Assembly: GCA_902797035.1 (NCBI GenBank)
Contig: CADBRH010000037.1
Location: forward strand, 1-45,818
Length of the DNA stretch: 45,818 bases
Reading direction: 5' to 3'
DNA from: an uncultured Bacteroidia bacterium
GTDB taxonomy: Bacteria; Bacteroidota; Bacteroidia; Bacteroidales; UBA932
A program made the position numbers and the translations under genes. Below the pieces are notes generated by a model that was not told where the DNA came from, did no database searches, and saw nothing but the letters and a program-made list of their open reading frames with translations. Positions 1 to 45,818 of this stretch are shown here, piece after piece; positions within the stretch are counted from its first letter, which is position 1, and every line of letters starts with the position of its first letter.

Positions 1-367
1 CGGTCAGCTTGTTGGCCAATGTGTGAGGAAAACAGAATCGTTTATAGACGACCAGGGATGATATTTGGTTCACAACCTTGATGAATACGTTAACCCCGGC
101 CCAGATCCAGAGCCACGAGGGAATAACCAGTACTGGCAATAGCCGAACAGCGCAGCAGGCCACGAATACGATATCGGCCACACTATCAAGGGTCGCTCCT
201 GCCTTGGTTTCCGCATGGAGTCTTCTGGCCAGCCAACCATCAGCCATATCGCTGAGCCCGCACAACGCGTAGAGCACCCAGAATGTCCATCCGGTCACAT
301 CACGAGACAGCAGGGCGATGGAGACTGCTATCCGAAGCGCCGATAGGATATTCGGCAAACGCCTCAT
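1..367 (-). CDS. CDP-alcohol phosphatidyltransferase family protein (partial, 3' end outside window)
   Basis: Integral membrane enzyme family that transfers a phospho-alcohol from a CDP-linked donor in phospholipid synthesis. The first 122 residues are present, starting MRRLPNILSALRI; the C-terminus runs off the left edge. The complete family signature D-x2-D-G-x2-A-R-x8-G-x3-D-x3-D is visible at about residues 38-63 (SDMADGWLARR, then G-ATL-D-SVA-D), so the metal and CDP-binding aspartates are intact. Hydrophobic segments flank it. The start ATG overlaps the stop of the upstream TIGR04076 gene by 4 bp, so the two are probably co-transcribed. The fold is clear but the acceptor alcohol is not: it could be a PgsA-like enzyme or another family member. 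Confidence 0.88.
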   Translation of the reverse strand, partial: MRRLPNILSALRIAVSIALLSRDVTGWTFWVLYALCGLSDMADGWLARRLHAETKAGATLDSVADIVFVACCAVRLLPVLVIPSWLWIWAGVNVFIKVVNQISSLVVYKRFCFPHTLANKLT

Positions 368-660
368 ATCACCTCAATGTAGAAACTCGCCGGCCTGAAG
401 CCGTCGTTACAGCTGATCATCGCGCTCTTCGGATTCTTCATCCATCCGTCATAGAAGTTACCCTCACCCCGGGCCAGCGCCTCGACGAATTCCCGCATGG
501 AACCCCAGGCCGAAGGACACATCCCTTCAGGACATTGGCCGTCAATCGAAATCCACTCCTGCCCCTCCAGCACATCGCAAGTGTGCTCGATAGGGTTCTC
601 ATATTTGGCCATCAAATCCGGATACGAAGCCTTCCTGACGGCAGTGATTCTGATTCTCAT
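364..660 (-). CDS. TIGR04076 family protein
   Basis: Small protein of 98 residues recognised as the TIGR04076 family, whose function is not known. Visible features are the start MRIRITAVRKASYPDL, the cysteine-containing stretches HTCDVLEGQ and GQCPEGMCPSAWGSM, and an FYIEVI end. The conserved cysteines suggest metal or redox chemistry, but that is inference. The frame stays open upstream to about 789, but that extension would translate the palindromic repeats at 704-783 and is not family-like, so the ATG at 660 is preferred. It overlaps the downstream CDP-alcohol phosphatidyltransferase by 4 bp (ATGA). Confidence 0.75.
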   Translation of the reverse strand: MRIRITAVRKASYPDLMAKYENPIEHTCDVLEGQEWISIDGQCPEGMCPSAWGSMREFVEALARGEGNFYDGWMKNPKSAMISCNDGFRPASFYIEVI

Positions 661-703
661 ATAACGACCGTTTATTATCGTCGACAAATCCGAACTTAAG
701 TGT

Positions 704-783
704 ACTAGGTGTCCCTCTCTCCGGGACACCTGGAGCGAAATCGGCCTTATTTGTACTTGGTGTCCCAATTTTGGGGACACTAG
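704..783. repeat. Two tandem palindromic repeats (GTGTCCC...GGGACAC)
   Basis: Two inverted repeats sit about 50 bp apart in the 5' region of the TIGR04076 gene. The first is AGGTGTCCC (707-715) with GGGACACCT (723-731), a perfect 9-bp stem. The second is GTGTCCC (760-766) with GGGACAC (774-780). Both are preceded by TACTNGGTGTCCC (703-715 and 754-766), so the units are also direct repeats. If transcription starts near 815, both hairpins lie in the mRNA leader. They could instead be a dispersed intergenic repeat family with no regulatory role. Confidence 0.75.
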
Positions 784-819
784 GCGCACCAGCAGGTATA
801 TTCCGATTCATCAAACACA

Positions 820-827
820 CAAAGTTA
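820..827 (-). promoter_or_regulatory. Candidate -7 element TAACTTTG for the TIGR04076 gene
   Basis: The minus strand reads TAACTTTG, which fits the Bacteroidetes -7 consensus TAnnTTTG. No well-spaced -33 TTG was seen. It would give a leader of about 150 nt containing both palindromic repeats. The rest of 661-929 holds no gene I can support. Confidence 0.35.
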
Positions 828-929
828 CTACTTTGATGTGGGCCTTGCTCCATATTCAAAGCGAAAGCGGCTTAATCAGAGGCGGTAGGAATCGTTCCGG
901 TGAGACAAGGGCTAACGGCGCGGAAAAGG

Positions 930-1484
930 CTATTGGTTTTGTTTCCGGGTGGCTTTCTTTGCCTCCCTTTCGGCCTTTTTGGCTTCTTTCTGGGCTTTCC
1001 GCTCCGCCGCGAGCGCTTCCTTTTCCGCCTGTTTCTTCTCGAAGCCTCCCTTGGTCGTGATCAACACGACCCCGTTGGAGCCCCGCACCCCATAGATGGC
1101 GGCACTTCCGTCCTTGAGGACTTCCACGGATTGGATGTCCATCGGGTTGATGGTGTTGATGTCCGAGCAGGGCGTGTTGTCCACGAGGACGAGGGCCTCG
1201 GTGGGAGAATTGATGGAATTCCTGCCCCGGATCTGGATTGTGCCGTTTGGATTGACTTCCAGCCCCGCGACGCGGCTTCTCAAATAATCAGCGATGTTGT
1301 TGTAGGACGAGATGACTTTTTCGTCGATTTGGACCTTATCGATGGCATAACCCACATCTCTGCGGGACATGGTTCCATATCCGACATTGACTTCCTCGTC
1401 CATCTTGGAGGAAACGGACGTTTTATTGGCCGGGCCACAGGCGCAGATGGCGACGAGGCCCAAAAGGGGGATGTAGTACTTCAT
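930..1484 (-). CDS. Barrel-less TonB-plug-domain lipoprotein
   Basis: Protein of 184 residues with a lipoprotein signal (MKYYIPLLGLVAICAC, lipobox Cys about residue 16). It then carries a region typical of the plug of SusC-type TonB-dependent receptors: IADYLRSRVAGLEV, IQIRGRNS, ALVLVDNTP, IQSVEVLKDGSAAIYGVRG and GVVLITTKGG. There is no beta-barrel; the protein ends in a Lys/Ala/Glu-rich, probably helical tail (from about residue 150). The start at 1484 is chosen because it begins the signal peptide; an upstream ATG in the same frame adds 11 unlikely residues. Known family members carry the plug inside a roughly 1000-residue receptor, so this stand-alone copy probably has a docking or sensing role (inference). 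Confidence 0.82.
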   Translation of the reverse strand: MKYYIPLLGLVAICACGPANKTSVSSKMDEEVNVGYGTMSRRDVGYAIDKVQIDEKVISSYNNIADYLRSRVAGLEVNPNGTIQIRGRNSINSPTEALVLVDNTPCSDINTINPMDIQSVEVLKDGSAAIYGVRGSNGVVLITTKGGFEKKQAEKEALAAERKAQKEAKKAEREAKKATRKQNQ

Positions 1485-1504
1485 AATAATGCGGATAACA
1501 CATA

Positions 1505-1512
1505 CAAATATA
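1505..1512 (-). promoter_or_regulatory. Candidate -7 element TATATTTG for the plug-domain lipoprotein
   Basis: Perfect TAnnTTTG match on the minus strand, 20 bp upstream of the ATG at 1484. No clear -33 TTG at the right spacing. The remainder of the 1485-1619 gap shows nothing else. Confidence 0.5.
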
Positions 1513-1619
1513 CACATTTCTATGGTTTATCCTCTTTTTATGAAGCCATGCCCCATATTCCAAGCAACGGTAGAAATACAAAAATAGTTACGCGGTACCG
1601 ACTTGGCGGCATTTTCCTG

Positions 1620-2642
1620 CTAATCCCCTCGGTACAAGTTCCTTCCGAGGGTGATAAGGGATGCCGAGATGTTCACGGTGGGCATCCAGGCGGTTTTTGT
1701 CAGGATGTTGTCGCTGTATAACCGGAATCTCAAATACTTGTTCTGCGACTCGTGGTGATTACCCGCCAGATTATAAGTGGTGAGTCCAAGCTTATGCTCG
1801 TACGCGATTCCAGCGGATAAGGACAGTCCGTTCACAGGGACATTCAAGAAACGCTTCTCGAAACGAGTGAATTTTGTCATAGAGTAGCCCGCGCCGCCGA
1901 ATACTAGCGTCCTGGCTTTGCCGGTCTTGATTACCGGCTGGTAATAGTTGACGGAAAAGTTAAGATAAGGCAACTGTTTCCCGCGCCTGGGGCCGGACAC
2001 GTGCATGTACAGATCTTTGACATTCCCCTTTCCGACAACCACATTTAATTCGAGCGGATTTTGTTTGAGTGCGATACCAAGATTAAGATTCACTCCGGCG
2101 ATGGGAGTGGCCAGCTTCCCGTAATCGCCAAGAGGCATGGCCGCAGCGACCCCGAGTCCGAGAATGACACCATTATTGTCTTCCTTGATGTTGATGGTTG
2201 TGATGTCAAAAGGCGTTTCGGTTAGAGGAGGGAAATGATAATCTCCGGTCGAGTCCCCTTCTTGAAGCCCCTTGAGATATCTATCTTTAAATAACGCGGC
2301 GACTTTGCCGGAATTACCGGTCACGGAGATCAGGCTGTCTTGCAAAGCCCGGGCCCAAGCCTCTGAAAAATCCGCGAGAGTCTGACAATGAGATAGTTCC
2401 TCCGGGGTCTTATATTCAGGACGCGCCTGGGCGGAAATCAATTTAGAATGGACAGAAATGTATTTGTATCTGATGTTGTCTTTTGTGATAGAGGTCCTTT
2501 TCGCGTCCCAATCGAAAATCAACCTTGTAGGAGAGTCGAGATTGTCGGACACCGTGAAATCCGACCATTTAAGCTCTTGCGCGACCGCTGTACCGCTAAC
2601 ACACAGTAAAGCGGAGAGAATTATAAAACCGAGGTTTCTCAT
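1620..2642 (-). CDS. Secreted, probably outer-membrane protein of unknown family
   Basis: Protein of 340 residues with a signal peptide (MRNLGFIILSALLCVSGTAVAQ). The first half is mixed and polar. The second half (about residues 155-340) alternates hydrophobic and polar residues with repeated glycine and aromatic positions, as in GVILGLGVAAAMPLGDYG, LNFSVNYYQPVIKTGKARTLVFGG and LSLSAGIAYEHKLGLTTY, which would fit a small beta-barrel or beta-sandwich. I do not recognise the family. The start overlaps the stop of the upstream lipoprotein gene by 4 bp, so the two are translationally coupled and may act together at the envelope. Confidence 0.7.
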   Translation of the reverse strand: MRNLGFIILSALLCVSGTAVAQELKWSDFTVSDNLDSPTRLIFDWDAKRTSITKDNIRYKYISVHSKLISAQARPEYKTPEELSHCQTLADFSEAWARALQDSLISVTGNSGKVAALFKDRYLKGLQEGDSTGDYHFPPLTETPFDITTINIKEDNNGVILGLGVAAAMPLGDYGKLATPIAGVNLNLGIALKQNPLELNVVVGKGNVKDLYMHVSGPRRGKQLPYLNFSVNYYQPVIKTGKARTLVFGGAGYSMTKFTRFEKRFLNVPVNGLSLSAGIAYEHKLGLTTYNLAGNHHESQNKYLRFRLYSDNILTKTAWMPTVNISASLITLGRNLYRGD

Positions 2643-3100
2643 TTCTTACTCCAGACATATAAATAGATGTGGACGTCATGATCATACACATCATAATGAA
2701 GTTTACCACTAGCTTTGTCGAAATACATCATCGGGGTTCCGATTGAAGAGAAGTCCGGTCCTGCCAGTTTAGTCCCGATAAAACAATACGCGTCCAGAAC
2801 GGGATCCCAAGTCATGGGCTGCTCAACGTTCGCGAAATCTATACCGCCATCCTTATTAGGATAGGGGAGCAGATAATCGAAATACCAGCCTCCGTTCTTT
2901 TTCACTATAGTGCCGATAGGAGGATTATCCATGCCGTAACCATAAGCGGACAAGTCGGTCCAGTTATCGTCAATTGAGACGCGGAGGGTGTACACTCCGG
3001 CGATGCTCTCCATTCTCGAATCGATGGCCGCTTCCTTTGAGCAGGAGATAGATATTACGGTTAAAAACGCGAACGATAGAATCAGTACTTGATTTCTCAT
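2639..3100 (-). CDS. Hypothetical lipoprotein
   Basis: Protein of 153 residues with a lipoprotein signal: hydrophobic LILSFAFLTVISISC with the lipobox cysteine at residue 20, followed by SKEAAIDSR. The mature part is rich in Tyr, Trp and Asp and looks beta-rich, with no motif I recognise. It is the first gene of a two-gene unit with the 340-residue secreted protein; the stop and next start overlap as ATGA. Upstream (3101-3192) is AT-rich and presumably holds its promoter, but no clean consensus was found on the minus strand. Confidence 0.65.
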   Translation of the reverse strand: MRNQVLILSFAFLTVISISCSKEAAIDSRMESIAGVYTLRVSIDDNWTDLSAYGYGMDNPPIGTIVKKNGGWYFDYLLPYPNKDGGIDFANVEQPMTWDPVLDAYCFIGTKLAGPDFSSIGTPMMYFDKASGKLHYDVYDHDVHIYLYVWSKK

Positions 3101-3180
3101 AATCGACAGATAGTCTCAGGCAGTTTATGTAATATTCCACAATATATGCATAAAATCCGAACCGCCAAACATTATTATGC

Positions 3181-3188
3181 TATATTTG
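3181..3188 (+). promoter_or_regulatory. -7 element TATATTTG in front of the aldo/keto reductase pseudogene
   Basis: Perfect TAnnTTTG, only 4 bp before the ATG at 3193. A start site 4-8 nt downstream would give a leaderless mRNA. No obvious -33 TTG. The promoter has outlived the gene it served. Confidence 0.5.
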
Positions 3189-3192
3189 TAAC

Positions 3193-3543
3193 ATGATCAA
3201 CCCGGTATATTCCCCAGCTTCAGACCGTTACAGCAACGGCATCCGCTTCCGCAGGTGCGGGAGAAGCGGCGTCCTTCTTCCTGAGATCTCCCTTGGCTTC
3301 TGACATAACTTCGGAGACGTCAACCCTCTGGCCAACTCGTTCGAGATGGCCGCCGGGCGCGGGCAGACCTTAGCCGGGATGGCCCTGGCCTGGTGCCTCA
3401 AGGACGACAAGGTGACGAGCGTCATAATCGGCGCCAGTTCTGTAGACCAGATCAAGGACAACCTCAAGGCTATGGAGAACACTTCTTTCAGCGCCGAGGA
3501 ACTGAAAAAGATCGACGACCTGACCAGGATGGCCGGTTATTAG
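3193..3543 (+). pseudogene. Aldo/keto reductase (YghZ/Gpr-like) remnant with nonsense codon and internal deletion
   Basis: One frame from ATG 3193 to TAG 3543 carries both ends of a YghZ-type aldo/keto reductase (about 330 residues when intact). The N-terminal part reads YSPASDRY and FRRCGRSGVLLPEISLGF, followed by a TGA at 3301-3303 where the family has Trp in LGLWHNFG; the frame then continues HNFGDVNPL. It jumps directly to the family C-terminus: AAGRGQTLAGMALAWCLKD, VTSVIIGASSVDQI and FSAEELKKIDDL. Roughly 200 or more residues, including most of the TIM barrel and the catalytic Tyr/Lys, are missing. The frame is conserved across the deletion junction, so the deletion is probably recent. 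The 3' end overlaps the convergent ion channel gene by 4 bp. Confidence 0.85.
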
Positions 3544-4310
3544 CCGGCGCTTTTCTCCTCCTCTTTCACGTCAGATTGACTTTCGGTCTTATGGCCGCGG
3601 AGCTCCTCAAGGTAGCTCGCGGTGATGACACCGGAGGGGAGGGCTATGATGGCGACCCCGAACAATGAGGACAGCATGCTGATGAAGCGGCCGATGTCGG
3701 TCACGGGAATCATGTCTCCGTACCCTACCGTGGTCAGTGTTACTGTCGCCCAATATAGAGAGTCAAAGAAGGTATCGAACACGGGTTCCCCGGTCGCCGG
3801 ATTGAAGTGCGGCTCGGAGTTGAACATGATAAGGGCCGTGAGGAACACATAGAAAACAGATATGCCCAGAACCGCGAGAAGGACTCTTCTCTCTTTGCGG
3901 AACACGCGTCCCAGAACCCGGAGCTTGCTGGAGTAACGGATAAGCTTCAACAGCCGGAGTACCCTCAGCAACCGAGTGATCCTGAAGAGTTTGAATCCGC
4001 GGTTGATCAGGCTCATCCCGGGAAGGATGGATAACAAATCGATGATAGCCCATCCTGTGAACGGATACAGCAAGAATGACCATCCTTTCTTACCGAGACG
4101 GTAATCGGCCGTGATCCAGCGCAGCAGATAATCGATGATAAAAAAGGAGACGGTCACCATCTCGATCACCCGGAAAAGTTGGTTCTCCTCCGTGAACATG
4201 AGAGGGATGATACTGGCGGTGATGGCGATCAGCATCAACACCTCATAGGCGAAACTAACCTTGTCTCTATCCTTGGGAAGCTCGATGATAGTGTAGATCC
4301 GTTTTCTCAT
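3540..4310 (-). CDS. Voltage-gated-type potassium channel (ion transporter family)
   Basis: Six-transmembrane channel subunit of 256 residues in the inner membrane. S1 is about residues 22-39, S2 47-64, S3 84-98. S4 is at about 104-125 and carries regularly spaced arginines and lysines (RGFKLFRITRLLRVLRLLK), the voltage-sensor pattern. S5 is about 141-165, the pore helix 181-192, and the potassium filter TVGYGD is at 194-199, followed by S6 and a short charged tail. There is no RCK or cyclic-nucleotide domain. Potassium selectivity follows from the intact filter; voltage gating is inferred from S4. It is the last gene of the minus-strand run, 42 bp after the AlkZ/YcaQ-like gene. Confidence 0.93.
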   Translation of the reverse strand: MRKRIYTIIELPKDRDKVSFAYEVLMLIAITASIIPLMFTEENQLFRVIEMVTVSFFIIDYLLRWITADYRLGKKGWSFLLYPFTGWAIIDLLSILPGMSLINRGFKLFRITRLLRVLRLLKLIRYSSKLRVLGRVFRKERRVLLAVLGISVFYVFLTALIMFNSEPHFNPATGEPVFDTFFDSLYWATVTLTTVGYGDMIPVTDIGRFISMLSSLFGVAIIALPSGVITASYLEELRGHKTESQSDVKEEEKSAG

Positions 4311-4352
4311 GTCTGGCTATTGATTTGTCTCCGACGCGCTAAGATAATGATT

Positions 4353-5384
4353 TCAGCGCAGAAAAGCTTTATATCCCTCCCATTCTTCCAGAAGGTCGGT
4401 GTCGTGGTCGCCGATGAAGAAACTGGCCTGATGATTCGCTTGGAAGGGAGTCCAGTTCCCGCAGATCACGCCGTCCCGGGCGATCACGGGTTGGAATATG
4501 CCGCTGTTGTTGTGCGCCCTGTGCTTGTGGTCGGCAGGAAGGACGATGTCGCGGCTTTTGTAGCTGATGAGATATTCATCATAAGGAGGGATCAGGAGGT
4601 ATCTTCCTTTCCGGAACCCCCGGGCACGGCGGTCCTCCGTAAAATAGAATTCCCGTCCCCGCCATCTTTCCACACTGAGGTAATCCCCGAGAAGTTCCAC
4701 ACCCCTCCGGCAATCTCCCGCGTTCAGTCCCGACCACCAGACAAAATCCTCCATAGTGGCGGGTTGGCGGCTCCGGAAATATTTGCGGGTCAACGTGATA
4801 AGCGCCTCGTCACGGTCTGTGTCCCTCTTCGGGCCCACCTTGGATGCGGTAAGAGCGTAGGTGGCTTTCATCGGGGACAGGTTTCCGCTGCAGAGGAAGC
4901 CCGAGATCTCGGACAGCCGGATATGGTACGACAGACGGTGGTCGTCCATCCGGATGCCACGCTCCGCCAACGCTTGTACGAAGTCCTCTTTCACGACACT
5001 TCCCTTGTCCGCCGCCGTATGTAGCAGGATGTCCCGTACGGACTCCACCTCCTTTTCCGGAAGGCTGATCTTGTTGCTGGCCATCCAGCCTCTTGTCACC
5101 GCCATCGCCTTGGGGCCGCAGAGCCCGATCAGGGGCCAATAGTCCTTCGCCGAGACGAGCTGCCAAGTACCCCTCATCAAGTGGAGCCGGATAATCTTCC
5201 CGCTGTCAAATGCCCTTTTAAAAGCGCTGGAAGAGGGTTTCCTGGTCCGCATGGCAACCGCCCAGCGAACCAGGCGGTATTCCTGTGCCTGGATCGCCCC
5301 CATATATTCGACAACCTCTTCCGGGTTGTCAAACTGGGGGCTGATCAACTGCTGGTTGAGAAGGCGGAGCGCTACCGGATTCAT
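4353..5384 (-). CDS. Winged-helix protein of the HTH_42 (AlkZ/YcaQ-like DNA glycosylase) family
   Basis: Protein of 343 residues resembling the HTH_42 family, which includes AlkZ and YcaQ glycosylases that unhook bulky or crosslinked DNA bases. Near the N-terminus GAIQAQEY places Gln32-Ala-Gln34 where AlkZ has its catalytic QxQ motif. The family stretch RLHLMRGTWQLVSAKDYW follows at about 66-83, then winged-helix segments and a region containing WWSGLNAGD. The length fits the family. It lies 9 bp downstream of the acyltransferase gene. Enzymatic activity is an inference from the motif; some HTH_42 proteins are only annotated as DNA-binding. Confidence 0.78.
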   Translation of the reverse strand: MNPVALRLLNQQLISPQFDNPEEVVEYMGAIQAQEYRLVRWAVAMRTRKPSSSAFKRAFDSGKIIRLHLMRGTWQLVSAKDYWPLIGLCGPKAMAVTRGWMASNKISLPEKEVESVRDILLHTAADKGSVVKEDFVQALAERGIRMDDHRLSYHIRLSEISGFLCSGNLSPMKATYALTASKVGPKRDTDRDEALITLTRKYFRSRQPATMEDFVWWSGLNAGDCRRGVELLGDYLSVERWRGREFYFTEDRRARGFRKGRYLLIPPYDEYLISYKSRDIVLPADHKHRAHNNSGIFQPVIARDGVICGNWTPFQANHQASFFIGDHDTDLLEEWEGYKAFLR

Positions 5385-5393
5385 CGCGACAAG

Positions 5394-6515
5394 TTATTTC
5401 CTCTTCTTTTCTCCCAGCGCGCACCAGCGGATGACCGGGATTCTCCGAAGGATCTCATAAATCAGCGGGGAGAGCGTGAACACCGCCAAGGCGAGGATGA
5501 TATACATCGCGAAGGGAGGAAGCGAGGTGTACTCCTTCATCATATACCCGAGTCCGGCTATGACCAGGTAGTGGACGATGTAGATCCCGAAGCTGGAGCG
5601 GGTCATGTAGCCGGCGAAGGGGCTGGTGTGGTCGAAGCGGGCTTTGAACCATGCCATCATGGCTAGGCAAGCGAGCCAGCCGTAGAGGCAGTTCAACGGG
5701 CTTGAAAGATATTCCGGAGAGGTGTTGTCCTGCCCGAAACTGGTGACTATCAGGATAATGCCGGCGACGGCGGCGCAAACCATCAAAGGTTTCCAGACCG
5801 TCCCGAGAATCTCCTGGACGCAGTCGTGGGAGAATATGAGATAACCCATCAGGAACGGGATCAGGTAGAACAGGGGCTTGTAGAGATTGAGGAGGCCGTC
5901 AAGGCTCTCAGGCCTGGGGTTCCTGATCAGGGTCCGCTCCCCGGCCCAGAAAAGGACGCCGAGCAGGATGACCCAAACGATCCCGGCCTTTCCGCCGAAG
6001 ACCCTGCCGCACCATTCCCGGAAGCGGTCCCTCGAATCCAGCTTACGGACAAGAAGCAGAAGAAGCGAGAACAGCCACAGGTCCTGGAGGAACCACAGCG
6101 GACCCGTGCCGCTGACGGCCCACAGGAAATACCTGGCGACCCCTGTCACGCCGTCCACCGCCCCGGTCCTGGCGGCCACGACCGTGTTGAAATATCCCAC
6201 CATCCACTGGAAGACGAAGAGGCCTATGGTGGCGGGGACCAGCAACTTCCGTGTCCTGGCTTTGAACCATTCCTTCGCGGGACGTTTCTCCAGGGCGTAC
6301 CTCGCGCTGACACCGGCCAGAATGAACAGCAGCGGCATGAACCACGGGTAGAGGATGTACATCACGATGTCCTGGTATTGCCGGCATTCCGGATAAGGCC
6401 CGAAACCGCCTATGCCGCCAAAGACACCCTTGTTGTTGTAGAAATAAACAACGTGATAAAGTAGCACCAGGAGAACCGTCACCCAGCGAAGGTTGTCAAG
6501 CCAATGTCGTCTCAT
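5394..6515 (-). CDS. Acyltransferase family 3 membrane protein (OpgC/OafA-like)
   Basis: Multi-pass inner-membrane acyltransferase of about 373 residues. These enzymes move acyl groups onto extracytoplasmic carbohydrates. The start MRRHWLDNLRW and the following helix with LLYHV (His21) match the conserved N-terminal His of the family. About ten hydrophobic helices follow, and the C-terminal part includes SFGIYIVHYLVIAGLGY, typical of the family. The ATG at 6515 is preferred because the family begins at this point; a GTG at 6527 would add four residues. It follows the secreted jelly-roll-like gene with a gap of about 16 bp. The substrate is unknown. Confidence 0.85.
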   Translation of the reverse strand: MRRHWLDNLRWVTVLLVLLYHVVYFYNNKGVFGGIGGFGPYPECRQYQDIVMYILYPWFMPLLFILAGVSARYALEKRPAKEWFKARTRKLLVPATIGLFVFQWMVGYFNTVVAARTGAVDGVTGVARYFLWAVSGTGPLWFLQDLWLFSLLLLLVRKLDSRDRFREWCGRVFGGKAGIVWVILLGVLFWAGERTLIRNPRPESLDGLLNLYKPLFYLIPFLMGYLIFSHDCVQEILGTVWKPLMVCAAVAGIILIVTSFGQDNTSPEYLSSPLNCLYGWLACLAMMAWFKARFDHTSPFAGYMTRSSFGIYIVHYLVIAGLGYMMKEYTSLPPFAMYIILALAVFTLSPLIYEILRRIPVIRWCALGEKKRK

Positions 6516-6531
6516 TCGCTCGGGCACTTTA

Positions 6532-7224
6532 TCATATTCCTTTGATAATCCGGATATTCCTTAGGAAGAAACGGTCCTGCTCGTCGCAGTTGGAGACGGA
6601 CACGAGCCTCATCCTGGTCGGGCGGGCCACTTCATTCAGGCTCAGGACGAGGGTCCCGTTGACATAATATCTGAACGCTCCCTTGTCGAATGTCGCCTTG
6701 GCCTTGACCCAGGTGTTGGCCTCGATGAGAGGATCCAGCTCGGTCTCGGTGGCCTGGCCCTCGTGATACTCGTCATCAGGGGAGTAGTATTCGTAACACA
6801 AAGGGGCGTGCTTGTCCCCTCCGGAGACCCCGTAAGCCGGATTCAGCCACACGACGATGTCGTCCTCCCGATTCTCGGAAAAGAGGTACAAGACTATGTT
6901 GTCGTTGATGCTGTCGCCGTGAGTCTCGTTGGACCAGACATCGAACTCGATGGTGAAAGCCTCCGGGAGATAGTTCTCCTCCTTCATTTTCGGGACTATC
7001 GCTGTGTACCACTCGTTAAGCTTGATGGCCTGGACGGTGTCCAGCTTCACGACCTGACAGGCCTCGCCGCCGTAGGATTCCCAGCGCGAAGGAAAGCCGC
7101 CGACTTTCTCACCCGCCACGGGATCCTCGAATATGACCTCCGTCTTTTTCTGTTCGCCCGTCTGGGCGAGCGCCGCCGCTCCGGACAGGAGCAGGACTGA
7201 TAAAACTATTAGGGACTTTTTCAT
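6532..7224 (-). CDS. Secreted LamG/jelly-roll-like protein
   Basis: Protein of 230 residues with signal peptide MKKSLIVLSVLLLSGAAALAQ. The mature part looks like a concanavalin-A-type jelly roll: alternating strands such as FTIEFDVWSNE, NIVLYLFSE and WVKAKATFDKGAFRYYVNG, ending in MRLVSVSNCDEQDRFFLRNIRIIK. The stretch KAKATFDKGAFRYYVNG is typical of LamG-type domains where the partner strands frame a ligand site. It may bind a glycan, since it lies 28 bp downstream of the GH51 arabinofuranosidase. No catalytic motif was seen and the exact family is uncertain. Confidence 0.6.
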   Translation of the reverse strand: MKKSLIVLSVLLLSGAAALAQTGEQKKTEVIFEDPVAGEKVGGFPSRWESYGGEACQVVKLDTVQAIKLNEWYTAIVPKMKEENYLPEAFTIEFDVWSNETHGDSINDNIVLYLFSENREDDIVVWLNPAYGVSGGDKHAPLCYEYYSPDDEYHEGQATETELDPLIEANTWVKAKATFDKGAFRYYVNGTLVLSLNEVARPTRMRLVSVSNCDEQDRFFLRNIRIIKGI

Positions 7225-7252
7225 TTTGACAGATTAAATAGTTGAATATGAG

Positions 7253-8794
7253 TTATTTGACTTCAAGGACCACCACGGAGGCCGGGGGAAGGGTGACCTT
7301 CACCGTCTTGCCGGTGGTCTTGAAGTCCTTGAAAGGAGCGGGGGCAACCTCGACCTTGCCGTCGTAGTCGTTGTGGGACTTCACGGCCTCGATCCCCTTG
7401 CCCTTGCCGACAAGGATCTCGCCGCTTACCGCTTTGGGCTTCAGGGCGTCGAACTCCAGCTCGACGGTCTTCGGCTTATCAACGGAAGGGTTGGCGAGGG
7501 AGATGTGAAGGGCCTCTCCCTTGGAGGCGCTGACGCTGAGTTCGGGGTAGATCCTCCCGGAAGGGGAGACCTGGCCGTCATCAGGGACATCCACAGGCAC
7601 GGACACGGCGTCCTGGTGGACATTGAACATCCTGAACACGTGGTAGGTGGGGGTCAGAACGATCTCGGAGCCTTTAGTCAGGATCATGGACTGAAGCACG
7701 TTGACCATCTGGGCGATGTTTGCCATCTTCAGGCGGGCCGTGTGTTTGTTGAATATATTCAGGGACATGGCGGCGACCATGGCGTCCCTCATCGTGTTCT
7801 GCTGGTAGAGGTGGCCGGGATTGGTGCCGGGCTCCACATCGAACCAGGTCCCCCACTCGTCAAGCAGCAGGTCAATCCGGCCCCGGGGGTCATAAAGGTC
7901 CATGATGGCGATGTGGTTCTTGATGACCTCGTCGATCTCGACCGCTTTCCCCAGCACATTGTAATAGTCGTCGGCGTTGAACTCCGTGGCGGAGCCTTTC
8001 TTGTTCCAGTCAACGGTGTAATAGTGGAGGGAGAGGCCGGAGATGTCGCTTTTGACATTCCTCATGAGGACCTTAGTCCAATTGTAGTCATAGTCCGAGG
8101 CTCCGCTCGCGACCTTGTACAGCCTGTTCCCGTCGTAGTTCCGGCAATAGATGGCGTACCTCTTGTACTGGTCCGAGTAGAACTCCGGGGTCATGTTGCC
8201 CCCGCATCCCCAACTCTCGTTGCCGATGCCGATGTATTTCACTTTCCATGGTTTCTCACGGCCGTTAGCCGCTCTCTTCTCCGCCATGGTGCCTCCCTCG
8301 GCGGTCATGTACTCGACCCATTTGGCGAGCTCCTCGACGCTTCCGGACCCGACATTGCCGGATATGTACGGCTCGATTCCGAGCATCTCGCAGAAGTTGA
8401 GGAACTCGTGGGTGCCGAAGGAGTTATCCTCGACAGTCCCGCCCCAGTTGGAGTTGATCATCTTGGGCCTGTCTTTCAGGGGTCCGATGCCGTCCATCCA
8501 GTGATACTCGTCGGCGAAGCAGCCCCCTGGCCAGCGCAGCACCGGCACCTTGAGGTCCCTGATGGCCTCGACGAGGTCTTTCCTGTAACCGTCGATGTTG
8601 GGGACGGGAGAGTCTTTACCGACCCATATCCCGTCGTATATGCATCTTCCGAGATGCTCGGCGAACTGGCCGTAGATCTCCTTGGGGATTACGGGCTGGC
8701 CGGTGGCGTTCTCATGGACGGCGACTTTCACCTGTCCGGAAAGGGCGGCGCCAGTGAGCAGGGCCGCGATCAATGTGGTCAGAGTTCTTCTCAT
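7253..8794 (-). CDS. Alpha-L-arabinofuranosidase, GH51
   Basis: Secreted glycoside hydrolase of 513 residues that removes terminal arabinofuranose from plant polysaccharides (family knowledge). A signal peptide ends near residue 20 (LTGAALSGQ). The TIM-barrel motifs are [14 protein letters not shown] at 86-99, the acid/base in [11 protein letters not shown] (Glu193) and the nucleophile in LLLDEWGTW (Glu313), followed by a beta-sandwich C-terminus. All key residues are present. The start lies only 4 bp from the rodA stop, so the gene appears appended to the cell-shape operon; the LamG-like gene follows 28 bp later. No SusC/SusD genes are nearby. Confidence 0.95.
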
Positions 8795-8798
8795 GGTA

Positions 8799-10247
8799 TC
8801 AGTAGTATTTCTTCTCTTGCCTGTAAAGCGCTATGAATATGAAAATGAGTATGGTGAACGCCCATAGGGACGATCCTCCATAGCTCAGGAGCGGCAGCGG
8901 GATGCCTATGACCGGCATCAGCCCGATGGTCATCCCGATATTGATGAACAGGTGCATGAATATGCAGGACGCCACACAGTACCCGTAGATCCGGGTGAAG
9001 GCCTCCCTGCTCTTCTCCGCGTCGATGATAATCCTCCAGATCATGAACACATACAGCAGGATCACGACCAGGCATCCGAGAAAGCCCCATTCCTCGCCGA
9101 CTGTGCAGAAAATGAAATCGGTGCTTTGCTCCGGGACGAATCCGAAAGTGGTCTGGGTGCCGTTGAGGAACCCCTTGCCTTTGAATCCGCCGGAACCGAT
9201 GGCGATCATGCTCTGGGCCACATTGTAGCCGACCCCGGAAGGGTCTTCCTTCATACCAAGCAGGACCTCTATTCTCTTGCGCTGGTGGTCCTGGAGTATA
9301 TTATTGAAAATGAACTCGGTGGAGAAAATCAACGCTATCCCCGCCAGCAGACCGAGGGCGGCTATCGAGAGATGCTTTCTGCGGTCCTTGTAGCCTTTGA
9401 TTATCAAGCTGATGACGGCTATGAGGCTGACACCCAGCAGGATGTACATCGGCTTTATCCGAGAGAGAAAACCCTCTGGAGTGGCCAGCTTGCCGAACAG
9501 CCACGGCGCCAGGCAGAGAAGCGTCAGGATGGAGAGGTTGATCCAGAAGCGGTAGTCTATCTGTCCAGACCCGACCAATCCGGTGACGGCGATCACTCCC
9601 AGAAGTACAAGCGCCGAGACGTAGGGCGATACGGTCAGGGTGAGGATGAACAGGAGGATGGCGATGATGATGCTGAATATCCACCATCCCGAGAACCCCT
9701 CCCTGTACATGACGAACAGGAACCCGGCGTAAACGAGGGCAGATCCGGTCTCGCTCTCCGCGAGGATCACCAGCATCGGGATTCCTATGACGATGGCGGC
9801 CATAAGGAAGTCCTTGAGTCTCGTGATCTTGAAGTTGGTCTGGCTCAACAGGGCGGCCAGGAGCAGCGAAGTGGTGATCTTGGATATCTCGGCCGGCTGG
9901 AATTTCACCGGGCCGAACTCGAACCATGAGTGGGAGCCTTTGACATCCTTTGACACGAATATGACCACGACCAGCAGGATCAGCACGAAGAGGTACATCG
10001 GCAGGGCCGCGCTTCGCCAGAAACCCGGATTGACGGCGAAAAGAATGACCAGGGCGAGCCCGAGGGCGGTCAGGATCCACACGAACTGCTTACCGCTGCG
10101 GACGCTGAAGTCGAAGATGCTGGACGGCTCGGAAGAGTGGATGGAGGCGTAGATGTTGATCCAGCCGATGATGATGAGAAGCAGGTAAGTGATCACCAGC
10201 TTCCAGTCGATCGACCGTTTCACACCTCTGTCCGAGAAATTGCCCAT
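8799..10247 (-). CDS. rodA: Rod shape-determining protein RodA (SEDS glycosyltransferase)
   Basis: Integral membrane peptidoglycan polymerase of the SEDS family, which works with PBP2 in the elongasome. The 482 residues contain about ten to twelve transmembrane helices. SEDS signatures are visible: [19 protein letters not shown] near residue 110 and [19 protein letters not shown] in the C-terminal third, then [13 protein letters not shown] near the end. It is longer than Gram-negative RodA (about 370 residues); the extra length lies in the middle (roughly residues 195-320), as is common in Bacteroidetes. The start is 2 bp after the mrdA stop. Confidence 0.95.
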
Positions 10248-10249
10248 CC

Positions 10250-12097
10250 CTAGTTGTATGTTTTGACTCTTGACATGAGGTTCCCTTTCATGACCCTTTC
10301 CTCAAGCTCTGGTCTGGTGGTCTCCCCGAGTAGATATTTCTCGATAAGCAGCGAGGCGATCGGGGCGGCCCATGTGGCCCCGAAGCCGGCATTCTCGACA
10401 TAGGCCGCCACGGCGATCTTCGGGTCGTCCATCGGGGCGAAACAGATGAACACGGAATTGTCTGCCCCGCGGGGGTTCTGGGCCGTTCCTGTCTTGCCGC
10501 AGATGTCGAGCCCCTTGACTTCCGCTATCGCCGCGGTGCAACCTGTCCCAGGACCGTTGTTCACGGCTCTCCACATGCCCTTGATCACTTTCTGGAAATT
10601 TGTGGTGTCGACCATGGTGTACTGCCTCTCGTGGTATTTCGGGTCGATCTCCACGCCCTCTGACTCCTTCACGATGTGGGGGATCTTGTACCAGCCCCGG
10701 TTAGCCATGATGGCGGCCAGGTTGGCGATCTGCAGAGGGGTCACACCGACCTCTCCCTGGCCGATCGAGATTGAGATGATCGTGGTGAATTTCCAGCCTC
10801 CCTTGCCGTAGCGCTTGTTGTAAAGCTTTGATGTAGGGAGGGTTCCGCCGAGTTCGGCCGGGAAATCGCTGCCCAGTTTATGACCGAACCCGAAGCTTTG
10901 GACATACTCGTTCCACTTGTCCAGAGCCTCGTCTATTCCCTTGTATTTCTTGTTCTCGAGGATATTCCTGAGGACATAGCAGAAAAAGCCGTTGCAGGAC
11001 ATCATGATGGCCTCCTCGAGCTTCAGCGGCGAGGCGTGGGAGTGACACCCGAGCTTGTGGCTTCCGAAATGGTAGCCTTGGTAGCAGGGATACGCGATGT
11101 CCATGTTGAGGGTGCCTTCCTGAAGGCCGATGAGGCCGTTGACCAGCTTGAACACCGAGCCGGGGGGATACGGGGCCTGCACCGCCCTGTTGAACATCGG
11201 CTTGTGAGGGTCCTTGATGATCTCGTTGTAGTGCTGGCTGATGTCGGCGAGCATGCTTACATCAACTCCCGGGCTGGACACCAGCGAAAGGATCTCGCCG
11301 GTTTTCGGCTCGATCGCGACGAGGCTTCCCACCTTGTCGCGCATCAGCTCCTGCCCGTATTGTTGCAGGTCGGCGTCGATGGTCGTGAATATATCCTTCC
11401 CGGGTATCGCCTCCTTGTCCATCTCTCCCTCTTTGTACGGGCGCTCGATCTGGTTCTTGGAGTTCCTCAGGTAGATGTGATATCCTTTCTCCCCCCGCAG
11501 GTCCTTCTCCCTGGCGGCCTCGATCCCGGTTTTCCCGGCGTAATCGCCAGGCCTGTATTCACCGGGATGGTCCTCGATGTATTTCTGGTCCACCTCCGAG
11601 ACGTAACCCAGAAGGTTTCCGCCGGCGTTGACGGGATAGTCCCGGATGCTCCTGACCTGTCCCCTGAACCCCGGGAAATTGTACTGGAGCTCAGCGAATT
11701 TCATGTACACCTCCGGCTTGATCTGTTTGAGCATGACCATGCTCTGGTAACCGATCTTCTTCTTGTTCCTGGAATACTCGGCCATTTTCTCCCGGATGAA
11801 ATCGGGACTGACGTCCAAGGCCGAGGCCAGCATCAAAGTGTCGAAAGGAGTCACCTCCCGAGGGGTTACAAGAATGTCGTAGGTGACTTTGTTGCTGACT
11901 ATTATCTTCCCGTTGCGGTCGTAGATTATCCCTCTTGTGGGGTAGATGAGGTCATACACCATCGAGTTGTTCGAGGCGTTGATCTTGTACTTGTCCTCGA
12001 GGATCTGTATCTGAAACAGCTTGCCGAGCAGGACAACGGCCACGACCACAAGTCCGATAAGCAGGACCCGGCTCCGGTTGTTACCTTCTGTCGTCAT
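10250..12097 (-). CDS. mrdA: Penicillin-binding protein 2 (peptidoglycan transpeptidase)
   Basis: Class B PBP of 615 residues that crosslinks lateral-wall peptidoglycan together with RodA. It has a single N-terminal membrane anchor (about residues 11-29), then the dimerisation domain (TRGIIYDRNGKIIVSN). In the transpeptidase domain the active-site motif is SVFK at 314-317 (PYPPGSVFKLVNG), the second motif is SCN in MMSCNGFF, and the third is KTG in ICGKTGTAQNP. All catalytic motifs are intact. The start overlaps the mreD 3' end by 17 bp and the stop is 2 bp from rodA, consistent with coupled translation. Confidence 0.96.
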   Translation of the reverse strand: MTTEGNNRSRVLLIGLVVVAVVLLGKLFQIQILEDKYKINASNNSMVYDLIYPTRGIIYDRNGKIIVSNKVTYDILVTPREVTPFDTLMLASALDVSPDFIREKMAEYSRNKKKIGYQSMVMLKQIKPEVYMKFAELQYNFPGFRGQVRSIRDYPVNAGGNLLGYVSEVDQKYIEDHPGEYRPGDYAGKTGIEAAREKDLRGEKGYHIYLRNSKNQIERPYKEGEMDKEAIPGKDIFTTIDADLQQYGQELMRDKVGSLVAIEPKTGEILSLVSSPGVDVSMLADISQHYNEIIKDPHKPMFNRAVQAPYPPGSVFKLVNGLIGLQEGTLNMDIAYPCYQGYHFGSHKLGCHSHASPLKLEEAIMMSCNGFFCYVLRNILENKKYKGIDEALDKWNEYVQSFGFGHKLGSDFPAELGGTLPTSKLYNKRYGKGGWKFTTIISISIGQGEVGVTPLQIANLAAIMANRGWYKIPHIVKESEGVEIDPKYHERQYTMVDTTNFQKVIKGMWRAVNNGPGTGCTAAIAEVKGLDICGKTGTAQNPRGADNSVFICFAPMDDPKIAVAAYVENAGFGATWAAPIASLLIEKYLLGETTRPELEERVMKGNLMSRVKTYN

Positions 12098-12590
12098 AGC
12101 TCAGCAGGTTGATAAGCGGGGCGGAGACGAGATAGCTCGCGGCGAGCGAGATCCCGAACTTTGAAGCGAGGAACCAGAGCGGCCTTGTTCCCGCGCAGTC
12201 CACCGTGATGTAGATGGCGAGGAAGAGGGCGGTCGCGATCAGCGTGGCGAAGGAAACCCGGGCGAAGCCGTATTTCCTTGTGGTGACATTCTCCTTGTGG
12301 TCGAAAGGCTCGGTGCCGAAAATGATGGTGATGAGCCATTTCCTCGCGTAAGCGACGGGAACCAGCGAAAGGGCGTTGATGCCCGCGGCCCCCTCCGCCA
12401 GCAAGTCGACCGCGATACCGGTGGCGAAAGCTATGACCATCGCCCAGACGGTGCTGACCTTTGTCGGGACGCACAAAGCCATCATCGGCAGGATGGTGAT
12501 CATGCAGAGTGGCGAGAAATGGAAATAAGTGGTGAAGATCATCTGCGCCACCACCATCATGAGGTATGTCAAAACGAATGTACGTCTCAT
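12081..12590 (-). CDS. mreD: Rod shape-determining protein MreD
   Basis: Small integral membrane protein (169 residues) of the elongasome. The N-terminal MRRTFVLTYLMMVVAQMIFTTYF helix is followed by four or five further helices. Sequence conservation in MreD is low, so the call rests mainly on the membrane topology, the length and the invariant order mreB-mreC-mreD-mrdA-rodA. It overlaps mreC by 4 bp and mrdA by 17 bp. Confidence 0.85.
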   Translation of the reverse strand: MRRTFVLTYLMMVVAQMIFTTYFHFSPLCMITILPMMALCVPTKVSTVWAMVIAFATGIAVDLLAEGAAGINALSLVPVAYARKWLITIIFGTEPFDHKENVTTRKYGFARVSFATLIATALFLAIYITVDCAGTRPLWFLASKFGISLAASYLVSAPLINLLSYDDRR

Positions 12591-13429
12591 TTCCCGGCCC
12601 CCTTCTCATGGTTTTCCGTGTTCTCGATCTCCGCGATCTCACGGCTTCTGGTGTTCTCGATGATTGTGACGTACTTAAGGGCGCTGTGATCCTGGAACAA
12701 CCTGACCCGGATCTCGTTGGTGGCCCCGTTGATCACCTTGGCCTCTCCGGCCACGCCCAGAGGGATGTCGGGAGGGAAGATGGCGGAATAGCCGCTGGTG
12801 TATATCGTGTCCCCGGGGTTGTACCTGAACTGTAGGGGTATTTCCCTAAGCACTCCCTCGTCTGTCCTGAGGCCGTTCCACGAGAGAGGCCCCACGGCTC
12901 CTGATGAATCGATCCTGGCGCTGATATTCAACTCCTTGTTGAGGAATGATATGGCGAAAGAGTAATGCTTGCTGACGGCGTCGACAATGCCGATGACTCC
13001 CTTTGAGGTGATGATTCCGGAGTTCTCCACTACCCCGTCCTCGCTCCCTTTGTCGAGGATGATGTAGTTGTGCTGCGAATTGGTCCCCGACTTGATGATG
13101 GTGGCGGGAATATATTTGAACCCGTCATCCTTGACGACCGGGCGACGGGAAGGGTCTGACTCCCGCTCCGCCGCCCTGTAATCTCTCACTATCTCCCTCA
13201 GGCGCTCGTTCTCCAAGGCCAGGGAGTCGTTCTGCCCTTTCAATGAGAAATATCCCCGGACAGCCTGGGTGGCGCCCCAGGTTCTCGCCATGAAGCCGTG
13301 GGATATCCTGGCTATCCACAACTTCTGCATGGCGTTGTTGTTGGAGAGCGTCAGCAAGGCGGCGGTCTCAAGGAGGATGAATACCGTGAGTCCGAGAATA
13401 TCGCTTGCCAGTCGTCTCTCCTTGGGCAT
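12587..13429 (-). CDS. mreC: Rod shape-determining protein MreC
   Basis: Periplasmic elongasome scaffold anchored by one N-terminal helix (MPKERRLASDILGLTVFILLETA region, about residues 8-30). It continues with a coiled coil around residues 64-90 (NDSLALENERLREIVRDY) and the two beta-barrel domains, including GSEDGVVENSGIIT and GDTIYTSGYSAIFPPDIPLG. Length 280 residues is normal. The start ATG at 13429 shares one base with the mreB stop (TAATG), which supports this start over the longer open frame to 13477. Confidence 0.92.
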   Translation of the reverse strand: MPKERRLASDILGLTVFILLETAALLTLSNNNAMQKLWIARISHGFMARTWGATQAVRGYFSLKGQNDSLALENERLREIVRDYRAAERESDPSRRPVVKDDGFKYIPATIIKSGTNSQHNYIILDKGSEDGVVENSGIITSKGVIGIVDAVSKHYSFAISFLNKELNISARIDSSGAVGPLSWNGLRTDEGVLREIPLQFRYNPGDTIYTSGYSAIFPPDIPLGVAGEAKVINGATNEIRVRLFQDHSALKYVTIIENTRSREIAEIENTENHEKGAGK

Positions 13430-14451
13430 TATCTCATGAGGAATGAGTAGTTGGAAGTCTTGTTGAGAGCTATGCAAGTTCCTCTGGCGACAGCCCTCAG
13501 CGGGTCGTCGGCCACATGGAACTGGATATTGACCTTCTCGGTGAACCTCTTCGCGAGACCGCGCAGCAGGGCCCCTCCTCCAGAGAGAAATATTCCGTTC
13601 TCGACGATGTCGGAATAAAGCTCTGGGGGAGTCTGCTCAAGGACATGCAGGATCGAGGCCTCAAGTTTGGCCACGGACTTGTCAAGACAGTGGGCGATCT
13701 CCTGGTAGGTGATGGTGGCCTCGACCGGGTGGGCGGTCATGAGGTTCGGGCCTCTCACCACGAAAGGCTCCGGCTCCTCGTCCAGGTCGGTGATCACCGC
13801 TCCGACCGCGATCTTGATCTTCTCGGCAGTGGTCTCTCCGATCCTGATGTTGTGCTGCTGGCGCATATAGTACTGGATGTCCGTGTTGAACACGTCACCG
13901 GCTGTCTGGATGCTGTCCTGCTCCACGATTCCCCCAAGGGAGATCACGGCTATCTCGGCTGTTCCGCCTCCGATGTCCACGACCATATTGCCTTTCGGGG
14001 CCTCCACGTCCAGACCTATTCCCAGCGCCGCGGCCATGGGCTCGTAGATGAGATAGACGTCGCGTCCGCCGGCGTGCTCGCAGGAGTCCCGCACGGCCCT
14101 GATCTCGACTTGGGTACTTCCGGAAGGAATACCGACGACTATTTTGAGGTTCGGGGAGAACAGGGATTTCTTCTTGCTGTTGACCTGCTTGATGAAACCT
14201 TTGATCATCATCTCGGCCGCGTTGAAGTCGGCGATCACGCCGTTCCTCAGAGGGCGGATGGTCCCGATGCCGGGGTTTGTCCTCTCGTTCATCAATTTGG
14301 CCTGCTGGCCTATCGCTATGCACTTCTGTGTGCTGTTGTCAATCGCCACTATGCTCGGCTCGTCCAGCACCTTCTGGTCATTGAGAAAAATGACGGTGTT
14401 GGCCGTTCCGAGGTCCATCGCTATTTCTTGTGTGAGAAATGAAAACGCCAT
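13429..14451 (-). CDS. mreB: Rod shape-determining protein MreB (bacterial actin)
   Basis: Cytoplasmic actin-like ATPase of 340 residues that directs lateral-wall synthesis. The N-terminal phosphate-1 motif is IAMDLGTANTVIF, the phosphate-2 motif is MVVDIGGGTAEIAVISLGG, and the adenosine-binding region is GIFLSGGGALLRGL. The length matches the family. It is first in the mreBCD-mrdA-rodA operon, transcribed leftwards and divergently from ispD. The presence of the full set implies a rod-shaped or elongating cell. Confidence 0.97.
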   Translation of the reverse strand: MAFSFLTQEIAMDLGTANTVIFLNDQKVLDEPSIVAIDNSTQKCIAIGQQAKLMNERTNPGIGTIRPLRNGVIADFNAAEMMIKGFIKQVNSKKKSLFSPNLKIVVGIPSGSTQVEIRAVRDSCEHAGGRDVYLIYEPMAAALGIGLDVEAPKGNMVVDIGGGTAEIAVISLGGIVEQDSIQTAGDVFNTDIQYYMRQQHNIRIGETTAEKIKIAVGAVITDLDEEPEPFVVRGPNLMTAHPVEATITYQEIAHCLDKSVAKLEASILHVLEQTPPELYSDIVENGIFLSGGGALLRGLAKRFTEKVNIQFHVADDPLRAVARGTCIALNKTSNYSFLMR

Positions 14452-14476
14452 ATCAATCCTTAAATATTACAACTCG

Positions 14477-14502
14477 TAAATATACAAAAAAAGTTATATT
14501 CG
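14477..14502. promoter_or_regulatory. Divergent mreB / ispD promoter region
   Basis: The 62-bp AT-rich gap between the divergent starts of mreB (14451) and ispD (14514) holds near-consensus -7 elements: TATATTTA on the minus strand (14484-14477) for mreB, and TATATTCG on the plus strand (14495-14502) for ispD. Each deviates from TAnnTTTG at one position and no good -33 TTG is visible, so these are tentative. Confidence 0.3.
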
Positions 14503-14513
14503 CGAGGATAATT

Positions 14514-15236
14514 ATGAAAGCGGGAGACAAAATATTGATTGTTATGGCCGCCGGTAGCGGGAGCCGTATGGGAGCCGCTTTGCCCAAGCAATTCCTTGAT
14601 CTAGGAGGCAAGCCGGTGCTGAGAAGAACGATTGAGGTTTTCCTCTCCGCGGCGCCTGACATCCGCGTCGTCACAGTCCTTCCGAAAGAGCGTGTCGAGA
14701 CCTGGAAGGAGTACTGCCTCTCCGCGGATTTTCATTGTCCCCAGCTTCTGGTCGAGGGCGGGTTCACTCGCTTCCATTCTGTAAGGAACGCTCTTGAGAG
14801 GGTTCCGGACGGCGCCATAGTCGCCATACACGACGGGGTCAGGCCGCTGGTGTCTCCCGGGCTTGTGAAAGAGATGTTCTCGGAGATGTCCTCCCGTCGT
14901 GTCAGGGCGCTGATACCGGTCCTTCCCTCGATCGACACTCTCAAGCTGATAGACAAGCGGAAAGGGCCGGACGGTCAGGATATTCTCACCGCCTCCGACG
15001 GGGAGATCGACAGGTCGCGTGTCTACCGCGCCCAGACCCCCCAGATGTTCCTCTCGGAGGACATCAAGGAAGCTTACAGCCAGGCGTTCGACACATCTTT
15101 CACCGATGACGCGTCAGTCGCGGCCAAAAAAGGAATACCTCTCTCGTTCTGTGAGGGAGAGAGGTATAATATCAAACTTACTACCAAAGAGGATCTGGAG
15201 ATCGCCAGGATGATTATCTCTTCGTCTCGCCGGTAG
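14514..15236 (+). CDS. ispD: 2-C-methyl-D-erythritol 4-phosphate cytidylyltransferase
   Basis: Cytoplasmic enzyme that couples CTP to methylerythritol phosphate in the non-mevalonate isoprenoid pathway. The 240 residues begin MKAGDKILIVMAAGSGSRMG, the nucleotide-binding Gly-rich motif with its Arg, followed by ALPKQFLDLGGKPVL. Further motifs are IHDGVRPLV and RAQTPQMF. The ATG at 14514 is chosen because the fold starts there; an upstream in-frame ATG at 14439 lies inside mreB. The 3' end overlaps the convergent Lrp/AsnC gene by 23 bp. Confidence 0.95.
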   Translation: MKAGDKILIVMAAGSGSRMGAALPKQFLDLGGKPVLRRTIEVFLSAAPDIRVVTVLPKERVETWKEYCLSADFHCPQLLVEGGFTRFHSVRNALERVPDGAIVAIHDGVRPLVSPGLVKEMFSEMSSRRVRALIPVLPSIDTLKLIDKRKGPDGQDILTASDGEIDRSRVYRAQTPQMFLSEDIKEAYSQAFDTSFTDDASVAAKKGIPLSFCEGERYNIKLTTKEDLEIARMIISSSRR

Positions 15237-15720
15237 TCTGGTAGCTCGTGTTCTTATAATCTTTTACCCAGACCTGGCGCTCTATGGCCTGGTCAAGTGA
15301 GATCATGGTGTCTGTGGACTGGACGAAGGGAATGTTCTGCATGGTGTTTAGCAGGACCTCCATAAGGTGGTCATTGTCAAAACAATACACCTTGACCAAC
15401 AAGGCGGCGCTACCGGTGACGAAATGGCATTCCACAATCTCTGGAATCTTTTTCAGGCACGCCACGACTTCGGGATACTTGTTGGCTTCGGAGAGGGTCA
15501 CGCTGATGAAGGCGCAGACATTGAGTCCCAGAGCCTGAGGTTTGACAAGCAGCCTGGAGCCGGTGATGACCCCGTTGGATTCCAAGCGTTTGACTCTCTG
15601 ATGTATAGCGGCTCCCGAGACTCCGCATTCCCGGGCTATCTCCAGAAAAGGCATTCTGGCATTCTTAACCAGGAATGAGAGTATTTTCTGGTCGATCTGG
15701 TCGATGTGGTAAGTTGCCAT
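15214..15720 (-). CDS. Lrp/AsnC family transcriptional regulator
   Basis: DNA-binding regulator of 168 residues. The N-terminal winged helix-turn-helix covers about residues 5-60 (IDQKILSFLVKNARMPFLEIAR, VSGAAIHQRVKRLESNGVI), and the C-terminal RAM ligand/oligomerisation domain follows (KKIPEIVECHFVTGSAALLVKVY). Family members sense amino acids or related metabolites. The start at 15720 begins the conserved domain and has a well-formed promoter 28 bp upstream. It ends inside the 3' end of the convergent ispD gene (23 bp overlap). Confidence 0.93.
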   Translation of the reverse strand: MATYHIDQIDQKILSFLVKNARMPFLEIARECGVSGAAIHQRVKRLESNGVITGSRLLVKPQALGLNVCAFISVTLSEANKYPEVVACLKKIPEIVECHFVTGSAALLVKVYCFDNDHLMEVLLNTMQNIPFVQSTDTMISLDQAIERQVWVKDYKNTSYQTTGETKR

Positions 15721-15747
15721 CGCTTTCAAATTATAACTGGACAATGG

Positions 15748-15777
15748 CAAATTTAACCAAATAAATTGAAAAATCAA
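15748..15777 (-). promoter_or_regulatory. Promoter of the Lrp/AsnC gene (TTG-N19-TAAATTTG)
   Basis: On the minus strand a TTG (15777-15775) is followed after 19 bp by TAAATTTG (15755-15748), a textbook Bacteroidetes -33/-7 pair. The predicted start site is near 15741, about 20 nt before the ATG. The -33 box begins only 3 bp after the topA stop, so the regulator has its own promoter behind topA. Confidence 0.7.
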
Positions 15778-15779
15778 GA

Positions 15780-18089
15780 CTATTTGTAACGTCTGTTACC
15801 TTTCACCGTAGGTTTCGAATTTCGGATAAGCTCTTTGCAAGCCTCCTCGGTGAGGGTGGCGGCGTCAGTTCCCTTCGGGATTCTGTAATTCGCTCCCCCG
15901 GCTTTGATGTAGGGACCGTACCTGCCGTTGACGACCTGGATGTCAGATTCCTTGAACTCGGAGATGACCGGGTTCTCAGGAGACTTCCCGCTGTCGGCGT
16001 CGATGAGCGCCACGCAATCCGCCAGGGTTATCTTCAACGGGTCCTTGCCTTTCGGGAGCGAGATATTCTTGTCCCCGTATTTGATGTACGGGCCGAAGCG
16101 ACCCTTCGCGGCTACCACATCCACGCCGTTATATTCCCCGACGGTCCTGGGCAGCTCGAAGAGCCTCAAGGCCTCCGCGAGAGTGATGTTCTCGATCAGC
16201 TGCCCCTTGCCCAGGGAAGCGAAACGGGCCGACTCGCCCTCGCCTTTCTGGATGAAAGGCCCGTATTTCCCGAACTTCGCCGTGATCCTGTCGCCGTCGG
16301 TGTCCACGCCCAGGTCGCGTGAGACCCTGCTGTAGTTACCGTCGTGAAGGACCTCCTCCACCTTCTTGTGGAAAGGAGAGTAGAAATCGCTGATCACCTT
16401 GTTCCACTCCTGCCCGCCCTCGGCGATCTGGTCGAAATCTTTCTCGACGTTGGCGGTGAAGTCGTAGTCCATGATATCCTTGAAGTTCCTCTCAAGATAA
16501 TCCGTCACAATCAGCCCGATCTCCTGGGGGAGGAGTTTCCCTTTCTCGGCGCCGACGGTCTCGACCCTGGAACTCTCGGTGATGGAGGAGTCTTTCAACG
16601 ACAGGTCCGTCACGGGGAACGTCTTCCCTTCCTTGTCCCCCTTGACTATGTACCCCCTTCCGGAAGTCAATGTGCTGATGGTGGTGGCGTATGTGGAGGG
16701 GCGCCCGATGCCCAGTTCCTCGAGTTTCTTGACCAAAGTGGCCTCTGAATATCTCGGAGGGGCGGCGGTATACTTGCACTCGGCCGTGACCACTTTCCTT
16801 TCCATGTAGTCGCCGACGTTAAGGTCGGGAAGGATGACCTCGTCATTCTCACCCTCCAGCTCATCGCCGCTCTCCATGTAAAGCTTGAGGAACCCGTCGA
16901 AGAGAACCTGGGTAGCCTGGACGCTGAACTTCTCCTCTCTCTTGTCGGAGGATATCTTCATAGTGGTGAGCAGCACCTTGGCGTCAGCCATCTGCGAGGC
17001 GACAGTCCGCTTCCAGATCAGGTTGTAAAGCTTCTTCTCCTGGGCGGTACCCTCGATGTCGGTGTTCTCGATAAAAGTGGGGCGTATGGCCTCATGGGCC
17101 TCCTGCGCGCCTTTCACCCGTGTCCTGAACTGGCGGGTTTTATGGTATTCCTCACCGAAAGTCCCGGTGATGTATTTTTTCGCGACGCCCAAAGCGAGGG
17201 TCGAGAGATTCGTGGAGTCGGTTCTCATGTAGGTGATGAGTCCCCTCTCGTACAGGGCCTGGGCCACTCTCATTGTCACTCCCACAGGGAAATGGAGCCT
17301 CCTGGCGGCCTCTTGCTGGAGAGTTGAGGTGGTGAATGGCGGAGCGGGGTTCCTGACAGCCTCTTTCTTCTCGATATTGGAGATGGAGAACCGGGCCCCG
17401 ACACAGTCCTGAAGGAATTCCCGGGCCTCATCGGCACCGTGGAACCTCGTGTCAAGGGTGGCTTTCACCTTCACCGAGACGGGATGTCCCTCCGGATGGA
17501 AAATGGCGCTAATCTTGTAGAAAGGCTCGTTGATGAACGACATGATCTCCTTCTCCCTTTCCACAACCAGCCTCAACGCCACCGACTGCACTCTCCCGGC
17601 GGAGAGTCTCGGCTGGACTTTCCTCCACAGGACCGGCGACAGCTCGAAGCCCACCAGCCTGTCGAGGACGCGCCTCGCCTGCTGGGCGTTCACGAGATTG
17701 ATGTCTATGCCTCTAGGGTTCTGGATCGCTTTCAGAATGGCGTCTTTGGTGATCTCATGGAACACAATCCTCTTCGCCCTTTCATTGTCCAGTCCAAGCG
17801 TCTCGAAAAGGTGCCAGGAGATGGCTTCCCCCTCGCGGTCCTCATCAGAGGCGAGCCATACCATGGAGGCGGCCCCGGCGGCTTTCCTCAGATCCGCCAC
17901 AACCCTTTTCTTGTCGGCCGGGACAACATATTCCGGGGCGAACCCCTTCTCCACGTCCACACTCAACTTATTGTCCTGCAAGTCTCTGATATGTCCGAAG
18001 CTGGACTTCACCAAATAATCTTTACCGAGGAATTTTTGGATGGTCTTGGCCTTCGCGGGAGACTCGACGATAACTAGATTGTCTGCCAT
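15780..18089 (-). CDS. topA: DNA topoisomerase I
   Basis: Type IA topoisomerase of 769 residues that relaxes negative supercoils. The Toprim domain begins MADNLVIVESPAKAKT and has the acidic motif SDEDREGE at 81-88. The catalytic tyrosine is Tyr287 in GLITYMRTDSTNLS. The C-terminus carries at least four TOPRIM_C-type repeats of the form KFGKYGPFIQKGE, RFGPYIKYGD and RYGPYIKAGG instead of a four-cysteine zinc ribbon, usual for Bacteroidetes. The ATG at 18089 starts the Toprim domain; the frame is open further upstream to 18170 but not family-like. It is divergent from PBP1A. Confidence 0.96.
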   Translation of the reverse strand: MADNLVIVESPAKAKTIQKFLGKDYLVKSSFGHIRDLQDNKLSVDVEKGFAPEYVVPADKKRVVADLRKAAGAASMVWLASDEDREGEAISWHLFETLGLDNERAKRIVFHEITKDAILKAIQNPRGIDINLVNAQQARRVLDRLVGFELSPVLWRKVQPRLSAGRVQSVALRLVVEREKEIMSFINEPFYKISAIFHPEGHPVSVKVKATLDTRFHGADEAREFLQDCVGARFSISNIEKKEAVRNPAPPFTTSTLQQEAARRLHFPVGVTMRVAQALYERGLITYMRTDSTNLSTLALGVAKKYITGTFGEEYHKTRQFRTRVKGAQEAHEAIRPTFIENTDIEGTAQEKKLYNLIWKRTVASQMADAKVLLTTMKISSDKREEKFSVQATQVLFDGFLKLYMESGDELEGENDEVILPDLNVGDYMERKVVTAECKYTAAPPRYSEATLVKKLEELGIGRPSTYATTISTLTSGRGYIVKGDKEGKTFPVTDLSLKDSSITESSRVETVGAEKGKLLPQEIGLIVTDYLERNFKDIMDYDFTANVEKDFDQIAEGGQEWNKVISDFYSPFHKKVEEVLHDGNYSRVSRDLGVDTDGDRITAKFGKYGPFIQKGEGESARFASLGKGQLIENITLAEALRLFELPRTVGEYNGVDVVAAKGRFGPYIKYGDKNISLPKGKDPLKITLADCVALIDADSGKSPENPVISEFKESDIQVVNGRYGPYIKAGGANYRIPKGTDAATLTEEACKELIRNSKPTVKGNRRYK

Positions 18090-18180
18090 GTTCGTACAAT
18101 TTGCAAGTTGTTCATAGTATGTTTGATGTTTCGTTCCGCAAAGTAAACCATAAACCGGGCAATTTTCCAAATTTTGTTAT

Positions 18181-18188
18181 AAATTTGT
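18181..18188 (+). promoter_or_regulatory. -7 element TAAATTTG for PBP1A-ddl-prmC
   Basis: Perfect TAnnTTTG on the plus strand ending 7 bp before the ATG at 18196, so the leader would be very short or absent. No TTG at the standard -33 spacing. It lies in the 106-bp AT-rich gap between divergent topA and the PBP1A gene. Confidence 0.5.
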
Positions 18189-18195
18189 CTTTATT

Positions 18196-20547
18196 ATGAC
18201 TCAAGAGACAAGAAAGAAAATCAGCAAGTGGTTCTGGATCCTGATAACGTTTCCGGTGCTGTTTTTGATATTCATGGTCCTGCTCGTGTGGATGTTCGCC
18301 GACATCCCGTCTTTCAAGGAGCTTGAGGATCCCGACAGCAAACTCGCCACTCAGGTTCTCGCCGAGGACGGGGAGATCCTCGCCACCTTCCACATAGAGA
18401 ACAGGACGTTTGTCTCCTATGAGGAGCTTTCCCCCAACATTGTCCACGCCGCCGTGGCCACCGAGGACATACGGTTCTACAAGCATTCCGGAATAGACTT
18501 CAAGGGCCTCGCCAGAGTGTTCTTCAAGACCCTGCTTTTCCGCGACTCCAGTCAGGGAGGAGGCAGCACTATCACCCAGCAACTGGCGAAGACTCTTTAC
18601 CCCCGCAAGGAGGTCGGTCGCAAGATTCCGGGAATATACCAGATGAAATGGTTGTGGATCAAGCTTAAGGAATGGATCACGGCCGTGAAGCTGGAGCGTG
18701 ACTACACCAAGGACGAGATCATGACAATGTATCTCAACTCCATCTTTTTCGGTAGCGGCGCATATGGTGTGCGCGCGGCGTCGGAGACTTTCTTCGGCAA
18801 GCCGCCGTCCGACCTGACCGTGGAGGAGAGCGCCATGCTGGTGGGCATGGTCAACAAGCCCACGAGGTACAATCCGGCGCTGAATCCTGACAAGGCCCTC
18901 AGCAGGAGGAACTTCGTGATCGGACAGATGGAGAAGGCCGGTTACATCGACAAGGCCCAGAGGGATTCCATAAGGGAGTTGCCGATCATTCTCAACTATG
19001 AGGTTCAGGACCATAATTCCGGCCGCGCCCCTTATTTCAGGGATATGATCCGTCGTGTGATGACCGCCACAAAGCCCCGCCGCTCCGATTATAGGATTCA
19101 TGAGGATTACGTCGCGGACTCCCTGGCGTGGGCGGACGACGAGTTGTACGGATGGCTGGAGAAGAACACCAAGACGGACGGGTCCAGATACGATCTCGAC
19201 ATGGATGGTCTCAGGATCTACACGACCATCAACTACAAGATGCAGAAGTATGCCGAGGAGGCCGTCGCCGAGAGGATCAAGGATCTTCAGGCAGACTTTG
19301 TCAAGGATCTGAGGAGCAAGACCAACGCGCCGTTCTCCAACGACATAGACCAGGCCACCCGCGACAGGCTGATGAACCAGGCTCGCCGATGGAGCGACCG
19401 CTGGAGGCTGCTCAAGAAGGCCGGGAACTCGGACTCCCAGATTCTCAAGACCTTCTCCGTGCCGACACAGATGCGTGTGTTCGCCTACAACAAGAAAGGT
19501 TACATCGACACGACCATGACGCCGGACGACTCCATCCGGTACTACAAAGCCATGCTGAGGACGGCCTTCGTTGCGATGGAACCAGGCACCGGTCATGTCA
19601 AAGCCTATGTCGGCGGGCCGAACTACAGGTATTTCAAATATGACAACGTGCGTCAGGGGAAACGTCAGGTGGGCTCGACCATCAAACCTTTCCTTTACAC
19701 CCTCGCGATGCAGGAGGGCATGACCCCCTGCGACAAGGTGGTGGACCTTCCCCAGACATTCGAGATTCCCGGAGGGGACACTTGGACCCCCAGGAGTACC
19801 GACAAGGACGAGTGGATAGGGAAGACGGTGACCCTCAAATGGGGCCTTACCAACAGTTCCAACAACATCTCCGCCTACCTCATGAAGCAGTTCGGTCCGG
19901 AGGCGATGGCTGACATGATGCGCAGGATGGGCATCCAGAGCCATATCGACGAGGTTCCGGCTCTCTGCGTGGGACCCGCCGACATCAGTTTGTGGGAGAT
20001 GGTGGCGGCTTATAACACATTCCCGTCGAAGGGAGTTTACGTGTCACCGTTGTTCGTGACCAGGATCGAGGACAGCAAGGGCAATGTCCTGAGCGAGTTC
20101 ACCGGGAAAAAGCGCGAGGCCATAGGAGAGAACACGGCTTATCTCATGGTCAATCTGATGCAGGGCGTCGTGCAGGGAGGTACCGCCAGCAGACTCCGTT
20201 ACAGGTACAATCTCATGGGAGAGATCGCCGGCAAGACAGGGACCACCAACGACAACTCCGACGGCTGGTTCATCGGCTACACCCCGACGCTTGTGGCGGG
20301 AGTATGGACCGGCGCCGAGGACCGTCAGGTCCATTTCCAGTCCACCTCTCTCGGCCAGGGGGCCAACATGTCTCTCCCGACGTGGGGAATATTCATGAAG
20401 AAGGTTCTCGAGGACGGGACGCTCGGCATCTCCGCCAACGACCGGTTCATCGCCCCCGCCGGCGTAGTGGACGGGCTTGGTTGCACGGGAAGCGACGCCG
20501 AGGTCTCGGAGGAAGGGACAAAGATCGAGGATTATTATTTTGAGTGA
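18196..20547 (+). CDS. mrcA: Penicillin-binding protein 1A (bifunctional transglycosylase/transpeptidase)
   Basis: Class A PBP of 783 residues. An N-terminal membrane anchor spans about residues 12-34. The GT51 transglycosylase domain has the catalytic Glu90 in ATEDIRFYKHSGID and the GGGSTITQQLAK motif. The transpeptidase domain has SxxK at 494-497 (VGSTIKPF), SSN in LTNSSNNIS, and KTG in IAGKTGTTND. All catalytic motifs are intact. It polymerises and crosslinks peptidoglycan. The ddl gene begins 4 bp after the stop, and prmC overlaps ddl, giving a three-gene unit that ends in the terminator at 22489. Confidence 0.96.
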   Translation: MTQETRKKISKWFWILITFPVLFLIFMVLLVWMFADIPSFKELEDPDSKLATQVLAEDGEILATFHIENRTFVSYEELSPNIVHAAVATEDIRFYKHSGIDFKGLARVFFKTLLFRDSSQGGGSTITQQLAKTLYPRKEVGRKIPGIYQMKWLWIKLKEWITAVKLERDYTKDEIMTMYLNSIFFGSGAYGVRAASETFFGKPPSDLTVEESAMLVGMVNKPTRYNPALNPDKALSRRNFVIGQMEKAGYIDKAQRDSIRELPIILNYEVQDHNSGRAPYFRDMIRRVMTATKPRRSDYRIHEDYVADSLAWADDELYGWLEKNTKTDGSRYDLDMDGLRIYTTINYKMQKYAEEAVAERIKDLQADFVKDLRSKTNAPFSNDIDQATRDRLMNQARRWSDRWRLLKKAGNSDSQILKTFSVPTQMRVFAYNKKGYIDTTMTPDDSIRYYKAMLRTAFVAMEPGTGHVKAYVGGPNYRYFKYDNVRQGKRQVGSTIKPFLYTLAMQEGMTPCDKVVDLPQTFEIPGGDTWTPRSTDKDEWIGKTVTLKWGLTNSSNNISAYLMKQFGPEAMADMMRRMGIQSHIDEVPALCVGPADISLWEMVAAYNTFPSKGVYVSPLFVTRIEDSKGNVLSEFTGKKREAIGENTAYLMVNLMQGVVQGGTASRLRYRYNLMGEIAGKTGTTNDNSDGWFIGYTPTLVAGVWTGAEDRQVHFQSTSLGQGANMSLPTWGIFMKKVLEDGTLGISANDRFIAPAGVVDGLGCTGSDAEVSEEGTKIEDYYFE

Positions 20548-20551
20548 CAAT

Positions 20552-21568
20552 ATGGGCAAGTACAGCAAGATCGCGGTGATTTACGGTAGCGACTCCTCGG
20601 AATGGGAGGTCTCGTGCCGCAGCGGCGAGTTCACGGCGTCCAGGATCGACGGTTCCGAATATGACGTCTATGAGATTTTCGCCCGTTTCGGCGAGTGGCG
20701 TCTGGTCGCGATGAAGAAACGCGACGCCATGAGGGTTCCCTTCCCGGAAGGCGCCAGGCCTGAGGTCGACAAGACCGACTTCTCCGTCAAGGTCTACGGG
20801 GAGAAGATCAAGTTTGATTTCGCCTACATAATGCAGCATGGCACCCCGGGTGAGAACGGTTTGCTACAGGGGTATCTCGAGATGCTGGGAGTCCCTTTCA
20901 GCAGTTGCGGGTCGTTCGTGTCCGCCATAGCCTTTGACAAGTTCGCTTGCAAGGGTTACCTGCGGGAGGTCGATTTTGTCCGTCTCGCTCCCGACGTGTT
21001 CGCGAGAAGCGGGATGGACATTGACGAGATTTGTGAGAACGCATCCTCGACGCTGAGATTCCCGGTTTTTGTCAAGCCCACCGACGGCGGTTCCAGTTTC
21101 GGGATCACCAAGGTGTTCAAGCCTGAGGATCTAAAGGAGGCGGTGAGATTCGCTTTCTCCGAGGGACCGACTGTCATTATCGAGCAAGCCGTTCCCGGGC
21201 GGGAGTTCACCTGCGCCGCCTACACAGACAAGGGTGAGGTCAAAACCCTGCCTATCATCGAGATAGTCACCGGCAACGAGTACTTCGATTACGACGCCAA
21301 GTACAACGGCAACAGTCAGGAGATCTGTCCGGCCCCGGTTGACGAGGCTGTCAGCTCCCATATTCAGGAAGTCACGGGAAAGATTTACACCCGGCTCGGA
21401 TGCAAAGGTCTGGTCAGGATAGATTACATCCAGGGTGAGGACGGCCTTTATTTCCTTGAGGTGAACACGATTCCGGGGATGACCAGCGCCTCGCTCGTGC
21501 CGAAAATGGTAAGGACCGCCGGGATGGATATCACCGACTTCTTGTCGAGGATAATCGAGAATTCATGA
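20552..21568 (+). CDS. ddl: D-alanine--D-alanine ligase
   Basis: ATP-grasp enzyme of 338 residues that makes the D-Ala-D-Ala dipeptide for peptidoglycan precursors. Visible motifs are MQHGTPGENGLLQGYLEMLG (substrate loop), FPVFVKPTDGGSSFGI (ATP-binding), and in the C-terminal part LVRIDYIQGEDGLYFLEVN and TIPGMTSASLVPKM, with the metal-binding Glu and Asn. The start at 20552 lies 4 bp after the PBP1A stop. The stop overlaps the prmC start (ATGA). Confidence 0.96.
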   Translation: MGKYSKIAVIYGSDSSEWEVSCRSGEFTASRIDGSEYDVYEIFARFGEWRLVAMKKRDAMRVPFPEGARPEVDKTDFSVKVYGEKIKFDFAYIMQHGTPGENGLLQGYLEMLGVPFSSCGSFVSAIAFDKFACKGYLREVDFVRLAPDVFARSGMDIDEICENASSTLRFPVFVKPTDGGSSFGITKVFKPEDLKEAVRFAFSEGPTVIIEQAVPGREFTCAAYTDKGEVKTLPIIEIVTGNEYFDYDAKYNGNSQEICPAPVDEAVSSHIQEVTGKIYTRLGCKGLVRIDYIQGEDGLYFLEVNTIPGMTSASLVPKMVRTAGMDITDFLSRIIENS

Positions 21569-22449
21569 CCTCGCTCAAGGGTTTTCTGGATGACGGGTTG
21601 AAGGCTCTGGGGCCTCTCTATCCGGCGGATGAGGCCAGGAATATCCTTATGACGCTCTGCGAGAGCAAGTTGGGGGTGGCGAGACACGCCTATCTCACCG
21701 ATCCTGATTTCCCTGTGGATGAATCAACTGGAGTTTTCGATGACTTGGAGAGACTCTCGAGGGGGGAGCCTATCCAATATGTTCTTGGATACGCCGAGTT
21801 CCGCGGCCGACGCTTCAAGGTGACACCCGATGTGCTGATCCCGAGGCCTGAGACTGAGCTTCTCTGCGAGGAGGCGATCAGGATCTCCGGCCGGAGTGAT
21901 TACTCCGGGAAGGGTGAAGCCGGGGTCAGGGTTCTGGACCTTTGTACCGGATCCGGTTGCGTAGCCTGGACAATGGCTTTGGACGTCAAGGGGGCCGAGA
22001 CTTATGGGATTGACATTTCTCCCGGCGCGCTAGATGTGGCGCGTGGACAGGATTTCCAAGAAGAGATTAATGCCTCAAGCGCCCGGAGGCCGGTTTTTCT
22101 TGAATATGACATATTCAGTGAGAAGATCCCTTTTGACCCGGGGAGTTTCGATCTGATCCTCTCCAACCCTCCGTATATCCTTGAGTCGCAGAAGAAGGAT
22201 ATGCGTCCGAATGTTCTCGATTTCGAGCCTCCGCTAGCCTTGTTTGTCCCCGACGGGGACCCTCTGGTCTTTTACCGGGCTGTGGCAAGGTGGTCAAAGC
22301 GTCTTCTCTCTCCAGAAGGTACCGGCATAGTCGAGATCAACGAGGATCTGGGCCCGGAGACAAGTGCTGTTTTTCTGGAAGCCGGCTTCTCAGAAGCGGT
22401 GATTATAAAGGATTATTTCGGGAAAAATCGCTTTGTCATCTACTCTTGA
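21565..22449 (+). CDS. prmC: Peptide chain release factor N5-glutamine methyltransferase
   Basis: SAM-dependent enzyme of 294 residues that methylates the GGQ glutamine of release factors. The N-terminal helical domain is followed by LGYAEFRGRRFKVTPDVLIPRPETE, the SAM motif VLDLCTGSGCVAWTMA, and the catalytic NPPY in LILSNPPYILESQ. The last gene of the PBP1A-ddl-prmC unit, overlapping ddl by 4 bp. A strong hairpin terminator follows 40 bp after its stop. Confidence 0.95.
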   Translation: MTSLKGFLDDGLKALGPLYPADEARNILMTLCESKLGVARHAYLTDPDFPVDESTGVFDDLERLSRGEPIQYVLGYAEFRGRRFKVTPDVLIPRPETELLCEEAIRISGRSDYSGKGEAGVRVLDLCTGSGCVAWTMALDVKGAETYGIDISPGALDVARGQDFQEEINASSARRPVFLEYDIFSEKIPFDPGSFDLILSNPPYILESQKKDMRPNVLDFEPPLALFVPDGDPLVFYRAVARWSKRLLSPEGTGIVEINEDLGPETSAVFLEAGFSEAVIIKDYFGKNRFVIYS

Positions 22450-22488
22450 CAGGCCACAGAAGCCCGTCAGAGCCGTTTTTCGCGAATT

Positions 22489-22522
22489 AGCCGTGGAAAT
22501 TTTTGTTCCACGGCTGTTTTTT
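22489..22522 (+). terminator. Rho-independent terminator after prmC
   Basis: Perfect 10-bp stem AGCCGTGGAA (22489-22498) with TTCCACGGCT (22506-22515), a 7-nt loop, then G and six T residues. This is a strong intrinsic terminator for the PBP1A-ddl-prmC unit. Confidence 0.92.
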
Positions 22523-22567
22523 AGTCCCTTTGTACCGGATATTATTAACCATTAAAACCTATTCAAA

Positions 22568-23710
22568 ATGAAAAATTTCATTTCCAAGAAAAAGACGCCG
22601 CTGCCGTTGCCGCTGGCGTTGATCGCCGCGGCCGTTTTGTCTTTCTCCGCGTGCGACGAGAAAGATCCTGTTGTCATCTCTCCCGAGATTCCCTCACCCG
22701 CCTTTGAGATCACTCCACGTTCTGTCGCGAGGATGCTTGCGGACTTGCCCTTCGGTTTGGACCAGATCAAGGAAGTCCACGATGCAGTGACCGCCTCCGC
22801 CTCCAACGGTTACGACGAGGAATACACTTTCTCGGACATGTTCTCCCTTCCAGGCGGCGGAGTCGGCGACAAACTCGCCGGAACCAGGTCCGCCATAGAG
22901 TACTCCTCACCTCTTTCCGGCATGGTCAGCCGCGGGCTGAGGGACGGTCTGGCCGCCTCGGGGCTGCAGATTTACTGGCCCTATTCCGAGGACTGGGACG
23001 GGCACTCGTTTCCGGTCATGACTTACGGGTCCGAGCTGGAGCTCGAGTCCAATGTCGGTTTCATGAGGGAGCCGCTGCCTGACGGCTCGTGGATTGTCAA
23101 GGAGATAGCCGTTGATGAGGCCTTCGCCGAGACCCATCCCGTCTGGGTGGTGAACTGGAACGAGGACGCCGGGGCGATGACCCCGCAGATGCTGTCCAAG
23201 CTTAGTCCCGAATCCGCCGAGACACGGGCGGCTACTGGCTTCAAGACGCTGAGACTGAAAGAGTTCAAAGCCCATAGCCAATACGACTCCTGGCTCTCGG
23301 GAGGAAGCGAGTTCTTCATCAAATGCGGTTCGCTCAAAGCCTTCACCGCCTCGGTGGCGTCTGATCTCACACAATATACCCCGGAGATCACGGATCTTAT
23401 GATCAAAGTCAAGAGGAAGCAGGTCGGGACCACTCTCAGGTACAACACCATCCTTGTCTCCGAATGGTCCCCGCAGCTGACGGAGTGCGTGTTCCTCATC
23501 CATGAGGATGACGGCGGGAAGATGACCACCTGGAAAGCCACCGGTGAGGTCAAGATCAAATCAAAGTCTTACGGTTTCAATGTCGAGTTCCCATACCATC
23601 GCAACGATGACATTGTCTGGCGCGGCAAGCTCTCTTCCAATTACTTCGAGAAGAACAACGGCGTCGCCAACCGCTACGGCGACACATCCGTCACCTTCAC
23701 CTTCAACTAA
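22568..23710 (+). CDS. Hypothetical lipoprotein
   Basis: Protein of 380 residues with a lipoprotein signal (LPLALIAAAVLSFSAC, lipobox Cys near residue 29). The mature part is acidic and mixed alpha/beta. The C-terminal half contains strand-like segments, for example RYNTILVSEWSPQLTECVFL and FNVEFPYHRNDDIVWRGKLS, and the protein ends TSVTFTFN, a beta-rich end. I do not recognise a family or a catalytic motif. It stands alone between the prmC terminator and the DUF4160 promoter. It is probably exported to the outer membrane or cell surface. Confidence 0.7.
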   Translation: MKNFISKKKTPLPLPLALIAAAVLSFSACDEKDPVVISPEIPSPAFEITPRSVARMLADLPFGLDQIKEVHDAVTASASNGYDEEYTFSDMFSLPGGGVGDKLAGTRSAIEYSSPLSGMVSRGLRDGLAASGLQIYWPYSEDWDGHSFPVMTYGSELELESNVGFMREPLPDGSWIVKEIAVDEAFAETHPVWVVNWNEDAGAMTPQMLSKLSPESAETRAATGFKTLRLKEFKAHSQYDSWLSGGSEFFIKCGSLKAFTASVASDLTQYTPEITDLMIKVKRKQVGTTLRYNTILVSEWSPQLTECVFLIHEDDGGKMTTWKATGEVKIKSKSYGFNVEFPYHRNDDIVWRGKLSSNYFEKNNGVANRYGDTSVTFTFN

Positions 23711-23712
23711 TA

Positions 23713-23744
23713 TTTGCAAGTGTTAAAAATAACACCTATATTTG
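23713..23744 (+). promoter_or_regulatory. Promoter of the DUF4160-DUF2442 pair (TTTG-N20-TATATTTG)
   Basis: TTTG (23713-23716), 20 bp, then TATATTTG (23737-23744): a full Bacteroidetes promoter. The ATG of the DUF4160 gene begins at 23746, one base after the -7 box, so a normally spaced start site would fall at or just beyond the ATG. Either the mRNA is leaderless or this promoter is not used as drawn. Confidence 0.65.
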
Positions 23745-23745
23745 T

Positions 23746-24003
23746 ATGCCTGAGGTATTCAGATTGTTTGGTTTCACCTACTATTTTTTCAGTAGGGAAC
23801 ATAAGCCGGTTCATGTCCACATCGAAGGGGCTGAAGGCTACGCTGTGTATGATTTAGATGGTGAGCGGTTTGTCCAAAGGTATTCAAAAGGAATCAAGGC
23901 TGGTGATCTAAGAAAGATCGAGGCGGTGTTGGAAGAGAACAAAGACACCATTGTCAAGAGCTGGAAGAGCTATTTTGATAACAAGAGATATGGAAATCCG
24001 TAG
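23746..24003 (+). CDS. DUF4160 domain protein (putative toxin-antitoxin-like pair)
   Basis: Small protein of 85 residues matching DUF4160: MPEVFRLFGFTYYFFSREHKPVHVHIEG, followed by a basic helical C-terminus (KGIKAGDLRKIEAVLEENKDTIVKSW in two parts). The domain carries the characteristic EH-P-HVHV-like pattern with clustered histidines. No biochemical function is established to my knowledge. It overlaps the DUF2442-HTH gene by 14 bp, so the two are probably made together. The pairing and small size resemble toxin-antitoxin modules, but toxicity is not shown by sequence. Confidence 0.85.
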   Translation: MPEVFRLFGFTYYFFSREHKPVHVHIEGAEGYAVYDLDGERFVQRYSKGIKAGDLRKIEAVLEENKDTIVKSWKSYFDNKRYGNP

Positions 24004-24430
24004 AATCTGGTTTGACGGGAACTTCTTGTACGGCGAGGACTCGGCCGGGGACATCCACAAACAGTCCCTGCTGTGGTATCCCAATTTGGCTAAGGCTTCA
24101 GAGAACCAAAGGAACGACTTCAGGTTCGGTTTCGAGGGTATCCACTGGGAGTCCCTCGGAGAGGACGTGAGTTTCGAGAGTTTCGTGTATCCGGACGCTA
24201 TCCCTTCGCCTTTGCAGGAATTCTTTTTGACTCACGATGAGATCAATGTCTCTGGTTTCGGCAAGTTCGCCGGAATCAATCCGACGTTGCTCCGGGATTA
24301 CATTAACGGATTCAAAAAGCCGTCCCCCAAAAGAGTCCTGGAGATACAGAAGGCGATAAACTCTTTGGGAGAGATCTACTCGAAAGCGACAATCATCTCG
24401 CAGCGGGAGCAGTCGAAGCCCAAGCGGTAA
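23990..24430 (+). CDS. DUF2442 protein with C-terminal helix-turn-helix
   Basis: Protein of 146 residues. The N-terminal DUF2442 domain covers about residues 1-80 (RRIWFDGNFLYGEDSAGDI, SLLWYPNLAKASENQRNDF). A C-terminal segment at about 85-135 (INVSGFGKFAGINPTLLRDY, then PSPKRVLEIQKAINSLG) looks like a small Xre-type helix-turn-helix. That is the architecture of an antitoxin or autoregulator. The start at 23990 begins the conserved domain and overlaps the DUF4160 gene by 14 bp. The 3' end overlaps the convergent U32 peptidase gene by 55 bp, an unusually long convergent overlap. Confidence 0.82.
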   Translation: MEIRRIWFDGNFLYGEDSAGDIHKQSLLWYPNLAKASENQRNDFRFGFEGIHWESLGEDVSFESFVYPDAIPSPLQEFFLTHDEINVSGFGKFAGINPTLLRDYINGFKKPSPKRVLEIQKAINSLGEIYSKATIISQREQSKPKR

Positions 24431-26451
24431 CGCCGGCCGTTGTTGACCAGATACAAATCCGTCATCCCGCGGCCTTTGGCCGAGGAATCTTTCAGGCACA
24501 GGCCGAGCTCATGCCGGACGCAATACTTGCTCCGCATCAGCTCGGCTTCTTTTTTATGAGTGATCTCAAAGGCGTCCTCGATGTTTTCGGCGCCTAGCCT
24601 TTGAAGGACTTCTCTCGCGATGTGGTTGGAGATATTGGCTTTGTAACTCGCGGTCACAGCCCCATCATATCCCTCGATTCTCCCTGAAGGATCACTCGCG
24701 GTTTCTTGGCGGACCGGCCCGCCCATGGGAATCCTCCCGCAAGGCATCTTGTCTAGCCTTTCAGCGACCTCCCTGCGGATGCCGTTGAGAGCCGCGGCGG
24801 ACAGGAAGGGCAAGCTGCCGTCAAGGGTTTGAATCTCGAGCGAAGCCTTTGAGAATGAATATATTCCCGTGGTCTTCCCGATTTGCGAGCGGAACATCGC
24901 CTCCATCCTCGGAGCGTTCGCCGCGGTCTGGTTCCCCGCCTCCGTCTCGAAATCCACCTTCCTCCCGTCCTCGCTGGTGGCGGTAATTCTTAGCTTATAT
25001 GTGTAGGCCGGGACGCTGTCCGAGCCCGGCCGAGTCCATCCTCGCTTCGCTGCGGCTGAGTACGGCCTAAGCCCGGCAGCGCTCCCGGCGGACGAGAATA
25101 TCCTTACAGCGACTTCGACAGGGATCCTCCGCTCTGGAAGATTCGCCTCCATTTCTTTCTCGAAGCCCACGCTGAGGTTCCTCCGCAGTCTGGCCCCGAC
25201 GTACAGCCCCGGTACTTCCCGGCACACGATCCTGGCGCCCCGGCAGACATCTCCCCGGAATCCCAGTATCTCCGTCCCGTCCTTGGTCATGAAAGAGAAC
25301 CCGTCCCCATTCCGAAGCGCCGTCGCCGGATTGTCCAATCTAATAAGAATCTCCGAATATTGGCTCGTGAGGTGATGCCCTCCCGGATCGGCCTCCGGGC
25401 TAAGGCCGTACTCAGCCGCAGCGAAGCGAGGATGGACGCGGCCGTGCCCGGACGGCCGTCCGGGAACTATGCGGATGACCGTCCCGATCTCTTCGCCGAC
25501 CGATTTCGGCGCGTCCATCGAGGACCATTTCCCGCGGTTTCCATCAAGGAACAGTTCCGTGTAACCTCGGTTGAAAGTCTTTCCTAAATCAGGCGTGAAC
25601 CCGCCCTTGACCCTTCCAAACGAGGCCCTGCGATATTTCCCTGGATTACCGGCGACCAACTCGTCAAGGGCGAGAGAGTACGCCCTCACGACATTCCGGA
25701 CATAGGAGATATTCTTAAGTCTCCCCTCGATTTTGAAAGAGCATATTCCCGCTTCCGCGAGATCGGGGAGCCTACCGATCAGGTTATAGTCTTTAAGGGA
25801 TAGCGACGCCTTGTTCCTCAAGAGAGTCTTACCTGTCCTGTCCCTCAGGTCATATAGCGACCTGCATGCCTGCGCGCAAGCGCCCCGGTTGGCGCTTCTT
25901 CCGGTCACGGCCTCCGACATATAACACTGCCCGCTGTAGCAGACGCACAAGGCCCCGTGGACGAAAAACTCCAGCTCACAGTCAACAGCTTCCTGGATAG
26001 CGCGGATTTGTTCCAACGACAGCTGCCTCTCCAACACCAGCCTGGAAGCCCCGAGGGCTTGATAGAACCTCGCCTGCTCCGGAGTCCGGATGGCGCATTG
26101 GGTAGAGGCGTGGACCGGAAACGTGTCACCATATTTGGAGCGAAGGATCTCGAATACCGAGAGATCCTGGGCGATAATGGCGTCCACCCCCGACTCACGG
26201 GCCTCCTCAAGGAGCCTTTCCGCGGCGGGGAGCTCTGAGTCATAGAGTATCGTGTTGAGTGTCAGGAATATCCTCGCGCCGAACCGATGGGCATATTCAC
26301 AAAGCCGCCGGACTTCCTCCATCGGGTTTCCGGCGTCCTGCCTGGCTCCGAACCCTGGCCCCGCGATATATACCGCATCGGCACCGCAGTCGATGGCCGC
26401 GATGCCGATGTCAGCGTTTCTCGCCGGGGCGAGAAGTTCAAGGTCAGTCAT
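24376..26451 (-). CDS. U32 family peptidase (RlhA/YhbU-like) carrying two palindromic insertions
   Basis: Protein of 691 residues of the U32 collagenase-like family, whose better studied members modify RNA (RlhA) or act in tRNA hydroxylation. Family motifs in the N-terminal TIM-barrel part are ELLAPARNADIGIAAIDCGADAVYIAG, FVHGALCVCYSGQCYMSEA, SANRGACAQACR (clustered Cys, probable Fe-S site) and FKIEGRLKNISYV. The C-terminal part contains a Cys pair in FDCSRCEM. Two in-frame 83-bp palindromic elements of one family, in opposite orientation, encode residues of about 330-357 and 455-482. The start shares one base with the stop of the TPR gene (TAATG), so they form an operon. The exact substrate is unknown. 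Confidence 0.9.
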   Translation of the reverse strand: MTDLELLAPARNADIGIAAIDCGADAVYIAGPGFGARQDAGNPMEEVRRLCEYAHRFGARIFLTLNTILYDSELPAAERLLEEARESGVDAIIAQDLSVFEILRSKYGDTFPVHASTQCAIRTPEQARFYQALGASRLVLERQLSLEQIRAIQEAVDCELEFFVHGALCVCYSGQCYMSEAVTGRSANRGACAQACRSLYDLRDRTGKTLLRNKASLSLKDYNLIGRLPDLAEAGICSFKIEGRLKNISYVRNVVRAYSLALDELVAGNPGKYRRASFGRVKGGFTPDLGKTFNRGYTELFLDGNRGKWSSMDAPKSVGEEIGTVIRIVPGRPSGHGRVHPRFAAAEYGLSPEADPGGHHLTSQYSEILIRLDNPATALRNGDGFSFMTKDGTEILGFRGDVCRGARIVCREVPGLYVGARLRRNLSVGFEKEMEANLPERRIPVEVAVRIFSSAGSAAGLRPYSAAAKRGWTRPGSDSVPAYTYKLRITATSEDGRKVDFETEAGNQTAANAPRMEAMFRSQIGKTTGIYSFSKASLEIQTLDGSLPFLSAAALNGIRREVAERLDKMPCGRIPMGGPVRQETASDPSGRIEGYDGAVTASYKANISNHIAREVLQRLGAENIEDAFEITHKKEAELMRSKYCVRHELGLCLKDSSAKGRGMTDLYLVNNGRRYRLGFDCSRCEMIVAFE
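25007..25089 (-). repeat. Intragenic palindromic element U-1 (U32 gene)
   Basis: 83 bp inside the U32 gene. Terminal arms GCCGGGACGCTG (25007-25018) and CAGCGCTCCCGGC (25077-25089) are complementary with one bulged base. The 59-bp segment 25018-25076 matches the reverse complement of 25395-25453 at about nine positions in ten. Read on the coding strand it gives SAAGLRPYSAAAKRGWTRP. There are no stops in the used frame. Confidence 0.85.
25382..25464 (+). repeat. Intragenic palindromic element U-2 (U32 gene, opposite orientation)
   Basis: 83 bp inside the U32 gene in the inverse orientation to U-1. Arms CCCGGATCGGCCTCCGGGC (25382-25400) and GCCCGGACGGCCGTCCGGG (25446-25464) pair along 18 of 19 positions with two single-base bulges. 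The arm sequence differs from U-1 but pairing is kept. On the coding strand it encodes GHGRVHPRFAAAEYGLSPE, a peptide unrelated to that from U-1. Confidence 0.85.
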
Positions 26452-27395
26452 TACTTCCCGCCGAGAGCGGTGATCTGCTGCTTGGCCTGGGCGCCCAGCT
26501 TCGGGTCGTTCTGGACCTTCTTGTAGAATTCGAGAGCCTTGGCGTTGTTCTTATTCTGCTGATAGAGAGCGGCCACGGTGAAAGTGATGCCAGGGGCGTT
26601 GGAAGCGGTCGGCTTGAGCTCGAGATACTTCTCGAAGTTCTTGATGGCGTCGTTGTTCTTCTTGAGTCCCTGAGCGGCCTGGCCGGCGATAAGATAAGCG
26701 TTGGCGTTCTCGGCGAAAGAGTTGGCCTTCTCGGAGGCGGTGATGGCCTCGGCGAACTTCTTGGCCTTGAGAGCAACCTGGGCGTCCTGCAGATAGATGG
26801 TCGAGATCTGCTTGTTGGCCTGATCGGCCTCGCCGTTCCAACCGGCGTGCTTGAAAGCCTCGATAGCCTCGGCGTCCTTGCCAAGCTTCTTGAGGGCGGC
26901 GCCCAGACGAAGGGCTGTCTTGCCGGCGGTCGTGTCTATGGCATAAGCCTTGGCGTAGCAGTCAGCGGCGGTCGCGTAGTCCTTGTCAGCTCCCTCCTCG
27001 GCGAAGTTTCCTTTCCTGAGCAGGATCTCGGGACGCAGTTTGCTCGCCTGCAGGGCGACATCCTCATTGCCATATTCCTCGGCTATTTTGGCGACATCAT
27101 CGACCTTGGCGAAAGCCTCGTCGAATTTGTTCTCTTTAATCAAATCTTTCGCGATTTCAAGGGAGACCCCGGGAATGGCGGTCTTGCAGTTCGCGACAAG
27201 CTCCTCGGCCTCTTCGCCGATGGCGGTGCCCATCTCGAGAGCCTTCTGGAAGCAATCGAGGGCCTCGGTCCAGTTTTTCATCGAGATCGCTGTGGCTCCA
27301 TTGTTGTAGAGTTCAGTGGCCTGGGCCATGTCCTGCGCGGAGGCTACTCCGGCGGCGATGGCCAAAGAAGCGATAGCAAGGATAATTTTTTTCAT
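26451..27395 (-). CDS. Exported tetratricopeptide-repeat protein
   Basis: Protein of 314 residues with signal peptide MKKIILAIASLAIAAGVASAQ followed by tandem TPR units (for example ATELYNNGATAISMKNWTEAL, YATAADCYAKAYAIDTTAG, NDAIKNFEKYLELKP). It is probably a periplasmic scaffold. The start at 27395 is chosen because the signal peptide starts there; the frame is open seven codons further up. It is transcribed before the U32 gene, with the stop and next start overlapping by one base. It is divergent from the M16-like gene. Confidence 0.88.
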   Translation of the reverse strand: MKKIILAIASLAIAAGVASAQDMAQATELYNNGATAISMKNWTEALDCFQKALEMGTAIGEEAEELVANCKTAIPGVSLEIAKDLIKENKFDEAFAKVDDVAKIAEEYGNEDVALQASKLRPEILLRKGNFAEEGADKDYATAADCYAKAYAIDTTAGKTALRLGAALKKLGKDAEAIEAFKHAGWNGEADQANKQISTIYLQDAQVALKAKKFAEAITASEKANSFAENANAYLIAGQAAQGLKKNNDAIKNFEKYLELKPTASNAPGITFTVAALYQQNKNNAKALEFYKKVQNDPKLGAQAKQQITALGGK

Positions 27396-27441
27396 TTTCT
27401 TCGTATTTAAGTTCAACTTTTTCCAACAAGGCGAACGGAGA

Positions 27442-27449
27442 CAAAAGTA
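27442..27449 (-). promoter_or_regulatory. -7 element TACTTTTG for the TPR/U32 operon
   Basis: Minus-strand TACTTTTG fits TAnnTTTG, about 47 bp upstream of the TPR ATG. No convincing -33 TTG. It shares the AT-rich divergent region 27396-27510 with the M16-like gene's promoter. Confidence 0.45.
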
Positions 27450-27457
27450 ATAAAAAA

Positions 27458-27489
27458 TTGCGTCAATAACACATTATTGTTTAATTTTG
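27458..27489 (+). promoter_or_regulatory. Promoter of the M16-like gene (TTG-N21-TAATTTTG)
   Basis: TTG (27458-27460), 21 bp, then TAATTTTG (27482-27489), a well-matched Bacteroidetes promoter. Predicted start site about 27495, giving a leader of about 16 nt before the ATG at 27511. Confidence 0.6.
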
Positions 27490-27510
27490 CGTAAGAGGGA
27501 GGTTACGTTA

Positions 27511-30048
27511 ATGCGTCGTTTTTCACTCATATGTCTCATTTGTTCCGCCATGCTGGGCTTTTCAATAAGCATGCCATCGCAGAACCTGCCCCCTTTGCAG
27601 AAAGACGCGTCCATCATCAAGGGAGAGTTGCCGAACGGGATCTCCTACTACCTGGTGACCAATCCCAAAATTAAAGGTTTCGCGGATTTCGCCCTTGTCC
27701 GCCTGGGAATGGCAGACACCCTCGCGGCCAGGTCCGAGCTTTCCTCGCTCCCTCATTTCAACAAGACCATCCCGTATGAGTTCCTGTCCAGGAAGGGGAT
27801 AGGCTGCCGTCCCGAAGGTTATATCTCTTACGCCGACGACGCCACGCTTTTCCGCTTCGACTCCGTTCCCATGTTCGACGTCGCCGCGGCTGACACCACC
27901 CTTCTGATGCTCTTCGACATAATCGCGGCCCAGCCTCGCAAGCACGCCGTGATAATCTCCGGGGATATTACCCCGGCAGCCATCATCGAGAAAATGAAAG
28001 TGTTCTCTTTGATGGTCCCCTCCAGGAATCCCGTTTATACACCCCCCGTGTATTCATGGACACCCTCGAAAGAGACAAACTGGTCGTTCACGCCTTCCGA
28101 CAAGGCCTCTGTGGAGATTGATTTCCGTTCCCCGAGGACTCCGGCGGGGCAGATAGGCACGATCCAGCCATTCATCTCCAAACTGTACTCGACAACGCTA
28201 GGTGACATAGTGAAAGACAGGCTCAGGGAGACACTCTTGTCACGCGGCATTCCTGTGCGGAAGATGACGGTGAGTTATTCCGGCAGTTCCGACTCCGGAG
28301 GGGACGAGCGATTCGTAGTCAGGCTGGAAATGGATGAGGATCAATTGATTCCCGCCACGATGGCCTTGTCCTCAACGTTGGCGGAGATTGGCTCCAAAGG
28401 CGCTTCCATAGACGAGTACAGGATATTCAAGGACGCCGCGATAAAGACTCTGTCGGGTGTCTCGACCAACGACGAGTTGACCCGCCAATGCGTGTCGAAC
28501 TATCTCTTTGGCTCCGATCTGGCGCTCTCGTCCACCAAGGCCAAGTTCTTCTCTTCCAAGAATATGTCGCTTGAGGCCGGGATCGGGCTCTTCAACAACT
28601 ATGTGTCGGCTCTTCTTGGGGACACTGACAACGCCACAGTCCGTTGGACCGGTCTTGAGGAGAACTACGACGAGTGGATCTACCAGATGATGTTCAATTC
28701 CACCTGGAACGGTGTGGCCATGCTCGACAAGCCCGTTTTCAAATGGAGGGCGGAGGCAGGCGACACCACCGCGTTCAGTCCTGACAGGAGCAAGTCCAAA
28801 GTCAAATCAATATCGGTCGAGCCGGTCTCCGGCGGTGAGCTATGGACCTTCAAGAACGACATGCGGGTAATATACAAGAAGATGGCCTCGGAAGGGAGAT
28901 TCGCCTACTCGATGATGATTAAGGGCGGATTCTCCACGGTGAGCGGTCTGCGAAGAGGTGAGGGAGCCTTCTTCTCTGACATGATGCCATTGCTGCGAGT
29001 CTCCGGTCTTCCCGGCAAGGATTTCATGAATGTGTTGAAGGCCAACGGGGTAGATATCGAGACCAGGGTCACCGCCACCGACCTGCGGATCTCCGGTTCC
29101 GCCCCCTCGAATCATTACGCCCTTGTGATGAAGGCGCTCCTTTCCATCGCGAACGAGAGGAAAGCCGACTCGCAGGGATTCGATGAGTACAGGAAGATGG
29201 AATTGGCCTCGCTCGAGCCCGCTGTCATGGACAGCCTCATGTATCCCGACAACAACTACACCGAGGTCAAAACCCCTTCCGGGCTGACTCCCTCCACCCT
29301 TTCAGACGCCGAGGTGTTTTTCTCGAGGGAGTTCCTTCGCTGCGGCGACGGGGTGATCGTCCTCGTCGGGGAACTGCCTTCCGAGGAGGTCCGGAATTAT
29401 CTCGCCAAATCGATAGGCGGATTCAGGGTCAGCAGGACGGTGTCGCCCAGGCAGGCTCCCGCCTTCCAGCTTCGCTCCGGAGGTTCTGTGTACTGTGAGG
29501 AAGGTGATAATGTCGGGATCAATATCGGCCTCGCCGCCCCGTTGCCTTTGTCCACGGAGACTTACATGGCTTACAGGATCGCCGCCTTATACCTCGCCCG
29601 CAGGCTCGCGGGGTCCATGGCGGGATTCGGCTTCCATATCGGGATGAACGGCAGGTTCATCACCTGTCCGAGGGAGATGATGGAGCTGATCATCTCTATC
29701 GAGCCGGTTCCGGATTCAGGGTTGCCGTTGGGAATCGAAGGCGGCGCCACCCGTTTGCGGGAGGCCCAGATAGCCGCCGGAAAGATTATCGACAAGGTTC
29801 TTTCCGGGCCGGTCGACGCTGCCGAGCTGGCCTCTTTGAAGAATCTCGTCACCAACGAGTACACGATGTCGCTCGCCGATCCGTCTTTCTACGCCGACGC
29901 CGTCCTGTTGAGGTACTCCGCCGGGAAAGATGTCCTGACCGGCTATGGAGAGAAAATCGCCGCTGTCAGCCCCGACAAGGTCAAGGAGATCTTCGGCGCC
30001 CTGGCCGGAGGAATAAGGGAGGAATATGTCGTCAAACCAAGGGAATAG
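27511..30048 (+). CDS. M16-like protein lacking the zinc motif (probable inactive homologue)
   Basis: Exported protein of 845 residues with signal peptide MRRFSLICLICSAMLGFSIS. The start of the peptidase M16 domain is recognisable (GELPNGISYYLVTNP, residues 38-52; M16 members have LPNGLxYYI). The zinc-binding HxxEH expected about 25 residues later is missing; the region reads SELSSLPHFNKTIPYEFLSRKG. Several later M16-like segments are present (YSTTLGDIVKDRLRETLLSRG, GDGVIVLVGELPSEEV). It is probably a non-catalytic M16-type subunit; active M16 proteins often pair with inactive ones, but no active partner is in this window. It overlaps the DUF3109 gene by 23 bp. Confidence 0.78.
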   Translation: MRRFSLICLICSAMLGFSISMPSQNLPPLQKDASIIKGELPNGISYYLVTNPKIKGFADFALVRLGMADTLAARSELSSLPHFNKTIPYEFLSRKGIGCRPEGYISYADDATLFRFDSVPMFDVAAADTTLLMLFDIIAAQPRKHAVIISGDITPAAIIEKMKVFSLMVPSRNPVYTPPVYSWTPSKETNWSFTPSDKASVEIDFRSPRTPAGQIGTIQPFISKLYSTTLGDIVKDRLRETLLSRGIPVRKMTVSYSGSSDSGGDERFVVRLEMDEDQLIPATMALSSTLAEIGSKGASIDEYRIFKDAAIKTLSGVSTNDELTRQCVSNYLFGSDLALSSTKAKFFSSKNMSLEAGIGLFNNYVSALLGDTDNATVRWTGLEENYDEWIYQMMFNSTWNGVAMLDKPVFKWRAEAGDTTAFSPDRSKSKVKSISVEPVSGGELWTFKNDMRVIYKKMASEGRFAYSMMIKGGFSTVSGLRRGEGAFFSDMMPLLRVSGLPGKDFMNVLKANGVDIETRVTATDLRISGSAPSNHYALVMKALLSIANERKADSQGFDEYRKMELASLEPAVMDSLMYPDNNYTEVKTPSGLTPSTLSDAEVFFSREFLRCGDGVIVLVGELPSEEVRNYLAKSIGGFRVSRTVSPRQAPAFQLRSGGSVYCEEGDNVGINIGLAAPLPLSTETYMAYRIAALYLARRLAGSMAGFGFHIGMNGRFITCPREMMELIISIEPVPDSGLPLGIEGGATRLREAQIAAGKIIDKVLSGPVDAAELASLKNLVTNEYTMSLADPSFYADAVLLRYSAGKDVLTGYGEKIAAVSPDKVKEIFGALAGGIREEYVVKPRE

Positions 30049-30643
30049 CTTCGGCACGATAATCCAGATAGGAGACATCCTGGTCTCGGAGGAGGTGGTG
30101 ACAGAGTTCTTCGCCTGCGACTATCCTGTCTGTAAAGGGATATGCTGCGTGATAGGGGACAGCGGAGCTCCCCTTGAGGAGGAAGAGCTTGACCAGATTG
30201 AGACGGAATATCCTGTATATTCGAGACTTATGCGTCCGGCGGGTCGTTCCCAAGTCGAGAAGGACGGCTTTTTCATCATCGATCGGGACGGGGACATAGT
30301 GACCCCGATAGTGGACTGGACCGGGGAGTGCGCCTACACTTTTTTCGAGGAGGACGGGAGTTGCCTCTGCTCGATGGAGAGATGCTTTTTCGAAGGTTCA
30401 TGCTCTTTCCGGAAGCCCCGGTCCTGCTGGCTCTATCCCATCCGGGTGACCAAATTGTCGAACGGCGGACAGGCGCTCAACCTCCACCGCTGGCATCTTT
30501 GCGGGGACGCTTTCAAAAAAGGAAAACGCGAGGGAATCCGGGTGTACGAATTCCTTCGCGATCCATTGACAAAACTCTACGGGGAAGAGTTCTACAAAGC
30601 TCTTGAGGCCGCCGCCAAGGTGGTGAACGGCGACAAGGTTTAA
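30026..30643 (+). CDS. DUF3109 family protein
   Basis: Cytoplasmic protein of 205 residues matching DUF3109, which resembles the YkgJ-type Cys-cluster family. Conserved cysteines are in CDYPVCKGICCVIGDSG (residues about 32-48), CAYTFFEEDGSCLCSMERCF and CSFRKPRSCWLYPIRV. Their spacing suggests a metal or Fe-S site; function not established. It starts 23 bp inside the end of the M16-like gene, so translation is probably coupled. It overlaps the convergent DUF2007 gene by 4 bp. Confidence 0.88.
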   Translation: MSSNQGNSFGTIIQIGDILVSEEVVTEFFACDYPVCKGICCVIGDSGAPLEEEELDQIETEYPVYSRLMRPAGRSQVEKDGFFIIDRDGDIVTPIVDWTGECAYTFFEEDGSCLCSMERCFFEGSCSFRKPRSCWLYPIRVTKLSNGGQALNLHRWHLCGDAFKKGKREGIRVYEFLRDPLTKLYGEEFYKALEAAAKVVNGDKV

Positions 30644-30888
30644 TCTCCGGGCTCCTCTTCCTCCTCCGCGATATCCTCTCCGGGAGAGTTGATCAACTCC
30701 ATGGCGGCATCATAGTCGCTGGCGTTGACCTTGACATCGATGTTACCGACACCGTTCAACATGGCGGTGGAGTCCAATCCGAACACCGCCGCCGGTATCC
30801 CGTTCTCGTTCAGCATCCCCGCCACCATCTGCGCGCTGATGGGGTCGTTCACCGTGATAACGGTTTTGAATTCGTCCTCTCTTTTCAT
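30640..30888 (-). CDS. DUF2007-type (putative signal transducing) small protein
   Basis: Protein of 82 residues: EFKTVITVNDPISAQMVAGMLNENGIPAAVFG, then VKVNASDYDAAMELIN and an acidic tail EDIAEEEEEPGD. It resembles the DUF2007 fold, which has a beta-alpha-beta arrangement similar to a small ferredoxin-like domain. Function is not known. It follows the membrane protein gene by 6 bp on the minus strand and converges with DUF3109. Confidence 0.65.
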   Translation of the reverse strand: MKREDEFKTVITVNDPISAQMVAGMLNENGIPAAVFGLDSTAMLNGVGNIDVKVNASDYDAAMELINSPGEDIAEEEEEPGD

Positions 30889-30894
30889 GACCGG

Positions 30895-31377
30895 TTATTT
30901 TGAATAGTCATCTTTCTCTTCATTCCTGAAAGCGTACTCGAGCGCGCTCACTATCCGGACGACAATCTTCCGCAGTCCCTCGGCCTCGAAGCCCGTGGGG
31001 GTCCGGGTGAACGTGATCCTGTCCTCGAACATCTTGAACGCCCTCAACGCCTTGGAGCGGAGGCGGAACGTCATGTCCTCACCCTCCTCGGTCTCGAGGA
31101 CATAATCCTTTGACTCCATGATTCTCAGGAACTTGTCCCTGATCTCGGAGAACTCGCCGGGTATGATGACATCGTACTTCCTGAATCCTGTCAAAGGGTA
31201 CACGAGAGCCACCACGGCGAAGAGGATGACAATCTGCCATACGGATTTCATCCCATCCCTGAACATAGACTCCAAGTTGAATTCCACTATCCCGAGAAAA
31301 CCCATGATCATCATGATGATGGCCAGGATGAGCGCGAACCAGATGAAGTATTTCACGCTTCTGACAAGGTATTTCAT
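30895..31377 (-). CDS. Membrane protein of unknown family
   Basis: Protein of 160 residues. There are two predicted transmembrane helices (VKYFIWFALILAIIMMIMGF at about 8-27 and VWQIVILFAVVALVYPLTGF at about 46-65). A basic/acidic cytoplasmic-like domain follows (ITFTRTPTGFEAEGLRKIVVR, about residues 115-135). No family recognised. It precedes the DUF2007 gene by 6 bp and has its own consensus -7 box upstream. Confidence 0.7.
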   Translation of the reverse strand: MKYLVRSVKYFIWFALILAIIMMIMGFLGIVEFNLESMFRDGMKSVWQIVILFAVVALVYPLTGFRKYDVIIPGEFSEIRDKFLRIMESKDYVLETEEGEDMTFRLRSKALRAFKMFEDRITFTRTPTGFEAEGLRKIVVRIVSALEYAFRNEEKDDYSK

Positions 31378-31420
31378 GTTGTTGCCCGTTTTTTGCTGTA
31401 CTTACAAATTGCTGTATTTA

Positions 31421-31428
31421 CAAATATA
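31421..31428 (-). promoter_or_regulatory. -7 element TATATTTG for the membrane protein gene
   Basis: Perfect TAnnTTTG on the minus strand about 44 bp before the ATG at 31377, within the AT-rich 104-bp divergent gap. A weaker TATTTTCG (31449-31456) faces the plus strand toward the coiled-coil gene. Confidence 0.5.
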
Positions 31429-31481
31429 AGAAAAAGAAATAGTTTTAGTATTTTCGCGATCGAAACAAGAATTCAAAGATT

Positions 31482-32396
31482 ATGGCAGAAATCGACCCTA
31501 TCCTGGAGCGCCGTCAGCGCGAAGAGCAGGAGCAGAAGAACAAGAGTTTGAAGAACGTCATGTGGGCGCTTGTCGCCGTCGCGGCTCTCATGGCCGGAGG
31601 CCTCGCCTACGTGTGGACCACCAAGTCTTCCCTTGTCAAGGATCTTAACGCCGAGAAGGAAGACCTCACCCAGCAGATGATAGCCCTCAAGGGAGACTAC
31701 GACAGCCTTTCTTCTGAATATGAGTCCGTCAACAGCCAGCTTGACTCCTCCAGGGAGGAGGTCAACCAGCTGATCGAGAGGATCCAGAAGACCGAGGCCA
31801 CCAACCGCGCCAAGATGCGCCAGTACGAGAAGGAGCTTGGCACCCTGAGGAGCATCATGAGAAACTACATCGTCCAGATCGATTCCCTCAACACCCTCAA
31901 TCACAAGCTGACCGCCGACGCGGCCGCCGCGCGTAAGGAGGCTGCCACGAGCAGGGCGGAGAACGCCGAGCTGAAGGGTCAGGTCGAGAGCCTGACCGGC
32001 CAGGTGGCCGCCGGCTCCGTGATTAAGTCCAGGGGACTCAGCGTGGCGGGTTACAACGCGTCCGACAAGGTCACGGACCGCAGCAGCAGGGTTGTGAGGC
32101 TGTTGGCGTCATTGAGCCTTGTGGAGAACGAGCTGGCTCCCAAGGGACCCGTCAGGGTTTACATCCGTGTCAAGGATCCGGAGGGGATTCTCCTGACCAA
32201 CAGCAACCAGACATCTTTCAACTACAATGGCCAGACGCTTGTGGCTTCCGCCTCGCGTGAGGTGGATTATCAGGGCAAGGAGGTTGATTTGAGCATCTAT
32301 CTCAACGACATCCCGTCTTACCAGCCCGGCATCTACACGATCGAGGCTTACACCGCGCAGGCTTTCCTCGGCAAGACCGAGCTCCTGCTGCGCTAG
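31482..32396 (+). CDS. Membrane-anchored coiled-coil protein
   Basis: Protein of 304 residues. A short cytoplasmic N-terminus (MAEIDPILERRQREEQEQKN) leads to one transmembrane helix (about 25-48). A long coiled coil follows at about 50-175 (heptads in LNAEKEDLTQQMIALKGDY, SLNTLNHKLTADAAAARK). The C-terminal domain is beta-rich (about 190-304; VRVYIRVKDPEGILL, IYTIEAYTAQAFLG). It probably spans the periplasm, but no function is recognised. It is the first gene of a tight pair with hemW: only 3 bp separate its stop from the hemW GTG. Confidence 0.75.
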   Translation: MAEIDPILERRQREEQEQKNKSLKNVMWALVAVAALMAGGLAYVWTTKSSLVKDLNAEKEDLTQQMIALKGDYDSLSSEYESVNSQLDSSREEVNQLIERIQKTEATNRAKMRQYEKELGTLRSIMRNYIVQIDSLNTLNHKLTADAAAARKEAATSRAENAELKGQVESLTGQVAAGSVIKSRGLSVAGYNASDKVTDRSSRVVRLLASLSLVENELAPKGPVRVYIRVKDPEGILLTNSNQTSFNYNGQTLVASASREVDYQGKEVDLSIYLNDIPSYQPGIYTIEAYTAQAFLGKTELLLR

Positions 32397-32399
32397 GCG

Positions 32400-33809
32400 G
32401 TGATCTACCTTCACATACCCTTTTGCGAGAGTTTCTGCGTCTACTGCGGATTCTTCTCCGTTACACCTGCTGCCGAACCTCATGATCCGGCCCGCGTGGC
32501 GACAAAGTCTCCCGCCGCCTCCCAACCGCTTAGCGGCCCTGTCCGGGCAAATGACCGGAGGTCAGGATCTTTGTCGCCACGGGAGGAGTGTTTCGAGGCG
32601 TTCGCCGACGCGGTGACCGCTGAGATCGAGGCCCGGCGTGACGAGATCGCCGCTGCGGCGGCCGTGAACACCCTTTACATCGGCGGAGGCACCCCCTCGG
32701 TGCTTCCGCTTGATGTTTTATCCCGTATCGTCCATTCGTTGAACGCGTCACGTGAAGGGGTTGTGCCGCCAAACCCTCCGCGCTCCGCGCTCCGTCCCGT
32801 CTCGCCTTCGGCGATCCACCCGTTCATGTGGCCACGGGTGGCCACAGGTTTGGCCGGCACACCCCTTCACGGCGACACCGCCCCTTCCGGCGACACCCTA
32901 TGGGATGAATTCACGGTGGAGGTGAATCCTGAGGACATAGTGACTAAAGGAGGGGAATACGCGTTGGGACTGATGGAGTTGGGGGGTAACCGGATCAGCA
33001 TGGGGATCCAGTCGTTCGACGACGGGATCTTGAGATGGATGAACCGCCGTCACGACGCGGCGGCCGCGGAGGAGGCTTTCAGTATCCTTCGCCGGGCCGG
33101 TTTTGACAACATCAGTGTGGATCTCATTTTCGGCCTCTCCCAACTCGACGAGAAGACCTGGAACGACACGATCGACAAGACCCTCGCCCTTGGTCCGGAG
33201 CATATCTCGGCCTACCAGCTCTCGGTCGAGGAGGGTAGCGCCTTGGAGAAAATGATCGCTAAAGGGAAATACTCCGAGGCTCCGGAGGAGTTGTGCCGAC
33301 GGCAATATGACATCCTCTGCGCGAGGCTCGGGGCGGCGGGCTACCGCCATTACGAGATCTCGAATTTTGCCCTTCCCGGTCGGGAGGCCATTCACAACAG
33401 CGCCTATTGGCGGAGGGTTCCCTATGTCGGCTTGGGGCCCGGAGCGCATTCATTGTCAACTGATTCCGTCAGATCCTGGAACAGTCAAGAGATTCCCAGG
33501 CGCATGAGGGACGGACGACTGGCGACATATTCAAGGGAAGAGGAAGTCTTGACGCCTGAGGACATCAGGATCGAGAGGATAATGCTGCCTCTGAGGACCG
33601 ATCTCGGTATGCCAGAGGAAGAGCTACGCTCCCTCGCCGGTGACGAGACGGTCGAGCGCCTCCTTTCGGAAGGCGCCCTTATCCATTGTCATCCCGCTTG
33701 TCATCCTGAACGAAGTGAAGGATCTTTCCTTGATCAAAGTGAAGGATCTCTCCGTATTCCCGAGGATCATTTCTTCACCTCTGACGAGATAATCCGAGAG
33801 CTTATTTGA
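32400..33809 (+). CDS. hemW: HemW-like radical SAM heme chaperone with large in-frame insertions
   Basis: Radical SAM protein (family length about 375-380 residues; here 469). It begins with a GTG immediately after the preceding TAG in its own frame: MIYLHIPFCESFCVYC has the [4Fe-4S] CxxxCxxC at Cys9-Cys13-Cys16. Downstream motifs are TLYIGGGTPSVLP, FTVEVNPEDI, GGNRISMGIQSFDD, and GAHSLS. The extra length comes from two palindromic insertions (about residues 33-61 and 118-157) and a repeat-derived stretch near the C-terminus (about 429-449). The core motifs are intact, so the protein is probably still functional despite the insertions (inference). Converges with the beta-lactamase-type gene, overlapping 8 bp. 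Confidence 0.92.
   Translation: MIYLHIPFCESFCVYCGFFSVTPAAEPHDPARVATKSPAASQPLSGPVRANDRRSGSLSPREECFEAFADAVTAEIEARRDEIAAAAAVNTLYIGGGTPSVLPLDVLSRIVHSLNASREGVVPPNPPRSALRPVSPSAIHPFMWPRVATGLAGTPLHGDTAPSGDTLWDEFTVEVNPEDIVTKGGEYALGLMELGGNRISMGIQSFDDGILRWMNRRHDAAAAEEAFSILRRAGFDNISVDLIFGLSQLDEKTWNDTIDKTLALGPEHISAYQLSVEEGSALEKMIAKGKYSEAPEELCRRQYDILCARLGAAGYRHYEISNFALPGREAIHNSAYWRRVPYVGLGPGAHSLSTDSVRSWNSQEIPRRMRDGRLATYSREEEVLTPEDIRIERIMLPLRTDLGMPEEELRSLAGDETVERLLSEGALIHCHPACHPERSEGSFLDQSEGSLRIPEDHFFTSDEIIRELI
32495..32581 (+). repeat. Intragenic palindromic element H-1 (hemW)
   Basis: An 87-bp (29-codon) element bounded by perfect 13-bp inverted arms CGTGGCGACAAAG (32495-32507) and CTTTGTCGCCACG (32569-32581). 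Its core GCCGCCTCCCAACCGCTT, then AGCGGCCCTGTCCGGG, is nearly the same as the core of the element in the beta-lactamase-type gene at 34302-34390, and holds an internal CCGC-TTA-GCGG hairpin. The peptide is PAASQPLSGPVRAND. Confidence 0.85.
32751..32871 (+). repeat. Intragenic palindromic element H-2 (hemW)
   Basis: 121-bp element with near-complementary arms of about 25 bp (32751-32775 and 32847-32871; one bulged base on each side), enclosing a GC-rich core with TCGCCTTCGGCGA. It encodes an Arg/Pro-rich stretch (PPNPPRSALRPVSPSAIHP). The core is not obviously the same as that of H-1. Confidence 0.78.
33686..33750 (+). repeat. Dispersed repeat (TCATCCTGAACGAAGTGAAG type) at the 3' end of hemW
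   Basis: Contains the units TGTCATCC and TCATCCTGAACGAAG followed by GTGAAGGATCT, the latter repeated once as AAAGTGAAGGATCT. It is translated as HPACHPERSEGS and DQSEGS in the HemW C-terminal region. The same family occurs in the 42790-42834 intergenic gap in inverse orientation. Confidence 0.8.
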
Positions 33810-35145
33810 CGATCGCTCCGGCGACGATGTTCGAGACCTGGGCGCGGAGCCGGGCCATGCTGCCTTTGTCCTCAGGGTGTACCCTGTTGGCGAGGATGAT
33901 GACCGCGGTCTTGGTCTTCATGTCTATCACGATCGAGGGGCCGGTGTAGCCGGTGTGCCAGATGGATGTCTCCGGATCGAATATGTCACCTCTCGTGCCG
34001 GGGTTCCAGCCGTCCTTGTCCCATCCGAGCGCCCTTCCGACTTTCAGGTCGTTCTGGACCGGGGCCTTGCACATAAGCTCTATTGTCAGGGGACTGAGGA
34101 CACCTTGGCCTCCATTCATGATCGCCGAGCAGATCACGCTCAGGTCTTCGGCGTTCGAGAACACTCCGGCGTTGCCAGAGTTGCCGCTGTTGATTCTTCT
34201 CGCGATGGGGTCGTGCACGGCCGCCACGAGCGGGAGGCCGTCCGCCTGCACCTCCGTCGGTGCGCAAAGCCTCTTTAATCCCTCCCTGAAATCAGGCGCC
34301 TCCCCGGCGGGGAAGGCCTCTGCCGCCTCCCGACCGCTTCGCGGCCCTATCCGGGTAAATGCTCGTCGGCCAGAGCCTTCCCCGCCGGGGTTGCCCTCTG
34401 CCGCTTCCCGACCGCTTCGCGGCCCTGTACTGGTCAGCGGGAAATAGCAGGTATGTTCAAGTCCGAGGGGAGCGAACACGTTCCGCTGGGCGTAGTCGCA
34501 AAGCCTCTCGCCGGTTACCCTCTCCAAAATCCTTTGTAAAGTGATGAAGTTCAGGCAGCTGTAAAGGCATTCGGTCCCGGGACGGAAATTCCTCTTGACC
34601 CGGGTGGCGATGTAAGTCTCGAGCTCGTCGGGAGTGTTCTCCCCGAACTCGGCCACGTAGCTGTCCACGCCGATGTAGGCGTCAAGGCCGGAGGCGTGGG
34701 TCATCAGGTCACGGACCGTGATGTCCACCTTCTCCCCGGTCTCGGGGTCCTCCCAGGGTTTGAATCCGGGGATATACCTGTCCACATTGTCGGTGAGGCG
34801 AACATAGCCGTTCTCGATCAATTGAAGAAAGGACAGGGTGGTTCCCACGCACTTGCTGACAGAAGCCAGGTCGAACATGGTCTCCGTGGTCATAGGCTCC
34901 ACTTCCGGGACGAGGGACTTGTTCCCGTAGGCCTTGAGATAAACAATCTTGTCGCCCCTGACGACCGAGACAACAGCTCCGGGAATCGTCTTGTCGGCGA
35001 TGGATTCCTCGATGACCCGGTCGACCTGGGCAAGCTTGTCCCCGTCCATCCCGAGGTCCTCGGGCCTCGCGGTTTCCAGAGGTTTCTGGGCCGAGGCGAC
35101 AAGGGCCGCCAGGGAGGCGGCCCATATTAACAGGACTCTTTTCAT
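33802..35145 (-). CDS. Serine beta-lactamase-type hydrolase (class C/EstB-like) with repeat insertions
   Basis: Exported protein of 447 residues, signal peptide MKRVLLIWAASLAALVASAQ. The active-site SxxK is Ser95-Val-Ser-Lys98 in FDLASVSKCVGTT; the second motif reads YSCLNF, where many relatives have YSN. Later segments ADGLPLVAAVHDPIARR and GNAGVFSNAEDLSV match Bacteroidetes serine hydrolases. It may act on a beta-lactam, D-amino acid peptide or ester; the sequence does not decide. An insertion of about 50 residues (about 236-288), containing two GPRSGREAAE repeats, is encoded by palindromic elements. It starts one base inside the EEP gene stop. Confidence 0.85.
   Translation of the reverse strand: MKRVLLIWAASLAALVASAQKPLETARPEDLGMDGDKLAQVDRVIEESIADKTIPGAVVSVVRGDKIVYLKAYGNKSLVPEVEPMTTETMFDLASVSKCVGTTLSFLQLIENGYVRLTDNVDRYIPGFKPWEDPETGEKVDITVRDLMTHASGLDAYIGVDSYVAEFGENTPDELETYIATRVKRNFRPGTECLYSCLNFITLQRILERVTGERLCDYAQRNVFAPLGLEHTCYFPLTSTGPRSGREAAEGNPGGEGSGRRAFTRIGPRSGREAAEAFPAGEAPDFREGLKRLCAPTEVQADGLPLVAAVHDPIARRINSGNSGNAGVFSNAEDLSVICSAIMNGGQGVLSPLTIELMCKAPVQNDLKVGRALGWDKDGWNPGTRGDIFDPETSIWHTGYTGPSIVIDMKTKTAVIILANRVHPEDKGSMARLRAQVSNIVAGAIVK
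34302..34390 (-). repeat. Intragenic palindromic element B-1 (beta-lactamase-type gene)
   Basis: 89-bp element with arms CCCCGGCGGGGAAGGCCTCT plus G (34302-34322) and CAGAGCCTTCCCCGCCGGGG (34371-34390), pairing with one bulged base. The core at about 34322-34360 matches that of H-1 in hemW (CCGC-TTC-GCGG hairpin here, CCGC-TTA-GCGG there). It is read on the opposite strand from hemW and encodes GPRSGREAAE. Confidence 0.85.
34391..34440 (-). repeat. Second, partial copy B-2 of the same element
   Basis: The core recurs 78 bp (26 codons) from its position in B-1: CTCTGCCGC at 34396-34404 compared with 34318-34326. Shared features are CCCGACCGCTTCGCGGCCCT. The far arm that should pair is absent, so this copy is truncated. 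The 26-residue period is visible in the protein as GPRSGREAAE repeated. Confidence 0.78.
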
Positions 35146-35990
35146 CAGAAGATCAATGTCGCCGTGATGGGATAGTGATCGGAGATGAACTTGCGTTCCA
35201 TGTAGGGCTTTGTGATGGTCTCATAGACAGGGCATGAGCTGAAGCCCTTGAACCAGATGTAGTCGATAATGCTGTCCGGGCCAGCCTTGCCCCAGCCGTT
35301 GAATGTCTGGTGATGGTCGGTCTTGACGGCCACCTCGCGGGTGTTTTTCATCATCTTCTTCATGTCGTCGAACTCGGGACGGTCGATCCTCATGTTGAAG
35401 TCGCCGGTCACAACCATGGGCAGCCCCTTAGGGTTGATGCTGTCGATCCTGTCCACGATGAGTTTCATCCCGTTCTTGCGGGCCTGCCAGCCAACATGGT
35501 CGAGATGAGTGTTGACGTAATAATACTTCTTGCCGCTGGCCTTGTCCTTGAGCAGGGCCCAGGTGGCGGTCCGGAAGCAGGCGGCGTCCCAGCCCATCGA
35601 GGGGACATCGGGAGTCTCCGACAGCCAGAAGGTCCCCCATTTCAGCAACTTGGTGGTCTTCTTGTTGTAGAAAATGGACATGAACTCGCCTTTGCTCTTG
35701 CCGTCATCGCGGCCGACGCCGACGCTCTTATAGTCAGGGCAATAATCCTCAAGATACTTGACCTGGTAATCATAGGCCTCCTGGAGACCGAAGATGTCAG
35801 GCTTCTGGTCGTTTATCATCATCGCCGAGGCCGGATAGCGGAATTCCCATGAGTTGGTCCCGTCCTTCGCGGGCCCGTTCCTGATGTTGTAGGATATTAC
35901 TTTGATGTCGCCGTTCTTGTCTTTCTTGGCGGACACGCTGACAGGCAGAGCCACTAAGGTCGCCAGCAGGATAAGAAATACTCTTTTCAT
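35145..35990 (-). CDS. Endonuclease/exonuclease/phosphatase (EEP) family protein
   Basis: Exported protein of 281 residues with signal peptide MKRVFLILLATLVALPVSVSA. EEP motifs are all present: VISYNIRNG (31-39), the catalytic Glu in FGLQEAYDY (Glu71), VNTHLDHVGWQAR, GDFNMR at 196-201, and ISDHYPITATL (SDH at 270-272). Secreted Bacteroidetes EEPs are phosphodiesterases of unknown substrate. The start is the signal-peptide Met; an upstream in-frame start at 36053 lies in the promoter region. Its stop and the next start overlap by one base (TGATG) with the serine hydrolase gene, so the two are an operon. Confidence 0.9.
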   Translation of the reverse strand: MKRVFLILLATLVALPVSVSAKKDKNGDIKVISYNIRNGPAKDGTNSWEFRYPASAMMINDQKPDIFGLQEAYDYQVKYLEDYCPDYKSVGVGRDDGKSKGEFMSIFYNKKTTKLLKWGTFWLSETPDVPSMGWDAACFRTATWALLKDKASGKKYYYVNTHLDHVGWQARKNGMKLIVDRIDSINPKGLPMVVTGDFNMRIDRPEFDDMKKMMKNTREVAVKTDHHQTFNGWGKAGPDSIIDYIWFKGFSSCPVYETITKPYMERKFISDHYPITATLIF

Positions 35991-36013
35991 GACGGATAGT
36001 GTTATCAATACCA

Positions 36014-36040
36014 CAAATTTAACAAAATGTGCTAATTTTG
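36014..36040. promoter_or_regulatory. Divergent promoters for the EEP and ThiL-like genes
   Basis: Minus-strand TAAATTTG (36021-36014) faces the EEP gene at 35990. Plus-strand TAATTTTG (36033-36040) faces the ThiL-like gene at 36069. Both match TAnnTTTG and lie in the AT-rich 78-bp gap, 11 bp apart. No clear -33 boxes. Confidence 0.5.
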
Positions 36041-36068
36041 CGTTATCCATCAATAAAAAAGAACTCCC

Positions 36069-37079
36069 ATGGCAGAAGAATCTTTCAAGGATTACGGGAA
36101 AGAGGAAGCGTTGTCCCTGTTGTTCGAAGGCTCCGGTTTCGCGAGGGCTTCGAATCCTTCATTCGAACCGGCTCCGGGGAACGTTGTCGTCTCCGCCGGA
36201 AGGTTGTTCGTCGAAGGGATTGACTTCGACCTCACTTATTTCCCTCTGAAGCATCTGGGATACAAATGTGTCTGTGCCGCGGCAGGGGAGATTTATGCCT
36301 CTATGGCCCGGCCAAGGGTACTTTCCTTAAGGCTCGGCCTGTCTGCCAAACTAGATTTCGGACATGTCAGGGAGCTTTGGTCCGGCGTGGTGACGGCCGC
36401 CAAGGAACATGGTTTCAAAACTCTGGACCTTGATTTGGCACCCTCTCCCAACGGGCTGACAATCAGCGTTTCCGCCGTCGGCGAGGAGACCGGGCTGACC
36501 AAGGGTCGAAGGGTCAAAGCCAGAAGTAAAGACCTTGTCTGTGTCTCCGGTAGTCTCGGGGCCGCCTACCTAGGGCAACAGATTCTCGAGAGGGAGAAAC
36601 GGAGTTTCGAGAAGACCAAGGACGACTCATCTCAGCCTGACCTTGAGAAATACAAAATGCTGATAGGCAGCTATCTCAAACCCGAGATTCCCTCCGGGGC
36701 GGTGGCCCGTCTGGAAGAGGCGGGAATATATCCCTCCCATGGTTATCTTGTTTCCCATGGCCTTTCCGACGCCCTGAAACGGCTTGTCAGGGACTCCGGT
36801 CTCGGGGTCAAGGTCTATGCCGACAAGATTCCTTTCGAGGGGAACAGTTTCGCTTACGGGAAAGAGATGGACATCGATCCCGTCTCGGCCGCGATGAACG
36901 GCGGGGACGATTTCAGGCTGCTGTTCGTGATACCTATCCTTTCGGCGGAGAAGTTCCGCCGGGAGTTCCAGACATTCGACATCATCGGGCATATGGCCCA
37001 GCCCGAGGTCGGGGCGGTTCTCGTGACTCCCGACGGTGTTGAGCTGCCCGTCAAGGCCCAAGGCTGGAACAATGAGTAA
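36069..37079 (+). CDS. Divergent ThiL-like (AIR synthase-related) protein
   Basis: Protein of 336 residues in the thiamine-monophosphate kinase family; the Bacteroidetes hallmark IDFDLTYFPLKHLGYK (51-66), NGLTISVSAVGEETG and MNGGDDFRLLF are all present. Several metal/nucleotide-binding acidic positions differ from the usual ThiL: SAGRLFVEG in place of a TTD-type motif (Gly44), GEIYASMA for SD-I (Glu74), and SGSLG in place of GDLG (Ser162). Asp122 and Asp234 remain. It may have lost kinase activity or changed substrate; I therefore do not assign a gene symbol. The stop overlaps the next gene by 8 bp. Confidence 0.82.
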   Translation: MAEESFKDYGKEEALSLLFEGSGFARASNPSFEPAPGNVVVSAGRLFVEGIDFDLTYFPLKHLGYKCVCAAAGEIYASMARPRVLSLRLGLSAKLDFGHVRELWSGVVTAAKEHGFKTLDLDLAPSPNGLTISVSAVGEETGLTKGRRVKARSKDLVCVSGSLGAAYLGQQILEREKRSFEKTKDDSSQPDLEKYKMLIGSYLKPEIPSGAVARLEEAGIYPSHGYLVSHGLSDALKRLVRDSGLGVKVYADKIPFEGNSFAYGKEMDIDPVSAAMNGGDDFRLLFVIPILSAEKFRREFQTFDIIGHMAQPEVGAVLVTPDGVELPVKAQGWNNE

Positions 37080-38628
37080 GAAGATACGGAAATATCTGAT
37101 AATCCCGCTGTTGGCGATTTTGGCGTCCTGCTCCACGGGGCTGGACACCCAAATGAGCGCCGTGCTGGACAAGGTGGAGGAGGACCTCGGCTATGTCAAC
37201 ACCGTCGGGGTGGAGGATATGGCCAGGATGACAAGCTGGTTCGAGCGACACGGGGACGATTCCCAGAAAGCTAGGGCATGGTTCTGCCTCGGAAGATCGC
37301 AATTCAACGACAGGTCTTACTCCTCCGCGATAGTCTCTTACACCAGGGCTCTCGAATATGCCGTCAAGGCCGGTGACTCTTACCGCGAGGGCTTGATCTG
37401 CAGGGACATGGCGAGGATAAGCGGGGCCTCAGGCAACGCCCCAGACGAAATCCTGTACCTGGCGAGGGCCTCGGAGGCTTTCAAGGCCGCCGGGCTTCAG
37501 GGTGAGTTCCAGCGGACTCTTCTGGAGATAGGCCAGACCCAGGCCGCGTCAGGCAAGCACGAGGCCGCGGAGGAGATATTCAAGAGTGTTCTTTACGACT
37601 CCCACGAGATGGGGGACACACTTCTGGAGGCCCGCTGCCTGGAGTCTTACGCTTCCCTGGCCGTCAGCAAGGATATTCCCGACCCCGCCCTCGCTATCGA
37701 CATGCTCGGCAGGGCGTCCGGTGAACTGGGTTATCCCCTGAGCTCGTCGGACAAGGGGATTTTGGCTTACTCCTATTCGTTGGCGGGGAAACAGAAGGAG
37801 GCCTGGAGCTGGCTCGCTGAGGCAAAGGCCTCGGCCGAGACGGATGAGGACATCGCCGACGCCGATTTCCGGGAATATCAGATCGCTTCCCGCTCCGGCT
37901 ACGCCGCCAGGGCCCTGAAGGCTTTGGAGAGGGTCACCGAATATGGCGACAAGGCGCAGTCAGCCGCCCTGGAGGAGGCCGTGTCCGCCAGCCAGAGGGA
38001 ATATCTTCAGGGACAGTCTGACATTCAGGCGGAGAAGCTGCGCGCCGCGAGGTTGAGGATGTGGCTTCTGGCGCTCGCCGCCTTGCTGGCGGTCGGTGCC
38101 GTGGTTGTGGCTTATGTGTTCTACCGTTCTGAGCAAAGGAGGCTTCTCGAGGAGGAGATAGCTGAGAGAGACAGGTATATGACCATCGCCGAGGACCTAC
38201 GTGACAGGCTGGCCCAGAAGGAGGACAAGAAGTCGCAGGAGCCGGGGTTCGAGGCGCTCGAGAGGCTGTGCGAGCAGTATTACATCTACGAGGGGACAGA
38301 GAACCTGCAGCCCAGGATCCTCAAGGAGGTCAAATCGATAGTCGAGGGTCTGAGGAGCGACAAGAAGGTCCGAAAGAACCTGGAGGACACGCTGGACGCC
38401 CGTCTTGACGGTGTGATGACCAAGCTCCGGGCGGAGTTCCCTTCGTGGAGAGAGGAGGATTTCCAGCTCTATTCATTCACGGCGGCCGGTTTCTCCAGCA
38501 CCACCATTTCTGCTCTGATGGAAAAAGAGAAGAGCGTTATCTACAACCGTGTCTGGCGCCTGAAAGGGAGGATCGCTAATTCCGGATCCCCCCTCAAAGA
38601 GTTCTTCCTGTCCTGCCTGGACAGTTAA
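37072..38628 (+). CDS. TPR / transmembrane / helix-turn-helix regulator (Bacteroidetes type)
   Basis: Protein of 518 residues beginning with a lipoprotein-like signal (KYLIIPLLAILASC, Cys near residue 20). TPR-type helical repeats extend over about residues 30-300 (ARAWFCLGRSQFNDRSYSSAI, GKHEAAEEIFKSVLYDSH). One transmembrane helix is near 330-352 (MWLLALAALLAVGAVVVAYVF), followed by a cytoplasmic coiled coil. A C-terminal DNA-binding helix-turn-helix region (FSSTTISALMEKEKSVIYNR) follows. This architecture suggests direct coupling of an envelope signal to transcription. The start is inferred from the signal and gives an 8-bp overlap with the ThiL-like gene. Confidence 0.85.
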   Translation: MSKKIRKYLIIPLLAILASCSTGLDTQMSAVLDKVEEDLGYVNTVGVEDMARMTSWFERHGDDSQKARAWFCLGRSQFNDRSYSSAIVSYTRALEYAVKAGDSYREGLICRDMARISGASGNAPDEILYLARASEAFKAAGLQGEFQRTLLEIGQTQAASGKHEAAEEIFKSVLYDSHEMGDTLLEARCLESYASLAVSKDIPDPALAIDMLGRASGELGYPLSSSDKGILAYSYSLAGKQKEAWSWLAEAKASAETDEDIADADFREYQIASRSGYAARALKALERVTEYGDKAQSAALEEAVSASQREYLQGQSDIQAEKLRAARLRMWLLALAALLAVGAVVVAYVFYRSEQRRLLEEEIAERDRYMTIAEDLRDRLAQKEDKKSQEPGFEALERLCEQYYIYEGTENLQPRILKEVKSIVEGLRSDKKVRKNLEDTLDARLDGVMTKLRAEFPSWREEDFQLYSFTAAGFSSTTISALMEKEKSVIYNRVWRLKGRIANSGSPLKEFFLSCLDS

Positions 38629-38640
38629 TCCACGATCAGT

Positions 38641-40719
38641 ATGAGAAAGACATTAGCGATACTCGCCTTTCTCCTCCTGTCCTACGCGTCCTACGGTCAG
38701 GAAGGGAAAAAGGTGAAGGTCGCCTGCATCGGCGACAGCATAACCTATGGCTATGGGGCGGGAGACCGGGATAACCAGTCCTACCCCGCTCAGTTGCAGG
38801 CGCTTCTGGGAGACGGGTACGAAGTCGGCAATTTCGGGAAGAACGGGGCCACACTCCTGCGCCGCGGCCATAGGCCTTACCTTGAGCAGGAGGAATACCG
38901 CGCCGCAAAGGACTTCGCCGGGGACATCTGCGTCATCCATCTCGGGGTTAACGACACAGACCCGCGAGACTGGCCGAACTACCGCGACGATTTCGTTGGG
39001 GACTACCTTGCCCTTATCGACTCCTGCAAGGCGTCCAACCCTGACGCGAGGGTGATCATAGCCCTGCTGAGCCCGCTGGCGGACCGCCATCACCGTTTCA
39101 TGTCCGGCACGAAACAGTGGCACGCGGATATCCAGGAGGCGATAAAGGTCGTCGCCGAGACCTCAGGCTGCGAGCTGATAGACTTCCACTCGCCGCTTTA
39201 TCCCTATCCCTGGCATATCCCCGACGCGATCCATCCGGACGTGTGGGGTTACGGGGTGTTGGCGAAGACAGTGTATTCCCGGATAACGGGGGATTATGGA
39301 GGGCTTTCGGTCTCCCCGCTTTACTCTGACAATATGGTCCTGCAGCGCCGCCGGCCGGTAGAGATAAGCGGCACGGCGGACGTTGGGGAGAAGGTCTCTG
39401 TCAGGCTAGGTAAAAAGACCCTCAAAACTGTGACCGGGCTGGACGGGAAGTGGAGAGTGGAGTTCCCTCCGATGGAAGCCGCCACCGGGCTGGAACTCTC
39501 GATCGCCACAAAAGAGAAGACTTTTGAATATTCTGGCGTGGCCGTCGGCGAGGTCTGGCTCTGCTCCGGCCAGTCGAACATGCGTTACGCCCTCGGCTCG
39601 GCGAAGGGAGGCAGGGAGGCCGCTGAAGCCTCCTCGGATCCCGACTTGCGCTTTTTCGACCAATGGCCTTATTGGGAGACTTACGATGTCGCTTGGCCTG
39701 AGTCGGCGGTTGACTCGGTCAAGAACCTGATTTACTTGCGGCCCGCCACCTGGAAGACCGCGTCACCCAAGACATCATCCGGGATGTCCGCCGTTGGATA
39801 CTGGTTCGCCAAGGAACTAAGGGATAGCCTTAAGGTCCCGGTCGGGATCATCTGCGACGCGGTGGGCGGGGCCACAGCCGAGTCCTGGATTGACAGGAAC
39901 ACCCTTGAGACCAGATTTCCGGTCATCCTCCGGGACTGGATAAACAATGATTTCATTCAGGAATGGGCCCGGGAGCGGGCGGCGAGGAATGTCTCCTACA
40001 AGAAAGGGGACAAGTTCGCACGCCACCCCTACGAGCCTTGCTATCTTTTTGAATCAGCGATACTTCCGCTTGGACATCCGACGCTTGCCGGTGTCATTTG
40101 GTACCAGGGCGAGTCCAACGCCCACAACTTCGAGGCCCACGAGCTGCTGTTCCCCCTGCTTGTGGACAGTTGGAGGGAGTGGTTCGGCGATCCCGCCCTC
40201 CCGTTCTTTTATGTTCAGCTTTCAAGTCTGAACCGGCCTTCTTGGCCTTGGTTCAGGGACAGCCAGAGAAGGCTTTTGGAGAGCAGGCCAAATCTCGGGA
40301 TGGCCGTCTCCAGCGATCTCGGGGACCCGTCTGACGTGCATTACAAGGACAAGAGACCGGTCGGGGAAAGACTCGCCAGGCTGGCTCTCAACGGGGTGTA
40401 CGGTTCCTCCGTCACGCCATCCGGTCCTCTGTTCAAGTCGGCGACCGTCTCAGGAAAGGAAGTGATCGTGGAGTTTGAATATTCCGACGGCCTCAAGGCG
40501 GCCTACGGGTCGGAAGTTATTGGCTTCGAGATCGCCGGGAAGGATATGCTGTTCCAAAAAGCGACCTGCCGCCTTGAGGGCGACAGGGCCGCGCTTTCAG
40601 CGCCCGGGGTGGCGAGTCCCGTCTATGTCCGTTACGCTTGGGAACCGTACACCCGCGCCAACTTGGTCAACGGCGCCGGCCTTCCCGCCTCGACATTCAG
40701 GGGAGAAGTCACTTATTAG
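38641..40719 (+). CDS. Two-domain esterase: SGNH hydrolase fused to sialate O-acetylesterase
   Basis: Exported protein of 692 residues, signal peptide MRKTLAILAFLLLSYASYGQ. An N-terminal SGNH domain covers about residues 24-220: block I IGDSITYGYG with Ser33, the IHLGVNDTD block, and block V DAIHPDVWGYG. A short beta domain (about 220-300) leads to a second SASA-type domain with CSGQSNM (Ser312) and GVIWYQGESNAH. Two separate esterase active sites would suit removal of O-acetyl groups from glycans such as sialic acid or plant polysaccharides; the substrate is inferred. It starts 12 bp after the regulator gene stop. Confidence 0.88.
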   Translation: MRKTLAILAFLLLSYASYGQEGKKVKVACIGDSITYGYGAGDRDNQSYPAQLQALLGDGYEVGNFGKNGATLLRRGHRPYLEQEEYRAAKDFAGDICVIHLGVNDTDPRDWPNYRDDFVGDYLALIDSCKASNPDARVIIALLSPLADRHHRFMSGTKQWHADIQEAIKVVAETSGCELIDFHSPLYPYPWHIPDAIHPDVWGYGVLAKTVYSRITGDYGGLSVSPLYSDNMVLQRRRPVEISGTADVGEKVSVRLGKKTLKTVTGLDGKWRVEFPPMEAATGLELSIATKEKTFEYSGVAVGEVWLCSGQSNMRYALGSAKGGREAAEASSDPDLRFFDQWPYWETYDVAWPESAVDSVKNLIYLRPATWKTASPKTSSGMSAVGYWFAKELRDSLKVPVGIICDAVGGATAESWIDRNTLETRFPVILRDWINNDFIQEWARERAARNVSYKKGDKFARHPYEPCYLFESAILPLGHPTLAGVIWYQGESNAHNFEAHELLFPLLVDSWREWFGDPALPFFYVQLSSLNRPSWPWFRDSQRRLLESRPNLGMAVSSDLGDPSDVHYKDKRPVGERLARLALNGVYGSSVTPSGPLFKSATVSGKEVIVEFEYSDGLKAAYGSEVIGFEIAGKDMLFQKATCRLEGDRAALSAPGVASPVYVRYAWEPYTRANLVNGAGLPASTFRGEVTY

Positions 40720-41236
40720 TCCCTTCCTCTTTTTTGTTGGTGAAGTGTCCGACCTCACCAAGGGCTTTGTAGCGTTTTGATTTCTCTTTTTTCAGAGTAA
40801 CCATGACCACATCGCGCCCGTCGGTGGAGTATTTCTTGATGAGCTCGTTCTCGGTCCTGTAACCATTGATGACGTCCATCCTCTCGATGTCGTAGTAATT
40901 CAAATTGTTGAATTCATATTTTGTGACGATTTTCCCGTCAACAACAAACACTTGCAGACGTGAGTCATCCATATTCCTGGGCTCTTTCTTAGAGATGACA
41001 ACGGTCTTTGTCACGTACTGTTTCGTCGTGATGATATGATTCTTGTAGGCCACACCACCTTCTTCCGTGATGTCCGTCTTATAGGTCACTATCTCTTGCC
41101 CTTCCAGTTGGGAGCCGTTGAAATCCTCCACCACCTTCCCGTCGATGATGTATCTTTGCTCCAGACGCGATTGGGCGGCGAGGGTCAGGGAACCGATCGA
41201 GAAAGCGATCAGGATTGTGAAAAGAGTCTTCTTCAT
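40709..41236 (-). CDS. Exported plug-like protein of the sigma-factor operon
   Basis: Protein of 175 residues, signal peptide MKKTLFTILIAFSIGSLTLAAQ. It has two copies of a half-repeat: IIDGKVVEDFNGSQLEGQEI and FVVDGKIVTKYEFNNLNYYDI, both of the form xxDGKxVxxFxxxxL. The second continues ERMDVINGYR and ends DGRDVVMVTLKK, which parallels the plug-domain pattern VDNTP...IQSVEVLKD...GVVLITTKG of the lipoprotein at 930-1484. There is no barrel. It follows the putative anti-sigma gene by 14 bp and the ECF sigma gene beyond it, so it is probably its sensory or output component (inference). Confidence 0.62.
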   Translation of the reverse strand: MKKTLFTILIAFSIGSLTLAAQSRLEQRYIIDGKVVEDFNGSQLEGQEIVTYKTDITEEGGVAYKNHIITTKQYVTKTVVISKKEPRNMDDSRLQVFVVDGKIVTKYEFNNLNYYDIERMDVINGYRTENELIKKYSTDGRDVVMVTLKKEKSKRYKALGEVGHFTNKKEEGTNK

Positions 41237-41250
41237 GGTATTGATATTAA

Positions 41251-41628
41251 TTAGTTGTTATATGCTGTGAATGATGTGGTTCCGGAGTTCTCGTCGTGGG
41301 AGAGCAGGAATTGTCTCTCCTCCCCGTCCTTAAGGTGAACGGTCACGAGGACCTTGGAGCCTTGAGGGATGGCGTTTACTGATTCCACTATCTCGGGGTT
41401 CATCTCGATCAGGCTCGAGATCCCCTCGTAGATGATAAGCGGGCTGAGCGGGGGATCCCCGACTTTCCTTAAGGGCAGGATCACCGCCAGCGCCACGGCG
41501 GCCGCCGCGGCGACACCAGCTGTCCAGCGGAGGATCCTCCTTAAGCGCAAGGGCCGTTCATACTCATTGACGATACGGTCGAATTCGGCGACAGCCTCGT
41601 CGGAAAGGTATTTCCCAAGATTAATCAT
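41251..41628 (-). CDS. Small membrane protein, probable anti-sigma factor
   Basis: Protein of 125 residues with a cytoplasmic basic N-terminus (VNEYERPLRLRRILRW), one transmembrane helix (about 33-52, TAGVAAAAAVALAVILPL) and a periplasmic C-terminus of about 70 residues. It lacks an obvious zinc anti-sigma motif, and I do not recognise a defined family. Its position, overlapping the ECF sigma factor by 4 bp on the same strand, is what suggests that it controls the sigma factor. The exported gene follows 14 bp later. Confidence 0.6.
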   Translation of the reverse strand: MINLGKYLSDEAVAEFDRIVNEYERPLRLRRILRWTAGVAAAAAVALAVILPLRKVGDPPLSPLIIYEGISSLIEMNPEIVESVNAIPQGSKVLVTVHLKDGEERQFLLSHDENSGTTSFTAYNN

Positions 41629-42125
41629 ATCTTCTTCAATTGTTCCCGCAACTTCTTGCGGGCGTTTGACAGTGTCACTTTTATGCTCGGTTTCGGCCTG
41701 CCGGTCTCCTTGGCGATTTCATCAAGCGTCAGATTATCTTCGGTCTTCAAGACCATCAGCTCCGCCTCGCTTTTTGTTAGTTCCCCGTAGACAGCCTTCT
41801 TGATCCGGGTGTTGTCCGCCGCCTCGACCCTGTCATCCGCTGGAGGCCCGCCGACGACGGAATCGTCTTTCAGGGAGCATGTCTCGAGCTTTCTTTTCCT
41901 GTAACGGGAGACACAGATGTTCTTCGTGATCTTGATGGCCAGGGCTTTGGCATTCTGGACGGGATAGCCCTTGTCATACAGCTCCCAAAGCGTCAGCAGG
42001 GCCTCCTGGACTATGTCCTCCGCCTCTTCCGGCCCTCCGGTGGCCTTAAGGAACCTGGACGCCAGAGCCACAAGCTCCCGCCTAATGCCGTTGGAGATAT
42101 TCCCGAACTCTTCCCGTGTCATCAT
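41625..42125 (-). CDS. ECF-type RNA polymerase sigma factor
   Basis: Sigma-70 family factor of 166 residues with region 2 (GGPEEAEDIVQEALLTLWEL, about 30-50) and region 4 (LTLDEIAKETGRPKPSIKVT, about 133-152) connected by a short linker. It lacks regions 1 and 3, as ECF factors do. The start could be either of two adjacent Met codons. It overlaps the putative anti-sigma gene by 4 bp; together with the exported plug-like protein this looks like a three-component surface-signalling operon. No TonB receptor lies next to it. Confidence 0.9.
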   Translation of the reverse strand: MMTREEFGNISNGIRRELVALASRFLKATGGPEEAEDIVQEALLTLWELYDKGYPVQNAKALAIKITKNICVSRYRKRKLETCSLKDDSVVGGPPADDRVEAADNTRIKKAVYGELTKSEAELMVLKTEDNLTLDEIAKETGRPKPSIKVTLSNARKKLREQLKKI

Positions 42126-42207
42126 TAGTGCCTCTACTGATAAGTAGCGATAATCAAGGGAAAGTTAAATTTTTTCCTTAACTTTACAAAGATTAAGGAT
42201 TTACCTC

Positions 42208-42789
42208 ATGAAAAAGGATCAAAGGTGGGTTGTGACGCGCGTGGACGGGAAGATCGCTTCCGTCAGCGCCGACTTCAGCGGGCTTCCCAAGGTGGCCGAA
42301 TATGTCAGGAGGTTGCCGGTGGACAGTGTCTCCGAGATCACCGTCGGGAAGGTCTACACGGAGGAGCTCGTGGAGCTGTCGCACACTGTCAAGTGGGAGG
42401 ACATGAGGCTCTCCGGCTCGCCTTTCCAGCTCAAGGTCTGGAACAGGCTTTACCTTCTGACCCATCATGAGGACGGCACTCCGATTATGCCTGAGGAGGG
42501 GATTAAACTTTTGAGCTACAGCCAGTTGGCTGACCTTTGCGAGAACCCGAGAGGAGTCCGTGCCGTGGCCCACGCCGTGGCCTGCAATCCCGTGGCTTAC
42601 ATCATACCCTGCCACCTCATCGTCCCCAAGGAAGCCATAGACAAGATTCTCGCCATCCGGGCGGTCGCCGAAGGCACGATATTCAAAGGCACCGACCTCT
42701 ACCTTTTGGATTCGATAGAGGTCGGTGAGTATGAATATGGCTCAGAACTGAAGCGGCGCCTCATCGAGCGCCAGCTCTACAGCAGATAG
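42208..42789 (+). CDS. Methylated-DNA-protein cysteine methyltransferase family protein (Ogt/MGMT-like)
   Basis: Protein of 193 residues with an MGMT-like C-terminal domain: SPFQLKVWNRLYLL, the helix-turn-helix-like ISYSQLA-type stretch (LLSYSQLADLCENPRGVRAV), and the active-site segment CNPVAYIIPCHLIVP with Cys135. The canonical motif is PCHRV; here PCHLI. The extra C-terminal region (about 150-193) is typical of some relatives. It would remove alkyl groups from O6-alkylguanine if active. The start ATG at 42208 fits. A repeat-filled gap follows its stop. Confidence 0.85.
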   Translation: MKKDQRWVVTRVDGKIASVSADFSGLPKVAEYVRRLPVDSVSEITVGKVYTEELVELSHTVKWEDMRLSGSPFQLKVWNRLYLLTHHEDGTPIMPEEGIKLLSYSQLADLCENPRGVRAVAHAVACNPVAYIIPCHLIVPKEAIDKILAIRAVAEGTIFKGTDLYLLDSIEVGEYEYGSELKRRLIERQLYSR

Positions 42790-42834
42790 ATCCTTCGCTT
42801 AGCCGTCAGATCCTTCGCTTCGCTCAGGATGACA
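42790..42834 (-). repeat. Dispersed repeat between convergent ogt-like and S9 genes
   Basis: The 49-bp gap between the convergent stops is almost filled by two ATCCTTCGCTT units; the second continues into CGCTCAGGATGACA. It is the inverse complement of the family at 33686-33750 (TGTCATCCTGAGCGAAGCGA plus AGGATCT). The ATCCT...AGGAT arms can fold, so it might act as a bidirectional transcription barrier; no poly-T tract is present. Confidence 0.8.
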
Positions 42835-42838
42835 GGGA

Positions 42839-45346
42839 TCAATCATTGTTCAATTGGACTATGTCCACTTTTGAGCGCTGCGAGTCGCCGATGAGCCACT
42901 CCGAGTAGTAGTCCGCCATTCTCCAGAAGAAATACTCGTTCATGTCGCCGAAACCGTGCCTCTGGCCGGGCAGGAGCAGCATGTCGAAGCGCTTGTTGGC
43001 TTTGATGAGGGCGTTCACGACACGGATGGTGTTGGCCGGGTGGACGTTGTTGTCGACGTCGCCGTGGACCAGCATCAGATGCCCCTTGAGGTTCTTGGCT
43101 AGCTCCTGGTTGGTGTCGATGTGATACACGAAAGTGGTGTCGCCCTTGTCGATCCTCTCGAGGATGCCGTGGTGCTGCTCGCTCCACCAGCGGTTATAGA
43201 TGCTGTTGTCGTGGTTGCCGGCGCATGAGACCGCCACCTTGAAGAAGTCGGGATATTTCAGGATGGCCGCCGTGCTCATGAAGCCGCCACCGGAATGACC
43301 ATGTATTCCTACTCTCTCCAGATCAACGAAGGGGAAACGGGCCCCGATCTGCTGGATGGCGTATTTCTGGTCCTCCAGGCCATAGTCGCGGAGGTTGCCG
43401 TAGCCGTAGTTATGGTACCACTTGGAACGGTTGGGATGGCCGCCGCGATTGCCCACGGTGATGACGATCATACCCAACTGGGCCAGCCTGTCGATCCTGG
43501 TGAAGTTCTTGCTCCACGAGATGTTGTTTGCCTCGACCTGCGGGCCCGGATAGACATAGTCGCAGATCGGATAGACCTTCGTGGAGTCGAAGTCGTAAGG
43601 CTTGTAGATGGCCCCGTAGAGGTCGGTGACCCCGTCCGCCGCCTTGACCTTGAAACGCTCGGGGAACTTGTAGCCCGCGTCGAGAAGGAGGCTAAGGTCG
43701 GCCGTCTCCAGGTCGAGGATCCTCTTCCCGGAGGCGCCGAACAGGGCCACGGCGGGGGTGAAATCGACTCTTGAATAGTTGGCCACGAAGAAGTTGGCGT
43801 CGTCGCTGGCCGTGGAGAGGACGTCCATGTCAGGCATGTCCAGCCTCTGGAGGTTCCCGCCGGTCAGCGGCACCCTGAAGGTGTGCATCTGATAGGGGTT
43901 CTCGTCCTTCTCCACACCGCATGCGCTGAGCAGGACATAGCCCTCTTTCTCGTTGACTCCGAGGACGTTGTCCACATGGAAGGCGCCGTCAGTGATCTTC
44001 CGTACGAGGGTACCGTCGCTGTTGTAGAGGTAGAGGTTGGCCCAGCCGTTGCGCTCCGACCACCAGATGAGCTGTTTCCCGCCTTTCAGGAGGAAGGGTG
44101 TCCTGGTCTCGATGTAGGTGTTCGAGCGCTCGGGGATGATGACCCTAGCGGAGTCGGAGTCCACCCCAACCCAGCAGAGGTCTATTCTCTTGATGTCCCT
44201 GCTCTGCCGCAGGAGGTAGAAGCCGCTGTCATCGCCGAGCCATTTGCTTGCCATGAATTCGCCGTAACTGTCCTTGGCCAGTCTCCTTCCCCGGACAATG
44301 TTGAAATCCTGGTCCTTGAAGGCGTCCACCTTGATGTTCCTGGACTCGAAAGCGGGCCCTTTGGTGTCGTCCTTGACCCGGGTGAATATGTAGAGATATC
44401 CCTTCGGCCCCGGTTCTCCGGGCATCTGGTACTTGTAGGTCTCAAGCTTGGGGCGCTTTCCGCTCACGGAGTTGATCACCCAGAGGTCCTCGAGCCTGCG
44501 GGTGTCCCATTTCGTGGTGGCGAACCGCTTGGAGTCTGGCGACCACATCAGCTCGCCGGGGTTGGAGCGCCTCGTGGTGTCGGTCTCGGTGTCGCCGGAA
44601 TAGTTGCCGTAGCCGAACCCGAACTGCTTGATCCCGTCGGTTGTCAGCCTGCGCTCGACGATGGTGCTGTCCTTGGGATCCTTGGCGGCCTTCCGGAGGT
44701 TGGTGGAGTCCATGACCCAGAGGTTGGAGTTCTTGGCGTAAACCCCGATTGTCCCGTCGGGGGAGACCGAGGCCCAGGCCGGATATTTCTTCACCTCTTT
44801 CTCCTTCTCCTCGGTCACGTCCTTGAGGGTACGGGTGGCGATATCATATTCGAAATGGAAGACTTTCTTCTCTGACGGTCTGGCGGCTCCCCCGGGCCCT
44901 CCGGGTCCGCCGGCCCTTGCGCCCCTGGCGGCCTTGGTCGTGTCGGGTTTCGCCGGCTTGTCCTGGGTGCTCCGGATGTCGAAGGTGAAGACCTTGTCGT
45001 CCTTCAGCTTAAGCCCCGTGATGGGAATATGCTGGGCATCGAAGGGATCTTTCACTATCTCAGTGAGTTCCATCGCGAGCCTTTCCATATCGAAGACCTC
45101 GGTCTTGGTGCCCTTGACGGGATCGACGATGTAGTAACTGGTGCCTTGGGGCGACTGCCAGTCGTACCAGAAGCGGTCGCCCTCCTTGAACCAGCGGGGC
45201 TGCACCCTTGTGGAGAACACCATCTGGTTCACCTTCTTAGCGGAGAACCTTTCAGCGAGGGCGTAGTTGGCCTTGCTGACCTTTTCCTGCCCGGCGGCCG
45301 CCAGGTAGACAAGCGCGGCCGCGAGGATCATAATAAATCGTTTCAT
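42839..45346 (-). CDS. S9 family (prolyl oligopeptidase/DPP IV-like) peptidase
   Basis: Exported protein of 835 residues, signal peptide MKRFIMILAAALVYLAAAG. The N-terminal beta-propeller extends to about residue 570. The alpha/beta-hydrolase domain follows: YPICDYVYPGPQVE, catalytic Ser685 in GIHGHSGGGFMST (GHSGG rather than the GWSYGG of DPP IV), the Asp in VHGDVDNNVHP (near 765), and His in LLPGQRHGFGD (near 797). A Gly/Ala/Pro-rich insert sits at about residues 137-156. It cleaves peptides, probably in the periplasm. It ends against the repeat at 42790-42834. Confidence 0.92.
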   Translation of the reverse strand: MKRFIMILAAALVYLAAAGQEKVSKANYALAERFSAKKVNQMVFSTRVQPRWFKEGDRFWYDWQSPQGTSYYIVDPVKGTKTEVFDMERLAMELTEIVKDPFDAQHIPITGLKLKDDKVFTFDIRSTQDKPAKPDTTKAARGARAGGPGGPGGAARPSEKKVFHFEYDIATRTLKDVTEEKEKEVKKYPAWASVSPDGTIGVYAKNSNLWVMDSTNLRKAAKDPKDSTIVERRLTTDGIKQFGFGYGNYSGDTETDTTRRSNPGELMWSPDSKRFATTKWDTRRLEDLWVINSVSGKRPKLETYKYQMPGEPGPKGYLYIFTRVKDDTKGPAFESRNIKVDAFKDQDFNIVRGRRLAKDSYGEFMASKWLGDDSGFYLLRQSRDIKRIDLCWVGVDSDSARVIIPERSNTYIETRTPFLLKGGKQLIWWSERNGWANLYLYNSDGTLVRKITDGAFHVDNVLGVNEKEGYVLLSACGVEKDENPYQMHTFRVPLTGGNLQRLDMPDMDVLSTASDDANFFVANYSRVDFTPAVALFGASGKRILDLETADLSLLLDAGYKFPERFKVKAADGVTDLYGAIYKPYDFDSTKVYPICDYVYPGPQVEANNISWSKNFTRIDRLAQLGMIVITVGNRGGHPNRSKWYHNYGYGNLRDYGLEDQKYAIQQIGARFPFVDLERVGIHGHSGGGFMSTAAILKYPDFFKVAVSCAGNHDNSIYNRWWSEQHHGILERIDKGDTTFVYHIDTNQELAKNLKGHLMLVHGDVDNNVHPANTIRVVNALIKANKRFDMLLLPGQRHGFGDMNEYFFWRMADYYSEWLIGDSQRSKVDIVQLNND

Positions 45347-45385
45347 GACAGTAACGGGAAGTTATGATTCTGATTCTTTCATATT

Positions 45386-45414
45386 CAAAGATAATGAAAA
45401 TCCGATAATTGCAA
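45386..45414 (-). promoter_or_regulatory. Promoter of the S9 peptidase (TTG-N18-TATCTTTG)
   Basis: Minus-strand TTG (45414-45412), 18 bp, then TATCTTTG (45393-45386), a complete Bacteroidetes promoter. Predicted leader about 33 nt before the ATG at 45346. Confidence 0.65.
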
Positions 45415-45446
45415 GTCCTTTGGGGCCTATCAAAACGGCGCAAAAC

Positions 45447-45478
45447 TTTGGTGAATTGAAGATTATTCTGTAAATTTG
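45447..45478 (+). promoter_or_regulatory. Promoter of rpsL (TTTG-N20-TAAATTTG)
   Basis: TTTG (45447-45450), 20 bp, then TAAATTTG (45471-45478): perfect -33/-7 pair. Predicted start site about 45483, at the first bases of the palindrome CCCCAAATTATTTGGGG, and a leader of about 47 nt before rpsL. Confidence 0.72.
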
Positions 45479-45481
45479 CAG

Positions 45482-45498
45482 CCCCAAATTATTTGGGG
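45482..45498. promoter_or_regulatory. Palindrome CCCCAAATTATTTGGGG at the rpsL start site
   Basis: A perfect 8+1+8 bp inverted repeat lies just downstream of the rpsL -7 box, at or near the predicted start site. It could fold as a 6-bp hairpin with a 5-nt loop at the 5' end of the mRNA, or serve as a protein-binding site. The sequence does not decide between them. Confidence 0.6.
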
Positions 45499-45529
45499 AA
45501 AAACATAAATAATAGATTTACAATCATTT

Positions 45530-45818
45530 ATGCCAACAATTCAACAGTTAGTTCGCAAAGGACGCGAGAGCGTTGCCGCTCAAAGCAAGTCTCGCGCGCT
45601 GGACGCTTGCCCTCAGAAGAGGGGCGTGTGTCTTCGTGTTTACACGACGACTCCCAAGAAGCCTAACTCAGCGATGAGGAAGGTCGCCAGGGTACGCCTC
45701 ACCAATTCCAAAGAGGTCAATGCCTACATCCCGGGCGAAGGTCACAACCTCCAGGAGCACAGCATCGTGCTGGTCCGCGGCGGTCGTGTCAAGGATCTTC
45801 CCGGTGTGCGTTACCACA
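45530..45818 (+). CDS. rpsL: 30S ribosomal protein S12 (partial, 5' end)
   Basis: First 96 residues of S12, beginning [15 protein letters not shown]; the gene runs off the right edge. The decoding-centre loop [19 protein letters not shown] is standard, with both lysines unchanged, and the second loop [16 protein letters not shown] is also standard, so nothing suggests a streptomycin-resistance substitution. Located after its own consensus promoter. In most bacteria rpsL begins the str operon (rpsL-rpsG-fusA), which would lie beyond the window. Confidence 0.98.

Follow-up and report, generated by a model that had tools for sequence, protein, structure and literature searches.

Palindromic elements with a conserved core and locus-specific matched arms lie within hemW and a neighbouring hydrolase gene of a gut Bacteroidales bacterium

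The window analysed, a stretch of 45,818 nucleotides from an uncultured Bacteroidia bacterium, contains a radical SAM protein gene, named hemW from sequence resemblance, whose best named relatives are Bacteroidia/Bacteroidales MAGs, and adjacent to it a serine hydrolase gene. Both genes carry elements built around a common core, which occurred three times in the window and in none of 100 shuffles. The shared core with complementary arms claimed in the original prediction was found to be real, in the form of two complete elements and a partial third copy (Table 1). It was also correct that the core is translated from different strands, the core strand being the coding one in hemW (PAASQPLSGPVRAND) and the other one in the hydrolase gene (GPRSGREAAE, twice). 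The arms do vary in sequence by locus, although the statement that they had nothing in common was too strong, since the inner arms show ancestry; those of the hemW element group with hydrolase elements of two relatives (L128, L129). The core is not a domain of either protein, being absent from 29 of 30 aligned HemW sequences, with 10 of 16 hydrolase sites empty. In the genomes G422 and G186, the hydrolase site held inverted, half-lost forms of the element. Other inverted repeats of the window with loops of 65-71 nt (38563-38669 and 40488-40582) lacked the core when read.

Table 1. Genes and palindromic elements in the hemW region of the window.
Feature	Position	Strand	Basis or remark
hemW (radical SAM protein), host of the first element	32400..33809	+	ORF, Pfam Radical_SAM, homologues
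Complete element in hemW	32495..32581	+	Core strand = hemW coding strand
Left arm of hemW element, CGTGGCGACAAAG	32495..32507	+	13/13 complementary to 32569-32581
37-nt conserved core of hemW element	32521..32557	+	Core register, core match
Right arm of hemW element, CTTTGTCGCCACG	32569..32581	+	Inverted-repeat partner of left arm
Element B, second palindrome in hemW, other sequence family	32751..32871	+	Arms 32751-32775 and 32847-32871
Serine hydrolase gene (Pfam Beta-lactamase), host of the second element and the partial copy	33802..35145	-	ORF, Pfam, orthologues
Complete element in hydrolase gene	34302..34390	+	Core strand opposite to coding strand
Left arm of hydrolase element, CCCCGGCGGGGAAGGC	34302..34317	+	16/16 complementary to 34375-34390
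37-nt conserved core of hydrolase element	34329..34365	+	Core register, core match
Right arm of hydrolase element, GCCTTCCCCGCCGGGG	34375..34390	+	Inverted-repeat partner of left arm
Partial tandem copy (left half of core and hairpin, right half incomplete)	34391..34440	+	Matched stretch 34379-34434

When core matches were collected over the whole genome of origin, 35 were found against 0 in the control, revealing an interspersed family. With up to three mismatches allowed, the core was present in 17 of 20 clade genomes (0-47 matches per genome), and the reversed-pattern control gave 0 in 20/20; these genomes are metagenome assemblies, in which assembly errors are possible at palindromes. The core of the wider family approximates CTCSC.RCGCTTCGCGCCCTATCCGGGTAAATGNTCG. 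The longer core described originally, TCCCRACCGCTTMGCGG, had only three convincing copies in its own genome; the C43 match to it lies inside a gene read as PhoH-like, and the C99 match has three mismatches. As a family signature, the core TCCCRACCGCTTMGCGGCCC was rejected, with three convincing copies here and nothing but weak matches in 6 other genomes out of 101.

The elements are ~80-100 bp long, with a nearly fixed core of 37 nt and locus-specific arms of ~20-25 bp. Entropy per column, calculated on 50 copies, was 0.22 bits in the core, 1.4 in the arms and 1.9 outside. In a non-redundant set of 85 elements, for which a pairing score of at least 10 was required, 71 were located in stop-free runs of at least 150 codons, the same frequency as for random windows, and within ORFs both core orientations occurred (39 and 32). 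Twelve comparisons, which covered six sites (L355, L374, L359, L231, L181 and L259, without L264, L266, L256 and L260), gave a net insertion of 81-96 nt that was divisible by three in 11 cases; one of the 12 gave 85 nt and another had a weak anchor. The element is inserted in genes of gut bacteria and is read through in frame as extra protein. Carriage by phages or plasmids was rejected, as viral contigs contained no exact match to a 23-nt pattern and the plasmid search returned a single 26-nt match with an E value of 0.8. Among the papers listed in literature searches, no title or abstract opening described the palindrome family, subscription journals being thinly covered.

Arm pairing was scored in 127 contexts, with a median of 16 for an element's own arms versus 2 for swapped arms. 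Covariation was counted in 50 gap-free aligned copies, a set that lacks both window elements and the remaining shifted-core subfamily. In these copies, 88.6% of the cells were paired, with 173 double-changed and 7 one-side-changed cells, and paired cells, double-changed cells and the covariation score were all above 500/500 shuffles; when the partners were slid by 1-3 columns, just 17-44 double-changed cells were left. The number of pairs with a double change (45 of 500 shuffles as high) and the further pair types (426/500) were not above shuffles. As these 50 copies had been picked by hand from the 85 with no fixed rule, the count was repeated on the complete set, in which 685 of the 850 cells of ten inner-arm pairs were Watson-Crick and 298 double-changed cells were found versus 18 changed on one side.

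The same inner arms recurred at 12 loci, which represent 7-9 different sites and come from five genomes, their identity dropping to chance ~18-22 nt from the core. Beyond the common part, copies with the same inner arm had ~5 matched locus-specific bases, 8 of 9 copies scoring 5 or 6/6, compared with 2% for random and 17% for swapped arms; this could mean that matching arises at insertion. Sites shared between genomes were compared in 95 genome pairs, mutually non-independent, 8 of the original 103 having been dropped for low own pairing. Own pairing was 0.83-0.86 whatever the identity of the arms, whereas cross-pairing dropped from 0.85 to 0.57, as low as for loci without any relationship. 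At a shared site, the arms can become unrelated in sequence between genomes and yet stay matched. Close orthologues (16 hand-listed pairs with a flank divergence of ~9%) showed 33 one-sided versus 5 double changes, 2 of them still paired, among 400 pair positions. Therefore, correction of the arms in place proceeds slowly or only now and then, and large arm changes may have another origin.

The orientation of the element also differed between genomes, being inverted at 4 of the 16 sites shared by G090 and G422, at 4 of 8 for G408 and G422, and at 4 of 10 for G090 and G408. The best cases were L226/L353 and L221/L352, with arms 93% and 100% identical, in which the flanks were kept apart from small indels and orientation alone had changed.

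Both flanks were recovered at 40/60 or better in 10 of the 23 empty-site comparisons. Both arms were absent from the empty forms of L355 (five genomes), L359 (two) and L231 (two); at these and at L374 the best arm scores were at most 13/20, and neither arm was found at L181, L259, L264/G042 and L266. The empty form of L374 may be a loss, because several relatives carry the element there. Two coreless sites contained a left-arm-like sequence whose partner was missing, L177 in G090 (18/20) and L229 in G186 (15/20), and none was seen by eye at L177 in G186, G301 and G213. These sequences are either half-lost copies or the pre-existing arm of the original prediction. No clear direct repeat (target site duplication) was seen at empty sites by eye. 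Since neither arm is present at the majority of clean empty sites, arms usually come with the element; the claim that a flank is copied into inverted arms loses support at those sites and stays alive because of the left-arm-like sequences at L177 and L229.

The predicted picture of a moving core whose matched arms change is supported by the interspersed matches, the arms common to different sites and the empty sites. The elements very probably form a mobile family whose arms mostly arrive with the element, and which is probably non-autonomous. That arm matching is kept by self-templating of DNA is slightly favoured, since a folded-back palindrome would let one arm template the other at the DNA level. 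The palindrome would fold back during replication or transposition, and the same template switching would also invert the element, at times leaving half-elements; the core is probably recognised by a putative mobilising factor. Taken as a whole, a mobile palindrome resembling the Rickettsia palindromic element (RPE), but with its loop conserved and its arms free and matched by such flip-producing copying, has about an even chance of being right. The mobilising enzyme was not found in a search in which Y1 was the sole transposase family; the Y1 (RAYT) transposase is a doubtful mover, PF01797 being present in 19 of 20 genomes without relation to copy number.

PMC8604942 and PMC8794818 report that template switching between inverted-repeat arms homogenises the arms and inverts the spacers, and the cases given, in yeast coding genes and RNA hairpins, likewise combine matched multi-base arm changes with flips. 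The yeast cases are mutations at one locus each, with spacers measuring 2-5 nt, whereas the present elements are an interspersed family with a conserved 37-nt core in which whole elements are turned. The inverted stretch far exceeds the yeast spacers, which counts against self-templating, as do the partnerless left-arm-like sequences at L177 and L229 and the matched bases beyond the common inner arms.

Selection could instead keep the arms paired because a transposase or invertase requires the element folded as single-stranded DNA or recognises it as a hairpin, with arms drifting in active source copies and matched arms being inherited by fixed ones. This explanation would fit the conserved apical core, the inner arms common among copies and the one-sided changes of fixed orthologues, expected if selection acts on source copies only, and DNA predicts no wobble preference. 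It is rather unlikely given the matched changes and inversions at shared sites between related genomes, and given that G017, G044 and G003, with 3, 7 and 2 Y1 transposase matches, each had 0 core matches. A fold-back element, in which a single strand with the core, one arm and adjoining sequence moves, self-primes and synthesises the second arm, is unlikely; if it existed, each jump would carry new, automatically matched arms and the unit would be defined by its loop, not by its ends.

It is doubtful that each site supplies the arms, either by insertion into the loop of a pre-existing palindrome or by inverted copying of the target flank. The locus-specific matched bases beyond the common arm and the partnerless sequences at L177 in G090 and L229 in G186 speak for such an origin, as does the intergenic site L362, where G186, G213 and G422 carry an apparent terminator hairpin in the place of the element of the others. 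Against it stand the empty sites with neither arm, the three genomes in which L177 had no such arm by eye and the arms that different sites have in common. Slightly more doubtful is replacement of whole elements, either by exchange with other strains through recombination or by separate insertions into linkers that tolerate them. L163 and L360 have nearly identical left flanks and yet differ in core type, arms and surrounding sequence, and a given linker can harbour one repeat family in one genome and another in its sister, as replacement would predict; L226/L353 and L221/L352 retain 93-100% of their arms together with the flanks, and differ in orientation alone.

An RNA stem under selection, whether part of the host mRNA or of an element-derived RNA, was not borne out as the cause and is very unlikely because G.T mismatches were no commoner than A.C, with 57 versus 79 on the core strand (after exclusion of 17 of the 127 contexts, which had a pairing score below 8), 25 versus 46 in the 85 copies and 37 versus 51 summed on the mRNA strand. 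The strong double changes and a folding energy below shuffles (z from -2.7 to -5.7 over the six strands examined, without exception) would agree with such a stem, and the excess of A.C on the core strand would equal wobble on the opposite one, but one-side-changed cells were rare (18 versus 298), both ORF orientations are used, elements are often inverted, and a scan of 31500-35500 gave nothing at the gathering score of any Rfam family. Double compensatory changes without wobble preference imply that covariation alone is no proof of a functional RNA.

The invertons of Bacteroidales have inverted repeats matched at each locus and an inside found in both orientations. The segment between the repeats is likewise found in both orientations here, between genomes (4/16 for G090/G422), but it consists of a conserved 37-nt core, and copies of the element are dispersed. 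MITEs have fixed terminal inverted repeats related to those of a transposase, whereas the present ends are variable; in this family the loop stays constant and the ends change, unlike in textbook mobile elements, which retain their ends. RPEs are palindromic repeats of 105-146 bp fused in frame within protein genes, with terminal inverted repeats of 12 bp in a table of PMC2229807. The present elements, slightly shorter, are also palindromic and in frame within ORFs. They differ from RPEs, which have conserved terminal inverted repeats, in their free ends and conserved loop, the arms of different loci pairing little, in their gut Bacteroidales host instead of Rickettsia and in being inverted at shared sites. 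REPs, described in PMC3733652 as sequences of 20-40 bp, extragenic by name, with a GTAG or CGTC tag at one end, resemble them, as do REPINs, as short interspersed palindromes; unlike in REPs, the foot is variable here (outer columns at 1.9 bits, near random) and most copies lie in long ORFs (71/85). The mitochondrial palindromes of Nematomorpha are also inverted repeats within coding sequence, but, according to PMC6649704, both of their arms encode conserved protein, whereas the present element as a whole constitutes an inserted loop.

The elements flipped within ORFs offer a natural system for studying how new loops are accommodated by proteins and how frequently palindromes are rewritten in bacteria.

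A second palindrome of hemW, element B, had been absent from the original prediction. Its pattern was matched in 2 of the 37 genomes searched, among which the nearest relatives were not represented, and further orthologues were recovered by reading hemW genes. In two relatives, the orientation of element B was inverted.

Two elements with complementary arms lie in hemW and in the serine hydrolase gene as originally predicted, with 13/13 and 16/16 bases pairing, respectively. Both carry the same core, and a partial copy follows directly after the second; the window contains three occurrences of the core, and 100 shuffles gave none. ORF reading likewise confirmed that the core is translated from one strand in hemW and from the other in the hydrolase gene. 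Pfam Radical_SAM and beta-lactamase matches extend through the inserts. The core was missing from 29 of 30 aligned HemW sequences (three further records do carry a relative) and the hydrolase site was empty in 10 of 16. Therefore, the core is a domain of neither HemW nor the hydrolase.

Palindromes and short repeat located in the window
Feature	Position	Gene or protein	Remark
Core-family element	32495-32581	hemW	
Element B	32751-32871	hemW	second palindrome, of a sequence family distinct from the core family
Short repeat near GTCATCCTGAACGAAGTGAAGGATCT	33701-33755	close to the HemW C-terminus	translated CHPERSEGS
Core-family element	34302-34390	serine hydrolase gene	

With up to three mismatches, CCCTATCCGGGTAAATGCTCG gave matches in 17 of the 20 clade genomes, G000 included, and its reversed pattern gave none in all 20; the maximum of 47 in one genome, like the 35 matches to a slightly looser core pattern in the assembly of the window itself, takes in tandem half-copies and a few weak matches. 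When printed in register, most copies shared a core near CTCSC.RCGCTTCGCG-CCCTATCCGGGTAAATG-NTCG, with arms individual to each copy, and in the 50 copies aligned without gaps the entropy rose from 0.22 bits for core columns to 1.4 within the arms and 1.9 beyond them. Records L045, L129 and L134, the first two (G090) probably one genome, had the same right core half and wholly different arms at the hemW site of the window's core-family element. Tandem copies, mostly of the right half (core end plus right arm), were present in the window's own genome (L187, L171, L186, L188, L196 and L198), two or three per site and spaced 54-68 nt apart.

The median arm pairing score was 16 for a copy's own arms and 2 with arms swapped between loci (127 contexts). 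When the ten inner arm pairs were counted in every one of the 85 non-redundant copies, Watson-Crick pairs filled 685 of 850 cells and, relative to the commonest pair, 298 cells were changed on both sides against 18 on one side (173 and 7 in the 50 gap-free copies). In the latter set, three of five measures exceeded all 500 shuffles, and two, the pairs with a double change and the further pair types, stayed within the shuffled range. At shared sites (95 of 103 genome pairs, with sites and genomes in common), own pairing held at 0.83-0.86 at any arm divergence, whereas cross-pairing dropped to the level of unrelated loci. Twelve loci have common inner arms at 7-9 different sites, their identity falling to the chance level some 18-22 nt away from the core. 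Just past the shared arm, about five bases were locus-specific yet paired, 8 of 9 copies scoring 5 or 6 of 6 (random, 2%; swapped, 17%), which would also be compatible with matched arms being created by the insertion process.

One of the two explanations originally proposed was that insertion makes an inverted copy of flanking sequence, and the comparison asked for was whether one arm pre-exists in the empty site. A first set compared 14 elements of G213 with 23 coreless stretches from three genomes (G042, G186 and G301); both flanks matched well in 10 of these. Clear arms were seen twice, both times in G042: the left arm alone at L263, read as a half-lost copy because three other genomes keep the whole element, and the right half plus core end at L265. 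Weaker scores at L260/G042, L256/G186, L268/G042 and L168 were about as expected for 138 tests. The second set comprised 35 coreless comparisons for 13 elements. Neither arm was present at the coreless sites of L355 (five genomes), L359, L231 and L374 (two each); therefore, the arms usually enter together with the element. Half-lost forms occurred at L243/G213 and in one G422 piece. Left-arm-like sequence with its partner absent was found at L177/G090 (18/20, with another repeat at the core position) and L229/G186 (15/20), and by eye three further relatives had no such left arm at L177. These two sites either fit the predicted flank copying or are half-lost copies.

Extracts of PMC8604942 and PMC8794818 report that template switching between inverted-repeat arms homogenises arms and inverts spacers. 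Such a process would predict block-wise matched changes, flips and half-losses, all three of which were observed here. The hydrolase element of G301, read by eye, is one example of a block change: its left inner arm is nearly identical to the reverse complement of the right arm, where G408 and G090 retain a mismatched form. Whole elements were inverted between genomes at 4/16 (G090/G422), 4/8 (G408/G422) and 4/10 (G090/G408) shared sites, counts that have sites in common; flanks were 93-98% identical at 10 of the 12 same-orientation G090/G422 sites. L226/L353 is the cleanest case, and the inverted pair L221/L352 has identical arms and, to one side, a short additional segment. With arms just 70% identical, L368/L376, which is among the four inversions between G090 and G422, may be a replacement rather than a flip. 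At the hydrolase site, G422 and G186 carry half-lost, inverted forms. In close orthologues, arm changes were mostly one-sided (33 vs 5 double; 400 positions, 16 pairs), so in-place correction is not fast. Template switching or fold-back copying, which may act in place or during movement, is the best account, if an unproven one.

Its main rival is that recognition of the hairpin by an enzyme keeps the arms matched; Y1 transposases were present irrespective of element copy number. A.C mismatches exceeded G.T both over whole arms (79 vs 57) and when the 85 copies were scored at their ten inner pairs (46 vs 25), and this excess is the single observation that could speak for weak selection on the opposite strand; summed by host-ORF strand, wobble mismatches numbered 37 and the opposite 51. 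G.U is tolerated in RNA stems, and since G.T was no commoner than A.C and orientation relative to the ORF was balanced (39 and 32), arm matching is most likely not due to an RNA stem, the other explanation originally proposed.

In how it works, the family resembles a template-switching palindrome with added mobility, and no description of it was among the titles and abstract openings listed in literature searches. The nearest named kind, the Rickettsia palindromic element, is likewise palindromic and in frame, but has terminal inverted repeats as described in the extract of PMC2229807; the core family lacks this feature and is therefore not filed there.

Elements lay inside putative genes (stop-free runs of at least 150 codons, at least 20 codons each side) in 71 of 85 cases, a proportion equal to that of random windows drawn from these loci (354/425). 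Net insertions at six occupied/empty sites, the first just past a stop codon, were 90, 96, 93, 93, 81 and 81 nt, all multiples of three; one of 12 length comparisons gave 85 nt. L362 and its orthologues L407, L408, L425 and L387 lie immediately after a stop codon, where some relatives have an element with unrelated arms and others a terminator-like hairpin instead. In sister genomes, the protein linkers at L264, L267 and their orthologues L311, L319 and L334 are also occupied by a different short repeat (GGTCCCTGAGCGGAGCCGAAGGGCC and variants); these linkers are hot spots for several repeat families.

AlphaFold, run on an alignment of 11 sequences, placed three parts of HemW (residues 22-56, 121-165 and 435-447) below a pLDDT of 50; they overlap the two elements in this protein and a third, short repeat, and thinness of the alignment in these parts may contribute to the low scores. 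Compared with its orientation in G301, G176, G017 and G000, element B is turned round in G213 and G042; it has several inner hairpins, and its outermost arm bases vary among genomes yet largely match. VILSEAKNL, a reading related to that of the short repeat, occupies HemW loops in relatives.
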